A stretch of 53,199 bases of DNA from Pseudomonadota bacterium. Lineage in GTDB: Bacteria > Pseudomonadota > Gammaproteobacteria > Burkholderiales > Burkholderiaceae_B. Under the pieces are notes generated by a model. The model ran no database searches and was not told the origin of the DNA. It was given only the letters and a program-made list of their open reading frames with translations. The position numbers were made by a program, and so were the translations under genes. Of the stretch, positions 1 through 53,199 are shown piece after piece; within the stretch, counting starts at the first letter, position 1, and each line of letters opens with the position of its first letter. The DNA lies in assembly GCA_023432075.1 (NCBI GenBank), contig JAEYVD010000041.1:1-53199 (forward strand), in the 5' to 3' direction.

Positions 1-104
1 GGCTTTTCAGCGGCGCTGTCCGGGATGACGATGCCCGAGGCAGTCTTGCGCTCGTTTTCGAGGCGTTTGACGATCACGCGATCGCCCAGGGGACGCAAGG
101 CCAT
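1..104 (-). CDS. groES: GroES co-chaperonin, N-terminal part
   Basis: Translating the minus strand from the ATG at 104-102 gives [18 protein letters not shown], followed by a [12 protein letters not shown] segment. This is the conserved beginning of 10-kDa GroES, the heptameric lid of the GroEL folding chamber in the cytoplasm. Only 34 complete codons are visible; the rest of groES, and presumably groEL, lie beyond the left edge. An AGGAG ribosome binding site lies a few bases upstream of the ATG, so the start is secure. Codon use is GC-rich and chromosomal, unlike the island that begins behind its promoter. A CIRCE operator in the leader indicates HrcA heat-shock control. Confidence 0.95.
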
Positions 105-158
105 GAGGAACTCCTGTTAACTAAAAGAAAGTGAATGGTCGGTTTGCCCCGGGAGGTG

Positions 159-185
159 TTAGCACTCACCGGTGTCGAGTGCTAA
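159..185 (-). promoter_or_regulatory. CIRCE operator (HrcA binding site) of groES
   Basis: The sequence reads TTAGCACTC, nine bases, then GAGTGCTAA, which is a perfect match to the CIRCE inverted repeat. It lies between the groES -10 box and start codon, where bound HrcA would block transcription until heat shock. Confidence 0.95.
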
Positions 186-212
186 TTATAGGGATGATGT
201 TTGGAGGTTCAA
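185..212 (-). promoter_or_regulatory. groES sigma-70-type promoter
   Basis: On the minus strand TTGAAC (212-207) and TATAAT (190-185) are separated by 16 bases. The -10 hexamer abuts and shares its last base with the CIRCE repeat, which fits HrcA repression of a housekeeping promoter. The boxes are close to consensus; the transcription start itself is inferred. Confidence 0.7.
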
Positions 213-384
213 GGGGGGGCGGGGCGCTGTTACATCTTCGACAACGTACCGATTCGGCTCGGCTGTCAAAGTTCAGAGAACTTGGAATTTGGATAACTGG
301 TGTAGAACTTCATCGAAAGTGCAAGTTTTCGAACTTAAAACGTAACGGATGTGTACTCGCATGGAGACAGTTGCGCGAGGAGAC

Positions 385-504
385 ATGAGCATAATGGTGT
401 TGGTTCGACTGCTATCCGCCGCCGGCTACGATTTGAAAGCGGTGAAGCGGGGGCACGGCAGAACCCTAGAAGACATTCTCGAGGAACAGCGGAGGGGGCA
501 GTAG
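385..504 (+). CDS. Small hypothetical protein, possibly a gene fragment
   Basis: This is a 39-codon frame beginning MSIMVLVRLLSAAGYDLKAV and ending in a charged helix-like tail (LEDILEEQRRGQ). A GAGGAG motif sits a few bases before the ATG, so translation is plausible. It is the first frame inside the island after the groES promoter. I do not recognise a family. The length, and the similarly short frames that follow it, suggest either a genuine micro-protein or the head of a decayed gene. No partner gene can be assigned. Confidence 0.3.
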   Translation: MSIMVLVRLLSAAGYDLKAVKRGHGRTLEDILEEQRRGQ

Positions 505-904
505 ATGGTCGCGCCACGCGATCTTCACATCTCTATCGGTGGGTTACCGGACTTGTTGCTCTGAGCGCTATTGGGAGCGGCATATGCATGGCAGACATGC
601 TGGATATTGCAAGCCGCTTGGCGGCCCGCTATGACGCGGACGTGCTGGCACTGGGGAACGGCAAAGCCGCGTCGCTGTGACGTGACGTGTTCCCCGCGCT
701 GGCGGCATGACTGCTTCCGCAACTGGTCAGAAATCTTACGCCGGCGCACTTTCGTGTCTGCTTGCGTCTACCGTCGCTTTCCAAGCGACACTAGAACTGC
801 TGTTCGAACATCGGCTCGATAATGACCGTAGCCGTGGCGTGAGCAACGACGGTTCGCCTGCTCTGCGCTAGGCTGCGCACGACGCGCCGCCGTCAATCTG
901 CAGT
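505..904. other. Intergenic stretch of decayed sequence
   Basis: This stretch holds only very short frames. One at about 588-680 (MADMLDIASRLAARYDADVL...) looks protein-like but has no convincing ribosome binding site and stops after 30 codons. I see no RNA gene, promoter or repeat that I can defend. It is probably degenerated mobile-element or prophage debris at the left island edge. Confidence 0.35.
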
Positions 905-1310
905 GCTATGGCAAGTCAACCGCCTTTCTTCTGAACCCGCCATGATCGCGGATCTTGACCCGCAGCGCGTCGAAAGTCACGTGCGTCCTCGATCCCATGC
1001 GTCTCGGTCAGAGACGCATGGATCTGGCGGGCACTCATGCCTCGGGCGTATGTGGCGGTGATCCGATGTTCGAACCCAGTGAGTTGCCCTTGGCTTGGAA
1101 ATCCGAATCGGGGCGAAGAAGCCATCTTGGTAGCGGACAGGCTCTATGCGGCCAAGGGCTACGCTTCTTCGTCGAGGGGGGGGGCTGTGCCGTTGGCGCC
1201 ACTGCGCCTGTCGATTTGGTCAGCGGGCCTGTTACGACTGGCCGATACTCAAGAAGCAGGTTCATCTTTGCAGCCATCGTCCGCTTGATCTCCGCCTATA
1301 GGACGACAGA
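905..1310 (-). pseudogene. IS256-family transposase remnant
   Basis: Read on the minus strand, pieces in different frames follow the same order as the better copy at 4636-5830. They are KRTMAAKMN, then RYQDGFFAPI-like sequence, then [20 protein letters not shown], then FDALRVKIRDHGGF. They correspond to the region after the N-terminus and the first part of the DDE catalytic domain of IS256-type (mutator-like) transposases. Frameshifts and an internal deletion between the ARGM and LRVKI blocks make it non-functional. The two copies lie in opposite orientations about 3.3 kb apart and enclose the lipoprotein/M23 genes. They differ at many positions, so this copy is old rather than a recent duplicate. 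Confidence 0.75.
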
Positions 1311-1539
1311 GACAGGACTTGAGTGTCGCGGGGGCGTCGTCATCCGTCCTTTGGCCGGATAACCCTGCAAAGGGGGCCAGGACTTCAAGCGGGTGGCGAA
1401 AGGGCCGCAGCCTCAGCCCGGCAGCCCGGGTTTCTTTATAGGCATGTCTGGTCAATCCTCGTGTTATACGCCGCTCAAGAATTCCTGAATAGATCGCAAA
1501 AAATTGACCAATTTGGATGAACCAAAAATCCACGAAAAT

Positions 1540-2559
1540 TCAATTTTTGAGCGCTTCATTCGCTTTTTCTATTAGGTCTCTTGCCACATCATCTTTATTT
1601 TTATCAAGCAACTCTGATGCGTTTTTCATTAACCATGAGATGTTTCCAACTTCAACTATATAAATGGTTGATGTCATTTTGTTTCGCCCCATGGGCTCTT
1701 GGACATTCGGGGTTCCCGTGGTCCAAGGTGGAAGCGGTACGGTTTTAGAGGAGTGCCTTTGTTCATACACTTTGTATAAGTAGCCTTGTCGACTATGGTT
1801 CTCGTTATGGGCCTGTGGCTGGATTTTTCCGTTAACATCGACGGATAATATTTCTGAAACAAGGGGCGTATCAATTGCAGATGGGGCGACCATTCCGCGT
1901 CCCGAATTTCGGTAAATGGCATCCGACGTAATTTTTAGTGCTAATGCAACCTTTCCATCAGAGGTTTTGGCGGAGGCTTTCTGAACAAAAAGTCGTACGG
2001 GGCGAAATGTGATTATTTCTGGTTGCTTCGGGTCGTAGCTAACAATTCCAATATAATCTAGGAGTAGCGTATCAGTTGGGGTTTGATCGTCATTCTTTCC
2101 AACTCTAGAAACCCTGAAACAAGTGCCTGGCGTTGGGCTATTGCTGGCAAGCTTTTGGTAAAAGTCTTCGGGTTCCGACGAGATGGTAGCAGTGGTGGAA
2201 TATTTCTTTATTTCCGACTTAAGTTGGTCGTTTGTTTCTCTCACTGTCCATTGAATTAATTGTCCTATTCCCCATCCAATTAGTGCAGCGGGTATTGCAC
2301 GTTCGATTGGCGTGTTGAATATTCCGCATCGTGCCAATATATCGTGGTTTTGATCTTGGGTTCTTACGAAGTCGAAAGCGGGATCATTTCCAGTGGGGGT
2401 GGTTCCTTCTCGAAAAACGGGTGCGAGAATTTTTCCTGCCTCGTTTTTTGAGAAAAACTGCATGCTTCCGATATCGGACGTCGTATTTGGTTGCGGGGAA
2501 CTGCAGGCGGTCAGGAGTCCAATCGTAACAGGGAGGATTGAAATCAGATAGTGAGTCAT
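1540..2559 (-). CDS. Hypothetical lipoprotein
   Basis: The product has 339 residues. It opens with a short hydrophobic signal and a lipobox ending L16-T17-A18-C19, so it should be lipidated at Cys19 and anchored in the inner or outer membrane facing the periplasm. One further hydrophobic segment (about 90-110, PAALIGWGIGQLIQWTV) could be membrane-associated. The rest is hydrophilic with mixed alpha and beta character, ending in a Lys/Asp/Glu-rich helix. No family is recognised. Base composition is clearly lower in GC than the surrounding chromosome, which points to horizontal transfer. It lies opposite to, and upstream of, the M23 peptidase gene, with about 620 bases between the two starts. 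A role as a periplasmic protector against that peptidase is possible but unproven. Confidence 0.7.
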   Translation of the reverse strand: MTHYLISILPVTIGLLTACSSPQPNTTSDIGSMQFFSKNEAGKILAPVFREGTTPTGNDPAFDFVRTQDQNHDILARCGIFNTPIERAIPAALIGWGIGQLIQWTVRETNDQLKSEIKKYSTTATISSEPEDFYQKLASNSPTPGTCFRVSRVGKNDDQTPTDTLLLDYIGIVSYDPKQPEIITFRPVRLFVQKASAKTSDGKVALALKITSDAIYRNSGRGMVAPSAIDTPLVSEILSVDVNGKIQPQAHNENHSRQGYLYKVYEQRHSSKTVPLPPWTTGTPNVQEPMGRNKMTSTIYIVEVGNISWLMKNASELLDKNKDDVARDLIEKANEALKN

Positions 2560-3182
2560 TTCATAATTTCCCGGTCAAAAGTTCTCGAACGAGGAATATC
2601 GGGATGCCTCGTATTTTCCATCCACATTAAATGGGAGAGTCAGCACATGCTACGGCTGCCAGCCGGCATCCACCATGCTGAATATTGGGTATTGCACCGG
2701 TTATGCTCTTCCGAAACGATTAGAGTTCGGGCGGACGGCTAGTGAGGTGCTTTGGATTGATAATCTGGCTCCGCAATGCCGTTGGTGAAATTTGGCGTGA
2801 CCCCGACGAGGAAGGGCAAGGAGATGGCTTGTAGAGGTACGGCCTCCGCGACGCACGACAGGGCCGGGCAGCTGCTTAGTACTAGGCTGTAAGTGCTTGC
2901 CCCTACGACGTACGTGCGCCGCGCTGAGTCGGCGTAGCCACTCCCTTAGGAGAATTCTGCTCCTGGCCCTTATCTGCTATGGTCGATCCGACTTAGCTCA
3001 CCGTCATACCGAAATTGAGGTATTGCGGACTGAGCTATGTGACTGCATCCTAAATCGACGACTGCGAGTACGATGCTAAGCTGGCTAGATGGAGGTTACT
3101 TTGGCTTGGGATCTATTTGCCTTTCAGCGCGCGGCGGCCGTATGGTAACTGAATATCGTATTTTTATTGGACGGAGAAAGCC
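2560..3182. other. Divergent intergenic region
   Basis: This 620-base gap separates the lipoprotein gene (minus) from the M23 gene (plus) and must carry both promoters. One short frame (2776-2892, MPLVKFGVTPTRKGKEMACR...) has no clear ribosome binding site and matches no family I recognise. I see no RNA gene or inverted repeat worth naming. A GGAG ribosome binding site for the M23 gene lies at its right end. Confidence 0.4.
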
Positions 3183-3830
3183 ATGACATTGAACGATGAA
3201 GAGTGCAGTGCCGACGAGCTTTCCCTGAAAAATATTATCGACTTGCCGACGCCGTACGTACTTGACCCGTCAGAACGCAGCAAAACACCTTTCAAGTTGA
3301 CCCAATATCCCACGCAGGGAGGAATGGTCGTTCCCGGGCGCGCTGGTGAGCTGCGCGGGCTTTACGGCACACTCGGGAGCCTTGTGTGGAATCCTGATTG
3401 GTCGGGTTACCTTGCTCGTCCGAACAAACCTCATTGGGGTGTCGATATCTACGCCCCGATAGGTACTGAGGTTATCGCAGTTTGCGATGGTGCTCTGAGT
3501 TTTCATGAGGAACCGGATGGTCTTGGACTATACGCCCAACTCCATATTGCGAAGCAGGGGCAATGGCAGTTCCAATACGGTCATTTGGGAGAGCGTCTGC
3601 GGAAGGCGGGGCCAGTCAAGCGAGGACAAGTCATTGGTCGCGTGGGTTGTTCAGGCAACGCTGATGATAATAAAATTTGCGAAAAAATACCTCCCGGCCT
3701 TGCGTTTAGTGCATCGCATTTGCATTTGCAGTTAAAGCAGTTAAGTCCCGGGACAGAGTCGCGGCGAACAAACCCGTTAAAGGTTCTGGGCTGGATGCTG
3801 GAATCACCCTCCAAGCCTCCCAAGATGTGA
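3183..3830 (+). CDS. M23-family metallopeptidase without signal peptide
   Basis: The 215-residue protein has the lysostaphin-type M23 zinc site. H84 and D88 lie in PHWGVD, a YGHL motif with H134 follows, and a terminal HLH motif has H179 and H181. By family knowledge H84, D88 and H181 bind zinc and cleave peptide cross-bridges in peptidoglycan. All key residues are present, so it should be active. There is no signal peptide or membrane segment, unlike housekeeping M23 enzymes; it would need another export route, such as type VI secretion or lysis. Residues 1-80 precede the catalytic fold and are unassigned. A GGAG motif upstream supports the start. The next gene, 120 bases downstream in the same direction, could be a partner. 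GC content is low compared with the chromosome. Confidence 0.8.
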   Translation: MTLNDEECSADELSLKNIIDLPTPYVLDPSERSKTPFKLTQYPTQGGMVVPGRAGELRGLYGTLGSLVWNPDWSGYLARPNKPHWGVDIYAPIGTEVIAVCDGALSFHEEPDGLGLYAQLHIAKQGQWQFQYGHLGERLRKAGPVKRGQVIGRVGCSGNADDNKICEKIPPGLAFSASHLHLQLKQLSPGTESRRTNPLKVLGWMLESPSKPPKM

Positions 3831-3950
3831 GACGGTGGATTTTCTAATCTTATATTACAAAAATTAAGGAAAAATCTCTAAGAAACATATAGAAGTATTA
3901 GAAGGCGCGTTGGCCGTTCTGACTCTAAATGTGTTGTTTTGGAGGGTTAT

Positions 3951-4382
3951 ATGGATTCAAAAATTAATGTGATGGAACAGCATCAGGGCGAGCTGGTCTC
4001 CAATCGAGTCATTAGTATAACTCTGATAAATTCGTCTAGCGATATACCAAAGAAAAACGTTTCTGCGGTACTCCAGTATAAAAATGGTCCTCTGACGCAA
4101 AAGCTCCCCGTCACCGCTCTAGTCTCTGCCAGAGGAGATTTTGTCGCTACTGTGGAAGTGCCGGATTACGAACCACTTAGAGTATATTTTTTTTGGATCG
4201 AGGGATGGGTTGGCTCGAAACGGTGTGCGGCGTTTACGCGAAATCCTACATATGAAGGACATTATTGGGATTCTGCGGTAATCGTCTGGTCCCCCATGGT
4301 TCACGACGGGTATAAATACGAATATGCGGACGGAGGTATCGCAGTTCGAAGTGCATTTGTTGCAGAGCATCGATCTACATGA
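3951..4382 (+). CDS. Hypothetical protein beside the M23 peptidase
   Basis: The protein has 143 residues, starting at the ATG placed five bases after a GGAGGG ribosome binding site. An upstream in-frame TTG is less likely because it overlaps that site. The sequence alternates short polar and hydrophobic stretches, such as ISITLINSS, VSAVLQYKNG and DFVATVEVPDYEPLRVYFFW, which suggests a beta-sandwich. It is rich in Trp and Tyr in the second half. No signal peptide or membrane segment is present. No family is recognised. Its position just after a potentially exported peptidoglycan hydrolase allows a role as cognate immunity, chaperone or binding partner. Immunity against a periplasmic hydrolase would normally require export, so this remains open. 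Confidence 0.6.
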   Translation: MDSKINVMEQHQGELVSNRVISITLINSSSDIPKKNVSAVLQYKNGPLTQKLPVTALVSARGDFVATVEVPDYEPLRVYFFWIEGWVGSKRCAAFTRNPTYEGHYWDSAVIVWSPMVHDGYKYEYADGGIAVRSAFVAEHRST

Positions 4383-4635
4383 GGGCCTACAGAAATGGGC
4401 TTGCGATGCGGTTTGCTCGTTGCTAGGGGCTGAGGCGTGCTTGGGAATCTGCTCGGCGGAGCGGGATGGCGTTGTTATAGTTGATGTCTGCAAGACGGGG
4501 AAGGGGGGGCGGCGAAACCAGAACGCTAACGGCAGAGGCGCGCTGTATAAGACTCACAATCGGTAAATCGGCGCGTCGCGGACCTATCCGGGATTTTGTG
4601 TGCCAGGCATATCATGAGGAATAAATATCATAGAT

Positions 4636-5830
4636 ATGCCGATGAAGAAGAAACGCACAGCGGCCGCTCAGGCGGCGGCCCGTGGGCCGTTGCCCGAAGT
4701 TCCTGCCGAGTTGCTGGATCATCTCGTCAAAGGACCGATGACGCCCAGCGAGGCGCAGATCTGTTCTTGTCGTTCCAGAAGGCAGTGATCGAGCGGACGA
4801 TGGCCGCAGAGATGAACCTGAACTGGGATATCGACCGGGCGAGCACAAGCCTGAAGGCCAGACCAACGAGCGGAACGGCGCCAGCGGCAAGACCCTGCTG
4901 AACGAGTGTGGCCCAGTGCGCGTGTAGCTGCCCCGCTACCGGGATGGCTCTTTCGCGCCGATCCTGATTCCCAAGCACGAACGGCGCTTCACCGGGTTCG
5001 ACGACCGGATCATCGCGACGTACGCGCGAGGGATGAGCGTGCGCGAGATCCAGGCGTTCCTGGCCGAGAGCTACGGTACCGAGGTTTCCCCTGATTTCAT
5101 CAGCTTGGTCACCGACGAGGTCATGGCCGAGACCACTGCCTGGCAGCATCGGCCGTTGGAGGCGATATACCCGGTGGTGTTCTTTGACAGGCTGCGGGTC
5201 AAGATCCCTGACGGCGGCGGGGTCAGCAACAAGACGGTGTAGCTGGCCCTGGGCGTGCGGGCCGACGGCCAGCGCGTCGTGCTGGGCCTGTGGGTTGAGC
5301 AGACCGAGGGTGCCAAGTTCTGGCTCAAGGTATTCAACGAACTCAAGACCCGAGGGTGCCAGGACATCCCTATCGCCGTGGCCGATGGCCTGAAGGGCTT
5401 GGCCGACGTCATTGGCACCGCCTTCCTGCGCACGACGGTGCAGACCTGCATCGTGCATCTGATCCGCAACAGCCTGGATTACGCGGGATGGAAGGATCGC
5501 AAGGCCTTTGGCCCCGCGCTGCGCCCGATCTACGCGGCCCCCAGCGCGAAGGCCGCCGAGCAGGCGCTACAAGCGTTTGCCGACGGGCCATGGGGGGCAA
5601 GGTACCCGATGATCGTCGCCGCATGGCAGCGGGCCTGGGAGAACGCCACGCCATTCTTCGTCTTCCCGACTGACATCAGAGGCGAGATTTACACCACAGG
5701 TGCCATAGAAAGTTTGAACCTGCAACTGCGCAAGATCATCAAGACACGAGGCCACTTCCCTACCGATGAGGCGGAAATCAAGCTCTTATGGCTGGCCCTG
5801 CTTCAAGGCTCTCACGGGTTTGCTCCGTAA
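4636..5830 (+). pseudogene. IS256-family transposase, frameshifted, with in-frame stops and 3' truncation
   Basis: Across frames this reads as an IS256-type DDE transposase: [55 protein letters not shown], then [39 protein letters not shown] and TTGAIESLNLQLRKIIK with the late catalytic Glu. A base is missing near 4760 and another shift lies near 4825. In-frame TAG codons are at 4925-4927 and 5240-5242. After LLWLAL the family's usual C-terminus is replaced by about ten unrelated residues at about 5797, where integrase sequence begins. The element is therefore dead and cut at its 3' end. The longest intact piece is 5255-5830. Confidence 0.85.
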
Positions 5831-6095
5831 TCTCGTATTGGACCGTACGCCGGGTCTTCTGTTGCATGACGGTAGCTCTCGCGGCTTCGTGGCTTCCGTG
5901 ACGGATGTCCTGTACCTGCAATCGCATGAGATCGCACGCTCGAAGCTTGCTATCAACTGCGAGATTGAACATCGCGAGTCCCCGAGTGTTCGAAGCCATC
6001 TGAAGTCTCATTCGAATTGCCCAAATTTCTCGGAGCTTTAGGGGCGGCTTCTGCCCGGTAAGCTCTCCCTTGTTCCATGGCACACGACGGCTCAC
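5798..6095 (-). pseudogene. Tyrosine recombinase (integrase), N-terminal fragment
   Basis: From a GTG at 6095 the minus strand encodes VPWNKGELTGQKPPLKLREI, then AMFNLAVDSKLRACDLMRLQ and a VMQQKTRRTVQYEITEQTRE stretch. This is the recognisable first half of a short tyrosine-recombinase family found on genomic islands and plasmids. By family knowledge the C-terminal half carries the Arg-His-Arg-Tyr catalytic residues. Here it is missing: at about 5798 the frame runs into the end of the broken IS256 transposase and stops soon after. It cannot be a working integrase. It may be a relic of the element that delivered part of this island. Confidence 0.8.
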
Positions 6096-6504
6096 GGCGG
6101 CATTCGCGGATTCCGTGACAATCTCCTTTTGAGTAAAGGCAGATTCAGTGTGCTCCTACGGAGGGGTGCTATCCGACCCGGAGCTGCCGTTCGCGCGTCT
6201 GAGGCCAATGCCTCCTGTGCAGCGATTGCTGACTGTGACCGCTCCCGGGGGCTGTACGCTGCTTGGTGGCGAGCAGTCTTTAGGCCCGACGACATCGCAA
6301 TACAAGCCCAGACCATTCACCAGCAATGAGATCCTCCATCGCCTCGAACCGTGCTTTGCCACTTCGGGCGCTTACTCTCAGACGAGGAGCAAACTGAGGT
6401 CAAAGCTGGCGGCCACACTGCTTCGCTAGGTTGATGACAATATGTTACCGTTGTGTGCTCTCTTCGGTCGGCGCACGTGCGCCCTTTAAGGTGCGAGGAA
6501 CAAT
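6096..6504. other. Intergenic region upstream of the TerB operon
   Basis: These 400 bases hold no convincing gene. They must carry the promoter for the three-gene TerB/ATPase/helicase operon. An AGGAAC ribosome binding site is present just before its ATG, but I cannot name -35/-10 boxes with confidence. Confidence 0.35.
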
Positions 6505-9042
6505 ATGGCTGAGAAGTCGAAGACATACAACGGCGTCATTGCAGCTCTTTCCGTATTTGTTCTCTGTCTCGTTTTTCCGCGAAGCAAGTGGGGTTACATC
6601 GTTTTATTCATTGGGGCCGTTTGGGCCTGGCGAGCGCTGTTTGTTGGTACTACGAAGCAATCAGCATCCGCCGGTCCGTCCCGAGCTGAAGCGGAAAAGA
6701 CGACGAAGCCAGTGGACGCGCGAGCCCGGATGGAACCACATGTCGCAACGACTCGCTCTCCGGAAGTCGGTGCGCCTCCCGCTTCGGTTGCAACAACCCC
6801 TAGGTTCGTTCCAGACGATGACCCTGTATCAGTGGCTCCGAAGGCGCCTTCTTCGACGGTTGCTGTTCCGTCGCTACCGCTACCGATGACTTCGGCTGCC
6901 CCGAGACGATTCGTGGATGAAAGTACTCCGGTTCCCGTCGTCACAAAAGCGCCTTCGCAATCAGAGAACTTCGCAATACCCCCGGCCCCAGCTCAGGCCA
7001 ACGTAGGGCCGGGCCGCTGGATACCGCCGGGAGATAACGTACTCATCGCCGGCTGTCTCATCAACGGTGGAATGATTTACGTGGGCAAGGACCTAAAAGC
7101 GTACTCTGGTTCGCCCGACCCCTGTCTCATCAATCCCGCACTGCCCATAGCTTCGCAAGCTAACGCTAGCGAGCGTGGGTTCGGCTATTGGCCTTCCTAT
7201 TCCGAGATAGCACCCGTTGCTCGCCGGGCCTATCTGATCTGGCTAGCGGGCGGCCGGTGCGACCCTGAAGCTGATATTGGTTACGTTTTTCTCTTCTTCT
7301 ACGGTTTAGAACGCAGAGCGCTTATCGACGGGCAGAAGGACGAAAAAGCGCAGCGAGACCGACCTGCCATTGCGCAGGAACTCAGGCGGTTGTTAATAAT
7401 CTACGGCGAAAGATCCTTTTCCTTCAAGCGATATGCCAGTGAGCTGCTTAACTGGCTAGAGGTGTCACACTACTCCAAGAAGCTATACGACGAACCTATT
7501 CCATCGTTCCCAACGACCTTCGAATTACCACTGTATGTTCGCCTTGCGCTTGGGCTCGCTGCAGTTGACCGAGAGCCTGTACCTGGTCACCTAGCTTTGG
7601 CTTGGGCGAGGCTTGATCCAACCAGCTACCTGAGGACACCCGCCACTCGGTGCACAGAGCAGTTCGACAAGCTCTTCCTGCAACGCTATGCCGAGACTTT
7701 CAATCCGGGCATCGTCCTTCCCCGCAACAAGACGAAGTTGAAGCTCGTTTACCAGCCAGCTTCTGCAGGCTTTAGAGGTATCAATGAAATCAAGCTGAAT
7801 TTTGGCGATACGCCAGATGTGACGGTACTTACGGCCCCGCAAAAGCAACTAAAGAAAGTTGTGGATGAGGTCACGGAACAGTTAGATCAATACAGTCGGT
7901 ACCTTGGTCGCAATCCAGAAGCTCCCAATGCACTGGAAGGCTTGCTGCTACTGCCTCCCACGATTTGGCCGAAGGCTGCCGCGGATGCGTTAAAAGGCTT
8001 GCAAGAGCGCGTTGCAGCCAACATCACTGTGGTGAGGATGCAGGAACTGCTCGATATGTTCCAGGCGAAGGCCGCCTTGAACAAGGAGCGTGCAGTGGCG
8101 CTGGCCAAGATACTGGATGCTGTTCGCATTGGAATAGAGCCAGACATCCTCGGCGGCGCAAGAACGCCGAAGGGTGACAACTACGTCGTGCTTTACGCTG
8201 CGCCCGAGTTAAACAGTTCGTTAGTACGGACGGCGGCATACCAGGTTGCAGCACTCACACTTCAGCTAGCGTCCGCCGTCGCCGGTGCCGACGGTGAATT
8301 TGGTGAGGAGGAGATGGAGCACCTCCGAGGGCAAGTGCAAGATTGGTCGCACCTGACTCTTGGGGAATCAGCCAGGCTGTTGGCTCACCTGCGGCTACTG
8401 GCTGCAGAGCCTGTTCCCTTGGCATCTCTCAAGAAGCGTTTGGAGTCGCTGGACGCAAAATCCAAAGAAACGATTGCCACCTTCATGACGACCATTGCAC
8501 AGGCCGATGGAACGGTAACACCGGCCGAAGTGAAGATGCTGGAGAAAGTCTATAAGACCCTGGGCCTTGATACCAAGAAGGTCTTCGCTGATGTACATGC
8601 TGTTGCCGCCGGGGCCAGGCCACAGCCAAGCATCTCAACGAGCTCCGGGGTGAAGGGTTTCCAATTGGATGCTGCAAAGATCTCAGCATTGCAAAAGGAC
8701 TCTGAGCGAGTTTCCGCACTTCTGGCTGATATCTTCAAGGAAGAATCGCCGCCGCCATCTCTGGTCGCAGCGGCCGTGTTGGAGCCCGAGGAAGCTGCGG
8801 CGCCAACTACTGGACTGCTCGGCCTGGATGAAGCCCACTCGGCTTTTGCTCGAATGCTGCTGTCACGTCCACAATGGGCTCGTGACGAACTCCTGGACGT
8901 TTCGTCCGATTTGGACCTCATGCTGGATGGAGCCCTTGAGCACATCAATGAGGTTTCGTTCGATACCCACGACATACCGTTCACTGAGGGTGATGATCCA
9001 ATTGAGGTGAACCCTGAAATTCTGGAGAAGCTTGAAGCATGA
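6505..9042 (+). CDS. sngA: TerB-N/TerB/TerB-C domain protein, Shango SngA-like
   Basis: The 845-residue protein begins with two hydrophobic segments (about 9-26 and 29-47), then a Pro/Ala/Thr-rich linker to about 165. A TerB-N-type region follows (about 170-380, starting GRWIPPGDNVLIAGCLINGG). Two TerB-like acidic loops come next near 592 (ADGEFGEEEMEHL) and 662 (QADGTVTPAEVKMLEKVY), then a TerB-C-type tail. TerB modules are thought to bind metal and act as sensors or scaffolds at the membrane. The stop overlaps the next start (ATGA), and the helicase gene follows, so the three form one operon. This order, TerB protein, ATPase, DEAD/DEAH helicase, is what I recall for the Shango anti-phage system. 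The family-level assignment is firm; the system name is recognition from memory. Confidence 0.8.
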   Translation: MAEKSKTYNGVIAALSVFVLCLVFPRSKWGYIVLFIGAVWAWRALFVGTTKQSASAGPSRAEAEKTTKPVDARARMEPHVATTRSPEVGAPPASVATTPRFVPDDDPVSVAPKAPSSTVAVPSLPLPMTSAAPRRFVDESTPVPVVTKAPSQSENFAIPPAPAQANVGPGRWIPPGDNVLIAGCLINGGMIYVGKDLKAYSGSPDPCLINPALPIASQANASERGFGYWPSYSEIAPVARRAYLIWLAGGRCDPEADIGYVFLFFYGLERRALIDGQKDEKAQRDRPAIAQELRRLLIIYGERSFSFKRYASELLNWLEVSHYSKKLYDEPIPSFPTTFELPLYVRLALGLAAVDREPVPGHLALAWARLDPTSYLRTPATRCTEQFDKLFLQRYAETFNPGIVLPRNKTKLKLVYQPASAGFRGINEIKLNFGDTPDVTVLTAPQKQLKKVVDEVTEQLDQYSRYLGRNPEAPNALEGLLLLPPTIWPKAAADALKGLQERVAANITVVRMQELLDMFQAKAALNKERAVALAKILDAVRIGIEPDILGGARTPKGDNYVVLYAAPELNSSLVRTAAYQVAALTLQLASAVAGADGEFGEEEMEHLRGQVQDWSHLTLGESARLLAHLRLLAAEPVPLASLKKRLESLDAKSKETIATFMTTIAQADGTVTPAEVKMLEKVYKTLGLDTKKVFADVHAVAAGARPQPSISTSSGVKGFQLDAAKISALQKDSERVSALLADIFKEESPPPSLVAAAVLEPEEAAAPTTGLLGLDEAHSAFARMLLSRPQWARDELLDVSSDLDLMLDGALEHINEVSFDTHDIPFTEGDDPIEVNPEILEKLEA

Positions 9043-10343
9043 ACGCACCTATTCGACCCAAAGAGCGTGATGCTGTTGTCCAGTCCCTACGTGCAGGCGT
9101 GGTGCCACGGGCTGGTCAGCACCTCATCCAGGTAGGCCGCATCCGAGAAATTGAAACACTGGTGAGCGATATGGTTCGCGTTGCCGATGGTGGCTCTGCG
9201 TTCCGTCTAGTCATTGGGGAGTACGGTGCCGGCAAGACGTTCTTTCTGAACTTGGTTCGCTCCATTGCTATGGAGAAGAAGCTGGTGGTGGCTAGCGCCG
9301 ACCTGAACCCAGACCGCCGACTCCATGCAAGTGGCGGGCAGGCACGATCTCTCTATGCTGAATTGATGCGCAATATGGCCACCCGAACCAAGCCCGATGG
9401 AGGAGCGTTGAGTGGCATCGTTGAAAAGTTCATAGCCACGGCTAAGTCCGAGGCGAAGGACGCAGGGAAGGCGACCGAAGATGTCATCCGCCAGAAGCTC
9501 GAGCACCTTACGGAGTTGGTCAATGGCTATGACTTTGCTGACGTCATTGCCGCCTACTACCGTGGTTTCGAAGAAGGTAATGAGCAGTTGAAGTCCGATG
9601 CGGTGCGCTGGCTGCGCGGTGAGTTTACGACCAAGAGCGATGCAAAAGCAGCACTTGGTGTACGCACCTATGTGGATGACGCCGCAGTCTATGACCAACT
9701 CAAATTGGTGGCCAGGTTCGTACGGCTCGCGGGTTTCAGCGGCCTGCTGGTTAGCCTCGATGAACTGGTCAACCTTTATAAACTTGCCAATGTGCAGGCA
9801 CGCAACTCCAATTACGAACAAATTCTGCGCATCTTGAATGACTCGCTTCAAGGTACCGCAGTCGGCCTGGGATTCATTCTCGGGGGGACGCCAGAGTTCC
9901 TTCTAGACACTCGGCGAGGACTCTACAGTTACCCGGCGCTTCAAAGTCGATTGGCTCAGAACACCTTTGCAAGCAGTGATCTCGTTGACTTTAGCGGTCC
10001 CACAGTGCGTCTTTCAAGCCTTACTCCTGAAGACTTCTACGTGCTTCTGCAGAAGCTGCGCCACATCTACGCTGGTGGGGATCCGACCATGTACCTTTTG
10101 TCGGACCAAGGCATTGCTAGCTTCATGGAACATTGCTCTAAGCGCATCGGTGAAACCTATTTTCGAACACCTCGTACCACCATCACCTCCTTCATCAACC
10201 TTCTTGCTGTCCTGGAGCAAAATCCGGGTACCGAATGGCAAACACTGCTCGGAGGCCTAGAGGTAGCGGTAGACACAGGTGCGACAGGAGATATGGTTGT
10301 GGGGGTAGACGAAGGTGACGATTTTGCATCCTTCAAGCTCTAG
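9039..10343 (+). CDS. sngB: BrxD-like (DUF2791-type) ATP-binding protein, Shango SngB-like
   Basis: The protein has 434 residues. A P-loop, GEYGAGKT (60-67), and a Walker B region, GLLVSLDELVNL (about 235-245), identify a P-loop ATPase. The N-terminal pattern (RAGVVPRAGQHLIQVGRIRE, then the P-loop, then a DLNPDRRLH segment) matches the BREX ATP-binding (BrxD/DUF2791) family as I know it. BrxD partners a Lhr-type helicase (BrxHI) in type 2 BREX; here the same pairing is joined by a TerB protein instead of the Pgl genes. It starts inside the stop of the TerB gene and ends 14 bases before the helicase ATG, implying translational coupling. Predicted role: ATP-dependent regulator or loader for the helicase, in the cytoplasm. 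Confidence 0.8.
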   Translation: MNAPIRPKERDAVVQSLRAGVVPRAGQHLIQVGRIREIETLVSDMVRVADGGSAFRLVIGEYGAGKTFFLNLVRSIAMEKKLVVASADLNPDRRLHASGGQARSLYAELMRNMATRTKPDGGALSGIVEKFIATAKSEAKDAGKATEDVIRQKLEHLTELVNGYDFADVIAAYYRGFEEGNEQLKSDAVRWLRGEFTTKSDAKAALGVRTYVDDAAVYDQLKLVARFVRLAGFSGLLVSLDELVNLYKLANVQARNSNYEQILRILNDSLQGTAVGLGFILGGTPEFLLDTRRGLYSYPALQSRLAQNTFASSDLVDFSGPTVRLSSLTPEDFYVLLQKLRHIYAGGDPTMYLLSDQGIASFMEHCSKRIGETYFRTPRTTITSFINLLAVLEQNPGTEWQTLLGGLEVAVDTGATGDMVVGVDEGDDFASFKL

Positions 10344-10357
10344 AAGTGGAGCGCTGC

Positions 10358-12553
10358 ATGTCCGGGACGAGTTCGTCTTTTTATCTTCTTAATGAGCGCA
10401 TTCAGCGTTTTATATGGGCGGAGGGCTGGGAGTCATTGCGGGATGCCCAGGAGCGGTCGATTCCGCTGCTCATCAAGGCAGACCGCGATGTCATCGTCGC
10501 GGCTGCCACCGCGGCAGGAAAGACCGAGGCTGCATTCTTTCCTGCGCTCACGCACCTATTGGAGTGCGAGGAGCCGCGCCTCATTGTTTACATCAGCCCG
10601 CTGAAAGCACTCATCAATGATCAGTTTGGCCGACTTGAAAAGCTCTGCGAACAATTGGACATCCCTGTTTGGCCTTGGCACGGCGATGTCGGCGCAACCT
10701 CCAAAGCCAAGTTCTTGAAGCAGCGGCATGGGGTCTTGCTCATCACCCCGGAATCTCTTGAAGCGCTGCTGTGCAATCGAGGCACATCCATTGGATCTGT
10801 ATTTCAAAGGACCGCTTACTTCGTGATTGATGAGCTTCATGCCTTTATTGGTTCTGAACGAGGCAAGCAACTCCAATCATTGTTGCATCGCATCGAAAAC
10901 GTGCTACGTCGGAAAGTCCCCCGTGTAGGGCTTTCCGCGACGCTAGGCGACATGCATTTTGCATCAGATTTTCTTCGGCCGGGCCACGGCGCTGGCGTCA
11001 GCGTGATTGTTTCCGCCTCTGCAGAAAACGAGCTTCTCATTCTTCTGAAGGGGTATGAAGAGCCTTTGCTTGTCAGACCAAGTGGTGAGGAAGACGTCCC
11101 TGAGCCTGTTACGCCTGGTCGCATTGCCGTCCACATGTATAAGGCTCTTCGGGGCTCCAACAACCTGGTGTTCCCAAATTCGCGAAGCGAGGTCGAGCGA
11201 TACACGAATCTTCTAAACAGCCTGTGTGAGCAACATAAGGTTCCTCAGGAGTTTTGGCCGCATCATGGCAACCTTTCAAAGGAAATCCGTGCGGAGACCG
11301 AGGCCGCCCTCAAACAGAAGGAGGTGCCTGCCACGGCCGTCTGCACGAACACCTTAGAGTTGGGTATAGACATTGGAGCAGTCAAGAGCGTTGTCCAAAT
11401 TGGTCCGCCTCCCTCAGTCGCTAGCCTGCGCCAGCGACTTGGGCGCTCAGGTAGGCGCAAGGGAGAGCCGGCTATCCTGCGCGGCTACTGCATTGAAGAT
11501 GCGATCGACATTCGCTCAGGCTTCGGTCCGAAACTGAGGTTGGGGCTCCTGCAGACCATCGCTATGGTCTCGCTCCTGCTGGAAAACTGGTTCGAGCCGC
11601 CGGTAACGCACGGAGCCCACCTTTCTACGTTGGTGCAACAGGTGCTATCTGCCATCGCCCAGAATGGCGGCGCCACGATTGGTCAGTTATATGCACTGCT
11701 ATGTGCTCCCGGAACGCCGTTCGAAGAGACGACCAAGGAGGACTTCATGTCTTTGGTTCGTCATTTGGGAACGAAGGGACTTCTGGTCCAGGACTCGTCT
11801 GGTCTGTTACTGCATGGCCCGCTGGGTGAAAAATTCGTAAATCACTACACCTTCTATGCGGCCTTTGCCTCCGATGAAGAGTTTCGCTTGGTCGCCGGTC
11901 ACCAGACTCTTGGCACACTGCCGGTGTCCCAGATGCTCTCTATAGGGCAGCGGATTCTGTTTGCAGGCAAGACCTGGATTGTTGAGATCGTTGATGAATC
12001 GCAGAAGGTCATTTTTGTGAAACGTGCCGGTCGCGGCGCACCACCCTTGTTCTCTGGTGGGTCGGGGCGAGTTCACACGAAGGTTAGGCAGCGAATGCGG
12101 GCGCTGCTGGAGTCGACTGAAAAAATTGCATTCATCGACGAGGTTGCGCAGCGTTTTCTGGGGGAAGCACGCTTCAACTTCCATGCTCTGAACTTGAAAT
12201 CAGAGTGTTTAATTGACCAAGGGCATGAACTCCTGCTGGTCACATGGCTCGGTGATGCTGCCAACGAGGCGTTGGCCTGCTTCATGATCCAACAAGGTTT
12301 CACCGCTACACCTTCTGGGCCCGGCATCGAGGTGGTGAAGGGCAACCACAGCATCGACAACATCCTGGATGCGCTTCATGATGTTGCATTGGTCAAACAA
12401 CTTTCGGTGGATGAACTACTGGAGCGTGCCCAAAATCTAGAACGGGAGAAGTGGGATTGGGCACTACCGCCTAACTTGCTCAAGAAGGCTTATGCGAGTC
12501 TTAATCTGGATATTGAGGCGGCAAAGAACTGGGTGGCTTCAAATTACGGCTAG
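10358..12553 (+). CDS. sngC: Lhr-like DEAD/DEAH helicase, Shango SngC-like
   Basis: The 731-residue superfamily 2 helicase shows motif I (AATAAGKTEA), motif II (DELH in VIDELHAFIGSERG), motif III (LSATLGD), motif V (TNTLELGIDIGAVKSV) and motif VI (QRLGRSGRRKG). The late part resembles the winged-helix extension of Lhr/BrxHI helicases. All motifs look intact. I chose the ATG at 10358, which has GGAG six bases upstream, over an in-frame GTG twelve bases earlier. It is the last gene of the operon. Predicted role: nucleic-acid translocase acting on invading DNA, driven by signals from the TerB and ATPase partners. The mechanism is inferred from genomic context, not visible in the sequence. Confidence 0.85.
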   Translation: MSGTSSSFYLLNERIQRFIWAEGWESLRDAQERSIPLLIKADRDVIVAAATAAGKTEAAFFPALTHLLECEEPRLIVYISPLKALINDQFGRLEKLCEQLDIPVWPWHGDVGATSKAKFLKQRHGVLLITPESLEALLCNRGTSIGSVFQRTAYFVIDELHAFIGSERGKQLQSLLHRIENVLRRKVPRVGLSATLGDMHFASDFLRPGHGAGVSVIVSASAENELLILLKGYEEPLLVRPSGEEDVPEPVTPGRIAVHMYKALRGSNNLVFPNSRSEVERYTNLLNSLCEQHKVPQEFWPHHGNLSKEIRAETEAALKQKEVPATAVCTNTLELGIDIGAVKSVVQIGPPPSVASLRQRLGRSGRRKGEPAILRGYCIEDAIDIRSGFGPKLRLGLLQTIAMVSLLLENWFEPPVTHGAHLSTLVQQVLSAIAQNGGATIGQLYALLCAPGTPFEETTKEDFMSLVRHLGTKGLLVQDSSGLLLHGPLGEKFVNHYTFYAAFASDEEFRLVAGHQTLGTLPVSQMLSIGQRILFAGKTWIVEIVDESQKVIFVKRAGRGAPPLFSGGSGRVHTKVRQRMRALLESTEKIAFIDEVAQRFLGEARFNFHALNLKSECLIDQGHELLLVTWLGDAANEALACFMIQQGFTATPSGPGIEVVKGNHSIDNILDALHDVALVKQLSVDELLERAQNLEREKWDWALPPNLLKKAYASLNLDIEAAKNWVASNYG

Positions 12554-12901
12554 GAAACATCGGGGCATGTCGACTCCCGGGATCGAGATACCAAACCGCG
12601 ACCATGTTGTGGTTCTTTTCCTGGTCACATTTGGCTGCCTCACTGATGATGATTGGAGCATGCGTGGCGATTACCGCATGAAAGCGCTTCCGGCATTCAA
12701 GCAACTTCATCAGCGACTCATGAAACTTCATTTGCCAGTGCAGGTGAAGGCTTACCGCAGGTTCGTCGATCAAAAAAAAGCCGCTCGGTCTTCCATGACG
12801 CTGAGAACCTTGGCAAATACCAGCACTCGGTTCTGCTCACCGGTGCTGAGGCTTGCGAAGGCCATGACCTTTCCATTTCGCAGCGTGACCTGCCCCCAGA
12901 C
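12501..12901 (-). pseudogene. AAA (ABC/SMC-like) ATPase, C-terminal remnant
   Basis: The minus strand reads VWGQVTLRNGKVMAFASLST followed by GEQNRVLVFAKVL, an ABC-type signature. It continues as EDRAAFF, then LIDEPAVSLHLHWQ, a Walker B/D-loop block, and VIATHAPIIISEA, a switch-histidine region. This is the C-terminal half of a cytosolic AAA ATPase of the kind found in many defence loci. A run of eight T on this strand (12773-12780) is one base short, breaking the frame just before LIDEP. The 5' half is absent because the IS3 element begins at 12902. The 3' end converges with and may slightly overlap the helicase gene, so the exact stop is uncertain. It is probably a lost second defence system. 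Confidence 0.7.
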
Positions 12902-12926
12902 TTAGTACGGCACCGACATAGAGTCC
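12902..12926. repeat. Left terminal inverted repeat of the IS407-group element
   Basis: The repeat starts TTAGTACGGCACC and ends TAGAGTCC. About 19-20 of its 25 positions match the inverted right end. Its first three bases (read on the minus strand) are the TAA stop of orfB. Confidence 0.75.
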
Positions 12927-13726
12927 AGGGTTAAAAACCGTTGTTGCCGATGCGCCTGAGCAAACTGCTCCGGCGTTAAGTATCCCAGCGCGCTATGCGG
13001 GCGTTCGGTGTTGTACTCGACGCGCCAGTCTTCGATCAAGGATTTGGCTTGGCGCAGCGACATGAACCAATGCTCATTCAGGCATTCATCGCGGAATTTT
13101 CCGTTGAAGCTCTCGATGTATGCATTCTCCACGGGCTTGCCTGGTCTGATGAACGACAGCTTCACGCCGACCTGATAGGCCCAAGCATCCAAGGCCCTGC
13201 CAGCAAACTCTGGGCCGTTGTCCACGGTGATGGATTTGGGCTGCCCACGCAGTTCCGCGAGCTGTTGCAGCACCTGCGCTACCCGTAATCCCGGCAGTGA
13301 GGTATCGACCTCGATGGCAAGACACTCGCGCGTGTAGTCATCGACGATGTTCAAGCACCGGAACCTGCGGCCATAGGCCAGACCGTCGGACACGAAGTCC
13401 ATCGACCAGCTCTGATTCGGCGCCGTCGCAACGGGACGAACTACCCGTTCTGCGGGAGCGATGCGCTTGCGGCGACGCTTACGAACGCTCAAGCCGGCTT
13501 GGCTGTAAAGCCGCCAGACCCGCTTGTGATTCGTCTGCCGGCCTTCACGGCGAAGCAGAATATGGATGCGCCGATAGCCGTAGCGTCGCTTGAGCGCTGC
13601 CATCTCCTTCATGCGCTCGGTCAATGCCATGTCGCCCGTACGCTTAGTTTCATAAGCGAACAGCGACCGGGAAATGCCTACCAGCCCGCAGGCCCGGGTG
13701 ATACCCATGCCGCGCTCGGTCATCAA
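12902..13726 (-). CDS. IS3-family transposase OrfB (DDE integrase core)
   Basis: The visible product has 274 residues with an rve-type integrase core: first Asp in WSMDFVSDGL, second Asp in ITVDNGPEF, and Glu in AYIESFNGKFRDECLN. An N-terminal HTH_21-like region (RYGYRRIHILLRREG) precedes it. The open frame extends further upstream as SPQAKREAVKTL and overlaps the end of orfA by one frame (-1). By family knowledge OrfB is therefore made as an OrfAB fusion by programmed -1 frameshifting near the CTTTTGAGC stretch around 13775. All catalytic residues are present, so the element may still be mobile. Confidence 0.85.
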   Translation of the reverse strand: MMTERGMGITRACGLVGISRSLFAYETKRTGDMALTERMKEMAALKRRYGYRRIHILLRREGRQTNHKRVWRLYSQAGLSVRKRRRKRIAPAERVVRPVATAPNQSWSMDFVSDGLAYGRRFRCLNIVDDYTRECLAIEVDTSLPGLRVAQVLQQLAELRGQPKSITVDNGPEFAGRALDAWAYQVGVKLSFIRPGKPVENAYIESFNGKFRDECLNEHWFMSLRQAKSLIEDWRVEYNTERPHSALGYLTPEQFAQAHRQQRFLTLDSMSVPY

Positions 13727-13761
13727 CGTTTTGACCGCTTCGCGTTTGGCCTGCGGGCTTG

Positions 13762-14022
13762 CTACTTTCGGCTCAAAAGGTCCTGAAGCGCAGCCTTGTC
13801 CAGCATCGATTCAGCCAACAGCCTCTTGAGCTTGTTGTTCTCTTGCTCTAGCTCCTTCAGTCGCTGGGCGTCCGAGACGGTCATACCGCCGAACTTCGCC
13901 TTCCAGTTGTAGTAAGTGGCCTCCGAGATCCCGTGCTTGCGGCACAGTTCGGCCACCTTGGCCCCTGCCTCGGCCTCCTTCAGCACCCCGATGATCTGTT
14001 CTTCTGTAAATCGTTTCTTCAT
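13762..14022 (-). CDS. IS3-family transposase OrfA (helix-turn-helix protein)
   Basis: The 86-residue protein begins MKKRFTEEQIIGVLKEAEAG, with a helix-turn-helix ending HGISEATYYNWKAKFGG. A leucine-zipper-like coiled coil follows (LKELEQENNKLKRLLAE). This is the typical IS407-group OrfA that binds the element ends and provides the N-terminal part of the OrfAB transposase. Its reading frame overlaps that of orfB in the -1 phase. Confidence 0.85.
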   Translation of the reverse strand: MKKRFTEEQIIGVLKEAEAGAKVAELCRKHGISEATYYNWKAKFGGMTVSDAQRLKELEQENNKLKRLLAESMLDKAALQDLLSRK

Positions 14023-14040
14023 TGCCGTTCCTTTGTGAAC

Positions 14041-14065
14041 GGACTCTACATCGATTTCGTACTAA
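14041..14065. repeat. Right terminal inverted repeat of the IS407-group element
   Basis: The sequence reads GGACTCTA to CGTACTAA, the inverted counterpart of the left end. It lies upstream of orfA, about 20 bases before its start codon. Confidence 0.75.
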
Positions 14066-14079
14066 CCACGGGGAGCAGG

Positions 14080-14424
14080 TCAACTCAACTGCACGGTTGC
14101 CTCGTCGGAGAATGGGAAGGGAGAGAATTTTCTCGTCATGGCAGTGGCCCATTTTCGCAATTCTGCATTCTCAGAAGAGGCAGGCTCTTTGAGTAAACCT
14201 ATCGCTAACTGAACATAGTCTTTCTGTGCAGCTGTTTCTGTTATGGACTTCTGCGTCCACCAGCCAATCAAGCCGACTACAATCGGCATTGCCAGCAGTG
14301 CGGTAATTTGCGCGATCTTATAAACTCGATCTAGCTTAGTTTCTGAGCTCAAATTTCCCCTCACGGAAGGCTGTGCGGTGATTGTCCGCTTGATTGTGTG
14401 CTGATTGGGCTGGCCATGAAGCAC
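14080..14424 (-). CDS. Small single-pass membrane protein, unknown function
   Basis: The protein has 114 residues from a GTG start. A basic N-terminus leads to one transmembrane helix (about 51-69, IAQITALLAMPIVVGLIGWW), then a conserved-looking cytoplasmic or periplasmic tail, KDYVQLAIGLLKEP...ELRKWATAM...FSPFPFS. I have an impression of similar small proteins near defence and island genes but cannot name a family. The stop lies 14 bases inside from the IS end, so the gene may be complete or may have lost its last few codons. It is divergent from the large STAND NTPase gene and shares a promoter region of about 290 bases with it, so it could be an accessory of that system. Confidence 0.55.
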   Translation of the reverse strand: MLHGQPNQHTIKRTITAQPSVRGNLSSETKLDRVYKIAQITALLAMPIVVGLIGWWTQKSITETAAQKDYVQLAIGLLKEPASSENAELRKWATAMTRKFSPFPFSDEATVQLS

Positions 14425-14717
14425 TAGGCAATCCCTGCTTGCTCCAGCGGGATGCTTGCACCACGAACTTACTATCCCCGCGTTTTGAGGCGGGTTTGCT
14501 TTAAATTGATCATTTCAGCTAGGTTGGCCGAAGATGGACATCTATGGCCTGCGTTTTGACCGGATTCACACGACAACCAAACTTGTTGCCGCATTGATAA
14601 AAACCCTTGTTTGCAGCAATGATAGTGGACATACGAGCGATAGCTTTTTAGGAAAACGTAGAAGGTTCAAGTTTGCAGTCTATGCCTGACTTAGCTGCCT
14701 TGATCACAAGGACTCCT

Positions 14718-17700
14718 ATGAACGATCAAGCTGAGGGCGCCGTTCGCTCGCTCGCTCCCGCCTATTTTCCGCGGGGGCTCGTAATCAGCGAGGCAGACTT
14801 GCTCGACAGCGTCGACGAAGCCGGACTGCTCGCTCTGGTCGGCAACAAGATCGTGCTAGGTGAGCCTGGTATGGGCAAGAGCGAACTCATGCGCGAACTT
14901 GGACGGCGGCTTGGGGTTGATTTAGTTACCGCAATTCGCTTCATCAATTCCAAGAACCCAGGCAAGTTGGTGTCTGCGGGCAAGCCTTTGCTAATAGACG
15001 GTCTTGATGAGGCTATGTCGAGACGCGAGGGCGACGCAGTCGATGCGATCTTGGCCCAGCTCGAAGAGGCGGACTTACCGCCTTTCATCCTTTCGTGTCG
15101 ATCGCGAGAATGGCAAGCGCGTAGCGTGACGAATTTGCGTCGGCTCTACGGTGCTGAGCCTCGAGTCTTGACGCTCGAACCTTTCGATCGTAGTGAAGCG
15201 CGGGCGGTTCTATTTGCACAGAACCCGAGCTTGGATGTTGATCATGTGCTCGATCACCTCGAGGCCTACAGCCTCCAAGATCTTTACCGTAATCCGCTGA
15301 CGCTTGGCTTGATCCGACGTGTCGCGGAGACTGACACGCAATTGCCGGCGACGCGCGCGACATTGTTCGAGCGCGTCTGCTCCCTTATCTGGCCAGAACA
15401 TGATGGAGATCGGCAGGATGAGGGGCTGGCGCAGCTGACGCAAGACGAAGCGCTTGACGCCGCCGGTGCGATCGCCGCCGCACTGCTATTTGGTGGTGCC
15501 GAAGCCGCCAGCGCGGCAGGCGCTGCGCAGGTGCTGCAGGGCGATGTGCGACTCGCCGATCTCGAGGCCCTGCCGAAGGGCGAGGCCTCACGCGCGATTT
15601 TTTCGTCGAAGCTGTTCCTTAGTGTCGGGCCGTTGCGCGCGAAGCCGATTCATAGAGTCATCGCCGAGTATCTCGGTGCACGCTGGCTTGCACGTCAAGC
15701 GGCGACGCCGCGCGCGCAGCGGCGCTTGCTCGCCCAATTGCATGGCAGTGGCGGCGTTCCGGCAAGTCTACGTGGGCTCCATGCCTGGCTCGCCTATCAC
15801 AGCCCGGCGATGGCTGAGCGCATCATCACCGCAGACCCGTATGGCGTGCTGCGTTACGGCGAGGACACCTTGTTAACGCCGCATCTTGCGGACTGTTTAT
15901 TCGAGGCACTGAGCGGACTCGCTGAGGACGATCCTTATTTCCGGGCAGCAGACTGGGACCGCAAGACTGCTGCTGGACTGATGATTACTCCGCTCAAGCA
16001 CAAGATTCAGAAAATCATCTCCTCGGCAGCCAGCAGCGCGCACTTGCGCGCGCTGCTGATAGAAGGACTCAAGGCAACAGCGCTCGCAATTGAGCTTGCA
16101 GATACTTTGGAGGCGATTGTTCTCTCCCGTGAACGCTTTTATCGCGAGCGCGAAGATGCCGCAGAGGCCTTGCTGCCACACCGCGACCGGGCATGGTGGC
16201 GCACGACGATTGCATCGCTGATCGACCAGGGCGGAGAGGATGCGCCGAGACTTGCGCTTCGACTGATTCAGCTGATAGATGCCGACGTATCAGATGAGCT
16301 TCTGGTCGCAACGCTTTTCGCCGAAATGGGGGTGAGCCGTTCTCCGCTACGCCGCTCGAAGCCGCAGCGCGTCCACACCATTCGCAGCTATGAGGAACTA
16401 TTTGCCGTGATTTCGTCGGTGCGGCTCGTCGGAATACTCGACTTGATAGTCGATTATTCCCAGCTGTTGCACGATGACGATTGGCGAAGCGCCGGCGAGG
16501 TGGCCGATATCGTCACCAATCTCATTGTTCGCGGTATTGATGAGGGTGCTATCGGTGTCGTCGAGGCGCCTTCGTTGTGGCGCTGGCTAGAAGCACTCGA
16601 GCACGAGCATTACTATGATCGCCACGTTCGGCAGAGGCTCGCGGCGCAACTGTGGTCGCAGGACGCCTTGCGTCGTGCAATTCAGGCGCATGTGCTGGCT
16701 CACGATCGCCGTCGGGATAGTCTATGGGCCACCGCCATCTTTTTGCAGCGTCGCCTTCTACGGCAGGATTGGCGGCAAGACGACATCATTATCTTGTTCG
16801 ACCGGCTAGCCCAAGGTAACAACAAAGATCCCGCGGCGCGCCAAGACTGGCAAGATTTGGTACAGGTCGCGTGGCGACATGATGGACTCGAACCGGTCGT
16901 GCGCGAAGCTGCAGAGCGATTCCGTCGAGGCGACAAAGCGCTCGGTGATTTTCTGAGTAAGCTTGAGAACCCCAAAAAGCCAGGGTGGGAGGTCCGTCAG
17001 GAGAAGGAGCGGGCAAAGCGGGAGCGCAAACGCAAGGTGGCGATTGAGGAGGCGCGTCGCTCATTTGGCATGGCACGCGATGATCTGCGCGCTGGCGAGC
17101 TGGGCGCGATTCTGCGGCCGGCTCAGGCCTATTTGGGTCTGTTCCGCGACCTTCCCAGCGGATTGTCCCCATTCGAGCGGCTGTCGAGCTGGATCGGGCC
17201 GGACCTATGCAGCGATGCGCTGATCGGATTTGAGGCTGTATTGCACCGCTCGGACCTACCCGCGCCGGTTGAGTTTTCCAACGGTTTTGCTAGCCGTTCG
17301 ATTTACAATTTCGGCTACCCTATCATGGCTGGGCTTTACGAGCGCATGCGACTTGGCAAGAGCTTTGCCGAACTATCCACACCGCTTAAGCAATCGGCGT
17401 TATTGCTCAGTTATGAAGGTCATGGTTGGGGCCTCGACGAGGAAAAGGACGCGCTGCGGGCGGCGCTGGAAGTCGAAGTCATTTCCTGCCTGAACACTCG
17501 ACAGGCGTTCGCAAGGCTTTGGATCGAGCCTGCGCTCGATATAGGAAAAGAGCATGTTGCAGGGCTCAGAAAACTCGCCCACGATCCAGAATGGCAGGCG
17601 ACAGGGGCGGCGCTTGGTGCCGAATGGCTAACGAGGTTTCCCAACGTACCGGCTTCGGTTGAAGCAGAATTAGTCGACTGCCTAACCTATGGCGGTGCGC

Positions 17701-18809
17701 TAGCTGCGCTTCGGGATGTTGCCAAAGCCCGCGCCGAGATGGTGTTCCGCAATGTGGACCATCTGCTGTCATGGCTAGCGATCGATGTTGTAGTCCGTTT
17801 CGATGCTGTGCGACCCGATCTGGCCAAGATAGGTACGTACCATCCTGACTTTATCTGGTTCCTACGGAACCGCCTACAGTTCGAACGGAGAGACGAGAAG
17901 CTGCCGCTGACAGTTTCCCAGGCAGAATGGATCATCACCGAGTTCCGCGAGCATTGGCCATATACGGAGCTTAGGGGAACAGGATCGGGCAACACGAACG
18001 GCTATGACGCGACCGATTTTCTCCGCTCGCTAATCAGTCGGATCGCCGACGATACGAGCATTGAGGCTGCTGAGGCGATCGCGAGGCTTGTAACCGGCCC
18101 CAGGGACAGCTATGCGGAGTTGATTCGTCACATGGCTGCCGAGCAGCGGCAGAAGCGTGCCGAGGAGGATTTTTCAGCGCTTTCGCCGGCCGATCTAACT
18201 TCGCTTCTCGACGATGGCCCTCCCACCAATATTGATGATTTGAAGGCGCTAGTGTGCGAAGAGATGTCCGTCGCGCAGCTTAAGCTCATCGGCGACGATC
18301 TCGATTCGGTCGTAGATTTCTGGACCGATGATGGCATGCCTCGCGACGAGAATCGATGCCGCGACCGTCTCGCCGGAATGATTGGCCCTGAGGTCGACCG
18401 CTACGATATTCAGCGGATTACCGAGGCGGACATGCCTCAGACCAAGCGCGCGGACCTGGCTTTTGCGCGTGGGTCGATGCAGTTGCCGGTTGAGGTCAAA
18501 GGCCAGTGGCATAGCGAGGTTTGGGATGCCGCGAACGGCCAGCTCGACATGCAGTATTTGATCGACTGGAGTTGCGGGCAACGCGGTATCTACTGCGTTT
18601 TGTGGTTCGGTGATTTACCGTCGTCGACGAGGCGGCGGTTGAAGGCGCACCCCGATGGGCTTCCTGCACCGACGACAGCGGAAGCCATGCGTACGATGCT
18701 AATCGATCGGATTCCCGAGGCGCGCCGCACGCTGATCGACGTCGTTGTGATCGATCTATCGGCCGGCAAGCCCAAACGCGTTCTTTCTCATGCAGCGTCG
18801 GATGGCTAG
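14718..18809 (+). CDS. STAND/NACHT-like NTPase with C-terminal PD-(D/E)xK-like nuclease
   Basis: The 1,363-residue protein has a Walker A site, GEPGMGKS (48-55), and a Walker B site, LLIDGLDEA (about 91-99). A sensor-like FILSCRSREW, an NPLTLGLIRRV helix and an HRVIAEYLGARWL winged-helix motif follow, the order seen in NACHT/STAND ATPases. A long helical, probably repeat-rich sensor region fills about 350-1200. The C-terminus carries D1246 (KRADLAF), E1259 and K1261 (PVEVKGQW), the spacing of a PD-(D/E)xK restriction-like nuclease. Such proteins sense phage components and then activate an effector. Here the nuclease follows the sensor, whereas Avs-type proteins carry the effector at the N-terminus. 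I chose the ATG with AAGGA five bases upstream; an in-frame TTG lies 45 bases earlier. No known system name is assigned. Confidence 0.75.
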   Translation: MNDQAEGAVRSLAPAYFPRGLVISEADLLDSVDEAGLLALVGNKIVLGEPGMGKSELMRELGRRLGVDLVTAIRFINSKNPGKLVSAGKPLLIDGLDEAMSRREGDAVDAILAQLEEADLPPFILSCRSREWQARSVTNLRRLYGAEPRVLTLEPFDRSEARAVLFAQNPSLDVDHVLDHLEAYSLQDLYRNPLTLGLIRRVAETDTQLPATRATLFERVCSLIWPEHDGDRQDEGLAQLTQDEALDAAGAIAAALLFGGAEAASAAGAAQVLQGDVRLADLEALPKGEASRAIFSSKLFLSVGPLRAKPIHRVIAEYLGARWLARQAATPRAQRRLLAQLHGSGGVPASLRGLHAWLAYHSPAMAERIITADPYGVLRYGEDTLLTPHLADCLFEALSGLAEDDPYFRAADWDRKTAAGLMITPLKHKIQKIISSAASSAHLRALLIEGLKATALAIELADTLEAIVLSRERFYREREDAAEALLPHRDRAWWRTTIASLIDQGGEDAPRLALRLIQLIDADVSDELLVATLFAEMGVSRSPLRRSKPQRVHTIRSYEELFAVISSVRLVGILDLIVDYSQLLHDDDWRSAGEVADIVTNLIVRGIDEGAIGVVEAPSLWRWLEALEHEHYYDRHVRQRLAAQLWSQDALRRAIQAHVLAHDRRRDSLWATAIFLQRRLLRQDWRQDDIIILFDRLAQGNNKDPAARQDWQDLVQVAWRHDGLEPVVREAAERFRRGDKALGDFLSKLENPKKPGWEVRQEKERAKRERKRKVAIEEARRSFGMARDDLRAGELGAILRPAQAYLGLFRDLPSGLSPFERLSSWIGPDLCSDALIGFEAVLHRSDLPAPVEFSNGFASRSIYNFGYPIMAGLYERMRLGKSFAELSTPLKQSALLLSYEGHGWGLDEEKDALRAALEVEVISCLNTRQAFARLWIEPALDIGKEHVAGLRKLAHDPEWQATGAALGAEWLTRFPNVPASVEAELVDCLTYGGALAALRDVAKARAEMVFRNVDHLLSWLAIDVVVRFDAVRPDLAKIGTYHPDFIWFLRNRLQFERRDEKLPLTVSQAEWIITEFREHWPYTELRGTGSGNTNGYDATDFLRSLISRIADDTSIEAAEAIARLVTGPRDSYAELIRHMAAEQRQKRAEEDFSALSPADLTSLLDDGPPTNIDDLKALVCEEMSVAQLKLIGDDLDSVVDFWTDDGMPRDENRCRDRLAGMIGPEVDRYDIQRITEADMPQTKRADLAFARGSMQLPVEVKGQWHSEVWDAANGQLDMQYLIDWSCGQRGIYCVLWFGDLPSSTRRRLKAHPDGLPAPTTAEAMRTMLIDRIPEARRTLIDVVVIDLSAGKPKRVLSHAASDG

Positions 18810-18927
18810 CGATTCATGATCGCGCCGGTGAAGCAGCGACACTCAGCCACTGATTGCAGTCACGGGTTGCGCGCTTAGCAGAGCTTCTTCGGAAAATTCC
18901 AGACTAAATGAAATTTGGTACGAAAAA

Positions 18928-19029
18928 TTCCAAATTCGATGATTCGGCGGCACCAATCTTAATAACGAAGTTTCTCTAAGTCATTGATATTTTTGTATTT
19001 TTAATTCCAAGTCGGGTGAGCTTCGACAG
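18928..19029 (+). repeat. 102-bp iteron-bearing repeat, copy A
   Basis: This copy aligns without gaps to 23118-23219 at roughly 60 percent identity. It contains degenerate units of TTCCAA-N-CTCAATGA type at 18928, 18951, 18974 and 19005, with a further unit at 18897. The similarity ends at TTCGACAG. Inverted versions (CACTGAATTTGGAATT, GTGCGTTTGGAATG) follow to the right. The stretch 18810-19296 otherwise holds no gene. Arrays of short binding sites ending in ACA resemble the ends of Tn7/Tn5053-type transposons, which is an inference. Confidence 0.55.
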
Positions 19030-19296
19030 GAATTCCACTGAATTTGGAATTTCTGTCAGTGCGTTTGGAATGTCGTCATGCGGTCGCGGTGGCGTTGGCA
19101 GCGTCTTTCAATTGGCTTTCGCGGGTCGCACGCGCGTGTAACGGCAGCCAGGGCAATTTCTGAAGTGCGCCTCCCTTGTAATTACGCATGAACATGGCCC
19201 AGTTTCCTGCGAATAGGAAATCGCTCTTGCGCGCCATACTCGTCCACTGGCGGGCCTGTGCCGGGAGCGGGGCCGCATTCTTTGCAAGGGTGCACC

Positions 19297-20922
19297 ATGA
19301 ATGCGTTGAGTTTGAAGGCCAAGCTGCGGCTGGCTATGCTGTTGATGTGGATCGGTTTGTTGGCGCTGGGCGGATGGTCGGCGTTGAATGCGCGCGACAT
19401 CATGATGAAAGAGCGGCGCGATGGCCTGGAACGTATCGTGCAGGTGGCGCAAAGCGTCGTGGCCTCTTATGCCAAGACGGTGTCCGAAGGCAAGCTAAGT
19501 GCCGAAGACGGCAAGCGCCAGGCGCTGGATCAGCTGAGCAAGCTGCGCTATGACAAAGACAATTTCGTGTTCGTCGTCGACACGCAGCCCGTGCTGCTGA
19601 TGCACCCGTTTGGCGCATCGGTCGTGGGCAAGAACGTCGGAGAGCGCAAGGACACCCAGGGCCACGCCTATTACAAGACCATGGCGGAACTGGCGCGCGG
19701 CAAGGGCCAGGGTTTTGTCGAGTACGAGGCGTCCAGATCGGGCAACGCCGATGACCGCGTACCCAAGATCAGCTTCATTTCGTACTACCAGCCCTGGGAT
19801 TGGGTGGTGGTGTCGGGCGTTTTGGTGGACGATATCCAGACGGCGTTCTACGGCAATCTGCTGAAGGCGCTGGCGATTCTGGGCCTGATCGGGGCCGTCG
19901 TCACGGGCGTCATGTTCCTGATCACGCGCAGCGTATCGCGCAGCCTGGGCGGTGACCCGACGTACGCGGCAGGCATCGCGGGCCGCATCGCTTCGGGCGA
20001 TCTGAGCCACCCGGTGGTGGTCGACGACAAGGATACGCGCAGCATGATCAGCGCCATGGCCCAGATGCAGCGGAATCTGGCTGAGGTCATTGGCGGCATC
20101 CGTGCCGGGGCGGAAAGCCTGAACGGCGCGGCGCGCGAGATGTCTGCGGGCAACCTGGACCTGTCCTCGCGTACGGAAGAACAGGCGGCGTCGCTGGAAG
20201 AAACAGCGGCCAGCATGGAAGAGCTGACCGCCACTGTGCGTCAGAATGCCGGCAGCGCCGAGCAGGCCGTCGAGCTGGCGCAAGCCGCCTCGGGCATCGC
20301 CGCGCGCGGCGGCGAAGTGGTGGGCAAGGTCGTGTCCACGATGGACGGCATCACCGATAGCTCGCGCCGCATCGCCGAGATTATCGGGCTGATCGACAGC
20401 ATTGCGTTCCAGACCAACATATTGGCGCTGAACGCGGCCGTTGAAGCGGCGCGCGCGGGTGACCACGGCAAGGGCTTTGCCGTGGTGGCCACCGAGGTGC
20501 GCAACCTGGCGCAACGCAGCGCGCAGGCCGCCAAAGAGATCAAGGACCTGATCGATGATTCCGTCGACAAGGTCAGCACGGGCGCCAACCTGGTGAACCA
20601 GGCGGGCCAGACCATGACCGAGATCATGCAGGCGGTGCAGCGCGTGACGCACATCGTGGGCGAAATCACCGTGGCGTCGCGTGAACAGACCTCGGGCATC
20701 GAACAGGTGAGCGTGGCGGTGGCGCAGATGGATCAGATGACGCAGCAGAACGCGGCGCTGGTCGAGCAGGTGGCGGCCGTGGCGGCGTCGATGGAAAGCC
20801 AGGTTGGCGGCCTGTATGCGTCGGTGTCGGCCTTCAAGCTAGGCGGCGAGACGGCCGTGCGTGCCGAGCGCGAACCGGCGTTGTCGCAAGCGCCTGGGCG
20901 CCGTCTGGCGCTTAGCGCCTAG
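19297..20922 (+). CDS. Methyl-accepting chemotaxis protein
   Basis: The 541-residue receptor has two transmembrane helices (about 10-30 and 187-210) framing a periplasmic single-Cache-type sensor that contains DNFVFVVDTQPVLLMHP and a WDWVVVSGVLVDDI end. A HAMP linker and a signalling coiled coil follow, with the conserved hairpin IAFQTNILALNAAVEAARAG (about 368-387). It would relay ligand binding to CheA/CheW and steer flagellar motion. The ATG at 19297 follows an AAGGG site; earlier in-frame starts add residues not typical of the family. No C-terminal CheR-docking pentapeptide is seen. Codon use marks the return to chromosome-like DNA after the island. Confidence 0.9.
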   Translation: MNALSLKAKLRLAMLLMWIGLLALGGWSALNARDIMMKERRDGLERIVQVAQSVVASYAKTVSEGKLSAEDGKRQALDQLSKLRYDKDNFVFVVDTQPVLLMHPFGASVVGKNVGERKDTQGHAYYKTMAELARGKGQGFVEYEASRSGNADDRVPKISFISYYQPWDWVVVSGVLVDDIQTAFYGNLLKALAILGLIGAVVTGVMFLITRSVSRSLGGDPTYAAGIAGRIASGDLSHPVVVDDKDTRSMISAMAQMQRNLAEVIGGIRAGAESLNGAAREMSAGNLDLSSRTEEQAASLEETAASMEELTATVRQNAGSAEQAVELAQAASGIAARGGEVVGKVVSTMDGITDSSRRIAEIIGLIDSIAFQTNILALNAAVEAARAGDHGKGFAVVATEVRNLAQRSAQAAKEIKDLIDDSVDKVSTGANLVNQAGQTMTEIMQAVQRVTHIVGEITVASREQTSGIEQVSVAVAQMDQMTQQNAALVEQVAAVAASMESQVGGLYASVSAFKLGGETAVRAEREPALSQAPGRRLALSA

Positions 20923-20958
20923 TGCCTAGTGCCTGGTGCTTAGTGGTTGGTGCCTGGC
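20917..20958 (+). repeat. Heptanucleotide tandem repeat at the chemoreceptor stop codon
   Basis: Six 7-bp units run through and past the receptor's TAG: GCCTAGT, GCCTAGT, GCCTGGT, GCTTAGT, GGTTGGT, GCCTGGC. The stop codon is part of the first unit, so a change in unit number would alter only the untranslated tail. Confidence 0.7.
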
Positions 20959-21010
20959 GCCAGCTGCAAGTCCGCATTTCGCAAATCATTCAATCAGACA
21001 AGGAAGTTGC

Positions 21011-22972
21011 ATGTCCCATCGTCAGCGCCGTCGCGCCTCGCGGCATTCTCTCATCCGCGCCCTGAGCCCGGTCCTGTTTCTGGGGGCCACGTGCGCCCAG
21101 GCGGAAGTGACCGCCTTCGACGTGCAGGCCCGCCAGGCTCCCGCGCTGGAAGGCCGTGTCTTCGGTGAGCGTGGCGTGGCTGAAAAGCTGACCGGCGTCG
21201 CCACCATCAGCCTGGATCCGTCCGACCCGCGCAACGCCGGCATCACCGACCTGGCGCTGGCGCCGCGCGATGCGCAAGGCCGCGTCACCGCACGCGCTGA
21301 TGTCGTGATCCTGCGCCCGGCCAAGCCCAACGGCACCTTGATCGTTGAAGCGCCCAACCGTGGCCGCAAGCTGATCGGCACGGTGGTTGACGGTGGCGGC
21401 ATCCCGAACAGCAGCCGCCTGGAAAAGGCCGACGATGCTGGCAACGGCTTCCTGCTGTCGCAAGGCTACACGCTGGCCTGGGTCGGCTGGCAGGGTGACG
21501 TGCCGGTGGGCGAGGGCATGCGGCTGGACGTGCCGGTGGTGCCGGGCGTAACGGGGCCAGTCCGCGACGAATGGATCTTCAAGAAGGCCGGTGCAACCGA
21601 ACGCGTGACGCTCAGCTACCCCGCCGCCCAGCTGGTGGGCGCCAAGCTGTCGGTGCGCGCGCAGCGCCTGGACGCTCGCCAGTACCCGGCGGGCTTGTCG
21701 TTCCGCTTCATCGACGACAACACGGTCGAGATCACGCGCCCGGCCGACATGCCCGTCGACGCCATCTATGAATTTACCTACATCGCGCGCGACCCGGGTG
21801 TGATGGGCATGGGCTTTGCCGCCCTGCGCGACGTCACCGCCTTCCTGGCGCGCGCCGACGTGGCCGCCAACCCCTTGGCGGCGCAGCATGGCGGGCAGGT
21901 CAAGCAGGTGCTGGGCATGGGCATTTCGCAGTCGGGCCGCTTCCTGCGCGACTACCTGTACCAAGGCTTCAACCAGGACTTGCAGGGCAAGCGGGTGTTC
22001 GACGGCATGCTGGCGCAGATTCCCGGCGCGCGCCGCACGTTTGCCAACACACGCTTCGCGCAGCTGTCGCGCAACCCCGGCCCGCACGCCGATGATCTGT
22101 ACCCGGTCGATCAGTTTCCGTTCGCGTATGCCACCAGTACCGACCCGCTGACGGGCAAGCGCGACGGCCTGCTGGCGCAGTGCCGCGCCACGGACACGTG
22201 CCCGCGCATCATGCAACTGGATTCCGAATACGAATTTTGGGCCTCGCACGCCAGCCAGCTGGTCACGGACGGCCGTGGCCGCGATTTGCCGCTGCCGCCC
22301 GAGGTGCGCGCCTACATGGTGGTGGGGTCGCAGCACTTCCCCAGCCCCGTGTCCAAGGCCATGCCTACGTGCGCGCTGCCCACCAGCCCGGTGGACCCGC
22401 AGCCCGTCACGCGCGCGTTGCTGACGGCGCTGGATGCGTGGGTGGGCCAAGGCACGCCGCCCCCGGCCAGCCGTTACCCCACGCGCGCGCGCCACACGCT
22501 GGAGGACGCCAAGGGCCTGTACCCGGCCATTCCGGGGCTGCCGTACCACGCGGCGTATGTGGAATCGCGCCTGATCGTGGACGGTTCGCGCCTGCCGCTG
22601 ATCGAAGGCGAATATCCGCTGTACATGCCCAAGGTGGACGCAGACGGCAATGCGGTGGACGGCGTGCGTCTGCCGCAGATTACCGCGCCGCGCGGCACGT
22701 ATGTGGGCTGGAATCCGAAGAGCAACAACGCCGAAGGGCTGTGCACGCAGATGGGCAGCGCCGTGCCGTTCGCGCAGACCCGCGCCGAACGCGTGGCGCG
22801 CCAGGACCCGCGACTGTCGATCGAAGAGCGCTACCCGACGCCAGCGGCCTACGTCGCAGCGGTGCAGCGCGCCAGCGACGACCTCGTGAAGGCGCGCTTG
22901 CTGCTGCCCGCCGATGCCGCCATCGCGGTTCAGGAGGCGCGTGACGGCAAGCTGGCCAAGCTGGCGCCGTAA
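21011..22972 (+). CDS. Secreted alpha/beta-hydrolase-domain protein
   Basis: The 653-residue protein has a cleavable signal (RALSPVLFLGATCAQA, about 15-30), so it is exported. The middle region contains GMGISQSGRFLRDYLYQGFN, a G-x-S-x-G nucleophile elbow, and later YMVVGSQHF, where the His may belong to the catalytic triad. The overall layout matches the large alpha/beta-hydrolase-domain family of unknown substrate (Pfam Abhydrolase_10-type). It probably hydrolyses an ester or related bond in the periplasm. The ATG at 21011 follows AGGAAG by four bases; frames further upstream run through the heptad repeat and are unlikely. It follows the chemoreceptor with a gap of 88 bases and may be co-transcribed. 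Confidence 0.75.
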   Translation: MSHRQRRRASRHSLIRALSPVLFLGATCAQAEVTAFDVQARQAPALEGRVFGERGVAEKLTGVATISLDPSDPRNAGITDLALAPRDAQGRVTARADVVILRPAKPNGTLIVEAPNRGRKLIGTVVDGGGIPNSSRLEKADDAGNGFLLSQGYTLAWVGWQGDVPVGEGMRLDVPVVPGVTGPVRDEWIFKKAGATERVTLSYPAAQLVGAKLSVRAQRLDARQYPAGLSFRFIDDNTVEITRPADMPVDAIYEFTYIARDPGVMGMGFAALRDVTAFLARADVAANPLAAQHGGQVKQVLGMGISQSGRFLRDYLYQGFNQDLQGKRVFDGMLAQIPGARRTFANTRFAQLSRNPGPHADDLYPVDQFPFAYATSTDPLTGKRDGLLAQCRATDTCPRIMQLDSEYEFWASHASQLVTDGRGRDLPLPPEVRAYMVVGSQHFPSPVSKAMPTCALPTSPVDPQPVTRALLTALDAWVGQGTPPPASRYPTRARHTLEDAKGLYPAIPGLPYHAAYVESRLIVDGSRLPLIEGEYPLYMPKVDADGNAVDGVRLPQITAPRGTYVGWNPKSNNAEGLCTQMGSAVPFAQTRAERVARQDPRLSIEERYPTPAAYVAAVQRASDDLVKARLLLPADAAIAVQEARDGKLAKLAP

Positions 22973-23117
22973 GTCTCGCCGGGCTGTCGCGTGCAGAACG
23001 ATTATGTAGTCGACCCTAAGAGCCTGTGGGAAATTTCCCCTTCGAGGGAGGACTCTTAAATCGGGACTGCACGCGCCCGGCGAACGCTTCGAAGCATTTG
23101 ATGCCTTCCCTGAACAT

Positions 23118-23219
23118 TTCCAAACTCAATGACCGACCGATTCCAATCTCAATGATGGATATTTTCTAAGTTATTGATTTTTAAAGTTATAGAGTTCCAG
23201 TCTCAACGCGATTCGACAG
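23118..23219 (+). repeat. 102-bp iteron-bearing repeat, copy B
   Basis: Related to 18928-19029 with the same length and unit spacing (units at 23118, 23141, 23164 and 23195), and likewise ending TTCGACAG. It lies in the gene-free stretch 22973-23354, which also contains a GGGAAATTTCCC palindrome at about 23028-23039. Both copies have the same orientation and flank the chemoreceptor-hydrolase pair. Confidence 0.55.
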
Positions 23220-23290
23220 CGGTCTCTTGCTTCTCCTGACAACGAAGACGCCGGAAGGCAGAACTTTTCAACGCGCCAGTTATAGAAACT

Positions 23291-23311
23291 AAAATCATTG
23301 TCATTTACAAT
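23291..23311. promoter_or_regulatory. Fur-box-like site upstream of the iron-starvation sigma gene
   Basis: On the reverse strand the site contains AATGACAATGATTTT. I count 12 matches of 15 to the corresponding part of the 19-bp Fur consensus. Its position just upstream of a FecI-type sigma factor fits iron repression. It also overlaps an alternative TTG start, which argues for the GTG start downstream. Confidence 0.6.
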
Positions 23312-23354
23312 TGCGACCTTTCCCGCCCGCAGGTATTCGTACCGCTTCCGTCAC

Positions 23355-23867
23355 GTGAATTCCGAACTTGATTCCGTGCGCTTCTACAAGTTGCACAGAA
23401 GCGAACTGGTAAGCTACGCCGATAGTTTCGTGCGGGATCGCGCCAGTGCCGAAGACATCGTGCAGGACGCCTGGGAGCGTGTGCAGGCGGTCGAGCAGGG
23501 GCGCTCGCTGGCGGAACCGCTGGGGTATTTCTACCGCACGGTGCGGAATCTGGCGTTGGATTGGCTGCGCGCCCGCAAACGCGACGGCGCCGAGGCCGAT
23601 AGCGATCCTATGGCGCTGGCCGCCACGCTCGAGGATAAATCGCCTTCGCCGGAAGCGACCGTTTCCGCCCGCAAAGACATGGATCTGGTACTGGAAAGCC
23701 TGGACGAGTTGCCGGAGCGCTCCCGGCTTGCGCTGACTCTGCATACCGTCGATGGACTGAAACTGCGAGAAGTCGCCCAACAATTGGGCCTATCCGTGAC
23801 CTTCACACATCAGTTGATCGCCGAAGCCAAATTGCATTGCATCCAACGTTTGTCGCGCCGCCTGTGA
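23355..23867 (+). CDS. ECF RNA polymerase sigma factor, FecI type
   Basis: The 170-residue protein has a sigma region 2 (HRSELVSYADSFVRDRASAED, then DIVQDAWERV and YFYRTVRNLALDWLRARKR) and a sigma region 4 (LPERSRLALTLHTVDGLKLR followed by EVAQQLGLSVTFTHQLI). It would direct RNA polymerase to the downstream TonB-receptor promoter in response to siderophore uptake. The GTG start gives the standard FecI length. In-frame starts further up lie inside the Fur-like box. The stop overlaps the next start (GTGA), so it is translationally coupled with its FecR-like anti-sigma factor. Confidence 0.85.
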   Translation: MNSELDSVRFYKLHRSELVSYADSFVRDRASAEDIVQDAWERVQAVEQGRSLAEPLGYFYRTVRNLALDWLRARKRDGAEADSDPMALAATLEDKSPSPEATVSARKDMDLVLESLDELPERSRLALTLHTVDGLKLREVAQQLGLSVTFTHQLIAEAKLHCIQRLSRRL

Positions 23868-24844
23868 AGCACGAAGACCACGACGCCGCTTGGGATGCCG
23901 CGCTGCGCGCTGCGGTAGATTGGAGCATCCTGCTCGATGACGACCCCGGCGACGCCGACCTGCGCGTGCGCTTCGAGGCATGGCGAATGGCCGATCCGCT
24001 GCATGACGCCGCCTGGCGCCAGACGGCCCACGTCGATGCCCTGATCCGCCAGTTGCCGTCCGAGCATCCACAATCTGAAATCGCCGAGCCCCGCAGGCGC
24101 GCATGGCTGCCGCGACCGCGTCTGCGCCACGTGGCCGCGGGAGCCTGTCTGGCCGCACTGGCGTGGCTGGTCGTGCCCATCGTCTTGCTGCAAGCCCGTG
24201 CCGACTTCATTACCGACTCGAATAGCCAGGCGGACATTCGCCTGGAGGATGGCAGCCGGGTTCGCCTTGCGCCCGGCAGCGCGTTGCGCGCAGACATTTC
24301 CGCCACCGGCCGGCAGGTCACGCTCTATGCCGGCGAGGCGTTCTTCGAGGTGAATGCCGATTCCTCCCGGCCTTTCGAGGTGAGCGCCAACGGCACGCGC
24401 GTGACGGTGCTCGGCACGGGCTTTAACGTGCGGATCGGCGTGGGCGACACCGACGTGGCCGTCAAGCATGGGCGGGTGCAGGTTGAGCATGGGGAACCGC
24501 GGGTCGCCAGCGAGGTGTTGGCCAGCGGGCAGTGGGTGCGCATGTCGGCCAATGCGCCGGCGGCCAGGGGCGAGATCGCGCCCGAGGTGGTGGGAAGTTG
24601 GACGCGCACCCGGCTGGTCGCTGTCGATCGGCCCTTGCCCGATGTCATCGAGGATTTGCGTCGTCGGTACGCGGGCCAAATCGTGCTGCTGGGCGATGCG
24701 CCGCGCGATCTCAGCGTGACGGGCATCTTCGATACGAGCAACGCCGCCGCCGCGGCCGAGCTGATTGTGCGGCCGCACGGCGGCCGGGTGCGCCAGATCA
24801 CGCCTTGGCTTCTCATCGTGTCGCTGAACAACCCCGCCTCCTGA
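23864..24844 (+). CDS. FecR-like anti-sigma/sensor protein
   Basis: The 326-residue protein has a cytoplasmic N-terminus (DDDPGDADLRVRFEAWRMAD and WRQTAHVDALIRQLP, as in FecR sigma-binding domains). One transmembrane helix follows near residue 90-107 (AAGACLAALAWLVVPIVLL), then the periplasmic FecR domain: DIRLEDGSRVRLAPGSALRA, VTLYAGEAFFEV, VLGTGFNVRI. By family knowledge it holds or activates the FecI-type sigma factor depending on the loaded state of the outer-membrane receptor. I chose the GTG overlapping the sigma stop; a TTG nine codons earlier is possible. Confidence 0.85.
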   Translation: MKHEDHDAAWDAALRAAVDWSILLDDDPGDADLRVRFEAWRMADPLHDAAWRQTAHVDALIRQLPSEHPQSEIAEPRRRAWLPRPRLRHVAAGACLAALAWLVVPIVLLQARADFITDSNSQADIRLEDGSRVRLAPGSALRADISATGRQVTLYAGEAFFEVNADSSRPFEVSANGTRVTVLGTGFNVRIGVGDTDVAVKHGRVQVEHGEPRVASEVLASGQWVRMSANAPAARGEIAPEVVGSWTRTRLVAVDRPLPDVIEDLRRRYAGQIVLLGDAPRDLSVTGIFDTSNAAAAAELIVRPHGGRVRQITPWLLIVSLNNPAS

Positions 24845-24962
24845 GCCTTAGTCCCTACGCGTCGAAGGGAATTACCGAAAAATTCGTTTGCTGCTTCGTT
24901 GTGTGGATAGACCCTGCCGGGCCACCTGACCAGACCGGCGGGATTTCGCACAATCGGAGCTA

Positions 24963-27380
24963 ATGAGAATGAAGAAGAAAGTGGGGATGCGCCTGGCGCG
25001 CGGCGTCGTATCGAGCATCATCGCCATCGCGGGTCTGACCATGGGGATGCCGGGGAAGGCGGCGGCGCAGCCCGGCGTGTCGCAGACCGTCACCTTCGAC
25101 ATCCCGGCCCAGGCGCTGGCCGATGCGCTGGTGATCTTCGGCGCGCAATCGGGTTATCAGGTGACCGTTGACGGCGCGTTGATCCGTGCCGCACGCGCCA
25201 GCGCCGTTCACGGGCGGATGCCAGCCCAGCGAGCGCTGAGCGAGATGCTGGCCAGCAGCGGATTCACCTTCGACATCTCGGGCAACGTCGTGACGATCCG
25301 TCCGCTGCCCAAGGCGTCTGATGGCGCGACCCACCTGGCGCCGGTTCTCGTGGAGGGCGCAACCGCCACCGCCTACGGGCCCGCGGACGGCTATATCGCG
25401 TATCGCAGCGCGACGGCGACCAAAACGGACACGCCGCTGATTGAAGTTCCCGCTTCGGTGTCGATCGTGACGAGCGAGCAGATCGAGGCCCAGCAACCGA
25501 AGACGGTCACGCAGGCGCTGCGGTATACGCCGGGCGTCACCAGCGAAGTGGCGGGGGGGCAGATCATCGCGGACCAGCTCATCATCCGAGGCTTTCAGCA
25601 AGGCACCGGCCGGCTGCTGCGCGACGGATTGCGCGGCTTTCCCAGCGATTACCTCGGATGGGACGCGCCGGAACCCTATGGACTGGAACGCATCGAGGTG
25701 CTGCGCGGCGCCAGTTCGGTGCTGTACGGCGCATCCGATCCGGGCGGACAGATCAACCTGGTGACCAAGCGGGCGCCGAGCACGCCGTTGTATCAGGTGC
25801 AGGTGCAGGGCGGAACTCACGACTATTCGCATGCGGCGTTCGACATCGGCGCTCCGCTGGACGCCGAAGGGGTATGGTCGTATCGCCTGACCGGGCTGGT
25901 GCGCAGCAACGATGTGCAGGTCGACAAGATCCATAATGAGCGCACCTTCATCGCGCCGACGTTCACGTGGCGGCCTAGCGCGGCCACCGAGTTCACGGTC
26001 CTGACGGAGTACCAGAAACAGACCGGAAACTTCGCCAATGCCCTGCCAGCGGAGGGCACCGTCCTGGACAATCCCAACGGCCGGATCCCCCGGCACCGCT
26101 ATATTGGAGAGCCGGACTTCGACCGCTCGGTCAATGAGAAGACTTCCGCCGGCTATCTGTTCGAGCACCGATTCAACGATGTCTTCACGGTGCGCCAAAA
26201 CTTGCGCTACTCGCATGTGCGCCACAGCAGCGACGAGCTGTTCGTCCTGGGCTGGGCAGATGCAGACAAGCGGTTGGCCAGCCGGTTTGCCGATTCGCGT
26301 AGCGGCAGCGGCGACGTGCTGGCCGTGGACAACCAGTTGCAGGCCAAGTTCGGCACGGGCCCGGTCGATCACACGCTGCTCGCGGGCCTGGACTACAGCC
26401 GCATCAAGTACTCCCAATGGCAGCAACTGGGCATGGGTGCGCCGCTGGACCTGTTCACGCCGGTTTACGGCAATACGGACATGATGATGTTTCCGGCTAG
26501 CGAGTACCGCCAAACGGTGCAGCAAAGCGGTCTCTATCTGCAGGATCAACTGAAGCTGGATAAGAAATGGGTGGTGCTGCTCGGAGGGCGTTATGACTGG
26601 GTGCGCAACGAAAACACCGCCACCTGGGCGTCCGCGCCGGTGCAGAACGACGAGAAATTCACCGGGCGTGCCGGTCTGGTCCATCTTAGCGACACGGGCC
26701 TTGCGCCCTACATCAGCTACTCCGAGTCATTCCTGCCCGCCACCGGGCGCACCTTCGACAACCAGGTCTTCAAGCCCGAAATGGGCCAGCAGTATGAGAT
26801 CGGCGTGAAGTACGAACCGCCGCAGATGAACGCGTTGTACACGTTCGCGCTGTTCGACCTGACCAAGAAGAATGTCAGCACGCCCGATCCCGCGCACCCG
26901 GGCTTCAACATACAGGAAGGGAAGACCCGCTCGCGCGGGGTGGAACTTGAAGCGAAAGTGGGACTGGCGCCGAACCTGGATGTGATGGCGAGCTACACCT
27001 GGAACGACGTCAAGGTGACGCGCTCCACGGAGCCCGGCATTCAGGGCAACCGGCCGGTCCGCGTGCCGGAGCAGATGGCGTCGGTCTGGGTGGATTACCG
27101 GCTGCCGGTCACGGGGCCGCTGGCGGGCCTGCGCATGGGCGGCGGCGTGCGTTATGTCGGCAGCAGCTATGGCGACCGCGAGAATACGTTCAAGGTGCCG
27201 TCCTACACGGTGGTCGACGCAATGCTGCGTTATGAGTTCACGCCGGGCCGCGGGCTGGCGCTGTCATTGAATGCGTCGAACCTGTTCGACAAGCAGTACG
27301 TGGCGTCTTGCTACAGCATGATGGGTTGCCAGTACGGGCAAGGCAGGACGATGTACGCGACGATGGAATACGCGTGGTGA
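24963..27380 (+). CDS. TonB-dependent siderophore receptor with signalling domain
   Basis: The 805-residue outer-membrane protein has a signal ending near GKAAAQ (about 37), then an STN signalling domain (about 45-110: FDIPAQALADALVIFGAQSG to GNVVTIRPLP). A plug (VPASVSIVTSEQIEAQ, VLRGASSVLYGASDPGGQIN) and a beta-barrel ending in aromatic YAW follow. The STN domain and the adjacent sigma/anti-sigma pair identify it as a transducer: ferric-siderophore binding would be signalled to the FecR-like protein. The siderophore cannot be named from sequence. It sits 118 bases after the FecR gene, enough for its own sigma-dependent promoter. Confidence 0.9.
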   Translation: MRMKKKVGMRLARGVVSSIIAIAGLTMGMPGKAAAQPGVSQTVTFDIPAQALADALVIFGAQSGYQVTVDGALIRAARASAVHGRMPAQRALSEMLASSGFTFDISGNVVTIRPLPKASDGATHLAPVLVEGATATAYGPADGYIAYRSATATKTDTPLIEVPASVSIVTSEQIEAQQPKTVTQALRYTPGVTSEVAGGQIIADQLIIRGFQQGTGRLLRDGLRGFPSDYLGWDAPEPYGLERIEVLRGASSVLYGASDPGGQINLVTKRAPSTPLYQVQVQGGTHDYSHAAFDIGAPLDAEGVWSYRLTGLVRSNDVQVDKIHNERTFIAPTFTWRPSAATEFTVLTEYQKQTGNFANALPAEGTVLDNPNGRIPRHRYIGEPDFDRSVNEKTSAGYLFEHRFNDVFTVRQNLRYSHVRHSSDELFVLGWADADKRLASRFADSRSGSGDVLAVDNQLQAKFGTGPVDHTLLAGLDYSRIKYSQWQQLGMGAPLDLFTPVYGNTDMMMFPASEYRQTVQQSGLYLQDQLKLDKKWVVLLGGRYDWVRNENTATWASAPVQNDEKFTGRAGLVHLSDTGLAPYISYSESFLPATGRTFDNQVFKPEMGQQYEIGVKYEPPQMNALYTFALFDLTKKNVSTPDPAHPGFNIQEGKTRSRGVELEAKVGLAPNLDVMASYTWNDVKVTRSTEPGIQGNRPVRVPEQMASVWVDYRLPVTGPLAGLRMGGGVRYVGSSYGDRENTFKVPSYTVVDAMLRYEFTPGRGLALSLNASNLFDKQYVASCYSMMGCQYGQGRTMYATMEYAW

Positions 27381-27455
27381 TGCGCAAGAGCGGGAGGCGG
27401 TGCCAAGCGCTCAACGCGATTGCCGTTTGAAGGTGATTGATTGGAGGCCGGCGCG

Positions 27456-28442
27456 TTATTCAAGCTTGATGTTCGCTTTCTGCGCCACGTCGCGCCACCG
27501 CTGCAAGTCTTCTTTCAGTTCCGCGCTGAATTGCGCTGGCGTGTCCAGCACCGGTTCCACGCCGCGCGTGACCAGGGCCTGCCGCGCGTCGGGCGCATCC
27601 AGTCCTTTCTTGAGGGCCTCGTACAGGCGTTCGGTCAGGGCCGGGTCCAGCCGGGGCGGCGCCAGCACGCCAAACCAGGTGGTGGTCTGGAAGCCCGGCA
27701 CACCGGCTTCCTGCACGGTTGGTATGTCCCGCGCCGTATCCGAGCGCGTGGGGCTGGTCACCGCGATGGCGCGCAGTTGGCCGCTCTGGATGAGCGGCAG
27801 CGACGAGGGCAGGGTGTCGAAGTAGGCATCGACGCGTCCGCCGATGAGGTCCGTGATCACCTGGCTGCTGCCCTTGTAGGGCACGTGCTGGAAATTCGAC
27901 ACGCCTGACGACTGCACGAAAAGCTCGGCGGTCATGTGGGTGATGTTGCCCGTGCCCGCCGATCCGTAGGGGACGGGTGTGCGGCTGGCCTTGGCGTATT
28001 TCAGGAAGTCGCTCAGCGTTTGGGTCGGCAGCTTGGGGTTCACGACCAGCACCAGCGGCGTGTAGCCGACCTGCGTGATCGGCGTGAAGTCGCGCAGCGG
28101 ATCGTAGGGCAGGCGCGAGGACAGCGCCGGGCTGATGGATTGCGAGGCCGTGACGCCCAGCAGCAGCGTGTAGCCGTCCGCCGGGGCCCGCGCGACCTCG
28201 GCTGCGGCGATGGTGCCGTTGGCGCCCGCCTTGTTGTCCACGACGACGCTGGCGTTCAGGGATTGCCCCAGCCGCTGTGCGACCTGCCGTGCCACGAAGT
28301 CCGCGCCGCCTCCCGGCGGAAAGCCGACGATCAGTCGGATGGGGCGGTCGGGATAGCCCGCGGCGGACGCGGTGGCGGCGGCGAACAGCAAGCCGGCGAT
28401 GGCGGCCTGGAACAGGCCGGACACAACGCAGTTGATCTTCAT
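27456..28442 (-). CDS. Bug/TctC-family periplasmic binding protein
   Basis: The 328-residue protein has a signal peptide (about 1-27, ending ATASAAG). The family hallmark YPDRPIRLIVGFPPGGGADF is followed by the second loop NKAGANGTIAAAEVARAPADGYTLL. Bug proteins bind carboxylates in the periplasm and are greatly expanded in Bordetella/Achromobacter. Most, including this one, have no TctA/B membrane partners nearby. A GGAG site precedes the ATG. It follows the minus-strand CoA-transferase by 78 bases, so both are likely read from the operator-bearing promoter near 29776. A role in sensing or capturing the same acid that the CoA-transferase activates is inferred. Confidence 0.85.
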   Translation of the reverse strand: MKINCVVSGLFQAAIAGLLFAAATASAAGYPDRPIRLIVGFPPGGGADFVARQVAQRLGQSLNASVVVDNKAGANGTIAAAEVARAPADGYTLLLGVTASQSISPALSSRLPYDPLRDFTPITQVGYTPLVLVVNPKLPTQTLSDFLKYAKASRTPVPYGSAGTGNITHMTAELFVQSSGVSNFQHVPYKGSSQVITDLIGGRVDAYFDTLPSSLPLIQSGQLRAIAVTSPTRSDTARDIPTVQEAGVPGFQTTTWFGVLAPPRLDPALTERLYEALKKGLDAPDARQALVTRGVEPVLDTPAQFSAELKEDLQRWRDVAQKANIKLE

Positions 28443-28520
28443 CTTCTGTCTCCTCGGTTCTCGCCGGGCGGTCGCGCCGGCTATCGATCCGGCGTGCCAT
28501 CGGCGCCTTTTATACGCGGA

Positions 28521-29750
28521 TCACGCCTGTTTGCGCACGGGCGCCCATGCAAAATCGCCCGGCCGGCTGGCGCTGGCGGCTCCGCTGCCGATCAGCGCCT
28601 CGCATTGCTCGGCCGTCAGTCCGGCGGCTTGCAGCACATCCTGGGTGTGTTCGCCCAGGTCGGGCGGCGGCAGCGTGGCAATGCCATCGAGGGCGGCATC
28701 CATGCGCGGAAACTCCGGCACGTCGAACGCCAGGTCGCGGTAGTGCACGCTGCGCAGCTTGCCGGGCTGGCGCGCCTGCTCGGCATCCAGCACGCGTTCC
28801 AGCGGCAGGACCTCCGTGCTGCCCACGCCAGCGATCCGCAGCCGCGCGGTGGCGTCGTCGAACGTCCGTGCGCCAATCGCATTCCTGACGATTTCCTCGA
28901 CGCGCTCGCGCGCCTTCTTTCTGTCCTTCAGCGCGGCCAGCGAGGCGTCGTCGGCCTCGGGCAGCGCCATCGCCTGGCAGAACTTCAGCCAATGCGCGTC
29001 GGTCAGCATGAGCAGGTACATCCAGCGGTCGTCGGCGGTCAGGTAAGCGCCATAGCCCGGCATGCTGAATTCGCCGTGCGGTTCGCGTTCGGGGCGTCCC
29101 AACAGCTGCGTCTTGAGTTGCACGCCCACCAGGTCGCGCGAGGCAATGTGCAGCCCGGTTTCGTACAGTCCGACCTCGACGTGGCCGCCGTCCTTGGCGG
29201 CGTCGGGCTGCAGCATGCGGGCCAGGATGCCGATGACGGCATAGGCGCCGGCGAATTGGTCGTGGTAGGACGGGCCCAGCCGGCTGGGCCGGCCATTGAT
29301 GCGGTTGGCCTCCATGACGCCAGTGGACGCTTCGGCGACGGGATTGGAGGCAAGGTCGTCGGCTTGCGGGCCGTCCGCGTAGCCGCGGATGTGGCAATAG
29401 ATGAGGCGGGGATTGATCGCCTGGCATTCGGCCTTGGTGAGCTTCAACTTGCGCGCCGCCTTGGGCGCCAGGTTGTGCACGAAGGCATCGGCCGTCTCCA
29501 GCATTTTCAGGAAGGCGGCGTGCCCGTCCGGACGGGCGAGGTCCAGGCAGACGCTTTTCTTGCCGTGGCTGTAGGCGATGAATGTGCCGCTGGGGCCGCC
29601 GCGCACCAGACTGCGGGTGGGATCGCCCCGCGGCGGCTCCACCTTGATCACTTCAGCGCCGAGCTGGGCAAGGATGTGCGAGGCAAAAGGGGCGGCGAGC
29701 ATGGTGCCCAATTCAATGACGCGGCGTCCCGCGAGGGGTGGGGAGTGCAT
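28521..29750 (-). CDS. Family III CoA-transferase (CaiB/BaiF type)
   Basis: The 409-residue cytoplasmic enzyme opens GRRVIELGTMLAAPFASHIL followed by AQLGAEVIKVEPPRGD, the classic CaiB/BaiF N-terminus. The family moves CoA between acyl donors and free carboxylic acids. The segment GGHVEVGLYETGLHIAS aligns with the stretch holding the nucleophilic Asp of formyl-CoA transferase, but has Glu at that column. CaiB-type members also vary here, so activity is not excluded. AGGAGA precedes the ATG. A perfect AGAATGCATTCT palindrome lies 26 bases upstream, and the gene is divergent from the LivK-led operon. The substrate is unknown. Confidence 0.85.
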   Translation of the reverse strand: MHSPPLAGRRVIELGTMLAAPFASHILAQLGAEVIKVEPPRGDPTRSLVRGGPSGTFIAYSHGKKSVCLDLARPDGHAAFLKMLETADAFVHNLAPKAARKLKLTKAECQAINPRLIYCHIRGYADGPQADDLASNPVAEASTGVMEANRINGRPSRLGPSYHDQFAGAYAVIGILARMLQPDAAKDGGHVEVGLYETGLHIASRDLVGVQLKTQLLGRPEREPHGEFSMPGYGAYLTADDRWMYLLMLTDAHWLKFCQAMALPEADDASLAALKDRKKARERVEEIVRNAIGARTFDDATARLRIAGVGSTEVLPLERVLDAEQARQPGKLRSVHYRDLAFDVPEFPRMDAALDGIATLPPPDLGEHTQDVLQAAGLTAEQCEALIGSGAASASRPGDFAWAPVRKQA

Positions 29751-29775
29751 GGTGTCTCCTGGCGTTGGTATTGAA

Positions 29776-29787
29776 AGAATGCATTCT
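29776..29787. promoter_or_regulatory. Palindromic operator 1 (AGAATGCATTCT)
   Basis: This is a perfect 12-bp palindrome, 26 bases before the minus-strand CoA-transferase start. On the minus strand it is preceded by ATAT, giving ATATAGAATGCATTCTT, the same 17-mer found at operator 2. It is the probable binding site of the GntR/FCD regulator at 44412. Confidence 0.75.
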
Positions 29788-29861
29788 ATATGTTCAAGGT
29801 TTGCGCAGTGGTGGGCATTTTGCTAGGGAAAGCCCGTATTTTTCGTCTCTTGTAAATATAT

Positions 29862-29873
29862 AGAATGCATTCT
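29862..29873. promoter_or_regulatory. Palindromic operator 2 (AGAATGCATTCT)
   Basis: Second perfect copy, 50 bases before the GTG of the LivK-type gene and oriented away from operator 1. It overlaps a TATATAGAAT stretch that could be the -10 box, so a bound repressor would block the promoter. Confidence 0.75.
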
Positions 29874-29922
29874 TAGTCGCTCAGCAGACGGCGGCAATCG
29901 AAGAACAACCAGGAGACACAAA

Positions 29923-31134
29923 GTGCACCGAAGGACATTTCTTTCCGGTTGTGCCGCGGCAGCCTCGATTTCGCTTCCAGGCTGGGCGCGCGCGCAGTCC
30001 GTTTCTCCCGGCATCGATACGGCCAGCAAGACAGTCACGGTCGGCGCCTTCACCCCCATCACGGGCCCGGTGCCGTTCTATGCCATCCTGTCCCGCGCCG
30101 CCGACGCCTGCTTCAAGTGGATCAACGAGACCGACGCGCTGAACGGCTGGAAGATCAAGCTGGTCACGTATGACGACGGCTATGAGCCGGCCCGCAGCGT
30201 CGCCGTCACGCGCCGCCTGGTCGAAGAGAACAAGATCTTCGCGCTGGCCGCACCGGTGGGCACGGCGCAATCGGTCGCGGTGATTCCCTATGCCAAGGAA
30301 GTTGGCCTGCCCATGATCGGGCCCATCGGCGGCGCCAGCGCGCTCTTTGCCGAACGGTTGGTGTTTCCGCTGCTGCCCGACTACGGCTGGTCCGCCGCCT
30401 CGAACCTGGAATACGCCTTCAGCGGCCTGAACGCCGACCGCGTGGCGCTGCTATGGGAAAACGACGAGCTGGGCCGTTCCGCCAAGCGCGGCTTCGACAT
30501 GCTCATGGCGGCCAGCAAGAAGCAGCCTGCCGAGTCCATTCCCTTCGAAGTCCGCAGCACCGATTTCACGCCCCACGTGCGCCGCATCGCCAACGCAAAG
30601 GCGGACGTCGTGATCCTGTTCGGCTCCAACGCCAACCTGGCCGCGGCGCTCAAGACTGCCGACCGGCTGGGCTACCAGGGCAAGTGGATGGCGCCGTTCT
30701 TCACTGCGGATCCGACGACGTACAAGCTGGCCGGCAAGCTGCTCGATGGCGCCTACTTCTCGTCGTGGCTGATGCCCGTGGACGCGGACGATGCCAACAT
30801 CAAGGCATATCGGGATACTGTGGCCAAGCTCTATCCCAACGACCCGATCGGCGTCTTTGGCCTGAACGGCTGGAGCAACGCGGCGCTGTTCGCCAAGGGC
30901 TTCCAGATGCTGCTGGCCAGCGGCAAGCCGCTGACCCGCGCGAACCTGGTCGACGTCATGGAAACGATGACGAACCAGACCGTGGGCGGCGCGCGCGAAG
31001 TGACCTTCAAGCCCGGCGACCATCGGGGCGCGCGTCAGGAAGGCATCATCCAGGCCGTCTCAGGCGGCAGTTTCAAGTTGGTGCGGGATTTCAAGCCCTA
31101 TCCTGCCGACGTGTTCGACGCCAAGCTGGCCTAG
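29923..31134 (+). CDS. Branched-chain-type ABC transporter substrate-binding protein
   Basis: The 403-residue periplasmic protein carries a twin-arginine-like signal (HRRTFLSG, then a hydrophobic stretch ending WARAQ near 25). The mature part shows the LivJ/LivK type I fold: VTVGAFTPITGPVPFYAILS, YDDGYEPARSVAVTRRLVEE, and a second lobe with RVALLWENDELGRSAKRGFD. Such receptors deliver amino acids or, commonly in this family, aromatic or short carboxylic acids to LivHMGF. It uses a GTG start behind AGGAGA and is the first gene of an operon under operator 2. The permeases and ATPases lie four genes downstream, with catabolic enzymes in between. Confidence 0.85.
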   Translation: MHRRTFLSGCAAAASISLPGWARAQSVSPGIDTASKTVTVGAFTPITGPVPFYAILSRAADACFKWINETDALNGWKIKLVTYDDGYEPARSVAVTRRLVEENKIFALAAPVGTAQSVAVIPYAKEVGLPMIGPIGGASALFAERLVFPLLPDYGWSAASNLEYAFSGLNADRVALLWENDELGRSAKRGFDMLMAASKKQPAESIPFEVRSTDFTPHVRRIANAKADVVILFGSNANLAAALKTADRLGYQGKWMAPFFTADPTTYKLAGKLLDGAYFSSWLMPVDADDANIKAYRDTVAKLYPNDPIGVFGLNGWSNAALFAKGFQMLLASGKPLTRANLVDVMETMTNQTVGGAREVTFKPGDHRGARQEGIIQAVSGGSFKLVRDFKPYPADVFDAKLA

Positions 31135-31161
31135 GCCGGCACGCACTGAAGGAGTGTCCGC

Positions 31162-32001
31162 GTGAGCAATGCATACGAGGAGTGGGTGGGCCGCGAAGAA
31201 GCGCACACGCAGCGCATCGACGCGGTGGCCGTGGCGGCAATGGCGGCAACACTGGATCTGGAACGCGCGCCGGGCGAGGGCGAACCGCTGCCCCCGGGCT
31301 GGCAGTGGCTGTTCTTCAACCCGGCCGCGCGCCGTAGCGGGCTGGGCGAAGATGGCCATCCGCAGCGCGGCGGTTTTCTGCCGCCCATCACGCTGCCGCG
31401 CCGCATGTGGGCCGGCAGCCGGATCAACTACCTGGCCAACCTGCCCATCGGCGAGCAGGCCACGCGGCGCAGCCGCATCGTGAAGGTTGAGAACAAGACC
31501 GGCAAGCGCGGGGCGTTGTGGTTCGTGACGGTCCAGCACACGACCGAGTGCAACGGGACGGACTGCATCGTCGAGGAACAGGACATCGTCTACCGCGAGG
31601 CGCCGCCACCTGGCGCGGCCGCTGCGAAGCCCGCCCGGCACGAGGGCGAGGCGCGCTGGGGCCGCGAGGTCCGGCTCGACACGACGCTGCTGTTCCGCTA
31701 TTCGGCGCTGACCTTCAATGGGCACCGTATCCATTACGACCAGGCCTACGCGCGCCATGAAGAAGGCTATCCCGATCTGGTCGTGCATGGACCCCTGACC
31801 GCCACGCTGTTGCAGCAGCTTGCGGTCGAACACGGGGATGGACGCGGCCTGGCGCGGTTCGACTTTCGCGGCGTCAGCCCCTTGTTCGTGTCCCGCGCCT
31901 TCCGCATCGAAGGCCACACGCAGGAAGACGGGTCGCTCGCGCTGTGGGCGCGCGGGCCGGACGGCGAATTGGCGATGTCCGCCACGGCGGTGCTGCGGTA
32001 A
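31162..32001 (+). CDS. HTD2/MaoC-type acyl-CoA hydratase, mesaconyl-C4-CoA hydratase-like
   Basis: The 279-residue protein fits the HTD2-like hydratase family. The N-terminal half (PLPPGWQWLFFNPAARRSGL, GGFLPPITLPRRMWAG) is the degenerate hot-dog domain. The C-terminal half contains ALTFNGHRIHYDQAYARHEEGYPDLVVHGP, the MaoC-type hydratase motif with Asp and His. Members include mesaconyl-C4-CoA hydratase of the 3-hydroxypropionate bicycle. It would add water across the double bond of an unsaturated acyl-CoA. Start GTG, with AAGGAG eight bases upstream. Neighbouring CoA-transferases and a CitE-like lyase make an activation-hydration-cleavage route plausible. Confidence 0.75.
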   Translation: MSNAYEEWVGREEAHTQRIDAVAVAAMAATLDLERAPGEGEPLPPGWQWLFFNPAARRSGLGEDGHPQRGGFLPPITLPRRMWAGSRINYLANLPIGEQATRRSRIVKVENKTGKRGALWFVTVQHTTECNGTDCIVEEQDIVYREAPPPGAAAAKPARHEGEARWGREVRLDTTLLFRYSALTFNGHRIHYDQAYARHEEGYPDLVVHGPLTATLLQQLAVEHGDGRGLARFDFRGVSPLFVSRAFRIEGHTQEDGSLALWARGPDGELAMSATAVLR

Positions 32002-32047
32002 GGCGCGGCGCGGGCCGGATAACAACACTGACAGGAGACAAGAGAAG

Positions 32048-32791
32048 ATGGCACAGCATTTGAGCGGTCCGGCAAATCTTGAGGGCCAGGTCGCGTTCAT
32101 CACCGGCGGCGCGGGTGCGATGGGGCAGGCGATCGCCAAGGCGTTCTGGCAGGCCGGCGCGCGCGTCATCGCCACCGATCGCGTGGAATCGCAGGCGCTG
32201 GGCGGCGGCATCGACTACCGCCGCTACGACGTGACGTCACGCGCCGAGACTGACCAGGTCATCGACGCGGTGCTGGCCGAATACGGCAGGATCGACATCC
32301 TCGTGCTGTGCGCCGGCATCATCGCCCGCACGCCGCTGGGCGACAGCACCGACGACGAATGGGACGCGGTGATGTCGGTCAACGTGCGCGGCGTGGTGAA
32401 TCCGGCGCGCAAACTGTTTCCGCTGATGTGCAAGCAGGGATTCGGCAAGATCCTGGCGGCCGGTTCCATCGCCGCCAAGAACGGCGGCGTGGCGTCGGGG
32501 CCGGCCTACGTCGCGTCCAAGGCGGCCGTGCACGGCATGATGCGCTGGATCGCCAAGGCAGGCGCGCCGCACGGCGTCTATGCCAACACCCTGGCCCCCG
32601 GACCCGTCGAGACGGCCATGTGGGCCAGCGTCACCAGCGGTGGCGCGCCCTCGGCCAACGGCACCGTGCCGCTGGGCCGTTACGGCAATGCCGACGACAT
32701 CGCGCAGGCCGCGCTATTCCTGTGTTCGCCGGCCTCGAACTGGATCACGGGCACGTCGCTGGACATCAGCGGCGGCATGTGGATGGACTGA
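32048..32791 (+). CDS. Short-chain dehydrogenase/reductase
   Basis: The 247-residue enzyme has the classical SDR cofactor motif TGGAGAMG, the NAG-equivalent CAG in LVLCAGIIA, a catalytic Ser in AAGSIAAKNGG and Y-x-x-x-K in AYVASKAA. It should oxidise or reduce a secondary alcohol or ketone with NAD(P). The ATG at 32048 follows AGGAGAC; the frame is open further upstream but there overlaps the previous gene. The substrate cannot be deduced. The operon position beside a hydratase suggests the hydroxy product or a related sugar-like acid. Confidence 0.85.
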   Translation: MAQHLSGPANLEGQVAFITGGAGAMGQAIAKAFWQAGARVIATDRVESQALGGGIDYRRYDVTSRAETDQVIDAVLAEYGRIDILVLCAGIIARTPLGDSTDDEWDAVMSVNVRGVVNPARKLFPLMCKQGFGKILAAGSIAAKNGGVASGPAYVASKAAVHGMMRWIAKAGAPHGVYANTLAPGPVETAMWASVTSGGAPSANGTVPLGRYGNADDIAQAALFLCSPASNWITGTSLDISGGMWMD

Positions 32792-32819
32792 CACCCGGCA
32801 ACGCTGACAGGAGCCACGC

Positions 32820-33755
32820 ATGACCGCAGATACCTTACCCGTGATCGGCTTTATCGGCCTGGGCGTGATGGGCGGACCGATGTGCCGCAACATGGCCGTC
32901 AAGCACGCCGGCCAAGTCATCGCCTTCGACACGAACCCGCAGGCCCACGCCCTGCTGGAAGGCACCGGCGCCCGCCGCGCCGGCTCGGTGGCCGAGTTGG
33001 CCGAGATTGCCGACGTGGTGTTCCTGTCGCTGCCCGGCGGCCCGCAGGTGGAGCAGGTCTGCCTGGGCGAGGGTGGCCTGGCTGGCGGCGCCCGCCGTCC
33101 CGCCGTGATCGTCGACCTCAGCACCACGACGGTCGCGTCGGCCCGCGCCACGTCGCAACGCCTGGCGGCGTTGGGCATCGCATTTGCCGACGCGCCTGTC
33201 GCCCGCACCCGCGAAGCCGCCCAGCGCGGCGAGCTGAGCATCATGGTGGGGGCGGATGAAGCGCTCTATGCGCGCATCGAACCGCTGCTGCGCTACATCG
33301 GCTCGGACGTGACCCGGTGCGGCGAGGTCGGCTGCGGGCAGGTGGTCAAGCTCATCAACAACGCGCTGGTGTTCGAGAACACCGTGGCGCTGGCCGAAAT
33401 GATGGTTTTAGGAGAGCGCGCCGGCGTTCAGCCGGCGGTGCTGCTGGATGCGGTATCCAAAGGGTCGGGCGACAGCTTCGTGCTGCGCAACCACGGGCGC
33501 AAGGCCATGCTGCCGCGCGAGTTTCCCGAAAAATCGTTTCCACCTGAATACGCCCTCAAGGATCTCGGTTACGTGCTGGAGCTTGCCGGGCAGACCGGCC
33601 TGACCGCGCGCGTGACGGAGCTGGCGCAGCGGTATTACGCCGCAACCGCCAGCGGCGGCTGGAGCGGCCGGTACTTTCCGTCGGTGATCGAAATCATCGA
33701 CCGGAGCGACGGGGCCGGCGTCGCGGCGGCGCAGCAGGGGCCGGACCATGGATGA
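32820..33755 (+). CDS. 3-hydroxyisobutyrate dehydrogenase-like oxidoreductase
   Basis: The 311-residue enzyme of the beta-hydroxyacid dehydrogenase family begins IGFIGLGVMGGPMCRNMA, the Rossmann GxGxMG motif. The family's DLSTTTVASARA and the active-site Lys in VVKLINNALVFEN are present; the usual substrate loop D-A-P-V-x-x-x is seen as FADAPVARTREAAQ. It would oxidise a 3-hydroxy acid to the semialdehyde with NAD(P). It overlaps the next gene by 8 bases, so it is tightly coupled to the permease genes. Confidence 0.85.
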   Translation: MTADTLPVIGFIGLGVMGGPMCRNMAVKHAGQVIAFDTNPQAHALLEGTGARRAGSVAELAEIADVVFLSLPGGPQVEQVCLGEGGLAGGARRPAVIVDLSTTTVASARATSQRLAALGIAFADAPVARTREAAQRGELSIMVGADEALYARIEPLLRYIGSDVTRCGEVGCGQVVKLINNALVFENTVALAEMMVLGERAGVQPAVLLDAVSKGSGDSFVLRNHGRKAMLPREFPEKSFPPEYALKDLGYVLELAGQTGLTARVTELAQRYYAATASGGWSGRYFPSVIEIIDRSDGAGVAAAQQGPDHG

Positions 33756-34626
33756 TTTCATTGGCCTCATCTGGGCGGGCGTGGTCAGCGGCTGCCTCTA
33801 TGCCATGGGCGCGATCGGCATCGTGCTGATCTACAAGAGCTCGAATGTCGTGAACTTCGCGCACGGCAACCTGGCGGGGCTGGCGGCGTTCCTGGTGTTC
33901 GGCTTCACGGCTGGCATCTTCGCGAACCTGGCCTGGGGCGCGGCCGTGGTGCTGACGTTGGCGGTCATGGTGGCGGTGATGACGGTCAGCTACTTCCTGA
34001 TTGCGCCGCTGGTCTTCAAGTCGGACCTGACCAGCACCATCGCGACGCTGGGCGTGGGACTGATTGCGCAGGGGGCGACGCAATTGCTCTTCGGCTCCAA
34101 CGTGGTGTCGCTGGACCTGCCGCTGCCTGCGTGGCGTGGCCAGATCGGGCCGATCCACATCACCGCCTATGACCTCGCGGTGCTGGGCGCGACCGCGCTT
34201 GCCATCGGGCTGCTGTACCTGCTGATCGAACGCACCCGCATCGGCATCGCATTCCGCGCGGTGTCGGCCAACCCCTTTGCCAGCCGCGTGTGCGGCCTGA
34301 ACCTGCGCCGGGTGCATCTGTTTTCCTGGATTACGGCGGGCGTGCTGGGGCTGATTGCATCGCTGCTGATCGTGCCGACGACTTTCCTGTCCTCGACCAG
34401 CGTGTCCTCCTTCATGCTCCAGGCGTTCGCCGCGGCTGTCGTGGGCGGCTTCAACAGCCTGCCGGGGGCTGTGCTGGGCGGCATCCTGATCGGCGCCATC
34501 ATGAACCTGCTGTCGTTCTATGTGTCCGCCGAGTTCAACAACACCTATCTGCTGCTGACGATCCTGCTGGTGCTCAACGTGTTTCCGAAGGGCGTGCTGG
34601 CGATCCGGGGAGGCGCCCGTGTCTAG
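33748..34626 (+). CDS. livH: Branched-chain-type ABC permease, LivH
   Basis: The 292-residue integral membrane protein has about eight hydrophobic segments. It starts FIGLIWAGVVSGCLYAMGAI and contains the LivH motifs YKSSNVVNFAHGNLAGLAAF and FAAAVVGGFNSLPGAVLGGI. With LivM it forms the translocation pore of an importer for amino acids or short acids. It overlaps the preceding dehydrogenase and the following livM, consistent with one polycistronic message. Confidence 0.9.
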   Translation: MDDFIGLIWAGVVSGCLYAMGAIGIVLIYKSSNVVNFAHGNLAGLAAFLVFGFTAGIFANLAWGAAVVLTLAVMVAVMTVSYFLIAPLVFKSDLTSTIATLGVGLIAQGATQLLFGSNVVSLDLPLPAWRGQIGPIHITAYDLAVLGATALAIGLLYLLIERTRIGIAFRAVSANPFASRVCGLNLRRVHLFSWITAGVLGLIASLLIVPTTFLSSTSVSSFMLQAFAAAVVGGFNSLPGAVLGGILIGAIMNLLSFYVSAEFNNTYLLLTILLVLNVFPKGVLAIRGGARV

Positions 34627-35614
34627 TGTGATCATGTCAACCGACCGCCTGGCGGTGCAAGGCAAGCCTGCGGCCCAGACCGCGGCGCCCGGACGCCTGT
34701 TGGCGGGCGCGGCCGTGGCCGGCGTGCTAGTCCTGGCGCTTCTGCCCCTGGTGGCAGGCGGCTACTGGACCTACACCCTGGGTCTGTGCTTTGCCAACGC
34801 CATCGCCATCATCTCGGTGAGCTTCCTGGTGCGCTACGGCGGCGAGGTCTCGATCGGGCATGGCGTGTTCGTCGCAGCTGGCGCCTACACCGTCGCCCTG
34901 ATGGAAAAGTATCTTGGCGTGTCGTTGCTGGCCAGTCTGCCGCTGGCAGCCATCGCGGGCGCTTTCCTAGGGCTGGTCTTCGCCTATCCCTCGCGCTATC
35001 TGTCGGGCATCTACCTGGCCGTGGCCACGATGGCGCTGGCCTTGGCCCTGCCGGAAGTGCTGCTGCATTTCTCGTCGGTGTCGGGGGGCTACGAGGGGCT
35101 GTACGTCAAGCTGGACGCGCTGCCCGGCATCGCCAAGGAAACGCAGCGCTATTACCTGCCGCTGGCCGGCCTGGTTGCTGTCGCGCTGCTGCTGCGTCAT
35201 TTCCGCCGCTCGCGCCAGGCGATGGCGCTGCTGCTGATCCGCGCGTCGCCGCATGCGGCCGAATCGTTCGGCGTGCGCCGCAGCTGGGCGCGGCTTTCGT
35301 GCATGGCCCTGAGCGGCGCCATCGCCGCCATCGCCGGCGCGCTGCTGTCGTTCAGCTCGTCGACGGTATCGCCCAACAGCTTTACGTTGTGGACCTCGAT
35401 CTTCCTGCTGGTCGGCTCGGTGGTCAGCCTGTATTCGATGTCGATCCTGGGCAGCCTGCTGGGAGGCCTGTTCCTGACGCTCATGCCTCTGCTGCTGGCT
35501 GGTGCGGGCGATTGGGTGCCCATTCTGTACGGCTCTGCGCTGCTGGCCGTGGTGCTGGGCGTCAATGCGCTGCCCGCCAGGCTGCGCGCCCGACTGCACG
35601 GAGGCAACCCATGA
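34619..35614 (+). CDS. livM: Branched-chain-type ABC permease, LivM
   Basis: The 331-residue permease has an N-terminal cytoplasmic stretch of about 25 residues, then roughly nine membrane helices. Family signatures are VSFLVRYGGEVSIGHGVFVA and the coupling region IRASPHAAESFGVRRSWARL. The GTG start lies within the end of livH, and its stop overlaps the livG ATG (ATGA). It pairs with LivH; the substrate comes from the LivK-type receptor upstream. Confidence 0.9.
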   Translation: MSSVIMSTDRLAVQGKPAAQTAAPGRLLAGAAVAGVLVLALLPLVAGGYWTYTLGLCFANAIAIISVSFLVRYGGEVSIGHGVFVAAGAYTVALMEKYLGVSLLASLPLAAIAGAFLGLVFAYPSRYLSGIYLAVATMALALALPEVLLHFSSVSGGYEGLYVKLDALPGIAKETQRYYLPLAGLVAVALLLRHFRRSRQAMALLLIRASPHAAESFGVRRSWARLSCMALSGAIAAIAGALLSFSSSTVSPNSFTLWTSIFLLVGSVVSLYSMSILGSLLGGLFLTLMPLLLAGAGDWVPILYGSALLAVVLGVNALPARLRARLHGGNP

Positions 35615-36399
35615 GCGCGCACGCCACGCTGGACCGCGATCCGCTGGTGGTCGAAGACCTGTCCTTGTCGTTCGGCGGCATCCAGGTGTTGCAACACATC
35701 GCCCTGCACCTGAAGTCAGGCGAGATCACCGGGCTGATCGGACCGAACGGCGCGGGCAAGACAAGCTTCTTCAATTGCCTGACCGGCCTGTATTCACCCC
35801 AGCAGGGCAGCATCCGCCTGGGCAGCCAGCGCCTGGAGGGGGTGCCGCCCACCGGCCGCGCGGCGCTGGGATTCTCGCGCAGCTTTCAGCACGTGGCGCT
35901 GTGCCCGGAACTGACCGTGGCCGAGAACGTCATGATCGGCCTGGACCGGCAGTCCTCGGCCAACTGGCTGGACGCCTTCCTGCCCTTGCCCCGCGGCCGC
36001 GCGGAGCGGAGTCTAAACCGCGAGCGCGCGCTGGCGGCGCTGGACCGCCTGGGCGTGCTGCACGTGGCCGACGACTATCCCGCCCAGCTTCCGCCCGGCG
36101 TGCTGCGCCTGGCGGAGATCGCGCGCGCCATCGCCGGCGATCCCAGGGTGCTGCTGCTGGACGAGCCGGCGGCCGGCCTGAATTCCATCGAGACGGGCGA
36201 CCTGTCCAGCGCCTTGAAGCGGCTGCGCGCGCCCGGACTGGTGCTGGTGGTGGTGGAACATGACATGGACCTGATCATGGACGTCTGCGACACCATCCAT
36301 GTGCTGAATGTGGGGCGGCTGCTGGCCTCGGGCAGCCCCGAACAGGTGCGTGGCAATCCCGACGTTGTTCGGGTCTATCTGGGAGACGAGGATGCATGA
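35611..36399 (+). CDS. livG: Branched-chain-type ABC ATPase, LivG, with atypical signature
   Basis: The 262-residue ATPase has Walker A GPNGAGKT and Walker B VLLLDEPAAGLN, followed by the switch His in VVVEHDMDLIMDVCD. The ABC signature, normally LSYGQQR- or LAYGQQR-like in LivG, reads L160-P-P-G163-VLRLAE, so the Ser/Ala and Gln positions are lost although the second Gly remains. The rest is typical. The partner LivF keeps a perfect LSGGEQQ, so one composite site may be degenerate and the other catalytic. The start overlaps the livM stop. Confidence 0.9.
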   Translation: MSAHATLDRDPLVVEDLSLSFGGIQVLQHIALHLKSGEITGLIGPNGAGKTSFFNCLTGLYSPQQGSIRLGSQRLEGVPPTGRAALGFSRSFQHVALCPELTVAENVMIGLDRQSSANWLDAFLPLPRGRAERSLNRERALAALDRLGVLHVADDYPAQLPPGVLRLAEIARAIAGDPRVLLLDEPAAGLNSIETGDLSSALKRLRAPGLVLVVVEHDMDLIMDVCDTIHVLNVGRLLASGSPEQVRGNPDVVRVYLGDEDA

Positions 36400-37165
36400 C
36401 GCGGCATCGGCGCTGCTGGCGGTGGAAGGGCTGACGGTGCGCTACGGCGCCGGGCCGGTGGTGCATGGCATTGGCCTGACGGTGGGCGCGTCTTCCGTCG
36501 CCGCGTTGCTGGGCGCGAACGGCGCGGGCAAGTCCAGCACGCTTCGCGCCATCGCCGGGCTGGAGCCCGCGCAAGGCCGGATTCTTCTCGATGGCCAGGA
36601 CATCTCCGGCCTGTCGGCGGCGCAGCGTTTTCGGCGCGGCATCGTGTACGTGCCGGAAGGGCGCGCCATCGTGACGGACCTGACGGTGGGCGAAAACCTC
36701 ATCCTGGGGTCGTACTTCGTCGACGCGCGCACGCGGGCGCGGCGCGAACAGATGGTGATGGATTTCTTTCCCGAGATCGCGGGACGGCGCAACGCGCCGG
36801 CCGGCCTGCTGAGCGGGGGTGAACAGCAGATGCTTGCCATCGGCCGCGGCCTGATGTCCGGCCCGCGTCTGCTTCTGCTGGACGAGCCCTCGCTGGGTCT
36901 GGCGCCGCTGCTGGTGGCGCGCGTGTACGAACGCCTGGCCACCATTCAGCGCGAGCAGAAGCTGGCGGCGCTGCTGGTGGAACAGAGCTTTCACGTCGCG
37001 GCGCGGCTGGCCGAGCGCGCCTGGGTGCTGCGGCACGGCCATATCGTGGGCGAGCTGGACGAGCAGGCACTGCGCAGCCGCGAAGGGCGCCAGCGCGCCA
37101 TCGACGCCTACTTGGGCGCGCGAGGGCAGGCCAGCCCGTCCGCGTCGTCCGTAACCCACGCATGA
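36392..37165 (+). CDS. livF: Branched-chain-type ABC ATPase, LivF
   Basis: The 257-residue ATPase has Walker A GANGAGKS, signature LLSGGEQQMLAIGRGL and Walker B LLLLDEPSLGLAP. It begins at an ATG eight bases before the end of livG and ends in ATGA shared with the next gene, so the transporter genes and the lactonase gene are translationally linked. All catalytic motifs are intact. It supplies ATP hydrolysis for the LivHM importer. Confidence 0.9.
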   Translation: MHDAASALLAVEGLTVRYGAGPVVHGIGLTVGASSVAALLGANGAGKSSTLRAIAGLEPAQGRILLDGQDISGLSAAQRFRRGIVYVPEGRAIVTDLTVGENLILGSYFVDARTRARREQMVMDFFPEIAGRRNAPAGLLSGGEQQMLAIGRGLMSGPRLLLLDEPSLGLAPLLVARVYERLATIQREQKLAALLVEQSFHVAARLAERAWVLRHGHIVGELDEQALRSREGRQRAIDAYLGARGQASPSASSVTHA

Positions 37166-38109
37166 ACGGAACCGCAATGGAACATCTGACACTGCAAGGC
37201 GAGGTCCTGGCGAATGGGCTCGAATTTCCGGAGGGGCCCGTGGCCATGCCGGACGGCAGCGTGCTGGTGGTGGAGATCGCCGCGGGACGCCTGACCCGAG
37301 TGCTTCCCGATGGCGAACTGCGCAAGGTAGCCGATCTTGGCGGCGGGCCGAACGGCGCGGCGTTGGGGCCGGATGGCCACGTGTACGTCTGCAACAACGG
37401 GGGGTTCAGCTGGCGCACCGACAACGGCTTCACGCGGCCCACGGGCCCCGCGGCCGGCTACACGGGCGGCAGCATCCAGCGCGTGGACGTGGCCACCGGC
37501 GCGGTGCAGACGCTGTACACGCATTGCGACGGCGTGGCGCTGCACGGTCCCAATGACATCGTCTTCGATGCTGACGGCGGCTTCTGGTTCACCGATTTCG
37601 GCAAGACCTTCGAGGACCGCATATTGCGCGGCGCGGTGTATTACGCCCGCGCCGATGGCAGCCATATTCGCCGCGCGGCGCATCCCGTGCTGACGCCCAA
37701 TGGCGTGGGCCTGTCGCCGGACGGCAGTGTGCTCTACGTGTCAGAGACCGAGACGAGCCGGCTGTGGTCATACCCGATCCTTGAAGGCGAGCGCGGCCGG
37801 CTTGGCGCCGAACCCTGGCCATCGCCCAACGGCGGGCGACTGGTGCATGGCCTGCCCGGCTATCAACGCTTCGATTCGCTGGCGCTCGAAGAGGGCGGCA
37901 ACATCTGCGTCGCGACGCTCGTGCGCGGTGGCATCAGCGTGTTCTCGCCCGGCGGCGAGCTTTTGGAATTCCACGAGGCGCCCGAGGGCTATTGCACCAA
38001 TATCTGCTTCGGGGGCGCTGGCCGGCGCACCGCCTACATCACCCTGTCGGGGCACGGCCAGCTTTTCGCGGCGCGCTGGCCGCGCGCCGGCCTGGCGCTC
38101 AACGGCTGA
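37162..38109 (+). CDS. SMP-30/gluconolactonase-like lactonase
   Basis: The 315-residue beta-propeller shows the SMP-30 metal-site pattern: Glu in GLEFPEGPVAMPDGSVLVVE, Asn in LHGPNDIVFDADGGFWFTD, and a late Asp in NGVGLSPDGSVLYVSE. Such enzymes open lactones of sugar acids or hydroxy acids in the cytoplasm. It is coupled to livF by a 4-base overlap. Its presence suggests a lactone intermediate in the pathway, or a substrate taken up as a lactone. Confidence 0.8.
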   Translation: MNGTAMEHLTLQGEVLANGLEFPEGPVAMPDGSVLVVEIAAGRLTRVLPDGELRKVADLGGGPNGAALGPDGHVYVCNNGGFSWRTDNGFTRPTGPAAGYTGGSIQRVDVATGAVQTLYTHCDGVALHGPNDIVFDADGGFWFTDFGKTFEDRILRGAVYYARADGSHIRRAAHPVLTPNGVGLSPDGSVLYVSETETSRLWSYPILEGERGRLGAEPWPSPNGGRLVHGLPGYQRFDSLALEEGGNICVATLVRGGISVFSPGGELLEFHEAPEGYCTNICFGGAGRRTAYITLSGHGQLFAARWPRAGLALNG

Positions 38110-38142
38110 TTTCCCCACGAACCCTCACGCAAGGACGCATCG

Positions 38143-39135
38143 ATGAAGCTTCCGATCAACAGTGCCCGCCGTTCGTTCAACGCGGCGATCCTGGCCGCGG
38201 CGTCGCTGTGCATCCTGCCCCAGGCGGCCGCCGCGCAGGCATGGCCCGACAAGCCCATCCGCGTCATCGTGCCTTACGCGGCAGGTCAGGGCGCGGACGT
38301 GCTGGCCCGGCTGGTGTTTCAGAAAGTCGGCAAGCGACTGAACCAGCCCATCGTCATCGAAAACCGGGCGGGAGCCGGCGGCAATATTGGCTCGGCCGCG
38401 GCGGCGCGGGCGCCGGCGGACGGCTACACCTTTCTCTTTGGCACCAACGCCACCAACGCGGCCAACGAGTTCCTGTATTCCAATCCCGGCTATGACGCCG
38501 CGAAGGATTTCGTCGGCGTGGCCATGGTCGGCCTGCTGCCGATGGTGATCGCCACGTCGGACGCGGACTTGCCCGCTAACAGCGTGCCGGCGCTGATCGA
38601 GCGCGCCCGCGCCACGCCCAATGTCTTGAATGTGGGGCTGCCCAGCACAACCGCGCAGGTCGTCTTCGCCGAGTTCGTGAAGTCCGCGCAAGCGCCGCTG
38701 TTCGCCGTCAAGTACAAGGCGTCCGGCCAGTCATTGACGGACACGATGGGCGGACAGATTCCACTGGCGATCGACACCGTCACCGCGGCTCGCCCCCATC
38801 TGGCGACTGGCAAGTTGCGCGCGGTCGCGATCACCTCGCTCAAGGCCAGCGACATGCTGCCGGGCGTCAAGTCCGTGGCCGAGCAGGGCGTGCAGGGATT
38901 CGACGTCGTGGCCTGGGATGCGCTGTTCGCGCCCCGCGGCACGCCGCCCGGCATCGTCCAGGAATTGGGCGGACACGTCCGGCATGTCCTGGAGCAGCCC
39001 GACATGCGCCGCCGCATGCTGGACATTGGCGTCGAACCGCTCGTGATGCCGCCCGCGCAGCTGGACGCCTTCGTCAAGGACGAACGTCAAAAGTGGGGCG
39101 ACATCATCAAGGCCGCCGGTATCCGCATCGAATGA
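38143..39135 (+). CDS. Bug/TctC-family periplasmic binding protein
   Basis: The 330-residue protein has a signal peptide ending AAAQA near residue 32. The Bug motif WPDKPIRVIVPYAAGQGADV and the NRAGAGGNIGSAAAARAPADGYTF loop follow. In most Bug proteins the first motif ends PPGG; here it is AAGQ, a modest deviation in the carboxylate-binding loop. No TctAB permease is nearby. It is the last gene of the LivK-led run and, with the minus-strand Bug gene at 27456, gives the regulon two such receptors. Confidence 0.85.
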   Translation: MKLPINSARRSFNAAILAAASLCILPQAAAAQAWPDKPIRVIVPYAAGQGADVLARLVFQKVGKRLNQPIVIENRAGAGGNIGSAAAARAPADGYTFLFGTNATNAANEFLYSNPGYDAAKDFVGVAMVGLLPMVIATSDADLPANSVPALIERARATPNVLNVGLPSTTAQVVFAEFVKSAQAPLFAVKYKASGQSLTDTMGGQIPLAIDTVTAARPHLATGKLRAVAITSLKASDMLPGVKSVAEQGVQGFDVVAWDALFAPRGTPPGIVQELGGHVRHVLEQPDMRRRMLDIGVEPLVMPPAQLDAFVKDERQKWGDIIKAAGIRIE

Positions 39136-39181
39136 CCCCTCCAAACCGCGCCATCGTGCGCCCCTTTTTTTCATTTCTTGA

Positions 39182-39193
39182 AGAATGCATTCT
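39182..39193. promoter_or_regulatory. Palindromic operator 3 (AGAATGCATTCT)
   Basis: Third perfect copy, followed by a partial half-site GCATTC, 32 bases before the GTG of the MaoC-type gene. It gives the second plus-strand run of catabolic genes the same control element as the divergent promoter at 29.8 kb. Confidence 0.75.
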
Positions 39194-39224
39194 GCATTCA
39201 CGCTGATAGCAAGGAGCATCAAAA

Positions 39225-40439
39225 GTGAGCAACGTCATGAGTCTTTCCCAAGCCGATGTCGGAAACGCGCCCGCCGAAGGCCGCATCACGGATGAAGCGG
39301 TCACCGCCGCGCGCGCGATGATCGGCCTGCACCTGCGCCCCGAAGGCCCGTATCTGCAGGACGCCACCGCGGACACCCTGCGCAACTGGTGCAATGGCAT
39401 CGGCGACCTCAATCCGCTCTACCGCGATCCGGGCTACGCCGCCGGCACGCGCTACGGCACGCTTCTCGGCCATCCCATGTTTCCCATGGCGTTCGGCTGG
39501 CTGGGCCGCACCCGCTGGGGCCTGCCCGGCGTGCACGGCTTCTACGCCGGCAACGATTGGGAACTGTTCCGTCATGTCCGCCCCGGCGACCGCATCACCG
39601 CGATCGAACGCGTGGTCGGCGTGGAGGAAAAGGAAAGCAAGTTCTCCGGCCGGCTGGTGCTGCAATACGTGGAGGCCAGCTACTACAACCAACGCGGCGA
39701 ACTGGTCGCCCGCGCGCTGGGAACGTGCACCCGCCATGAGCGCAAGGCGGCGCGCGAAACCGGCAAGTACAAGGAGATCGTCCAGCACGAGTACTCCGAC
39801 GAGGAACGCGACCGCATCGACCAGATGGTGCTGGACGAGCCGAAGAACATCCGCGGCGCCAATGTGCGCTACTGGGAAGACGTCCAGGAAGGCGAGGAAC
39901 TGCCGACGATCGCGCGCGGGCCGCTGTCGCTGATGGACACGATGGGCTTTCTGGTAGGTTGCGGCCGCGGGCACACGCACGGCGTCGTACTGCAGGCGGC
40001 CGTGAAGCACCCGGGCCACTTCTTCCGCAACCCGGAGGCGGGGGGCGGCGTGGAATACACGGGCATTGGCCACCACCGCGAGTCCGTGGCCAAGGAGGTC
40101 GGCGTGCCCGGCACTTACGACTACGGTCCGCAGCGGTCGTCGTGGATGTGCTCGCTGGTGACCAACTGGATGGGCGACGCAGGCGTCATCAAGCGCGTGC
40201 GCACGGAAATGCGCCGCTTCAACATCATGGGCGACACGACCTTCTGCAAGGGCAAGGTGGTGCGCAAGTACGTCAAGGACAAGACCGGCCTGGTGGACAT
40301 CGAACTGGCGGCCGAGAACCAGCGGGGCGAACTGACCACGCCGGGGATCGCCACCGTGGCGCTGCCGTCGCGCGATGTGCGGCTGCCGGCGTTCCTGGAT
40401 GGTTCGGGCGTTGACCTCGAACTGCCGGTGACGCGCTGA
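39225..40439 (+). CDS. MaoC/FAS1-like dehydratase-domain protein
   Basis: The 404-residue double hot-dog protein has WCNGIGDLNPLYRDPGYAAG followed by TRYGTLLGHPMFP in the first half, the hydratase-type D-x-N-P-x-x region. The second half has GRGHTHGVVLQAAVKHPGHF and a MGDTTFCKGKVVRKYV C-terminal strand. By family knowledge it hydrates or dehydrates an acyl-CoA or similar thioester. It begins at GTG behind AAGGAG and leads the second run of the regulon, 32 bases after operator 3. It is unlike the HTD2-type hydratase at 31162, so two hydration steps or two substrates are likely. Confidence 0.75.
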   Translation: MSNVMSLSQADVGNAPAEGRITDEAVTAARAMIGLHLRPEGPYLQDATADTLRNWCNGIGDLNPLYRDPGYAAGTRYGTLLGHPMFPMAFGWLGRTRWGLPGVHGFYAGNDWELFRHVRPGDRITAIERVVGVEEKESKFSGRLVLQYVEASYYNQRGELVARALGTCTRHERKAARETGKYKEIVQHEYSDEERDRIDQMVLDEPKNIRGANVRYWEDVQEGEELPTIARGPLSLMDTMGFLVGCGRGHTHGVVLQAAVKHPGHFFRNPEAGGGVEYTGIGHHRESVAKEVGVPGTYDYGPQRSSWMCSLVTNWMGDAGVIKRVRTEMRRFNIMGDTTFCKGKVVRKYVKDKTGLVDIELAAENQRGELTTPGIATVALPSRDVRLPAFLDGSGVDLELPVTR

Positions 40440-40475
40440 TCCGGCCCGCGGCCGCAACCTTGCGAGACAGCCCAT

Positions 40476-41639
40476 ATGCAGTCCAATGAAACGCCACAAA
40501 CCGCCACGCTGCCGTTGTCCGGGTGCCGGGTCCTGGAGCGTTCGAACACGGTGGCGGCCGCTTATGCCGGACGGATGCTTGCCGCCCTGGGCGCGCGGGT
40601 CGTGATGCTGGAGCCGCCGGGCGGTTCCCGCCTGCGGCAGGCGCCGCCGTTGACGGATGACGGCGAAAGCGCGCTCTTCGCGTATCTCGCGGTGGGCAAG
40701 CGCAGCCTGGCGGCCGACCTCGCGTCGCCTGCCGGCCGCGCCTTGCTCGACCGCGAACTGATGCGCGCCGACATCTTCATCGACGACACGCCGGTGCGCG
40801 ATCGTGCGGCACAGGGACTGGACCCGGCCGAGATCGCCCGGCGCTTTTCCGATCTGGTCCACGTCAGCGTCCTGCCGTTCGGCGCCGAAGGGCCCAAGGC
40901 CGATTGGGATGGCGAGGAAGTCAACCTGCTGCATGCGGGCGGCGAAGGCTTCCTGCTGCCCAATGGCCTGTCGAACGAACTGTTTCCCGACCGGCCCCCC
41001 CTGAAAATCTACGGCCACTTCGGTGGATATCAGGGCGGGGCGATGGCGGCCTTTTGCGCGCTGTCGGCCTGGTGGGCCGTGCCGTTCAGCGGCGGGCAGC
41101 AGGTGGACGTGTCGGTGCAGGACGCGGTGCTGTCCGTGGGGGCCTTTGCCTTGCAGCGCCTGGGCGATGGGTCGCTGGAGCACCGGACCACCCGACGCTT
41201 TCGCTACGGCGGCGTGTTCGAGGTGCAGGATGGCTTCATTGAATTGCTTACGCTGGAGGACCGGCAATGGACCTCGCTCGTCGAGCTGCTGGGCAACCCG
41301 GCGTGGGCAGCCGATCCGGGGTTGCGCGATCCGCTGGAGCGCAGCCGCCGCGGCGACGAAATCAACGCTCATGTCCGCGAGTGGATGGCCCGTCATCCCG
41401 TCGAAGACATCGTGCGGCGCGCGCAGGAACTGGGCGTGCCGGCGGCCAAGTACCGCCTGCCCGCCGAAGTGGTGGCCGGCGAACAGGAGGCCGCGCGGGG
41501 TCTGTTCGCGCCGGCGGTGCTGGCCAGCGGACGCGACGCCGGCATCCTGGTTGCGCCGTTCCAATTCCGTTGCACGCCCTTGCCCAGGAAGGGACGCGTC
41601 CCCGCCCTGGACGAAATGGCGCAGGAGGCATCCTCATGA
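40476..41639 (+). CDS. Family III CoA-transferase
   Basis: The 387-residue CaiB/BaiF protein has an N-terminal fold GCRVLERSNTVAAAYAGRML followed by AALGARVVMLEPPGGS. D216 in VDVSVQDAVLSVG corresponds to the stretch carrying the nucleophilic Asp of formyl-CoA transferase, so this copy has the expected catalytic residue. It overlaps the following CoA-transferase by four bases (ATGA). The two tandem family III genes could form a heteromer or act on successive substrates. Confidence 0.85.
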   Translation: MQSNETPQTATLPLSGCRVLERSNTVAAAYAGRMLAALGARVVMLEPPGGSRLRQAPPLTDDGESALFAYLAVGKRSLAADLASPAGRALLDRELMRADIFIDDTPVRDRAAQGLDPAEIARRFSDLVHVSVLPFGAEGPKADWDGEEVNLLHAGGEGFLLPNGLSNELFPDRPPLKIYGHFGGYQGGAMAAFCALSAWWAVPFSGGQQVDVSVQDAVLSVGAFALQRLGDGSLEHRTTRRFRYGGVFEVQDGFIELLTLEDRQWTSLVELLGNPAWAADPGLRDPLERSRRGDEINAHVREWMARHPVEDIVRRAQELGVPAAKYRLPAEVVAGEQEAARGLFAPAVLASGRDAGILVAPFQFRCTPLPRKGRVPALDEMAQEASS

Positions 41640-42868
41640 ATCCACCCGACAACTCTCGCGGCAATCCGGCCCGTGCGCCACGAGCGCCGTTGGCCGGTGT
41701 GCGCATCGCCGACTTCACGATCCACGCGGCAGGACCTTTCTGCACGCATCTGCTGTCGCAGCTGGGCGCCGAGTGCATCAAGATCGAAAGCGCAACGCGG
41801 CCCGATGCGTTTCGCAAGCCCCATGCCGTCTATGGCCGCATGTCCGCCGCGACGTTCGACCAGGTGTCGGCCAACAAGCTGTCCGTGCGCCTGAACCTGA
41901 AGCAGCCCGAGGCTGTCGCGCTCGCCAAGCGGATCGTGGCGCTGTCGGACGTGGCGGCAGAGAGCTTTCGCCCCGGCGTCATGAAGCGGCTGGGCCTTTG
42001 CTTTGATGCGCTGCGCGAGGTCAAGCCAGACCTCGTCCTGCTGTCCCTGTCGTCCTGCGGCCAGAGCGGGCCGGACTCGCACTTTGCCGGCTATGCGCCG
42101 CTGTTCGGCGCGTGGGGCGGACTGGGCTGGATGAGCGGCTACAGCGATGGCCCGCCCGTGGAGATGCGGCACGTGATGGACCATGCGGCCGGTGTGCATG
42201 CCGCGCTGGCCACGGTGGCCGCGCTGAACCAACGCCGGCGCACGGGCCAGGCGCAGCACGTGGACCTGGCCGCGCGCGAAGTCGCGTCGGCCATGATCGG
42301 CGACGCCCTGGTCCTGGCCAGCTTGGGCCTGACTGCCGAGCGGCCGGGCAACGCCGACCTGGCCATGTCGCCGCACGGCGTCTATCCGACCGCGCGGCCG
42401 GACCGCTGGCTGACGCTGGCCGTGCGCGACGACGCGCAATGGCGCGTGCTGGCGCGTACCCTGGGCCACGAAGACGACGCCGCGCGCTATTCCGACGCCG
42501 CCTCGCGTGTGGCGCATCGCGACGAGATCGACGCCCTGGTCACCGGGTGGCTGGCGTCTCGCGATGCCGACGCCACCGCCGACGCGTTGCAGCAGGCGGG
42601 CGTGTGCGCGCACGTGTCCTGGGATATGCAGGACATCGCGTCCGACCCGCATCTGCAGGCCCGCGGCGCCGTCACGCCGGTCGAGTCACCCGGCATTCCG
42701 GCCCGCCTGGCGGTGGGCGCGCCCGCCCGCTTCAGCAAGTCGGACGGCATCGGGATCCGCCGCTTGACGCCCGCCTTGGGCCAGGACGAGGATTATGTCT
42801 ACGGCGAGCTTCTGGGGCTGGACTCGGCCCAACGCGCGGACCTGCAGGCGCGCGAGGTGATCCTGTAA
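41636..42868 (+). CDS. Family III CoA-transferase
   Basis: The 410-residue CaiB/BaiF member shows GVRIADFTIHAAGPFCTHLL and SQLGAECIKIESATRPD at the N-terminus. The equivalent of the nucleophile stretch reads HVDLAAREVASAMI, with Glu where the preceding paralogue has Asp. The start ATG overlaps the previous stop, and a frame open further upstream lies inside that gene and is rejected. It is likely a partner or second transferase for the same acid; the donor and acceptor acids are unknown. Confidence 0.85.
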   Translation: MNPPDNSRGNPARAPRAPLAGVRIADFTIHAAGPFCTHLLSQLGAECIKIESATRPDAFRKPHAVYGRMSAATFDQVSANKLSVRLNLKQPEAVALAKRIVALSDVAAESFRPGVMKRLGLCFDALREVKPDLVLLSLSSCGQSGPDSHFAGYAPLFGAWGGLGWMSGYSDGPPVEMRHVMDHAAGVHAALATVAALNQRRRTGQAQHVDLAAREVASAMIGDALVLASLGLTAERPGNADLAMSPHGVYPTARPDRWLTLAVRDDAQWRVLARTLGHEDDAARYSDAASRVAHRDEIDALVTGWLASRDADATADALQQAGVCAHVSWDMQDIASDPHLQARGAVTPVESPGIPARLAVGAPARFSKSDGIGIRRLTPALGQDEDYVYGELLGLDSAQRADLQAREVIL

Positions 42869-42929
42869 GCCCGCCGCCCCGGCCACTATCTCTATTTTTC
42901 CGAACCCCCAACTCTGAGGAAAGCCCCCA

Positions 42930-43511
42930 ATGAAAGACGCCATCTACCTGGTGCTGGACATGGAGAACGACCTGGTCCATGCGGACGGACCCAACGGCCG
43001 CGCCGGCTACGGCGAACAGGTGCGCGGCCGCGGCATCGTCCAACATACGCGGCGCGCCGTGGACAAGGCGCGTGCCGCCGGCCTGCCCATCGGCTTCGTG
43101 CGCGTCGGATTCTCGCCCGATTACCGCGAATGCCCGCCCAACTCGCCGATCTTCTCGGGTGCGCGCAAGAACGGCATCTTCAAGCTGGGCGAGTGGGGCA
43201 CCGAAGTGCATCCCGACCTGGGCCGCCAGCCGCAGGATTTCGACATCGTCAAGCATCGCGTCAGTCCGTTCTACAGCACCAGCCTGGAATCCATCCTGCG
43301 CGCCCATGGCATCAAGCGTATCTATTGCTCGGGCATTTCCACCAACGCCGTCGTGCAGGCCACGGTGCGCGAAGGCCACGATCGCGACTACGAGATGATC
43401 GTTCTTGAAGACTGCTGCTGCGGCCTGACCGCCGAGGAGCACGACAACGCGATCAAGAGCCTGCAGCGGTTCTGCCGCATCACCAATTCCAACGACGTTG
43501 TCTTCGAGTGA
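42930..43511 (+). CDS. Isochorismatase-fold protein lacking the catalytic cysteine
   Basis: The 193-residue protein keeps D10 (LVLDMEND) and K108 (DIVKHRVSPFYST) of the cysteine-hydrolase/isochorismatase fold. In most amidases of this fold the motif reads G-x-x-T-N-x-C-V; here it is GISTNAVVQAT, so V141 replaces the nucleophilic Cys. Isochorismatases proper also lack a Cys, so a hydrolysis not using a thiol, or a non-catalytic role, is possible. It lies between the CoA-transferases and the CitE-like lyase in the same run and probably acts on a pathway intermediate. Confidence 0.8.
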   Translation: MKDAIYLVLDMENDLVHADGPNGRAGYGEQVRGRGIVQHTRRAVDKARAAGLPIGFVRVGFSPDYRECPPNSPIFSGARKNGIFKLGEWGTEVHPDLGRQPQDFDIVKHRVSPFYSTSLESILRAHGIKRIYCSGISTNAVVQATVREGHDRDYEMIVLEDCCCGLTAEEHDNAIKSLQRFCRITNSNDVVFE

Positions 43512-43518
43512 GCGCCTT

Positions 43519-44331
43519 GTGAACCGACCCGCTCGCAGCCTGCTGTTCGTTCCGGGCGACCGGCCCGAACGCTATGACCGCGCTGTTGCCAGCGGCGCGC
43601 ACGCGGTCATTCTGGACCTGGAGGACGCCGTCGCGCCCGCCGCGAAGGACGCCGCCCGTGACCAGGCGGCCAGATGGCTGTCAAACGGCGGACAGGCCTG
43701 CGTGCGCATCAACCCCGCCGACACCTCCTGGCACGCCGAAGACGTGGCGGCCCTACGCGCATTGCCTCAGGCGGCCGTCATGCTGCCCAAGGCCAATGCG
43801 GGCACGCTCGCGCAGGTGCTGACCGCGTTGCCGGGCCGCCAGGTCATTGCGCTGCTCGAAACCGTGGACGGCTACATGGACCTGGCGGCGCTGGCCCGCG
43901 TGCCCGGCCTGGCGCGCATCGCGTTCGGCAGCGTCGACTTCGCCATGGACAGCGGCATTGCCGACCAGGGCGACGCCATGACGCCCGTGCGCACGGCCAT
44001 CGCGCTGGCCTCGCGCCACGCCGGCCTGCCCGCGCCCATCGACGGGGTCAGCCTGGAGTTCAACGATCCGGACGCGATGCGGGCCGACGCGGTCCGCTCC
44101 CGGCAGCTTGGCTTCGGCGGGAAACTATGCATCCACCCCCGTCAGGTGGCGCAGGTCAACGCGGCCTGGCTGCCTTCCGAATCCGAGCAGGACTGGGCGC
44201 GGCGCGTGCTGGAGGCGTTCGACGCAAGCGGCGGCGGCGCCACCGCCGTGGACGGCAAGATGATCGACAAGCCGGTGGTCGAGCAAGCCCGGCGCATCGT
44301 CGCGGAAACCGGGGGTGCGGCCAGGGCTTAA
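43519..44331 (+). CDS. CitE/HpcH-family CoA-ester lyase
   Basis: The 270-residue TIM-barrel protein shows SLLFVPGDRPERYDRAVASG, AVILDLEDAVAP, CVRINP, VIALLETVDGYMDL and IAFGSVDFAMDSG, with the Mg-binding Glu and Asp of citryl-, malyl- and citramalyl-CoA lyases. It should cleave a 3-hydroxy-acyl-CoA into two smaller products, one often pyruvate or glyoxylate, the other acetyl- or propionyl-CoA. I chose the GTG seven bases after the previous stop rather than a TTG inside that gene. With the hydratases it supplies the carbon-carbon cleavage step of the proposed pathway. Confidence 0.85.
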   Translation: MNRPARSLLFVPGDRPERYDRAVASGAHAVILDLEDAVAPAAKDAARDQAARWLSNGGQACVRINPADTSWHAEDVAALRALPQAAVMLPKANAGTLAQVLTALPGRQVIALLETVDGYMDLAALARVPGLARIAFGSVDFAMDSGIADQGDAMTPVRTAIALASRHAGLPAPIDGVSLEFNDPDAMRADAVRSRQLGFGGKLCIHPRQVAQVNAAWLPSESEQDWARRVLEAFDASGGGATAVDGKMIDKPVVEQARRIVAETGGAARA

Positions 44332-44411
44332 CGGGTAGAATCGGGCCCATAGGGGCTTTGCGGCCTGCAAACAGGTTTATCCGGTTCGTCCGGGCCACTC
44401 AGGCTTAATCG

Positions 44412-45059
44412 ATGGAATACCGTACAAAAGAGGAACAGGTCGCGGACTATCTGCGCGAGCGCATCATTTCGGGTGTGTTTCCGCGTGGCTCGCGACTGAA
44501 GCAAGCCGAGATCGCCGAGCAGCTGCGCCTGAGCATCACGCCCGTGCGCGAGGCGCTCAAGCTGCTGGAGGCCGAAGGCTACATCAGCGGCGATTCCTAC
44601 CGCGGCGCGCGGGTCGTCCCGTTTGACGCGGGCGCGTCGGCCGAGATCCTGCAACTGCGTCTACTACTGGAATCGCAGCTCGTGCGTGCCGCGATCGAAC
44701 GCATCACCACCGAAGACATCGCCGAATTGCGGGTGCTGGCCGATGATTTCGCCAAGTCCTTCGAAAGCGGCGACCGCGCTACCGCGCGCGGCATCAACTA
44801 CCGCTTCCATCGCCAGCTCTACGACATCGCCCAATTGCCCCAGACCCTGCATTTTGTGCAGATCCTGTGGGCACGCTATCCGTTCGACCTGATCAACTCC
44901 GCCTCGGGCCGCGGCGCGGACGCCGTGCGCGAACACGAAGAAATCCTGCAGGCGTTCGCGTCGGGCGACGCGTCGGCGGCCATGCTGGCCATGCGCAAGC
45001 ACATCGAGTCCGGCTGGACGGTGCTCAAGTCGCTGAGCGAATCGGCTCTGGCTGAGTGA
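44412..45059 (+). CDS. GntR-family transcriptional regulator with FCD domain
   Basis: The 215-residue regulator has an N-terminal winged helix (QVADYLRERIISGVFPRGSR, LKQAEIAEQLRLSITPVREA) and a C-terminal all-helical FCD ligand domain with His residues (RFHRQLYDIA, REHEEILQAF) that usually bind a metal and a carboxylate effector. It is the only regulator inside the 27-45 kb cluster and the natural candidate to bind the three AGAATGCATTCT palindromes. No copy of that palindrome is found in front of its own gene. It sits 80 bases after the lyase gene in the same direction. Confidence 0.85.
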   Translation: MEYRTKEEQVADYLRERIISGVFPRGSRLKQAEIAEQLRLSITPVREALKLLEAEGYISGDSYRGARVVPFDAGASAEILQLRLLLESQLVRAAIERITTEDIAELRVLADDFAKSFESGDRATARGINYRFHRQLYDIAQLPQTLHFVQILWARYPFDLINSASGRGADAVREHEEILQAFASGDASAAMLAMRKHIESGWTVLKSLSESALAE

Positions 45060-45123
45060 CGTTTGGAATTCCCGCCGTACAGGTTGGGGTGCGCTGCCGC
45101 TACCGCGTCGCATGGATTGCTTT

Positions 45124-46068
45124 CTACGGGAATGACAGCAGTCCCTGGTCGTGGCCGCACACCTGCTCAACCAGATCCACCCGTGCAGGCGCCGTCTGTT
45201 TGACAAGCCGCACGAACAGACTCGCGAACTCGCGTGCCTGTTCCGAAGGGGCATAGGAGCTCGGTAGAAGAAAGCCATACGGAATGCTGAGCCTAGGCTC
45301 GAAATCGCGCAACACGATACCCGGCACGTTGGCCGCCAGGATGGGGTCGGCCAAGGCGATGCCCATCCCCAGCGCGGCAAGCTGGCAGGCCGATTGTCCG
45401 GAGGATGTTTCCATGACAAGACGCAGTGGTAGTCGCTGTTTGGCCATCAGGTCGTCGATGCGCTGGCGCAGCAGCGTGAATGGGCGCAGCGCGATAAACG
45501 GTTCGTCTTTGATGTCATCTGCGGTCACGACGTCCTTGGCTGTCAGCCGGTGGCCTTCCGGCATGGCGATCACCAGCCGCACGTCTGCAAATGTCCGCGA
45601 GCGGATTCCGGGGAAATCGATGGGAAGGGCGGCCAAGCCGAGGTCGAATTGCTGTCCGGACATCCATAGCCCGACGTCGACCCGAGAGCGGACTTCCAGC
45701 GATACCCGTACCCGCGGATGGCTGCGCGCGAATTCGGCGATGGCGGCGGGCGTAACGCTATAGGCAAAGTACGGCTGGGTCAGAATGCGCAGCCAGGCAT
45801 CTTGCTGATTGCGGATGGAATCCGCGATGCGCGAAACCTCTTCGAACCCCGCCAGGATATGGCGCGTGCCTTCGTAGAAGCGCAGGCATTCTTGCGTGGG
45901 TATCAGCCCGCGTCCGTGACGCAGGAACAGGGGAAACCCGACCTCTTCCTCAAGCGCCGAAATCAACCGGCTGATCTGAGGTTGAGTGCGGTGGATACGC
46001 CGCGACGCCTCAGTGACGCTTCCGGTTTCCATCACGGCACGCAGGGCTTGAAGACGATTCAGACGCAT
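45124..46068 (-). CDS. LysR-family transcriptional regulator
   Basis: The 314-residue regulator starts MRLNRLQALRAVMETGSVTE followed by the helix-turn-helix RRIHRTQPQISRLISALEEE, then a type 2 periplasmic-binding-like effector domain. I chose the ATG that puts the helix-turn-helix at its usual distance; an ATG 51 bases earlier is in frame. It is divergent from the aminotransferase-transporter operon, and the shared promoter region holds two palindromes, a typical arrangement for a LysR activator. The effector is unknown. Confidence 0.85.
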   Translation of the reverse strand: MRLNRLQALRAVMETGSVTEASRRIHRTQPQISRLISALEEEVGFPLFLRHGRGLIPTQECLRFYEGTRHILAGFEEVSRIADSIRNQQDAWLRILTQPYFAYSVTPAAIAEFARSHPRVRVSLEVRSRVDVGLWMSGQQFDLGLAALPIDFPGIRSRTFADVRLVIAMPEGHRLTAKDVVTADDIKDEPFIALRPFTLLRQRIDDLMAKQRLPLRLVMETSSGQSACQLAALGMGIALADPILAANVPGIVLRDFEPRLSIPYGFLLPSSYAPSEQAREFASLFVRLVKQTAPARVDLVEQVCGHDQGLLSFP

Positions 46069-46158
46069 AGGGACAAACCCGAGCAATGGAAAGGTTGGCG
46101 ATGCCGGCTCAACCCTCATGGCGGTCCGCCCAACGGGGTGGGGCGCCGAGCCGAGGGT

Positions 46159-46183
46159 GATTCATTACAAAACTGCATGAATC
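46159..46183. promoter_or_regulatory. LysR-type recognition palindrome GATTCAT-N11-ATGAATC
   Basis: Perfect 7-bp arms separated by 11 bases contain the T-N11-A core of LysR boxes. It is 90 bases upstream of the regulator's start and about 75 bases from the aminotransferase start, where a recognition-binding site is expected. Confidence 0.75.
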
Positions 46184-46209
46184 AATACTTCAAACGAAAT
46201 TGACGCATG

Positions 46210-46222
46210 GATTCGTCGAATC
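46210..46222. promoter_or_regulatory. Second palindrome GATTCGTCGAATC in the LysR intergenic region
   Basis: A perfect 6-bp inverted repeat around one central base, closer to the aminotransferase start. It shares the GATTC/GAATC ends with the first palindrome and could be the activation-binding site of the same LysR protein. Confidence 0.55.
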
Positions 46223-46258
46223 TTAGGATCATCCCACGTTCAATGAAAGAGGCGCGGC

Positions 46259-47464
46259 GTGAATATCCTAGAAAGCGCGGTATCCGTGGGTGGACCTGCG
46301 GCTCTGTTTCCCGATGACCGCAATGGCATCGAGCAACTGGATTGGAGCAACATCGGGCAGGCGTTTCCCATCAAGCAACGGCGGGCATACCTCAACAATG
46401 CGTCGATCGGTGCGCTGAGCCAGCCGGTGGTGGCAGCCGTCAACCGGTTCATGGAGGACGTGCGGGACAATGGGCGCAATGCCTATCCCGAATGGTGCCG
46501 TTGCGCCGAAGAAACCATCAAGGCTCGCATCGGCCGGCTGATCGGCGCGCATCGTGACGAGATCGCCTACGTCAAGAACACCACCGAAGGATTGGTCAAC
46601 GTGGCCAACGGCTTTCCGTGGCGAGATGGAGACAACCTGATCCTGCCGGATATCGAATACCCCTCCAACGTCTATTGCTGGATGAAGCTGGCCGCGCGCG
46701 GCGTGACGATTCGTTGGGTGAAGAACCGCAATGGCCGCATCCTGGTGGACGATATCCGTGGATTGATAGACGAGCGCACCCGGCTTGTGTCGCTAAGCGC
46801 CGTGCAGTTTTCCAACGGTTTCCGCCAAGACCTGGAAGCCACCTCCAACCTGTGCCACGAACGCGGCATATACCTGAATCTGGATGCCATTCAGTGGGCC
46901 GGTTCGCTGGAACTGGATGTCGAGAAGCTGGGCATCCACTTCCTGTCGGTGGGAGGCCACAAATGGATGCTGGCGCCGATCGGGACGGGATTTTTCTACT
47001 GCCGCAAGAGCGTGCTGGGATTGCTGGACCCGCCCAGCGTGGGCTATCACAGCGTTGACAGTACCGAAGACCACATGCACTACCTGCTGAAATACCGGCC
47101 AACTGCCGCCCGCTTTGAAGAAGCTCTGGCCAACTTCACTGGCATCTGGGGGTTGGACGCGGCCGTGCGTATCCAGCTGGCGCTGACGCCCGCCCGCATT
47201 GAATCCCACATTCTGACGCTGACTGACTACGCCTGCGAAGCCCTGTTGCGCAAGGGATACCAGATCGTCAGTTCACGGACCCCGGGCGAGGCGTCCGGCA
47301 ACTTGTCGTTCAAGCATTCTGGCCACGACGCCCAGGAGCTGTCGCAGCGCTTGCGCGACGCGGGCGTGGACCTGGCGGTGCGCGGTGGCAATCTGCGTAT
47401 TTCACCGACCTATTACAACGATTCCGACGACATCGACCGCTTGGTGGAGGCGCTGCCGTCCTGA
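46259..47464 (+). CDS. Class V aminotransferase-fold PLP enzyme
   Basis: The 401-residue enzyme of the class V/cysteine desulfurase-isopenicillin N epimerase fold has RAYLNNASIGALSQPVVAAV at the N-terminus and YLNLDAIQWAGSLELDVEKL near the cofactor. K235 in SVGGHKWMLAP should form the PLP Schiff base. The reaction could be racemisation, lyase or transamination; the sequence does not decide. It begins at GTG behind AAGAGG and is the first gene of an operon with a dipeptide-type importer, so its substrate is probably the imported amino compound. Confidence 0.8.
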   Translation: MNILESAVSVGGPAALFPDDRNGIEQLDWSNIGQAFPIKQRRAYLNNASIGALSQPVVAAVNRFMEDVRDNGRNAYPEWCRCAEETIKARIGRLIGAHRDEIAYVKNTTEGLVNVANGFPWRDGDNLILPDIEYPSNVYCWMKLAARGVTIRWVKNRNGRILVDDIRGLIDERTRLVSLSAVQFSNGFRQDLEATSNLCHERGIYLNLDAIQWAGSLELDVEKLGIHFLSVGGHKWMLAPIGTGFFYCRKSVLGLLDPPSVGYHSVDSTEDHMHYLLKYRPTAARFEEALANFTGIWGLDAAVRIQLALTPARIESHILTLTDYACEALLRKGYQIVSSRTPGEASGNLSFKHSGHDAQELSQRLRDAGVDLAVRGGNLRISPTYYNDSDDIDRLVEALPS

Positions 47465-47509
47465 CGGCAGCACACGTCGAACGGGTCGATCACTATGCAA
47501 GGGGAAAAC

Positions 47510-49063
47510 ATGACGATGCAACATAAATGGCGCCGGCTGGCGTTGGGAATTGGGGCCTGCGCGCTGGTGGCGATTGCGTCGGGGGCCCAGGCGGCCGACA
47601 CGCCCAAGAAGGGTGGCACCCTGCGGTACGGCACGGTATCCGAAATTGTGTCGCTGGACCCTCATGTGTATGGCGGCAGCGCATGGAAGGTGTTGATCGA
47701 ATCGCTCTACAGTCCCCTGGTCGGCTATGACAAGACCGGGGCCGTGGTGCCGCGCCTGGCACAGCGGTGGGAACAGCCGGATGCCCGCACCATCGTGTTC
47801 CACCTGCGTCCGGACGTGAAGTTCCAGGACGGCACGCCGGTCTCGGCGGACGACGTCAAGTTCTCGCTGGACCGAATCCTGGACCCAGCGACCGGCGCCA
47901 CGCTGCGATCCAACCTCTTGGGCGCTACGGTGACGGTCATCGATCCAGCAACGGTCAAAGTGGAGAAGCCGTCGCCTGACGCCACGTTATTGGGGGTGCT
48001 GGCATTGCCAGAAGCAGCCATCGTGTCGCGCAAATGGGTACAGGATGGCGCCAATCTGAAGCTGACTGCCAATGGCACGGGCCCATTTCAGTTGAAGAGC
48101 TATGAGCCAGCGGTGCGAGCCAGCCTGGCCCGTAATCCCAGCTACTTCATCGCGGGTCAGCCTTATCTGGATGCGGTGGATTTCCGCATGATCAAAAGCG
48201 ACGATGCGCGCGTGAATGCGCTGCGCAGTCAGTCCTTGGACATGATCGACTTCGTGCCGTGGAAAGACATCGACGTGCTGCGCCGCAATGCAGGCATGAA
48301 GATCGACATGGCGGGCGGCGCTTTCATGAGCGTCTGGTTCAACACCAGCAAAAAGCCCTTCGACGATGTGCGCGTGCGACGCGCGGTGTCCTACGCGATC
48401 GACCGCGAAGCCGTCTCGAAAGCGGCCTTCTTTGGTCATGGCCAGCCCATCTATGGCGCGCCTACTCCACCAGATTCACCGTATTACAACAAAGCGCTGG
48501 ACGGCACCTTCAAGCGCGATGTGAAGCAGGCGCGCGCCTTGCTGGCCGAGGCGGGCTACGCGAATGGCGTCGACGCGTCGATGGTGGTGTTCCAGGGGCT
48601 GGGCATCTACACGACGATGGCGCAAGTGGTGCAGGCCAACTTGAAGGAAGCCGGCATCAACCTGAAGCTGGAGCCGGTGGAATGGGCGACGCTGGTGGAA
48701 CGCAAGAACCGGGGTGACTACGAGTCCATGATTTACGGTGTGTCGGTGAAGCTGCCCGATCCCGACGCTTACGCCTATTATCTGGGCGGCGATTCCAGCT
48801 ACTGGGCCAAACCCATCGGCTATCGTGACCCTGAATTGGAAAAGCTGCTGGCGGACGGCCGGGCGTTGACGGATCCGAAGGCGCGCCAGCCCATCTACGC
48901 GCAAGCAGAAAAGCGCATCCTGGATACCAGCCCCTGGGTGTTTGTGAATTGGCGCGAACAGGCGCAAGGGTATCTGCGCAAGGTGCAGGGTTACACGCAA
49001 CTGGGCGGGGCGTTGAGCGAGAGCAGCCCGGGCATTTCGTTGCCCACCATGTGGCTGAACTGA
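47510..49063 (+). CDS. Dipeptide-type ABC transporter substrate-binding protein
   Basis: The 517-residue periplasmic SBP_bac_5 protein has a signal ending near ASGAQAAD (about 27), then GGTLRYGTVSEIVSLDPHVY, the W-x-F-x-L-R-x-D-V-like VFHLRPDVKFQDGTPVSADD, and VRVRRAVSYAIDREAVSKA. It delivers oligopeptides or other amines to the adjacent permease pair. The ATG with AAGGGG five bases upstream is preferred over one five codons earlier. It follows the PLP enzyme by 45 bases. Confidence 0.85.
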   Translation: MTMQHKWRRLALGIGACALVAIASGAQAADTPKKGGTLRYGTVSEIVSLDPHVYGGSAWKVLIESLYSPLVGYDKTGAVVPRLAQRWEQPDARTIVFHLRPDVKFQDGTPVSADDVKFSLDRILDPATGATLRSNLLGATVTVIDPATVKVEKPSPDATLLGVLALPEAAIVSRKWVQDGANLKLTANGTGPFQLKSYEPAVRASLARNPSYFIAGQPYLDAVDFRMIKSDDARVNALRSQSLDMIDFVPWKDIDVLRRNAGMKIDMAGGAFMSVWFNTSKKPFDDVRVRRAVSYAIDREAVSKAAFFGHGQPIYGAPTPPDSPYYNKALDGTFKRDVKQARALLAEAGYANGVDASMVVFQGLGIYTTMAQVVQANLKEAGINLKLEPVEWATLVERKNRGDYESMIYGVSVKLPDPDAYAYYLGGDSSYWAKPIGYRDPELEKLLADGRALTDPKARQPIYAQAEKRILDTSPWVFVNWREQAQGYLRKVQGYTQLGGALSESSPGISLPTMWLN

Positions 49064-49073
49064 GTACGCCGGA

Positions 49074-50030
49074 ATGCTGCCATTTTTGCTAAAACGCCTG
49101 TCGTCAGCCATCGTCACGCTGGCGCTGGCGACGGGCGTGGTGTTCATCGCCATCCACCTGCTGCCCGGCGATCCCGTGGCCATCATGCTGGGAGACCAGG
49201 CCGGCAGCGACCCGGTTGCCGTGCAGCGTGTGCGGGCGCAACTGGGTCTGGACTTGCCGCTTGGCACGCAGTTCACGCACTGGGCGGCAAACCTGGCCCA
49301 CGGCGATCTGGGTGTGTCGTTGCGCACGGGCGAACCGGTGGCGGACGAACTCGCGCGGCGTATTCCCCGTAGTCTGGAATTGATAGGCGCCGGGTTGTTG
49401 ATTGCCGTGCTGTTCGGCGTGCCCCTGGGCGTGATCGCGGCCCGTGCGCGTGGCCGGCTCGCGGGATTGGCGGCTTCCGTGCTGGCGGTCGCGGGGTTTT
49501 CGGCGCCGGTATTTGTCTTGGGGATTTTGCTGGTGCTGGTGTTCAGCTTGGGGCTGGGCTGGTTGCCGTCGTCGGGCTTTGTTCCGTTCGCGGACGACCC
49601 CATCCAGCATTGTCTGTCGTTGATTCTGCCGGCCTTGACGATCGGCCTGAACTTCATGGGCGTGATCGCCCGTATGACGCGGGCCAGCCTGGCCGATGTC
49701 ATGGGGCGTGACTACGTCAAGCTGGCGCGGGCCAAGGGTCTGTCGCGCAACAAGGCGATCTTTCGTCACGCGTTGCCCAACGCCCTGGTGCCGGTAATCG
49801 CCATCGTCGGCATCCGCGCCGGCAACCTGCTGGGCGGCACGGTCATCATCGAAGCGCTGTTCGATTGGCCTGGGTTGAGCTCCCTGTTGGTCAGCGCGGC
49901 ATTCGCGCGTGATTACCCCGTCATCCAGGGGTCTTTGCTGGCCATCTTTGCCATCTTCATCCTGATCAGCCTGGTCATCGACCTGGCCCAGGGCCTGGTT
50001 GACCCTCGCATCCGCAGGCCGTCCGCATGA
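49074..50030 (+). CDS. Dipeptide-type ABC permease, DppB family
   Basis: The 318-residue permease has about six helices. It opens LPFLLKRLSSAIVTLALATG, HLLPGDPVAIMLGD follows, and the EAA coupling loop reads DYVKLARAKGLSRNKAIFRH followed by ALPNALVP. It pairs with the DppC-type gene, overlapping its start by four bases. Substrate specificity comes from the upstream binding protein. Confidence 0.9.
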   Translation: MLPFLLKRLSSAIVTLALATGVVFIAIHLLPGDPVAIMLGDQAGSDPVAVQRVRAQLGLDLPLGTQFTHWAANLAHGDLGVSLRTGEPVADELARRIPRSLELIGAGLLIAVLFGVPLGVIAARARGRLAGLAASVLAVAGFSAPVFVLGILLVLVFSLGLGWLPSSGFVPFADDPIQHCLSLILPALTIGLNFMGVIARMTRASLADVMGRDYVKLARAKGLSRNKAIFRHALPNALVPVIAIVGIRAGNLLGGTVIIEALFDWPGLSSLLVSAAFARDYPVIQGSLLAIFAIFILISLVIDLAQGLVDPRIRRPSA

Positions 50031-50857
50031 TCTCTTTCCTATGCAACCACACCGGCGGGCTGTCCGTGCGGATCGCCCTCGGCTTCCTGACTGTGCTGGT
50101 GCTGGCCGCCGCCTTCGGGCCGGCGCTGGGGCTGGCAGATCCGTACCAGATCGATGCCGCCAATTTATTGTCGTCACCGACCTGGCAACATTGGCTGGGC
50201 ACCGACGAGCTCGGGCGCGACCTGTTGTCGCGGGCCGTGTACGGCGCCCGCGTGTCGCTGACGGTCGCCGCAGCGGCGGTGATCCTGGCCGGGGTGCTGG
50301 GCGTGGCCATCGGCGTCAGCGTGGCCTTTCTGGGGCCGCGAATGGAAGCGGCGGCCATCCGGGTGGTGGACGTGTTTGTGTCGCTGCCCGAGATCTTTGT
50401 TGCGCTGGTGGTGCTGGCCTTCATTGGCGGCAATCTGCCGACGCTGATTGCCACCATCGGCATTCTTTACGCCCCGCAGTTTGCACGGGTGACGTGGGGC
50501 GTGGCACGGGGTATCCGGGCGCGCGAACATGTGTTGGCCGCCAGTTCGCTGGGGGCGGGCAACGGCTGGATCATCTGGCACGAAGTATTGCCCAACATGC
50601 GCTCCATCATCGCCGTGCAAGCGTCGTTCACCTTCTCTTTTGCGATGTTGCTGGAAGCAGGCCTGAGCTTTCTGGGGCTGGGCGTGCGGCCGCCCGTTCC
50701 CTCATGGGGCCAAATGGTGGGATCGCTGAAAGACTATCTGTTCACCAATCCATGGCCGGTGCTGGTGCCCGCGCTGGCGCTGTTCTTTACCGTGCTGGCC
50801 GTCAATGTGCTGGGTGACTGGCTGCAAGATGTGCTCAACCCGGAGCTGCAAAAATGA
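50027..50857 (+). CDS. Dipeptide-type ABC permease, DppC family
   Basis: The 276-residue permease has the family marker HWLGTDELGRDLLSRAVYGA and the coupling loop EHVLAASSLGAGNGWIIWHE followed by VLPNM. It overlaps the DppB and DppD genes by four bases each. The final WPVLVPALALFFTVLAVNVL and GDWLQDVLNPEL are typical of the C-terminus. It forms the pore with the DppB protein. Confidence 0.9.
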   Translation: MISFLCNHTGGLSVRIALGFLTVLVLAAAFGPALGLADPYQIDAANLLSSPTWQHWLGTDELGRDLLSRAVYGARVSLTVAAAAVILAGVLGVAIGVSVAFLGPRMEAAAIRVVDVFVSLPEIFVALVVLAFIGGNLPTLIATIGILYAPQFARVTWGVARGIRAREHVLAASSLGAGNGWIIWHEVLPNMRSIIAVQASFTFSFAMLLEAGLSFLGLGVRPPVPSWGQMVGSLKDYLFTNPWPVLVPALALFFTVLAVNVLGDWLQDVLNPELQK

Positions 50858-51720
50858 GCCGCGAACCTGAGGCGCTGCTGACCGTCAGAAATCTGGCAGT
50901 CAGCTTTGACACCCGCCAAGGCGTTGTCGCCGCCGTTAAAGGCGTGGACCTGACCGTGCGGCGAGGCGAGGTGGTGTGCCTGGTCGGCGAATCCGGCTCC
51001 GGTAAATCCGTTACGGGCTTATCGTTGATGGGCCTGGTGGATCCGCCAGGCCGGGTGACCGCCGATGCCCTGCGGTTCAATGGTCTGGACCTGATGGGTG
51101 CGTCGGACCGAGACATAAACGCCCTGCGCGGCAAAGACATTTCCATGGTGTTCCAGGAACCCATGACCGCGCTGAACCCTGGTCGGACCGTGGGCAGCCA
51201 GATCGCAGAGGTGATCCGCATCCACGAACGGGCTGGCCGCGAACATGCCTGGAATCGGGCGGTGGACCTGCTGCAGCGGGTGGGCATTCGCGAACCCGCG
51301 CAGCGGGCCAAAGCCTATCCCCACGAACTTTCCGGCGGCATGCGCCAGCGGGTGATGATTGCGGTTGCCTGCGCGTTGACGCCCAAGCTGATCATTGCCG
51401 ACGAACCCACCACGGCGCTGGATGTGACGGTGCAGGCGCAAGTGCTGGAGCTGCTGTTTTCATTGCAGGAGGAAGCCGGCGCGGCCGTGCTGTTCATCAC
51501 TCATGACCTGGGCGTAGTTGCCGAGATTGCCGATCGGGTCGTCGTCATGCAGGCGGGCAGGGTGGTCGAAGAAGGCGACGTGCGGCAAATATTCGAGCAG
51601 CCCCGTCAAGCCTATACCCAAGCCTTGCTGGCTGCCGTCCCGGACGTCGATGCGCCGCGTGACCGCACGCGCCGTCTATCGCAGCGGCCTATTGACAGTG
51701 TCCGAGGAGCGCTGCAATGA
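50854..51720 (+). CDS. Dipeptide-type ABC ATPase, DppD family
   Basis: The 288-residue ATPase has Walker A GESGSGKS, signature LSGGMRQRVMIAVACAL, Walker B LIIADEPTTALDVTVQAQ and switch His in FITHDLGVVAEIAD. It is shorter than usual DppD/OppD proteins (about 320-330) because the C-terminal oligopeptide-type extension ends soon after the RTRRLSQRPI segment. All catalytic motifs are present. Start and stop overlap both neighbours. Confidence 0.9.
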   Translation: MSREPEALLTVRNLAVSFDTRQGVVAAVKGVDLTVRRGEVVCLVGESGSGKSVTGLSLMGLVDPPGRVTADALRFNGLDLMGASDRDINALRGKDISMVFQEPMTALNPGRTVGSQIAEVIRIHERAGREHAWNRAVDLLQRVGIREPAQRAKAYPHELSGGMRQRVMIAVACALTPKLIIADEPTTALDVTVQAQVLELLFSLQEEAGAAVLFITHDLGVVAEIADRVVVMQAGRVVEEGDVRQIFEQPRQAYTQALLAAVPDVDAPRDRTRRLSQRPIDSVRGALQ

Positions 51721-52547
51721 CTGATTTCGTGTTGCGGGCCGAAGCCGTGACCAAGGACTATGTCGTGGGTCGCAGTCTGTTGGGCAGACCTTCGCGCGTG
51801 GTGCAAGCCGTGCGGGGCGTCAGCCTGTCGATTGCTGCCGGCAGCACGCTTGCTCTGGTGGGCGAGTCCGGCTCGGGGAAAAGTACATTGGGCCGTTGCA
51901 TCGCTGGATTGATCCGTCCGTCTTCGGGTCGTATCCATCTCGCGGGCCATGACGTGCTGCAACTGGCCGGCCCGTCGCTGATGTCGTTCCGCCGGCAGGT
52001 GCAGACCATCTTTCAAGACCCATACTCCAGCTTGAATCCGCGACGTACAGTCGGTGATGCCATCATGGATGGCATGGCTATCCACAAGCTTTATGGCGCG
52101 GAAGAACGTTGGGCCCGCATGCAGGCATTGTTGGTACGCGTTGGATTGCACCCGGATCATGCCAAGCGGTACCCGCACCAGTTTTCGGGCGGGCAGCGTC
52201 AGCGCATCGCGATCGCACGAGCGCTCGCGCTGGCGCCTCGCTTTATCGTGGCGGATGAAGCCGTTTCCGCTCTGGATGTGTCGGTCAAGGCGCAAGTGCT
52301 GGATCTGCTGGCCGATCTGCAGGACGAACACGGGCTGACGTATTTGTTCATTTCTCACGACCTTGGCGTCGTGCGGCATTTCGCGGATCGCGTGGCGATC
52401 ATGTCCGCGGGGGAGTTGGTCGAGGAAGGGGAGTGCGACCAGATATTCGAAGCGCCAAGGCACGATTACACGCGCAAGCTTATCGCGGCGGTGCCTCGCC
52501 CCGATCCTGCTCGCAGGCGTCTGAGACAGGCGCCGGCAGAGAACTGA
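51717..52547 (+). CDS. Dipeptide-type ABC ATPase, DppF family
   Basis: The 276-residue ATPase has Walker A GESGSGKS, Q-loop FQDPYSSLNPRRTV, signature FSGGQRQRIAIARALAL and Walker B FIVADEAVSALDVSVKAQ. In Walker B the usual DEP is DEA, a common DppF variation. It partners the DppD protein in the importer and ends the operon. The following gene is on the opposite strand. Confidence 0.9.
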   Translation: MTDFVLRAEAVTKDYVVGRSLLGRPSRVVQAVRGVSLSIAAGSTLALVGESGSGKSTLGRCIAGLIRPSSGRIHLAGHDVLQLAGPSLMSFRRQVQTIFQDPYSSLNPRRTVGDAIMDGMAIHKLYGAEERWARMQALLVRVGLHPDHAKRYPHQFSGGQRQRIAIARALALAPRFIVADEAVSALDVSVKAQVLDLLADLQDEHGLTYLFISHDLGVVRHFADRVAIMSAGELVEEGECDQIFEAPRHDYTRKLIAAVPRPDPARRRLRQAPAEN

Positions 52548-52605
52548 TGTGGTTCATGCTGACGCCGGGCCGTCTCCTGCTGCAAGCCGGGCAGAGGATC
52601 GACTT

Positions 52606-53199
52606 TCAAAAGTCATAAACCCGCGCCGCGTTATCCACCAGGATCGCCTGCTTTTCCGCCTCGCTGACCCACGCGCAAAACGCCGACAGTTGTTCGCCAT
52701 CGTCGATGGGATGCAGCGGTTCACTGCGATCCCGCGTGCGCGCCACACCCGGCCACGCCCCTGAATGCGGCCAATCGGTGCCCCACAGCATGCGGTCAAG
52801 CCGCGTATCGATCAGGGCGCGTGCGATCTCGCGTGCCTCGATGGGCGGGCGGCCGTCCTGCCAGACCGTAAGGCGATACGGCGCGGAGAGCTTTACGTAC
52901 ACATTGCCCGTCGCCACCGTCTCCAGCAGCGCATCGAAGCCGGGCTGGCCCGTGCCGGCGACGGCGCTCGCCAATGCGAAGTGATCGATCACGATTGGCA
53001 CGGGGCAGTTGCGCAGCGCGGGCGCCAGCGCGGCAACCACCGGCAGCGTGGTGTAGATCTGCACATGCCAACCCAGGTCGGCGACTTGCTCGGCGGTGCG
53101 CGTCAGCGCATCGCGGGCGATGGCCGGATCCTGCTGGCCGAACGATTGCAGGTTGACGCGCGCGCCTCTTACGCCCGCCGCATGCAGCGCGCGCAGGCC
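52606..53199 (-). CDS. Amidohydrolase-superfamily protein, C-terminal part
   Basis: At least 198 residues are visible; the N-terminus lies beyond the window. The sequence holds VPIVIDHFALASAV, NVYVKLSAPYRL and MLWGTDWPHSG with the conserved Asp, as in the TIM-barrel amidohydrolases related to 2-pyrone-4,6-dicarboxylate lactonase. The frame is open right to position 53199, so the gene continues. It faces the DppF gene tail to tail with a gap of about 58 bases. It may act on the lactone or cyclic product of a nearby pathway, but its context to the right is not visible. Confidence 0.8.
   Translation of the reverse strand, partial: GLRALHAAGVRGARVNLQSFGQQDPAIARDALTRTAEQVADLGWHVQIYTTLPVVAALAPALRNCPVPIVIDHFALASAVAGTGQPGFDALLETVATGNVYVKLSAPYRLTVWQDGRPPIEAREIARALIDTRLDRMLWGTDWPHSGAWPGVARTRDRSEPLHPIDDGEQLSAFCAWVSEAEKQAILVDNAARVYDF

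Follow-up and report, generated by a model that had tools for sequence, protein, structure and literature searches.

The window analysed here (the whole 53,199-nucleotide stretch of DNA) carries a complete Shango operon and, downstream of it, the gene eruA; features are on the + strand unless noted. PADLOC matched all three of the genes that the initial annotation had called Shango-like: the TerB-like SngA, with its TerB domains (6505–9042; E 2.2e-104 over residues 142–845), SngB (9039–10343; E 3.9e-180) and the helicase SngC (10346–12553; E 3.4e-269). An ORF for an IS3-family transposase (12902–13726, – strand; NCBIfam IS3, 250.3 bits) lies between the operon and eruA. GC content per 1-kb step is 0.50–0.62 over the first 19 kb of the window and, at 20–30 kb, 0.61–0.70 in nine of ten steps (0.57 in the other), with genes for a chemotaxis receptor and a TonB receptor beside the island. 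This pattern is consistent with an acquired island next to ordinary chromosome genes. A peptidase M23 ORF (3183–3830) sits near the Shango operon. There is also a partial Mutator-family transposase (5255–5830; profile positions 190–369 of 379), a sign of turnover within the island.

The eruA coding sequence (14718–18809) runs from an ATG at 14718 to a stop codon at 18807–18809 and encodes 1363 amino acids. A probable ribosome-binding site, AAGGA (14708–14712), can be read five bases upstream of the ATG, and when 30 relatives are aligned, their consensus starts near the same position. A longer version of the protein, initiated at TTG 14673, is possible; it is ATG 14718, instead, that AAGGA precedes.

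Domain architecture of EruA

The front of the protein is a NACHT module. Its NTPase core (residues about 41–235; 14838–15422) is indicated by Pfam NACHT (E 9.1e-4; 19.5 bits, under the cut-off of 26.7) and by structural matches to NLRs, many of which extend to about residue 400–450. The Walker A motif GEPGMGKS (residues 48–55; 14859–14882) contains K54, which is conserved in 72 of 72 homologues. Equally invariant are D94 and D97 of the NACHT-type Walker B motif LLIDGLDEA (residues 91–99; 14988–15014), while E98 is found in 71 of the 72. A helical and winged-helix part (residues about 236–420; 15423–15977) completes the module, as judged from structural alignments and from H312, kept in 72/72. 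These data bear out the earlier reading of a STAND/NACHT NTPase at the front, the domain expected of an EruA protein. A single-sequence search found no solved close relative. Profile searches for solved relatives gave one match at E 0.64 and eleven at E 0.0039–0.1; we take these as chance, except for four over the Walker A region, namely two NLRC4 chains and two chains of the IS5376 ATP-binding protein.

Residues about 421–1150 (15978–18167) form an alpha-solenoid, nearly all-helical in the AlphaFold2 model, in agreement with the long helical middle proposed earlier. Mean pairwise identity is 0.27–0.32 in the solenoid, versus 0.40–0.43 in the NACHT and nuclease parts (loci L081 and L040 were left out of these means). 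The solenoid is probably the sensor.

For the tail, structure prediction, which the initial annotation had proposed as a check, yielded a restriction-like fold (AlphaFold2, residues 1145–1363; pLDDT 91.4, pTM 0.84). The domain itself spans residues about 1167–1350 (18216–18767). VIA-align matched it to BamHI, OkrAI, Can2 and BglII, with McrC also among the fold matches; the top two are the DNA restriction enzymes BamHI and OkrAI, although rows within 1 Z count as tied. The probable catalytic residues D1246 (18453–18455) and E1259-x-K1261 (18492–18500), whose positions had been given correctly, are each present in 70 of 72 homologues, so that a conserved D...ExK sits on a restriction-endonuclease-like alpha/beta core, as in PD-(D/E)XK nucleases. 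Foldseek returned no match to the tail at E < 0.001; the best was the R2 retrotransposon protein (E 0.022), the endonuclease of which is restriction-like. The tail is probably a DNA-cutting domain. The structure models support the proposed architecture as a whole, which was accurate.

Conservation was assessed in two samples. The first comprises 120 proteins of more than 1200 amino acids (the best 120 of 541 matches plus the query, with one short protein dropped). K54, D94 and D97 are kept in 118/120, the two exceptions being without the N-terminus. The alignment has D1246, E1259 and K1261 in all 120; the true count is 119, because the match in one protein (P0114) is an alignment accident, its tail being a different domain. 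The second, broader sample consists of 72 homologues (76 minus identical sequences), among which the three tail residues are missing only in L081, a fusion, and L040, where the ORF ends early. Conservation of ExK among the 80 loci that we collected is partly due to selection, because patterns around this motif were used to find them. The whole-protein and plasmid searches are free of this bias, and in the latter the match reaches at least residue 1347 in 19 of the 20 records listed (24 were found). As judged from these alignments, the motif residues are real, beyond chance.

P0114 is the product of L081 (7974–12620 of its record), on a Sphingobium plasmid. It follows EruA to about residue 1124, where an in-frame fusion adds a partial YprB/RNase H-like stretch that replaces the nuclease. 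Tail swapping as a pattern was considered and set aside, as this is one fused protein only and looks like a rearrangement.

EruA is a catalogued family

NCBIfam (June 2026) contains an equivalog model, NF058535.1, named 'NACHT domain-containing antiphage protein EruA'. The window protein scores 1391.7 bits against it, 391.7 bits over the cut-off of 1000, with residues 30–1348 aligned to model positions 13–1318 of 1318. All seven divergent homologues scanned (one protein and six loci) also pass, with scores from 1009.2 bits (a Bathyarchaeota MAG) up to 1388.3. By sequence, then, the window protein is a plain member of the catalogued EruA family. The initial annotation had presented it as an undescribed anti-phage system; this fails because the family is already named anti-phage, the putative role of EruA being taken from that curated name. 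Naming of the family in DefenseFinder or PADLOC had been set as the point that would count against novelty, and on the PADLOC side (version 2.0.0, 2023) no family matched the window protein at E up to 1. A 2023 defence library thus misses a family present in a 2026 library, and windows of this kind should therefore be checked against current libraries before novelty is claimed.

Searches by name and topic, in literature listings covered in part, did not find the primary paper behind the name. The one paper listed on a protein called EruA, PMC12839154, concerns a SlyA-like regulator of E. coli, which is unrelated. A search for an E. coli homologue of our gene with 4000 bases gave no match at the DNA level; a homologue at the protein level is possible. 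A scan of genome contigs with a single protein as query was also negative. The whole-protein search scored 7993 candidates and yielded 541 relatives, the best (98% identity) labelled Achromobacter sp. HZ01. A precomputed domain, PF28130.1, is recorded on many of these relatives; our Pfam scan of the window protein did not report it.

Comparison with other NACHT and STAND proteins

At the family level we found no difference between the window protein and EruA. HyoA (NF058534.1) is another NACHT antiphage family, to which the seven scanned EruA homologues show weak partial matches (78–128 bits), far under its cut-off of 1200. This points to a related family, although HyoA was not matched by the window protein itself, even with E values up to 1 allowed.

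EruA is a bacterial relative of the human NOD-like immune receptors. Animal NLRs combine leucine-rich repeats with N-terminal death-fold domains; EruA differs from NLRC4, NOD2 and NLRP3 in having a helical solenoid and a nuclease in place of these. Avs4 is among the closest known systems. Avs (AVAST) proteins have an N-terminal effector, a STAND core and a C-terminal TPR-like sensor, whereas the EruA nuclease is C-terminal. Membership in Avs/AVAST was rejected, as there is no PADLOC match at E up to 1 and no N-terminal effector. Only 45 residues precede residue 46 in the window protein, and because this number is 30–104 across the 72 homologues, there is no room for an N-terminal domain.

According to PMC12169576, bNACHT25 and bNACHT32 likewise carry a NACHT NTPase and a PD-(D/E)XK nuclease on one chain, the nuclease of bNACHT25 is needed for defence, and DNA is degraded once the protein is activated. 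In those proteins the N-terminus carries the nuclease and the C-terminus is the sensor, and an N-terminal effector is described as the usual order (PMC12169576; PMC13092281). In EruA the nuclease follows the helical region, which supports the reversal of effector order claimed earlier, relative to bNACHT25 and Avs. With 45 residues ahead of residue 46 and a nuclease fold at the C-terminus, EruA is not of the bNACHT25 type. It is a single-gene bacterial NLR with its effector at the end opposite to the well-studied cases, and would bear on the generality of NACHT-driven activation. Its putative active site is supported by structure models and accessible to point mutants.

Genomic neighbourhoods of relatives

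To gauge the context of eruA, 20 related loci were picked for long contigs, of which 14 (112 of 160 ORFs) were scanned per side. With an E threshold of 1e-20, the 112 ORFs flanking the 14 loci match 92 PADLOC models; the 25 of these that were listed include type I restriction-modification, SoFic, PtuB, ShosA and BovA. By comparison, 112 control ORFs, taken from the same contigs at distances of more than 90 kb, match six models, all IetA or IetS. ORFs were called mechanically, and the test counts models, not proteins. The neighbourhoods thus appear defence-rich: the contrast with the controls is large, though the models are not independent. Together with the Shango operon in the window, this fits the defence-island setting originally proposed. 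Of the 20 locus-bearing genomes, two contain more than one match and the other 18 just one; relatives also occur on plasmids (24 records) and, distantly, on six IMG/VR contigs.

In a tree built without L081 and L040, the clade of the window protein comprises 23 of 70 members (support 1.0). Neighbour clustering, which omitted four loci with duplicate proteins (L068, L073, L078 and L028), revealed no gene family common to three or more loci beside eruA among the 15 loci of this clade with context. These data argue against an obligatory partner and agree with the earlier view that eruA stands alone.

Proposed mode of action

The domain order, the predicted folds and the conserved motif residues come directly from computation, and what best explains them, in our view probably correctly, is a single-gene NLR-like anti-phage protein that would sense infection through its solenoid, be switched by its NACHT module and cut DNA with its tail nuclease. 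Resting EruA would be ADP-bound and autoinhibited, like NLRC4. The fast-changing solenoid would recognise either a product of the phage or an altered state of some host protein, upon which the NACHT module would exchange ADP for ATP and oligomerise. Oligomerisation would place the nuclease domains at the C-terminus side by side, much as they are in restriction enzymes that dimerise and share the BamHI/BglII fold, and DNA would be cut. Phage DNA, and probably host DNA too, would be lost and infection blocked.

The presence of McrC and several restriction enzymes among the fold matches, and a nuclease that adjoins the solenoid rather than standing ahead of the NTPase, would also suit restriction in the manner of McrBC. 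Solenoid and nuclease would then directly bind phage DNA as it enters, ATP hydrolysis by NACHT would license cutting of foreign DNA alone, and the host would survive; we regard this as unlikely. Less likely again is that the tail cleaves RNA, or introduces nicks into single-stranded nucleic acid, causing growth arrest rather than loss of DNA. Such activity is disfavoured by the two DNA enzymes that head the structural matches, though matches within 1 Z count as tied and a fold does not dictate the substrate. The absence of an EruA model from the 2023 PADLOC would be in keeping with an ordinary STAND signalling protein that has no role against phage, a reading we consider very improbable given the antiphage name chosen by the NCBI curators and neighbourhoods richer in defence genes than matched controls.

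A DUF4143-type gene next to some relatives

In 5 of 79 loci, a DUF4143-type ORF adjoins the EruA stop codon, its start lying between 3 bases ahead of the stop and 6 bases past it (L022, 13957–15189; L023, 13933–15153; L043, 13909–15147; L046, 13960–15177; L054, 13972–14799). The three copies scanned with Pfam (L022, L046 and L054) all exceed the DUF4143 cut-off, and NCBIfam gave nothing above cut-off in the four of five scanned. PADLOC candidate models PDC-S01 are matched in the two loci scanned, and two of the matched neighbours in the neighbourhood test match this PDC-S01, DUF4143-type candidate. The tail of the DUF4143 protein reads as E/D-ExK-like. All five relatives are Alphaproteobacteria, and they form no supported clade (support 0.113). 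The window lacks this adjacent gene: a search of its sequence gave no convincing match (best E 0.09). The DUF4143-type protein is a possible second component.

A more speculative idea, and a doubtful one at present, is that proteins of the EruA type are NLRs with 'reverse' wiring: because the sensor solenoid separates the NTPase from the nuclease, the signal of ligand binding would have to pass to an effector at the opposite end. In some relatives, the translationally coupled DUF4143 protein would have been recruited as a second component, giving a two-nuclease variant. Both points, the reverse wiring and the coupled variant, would be new if published work on EruA left them uncovered.

A different ORF, of 440 amino acids, begins 105–156 bases after EruA in L037 (14083), L038 (14092) and L064 (2171). 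The one copy scanned with Pfam, that of L037, shows weak AAA-type matches.
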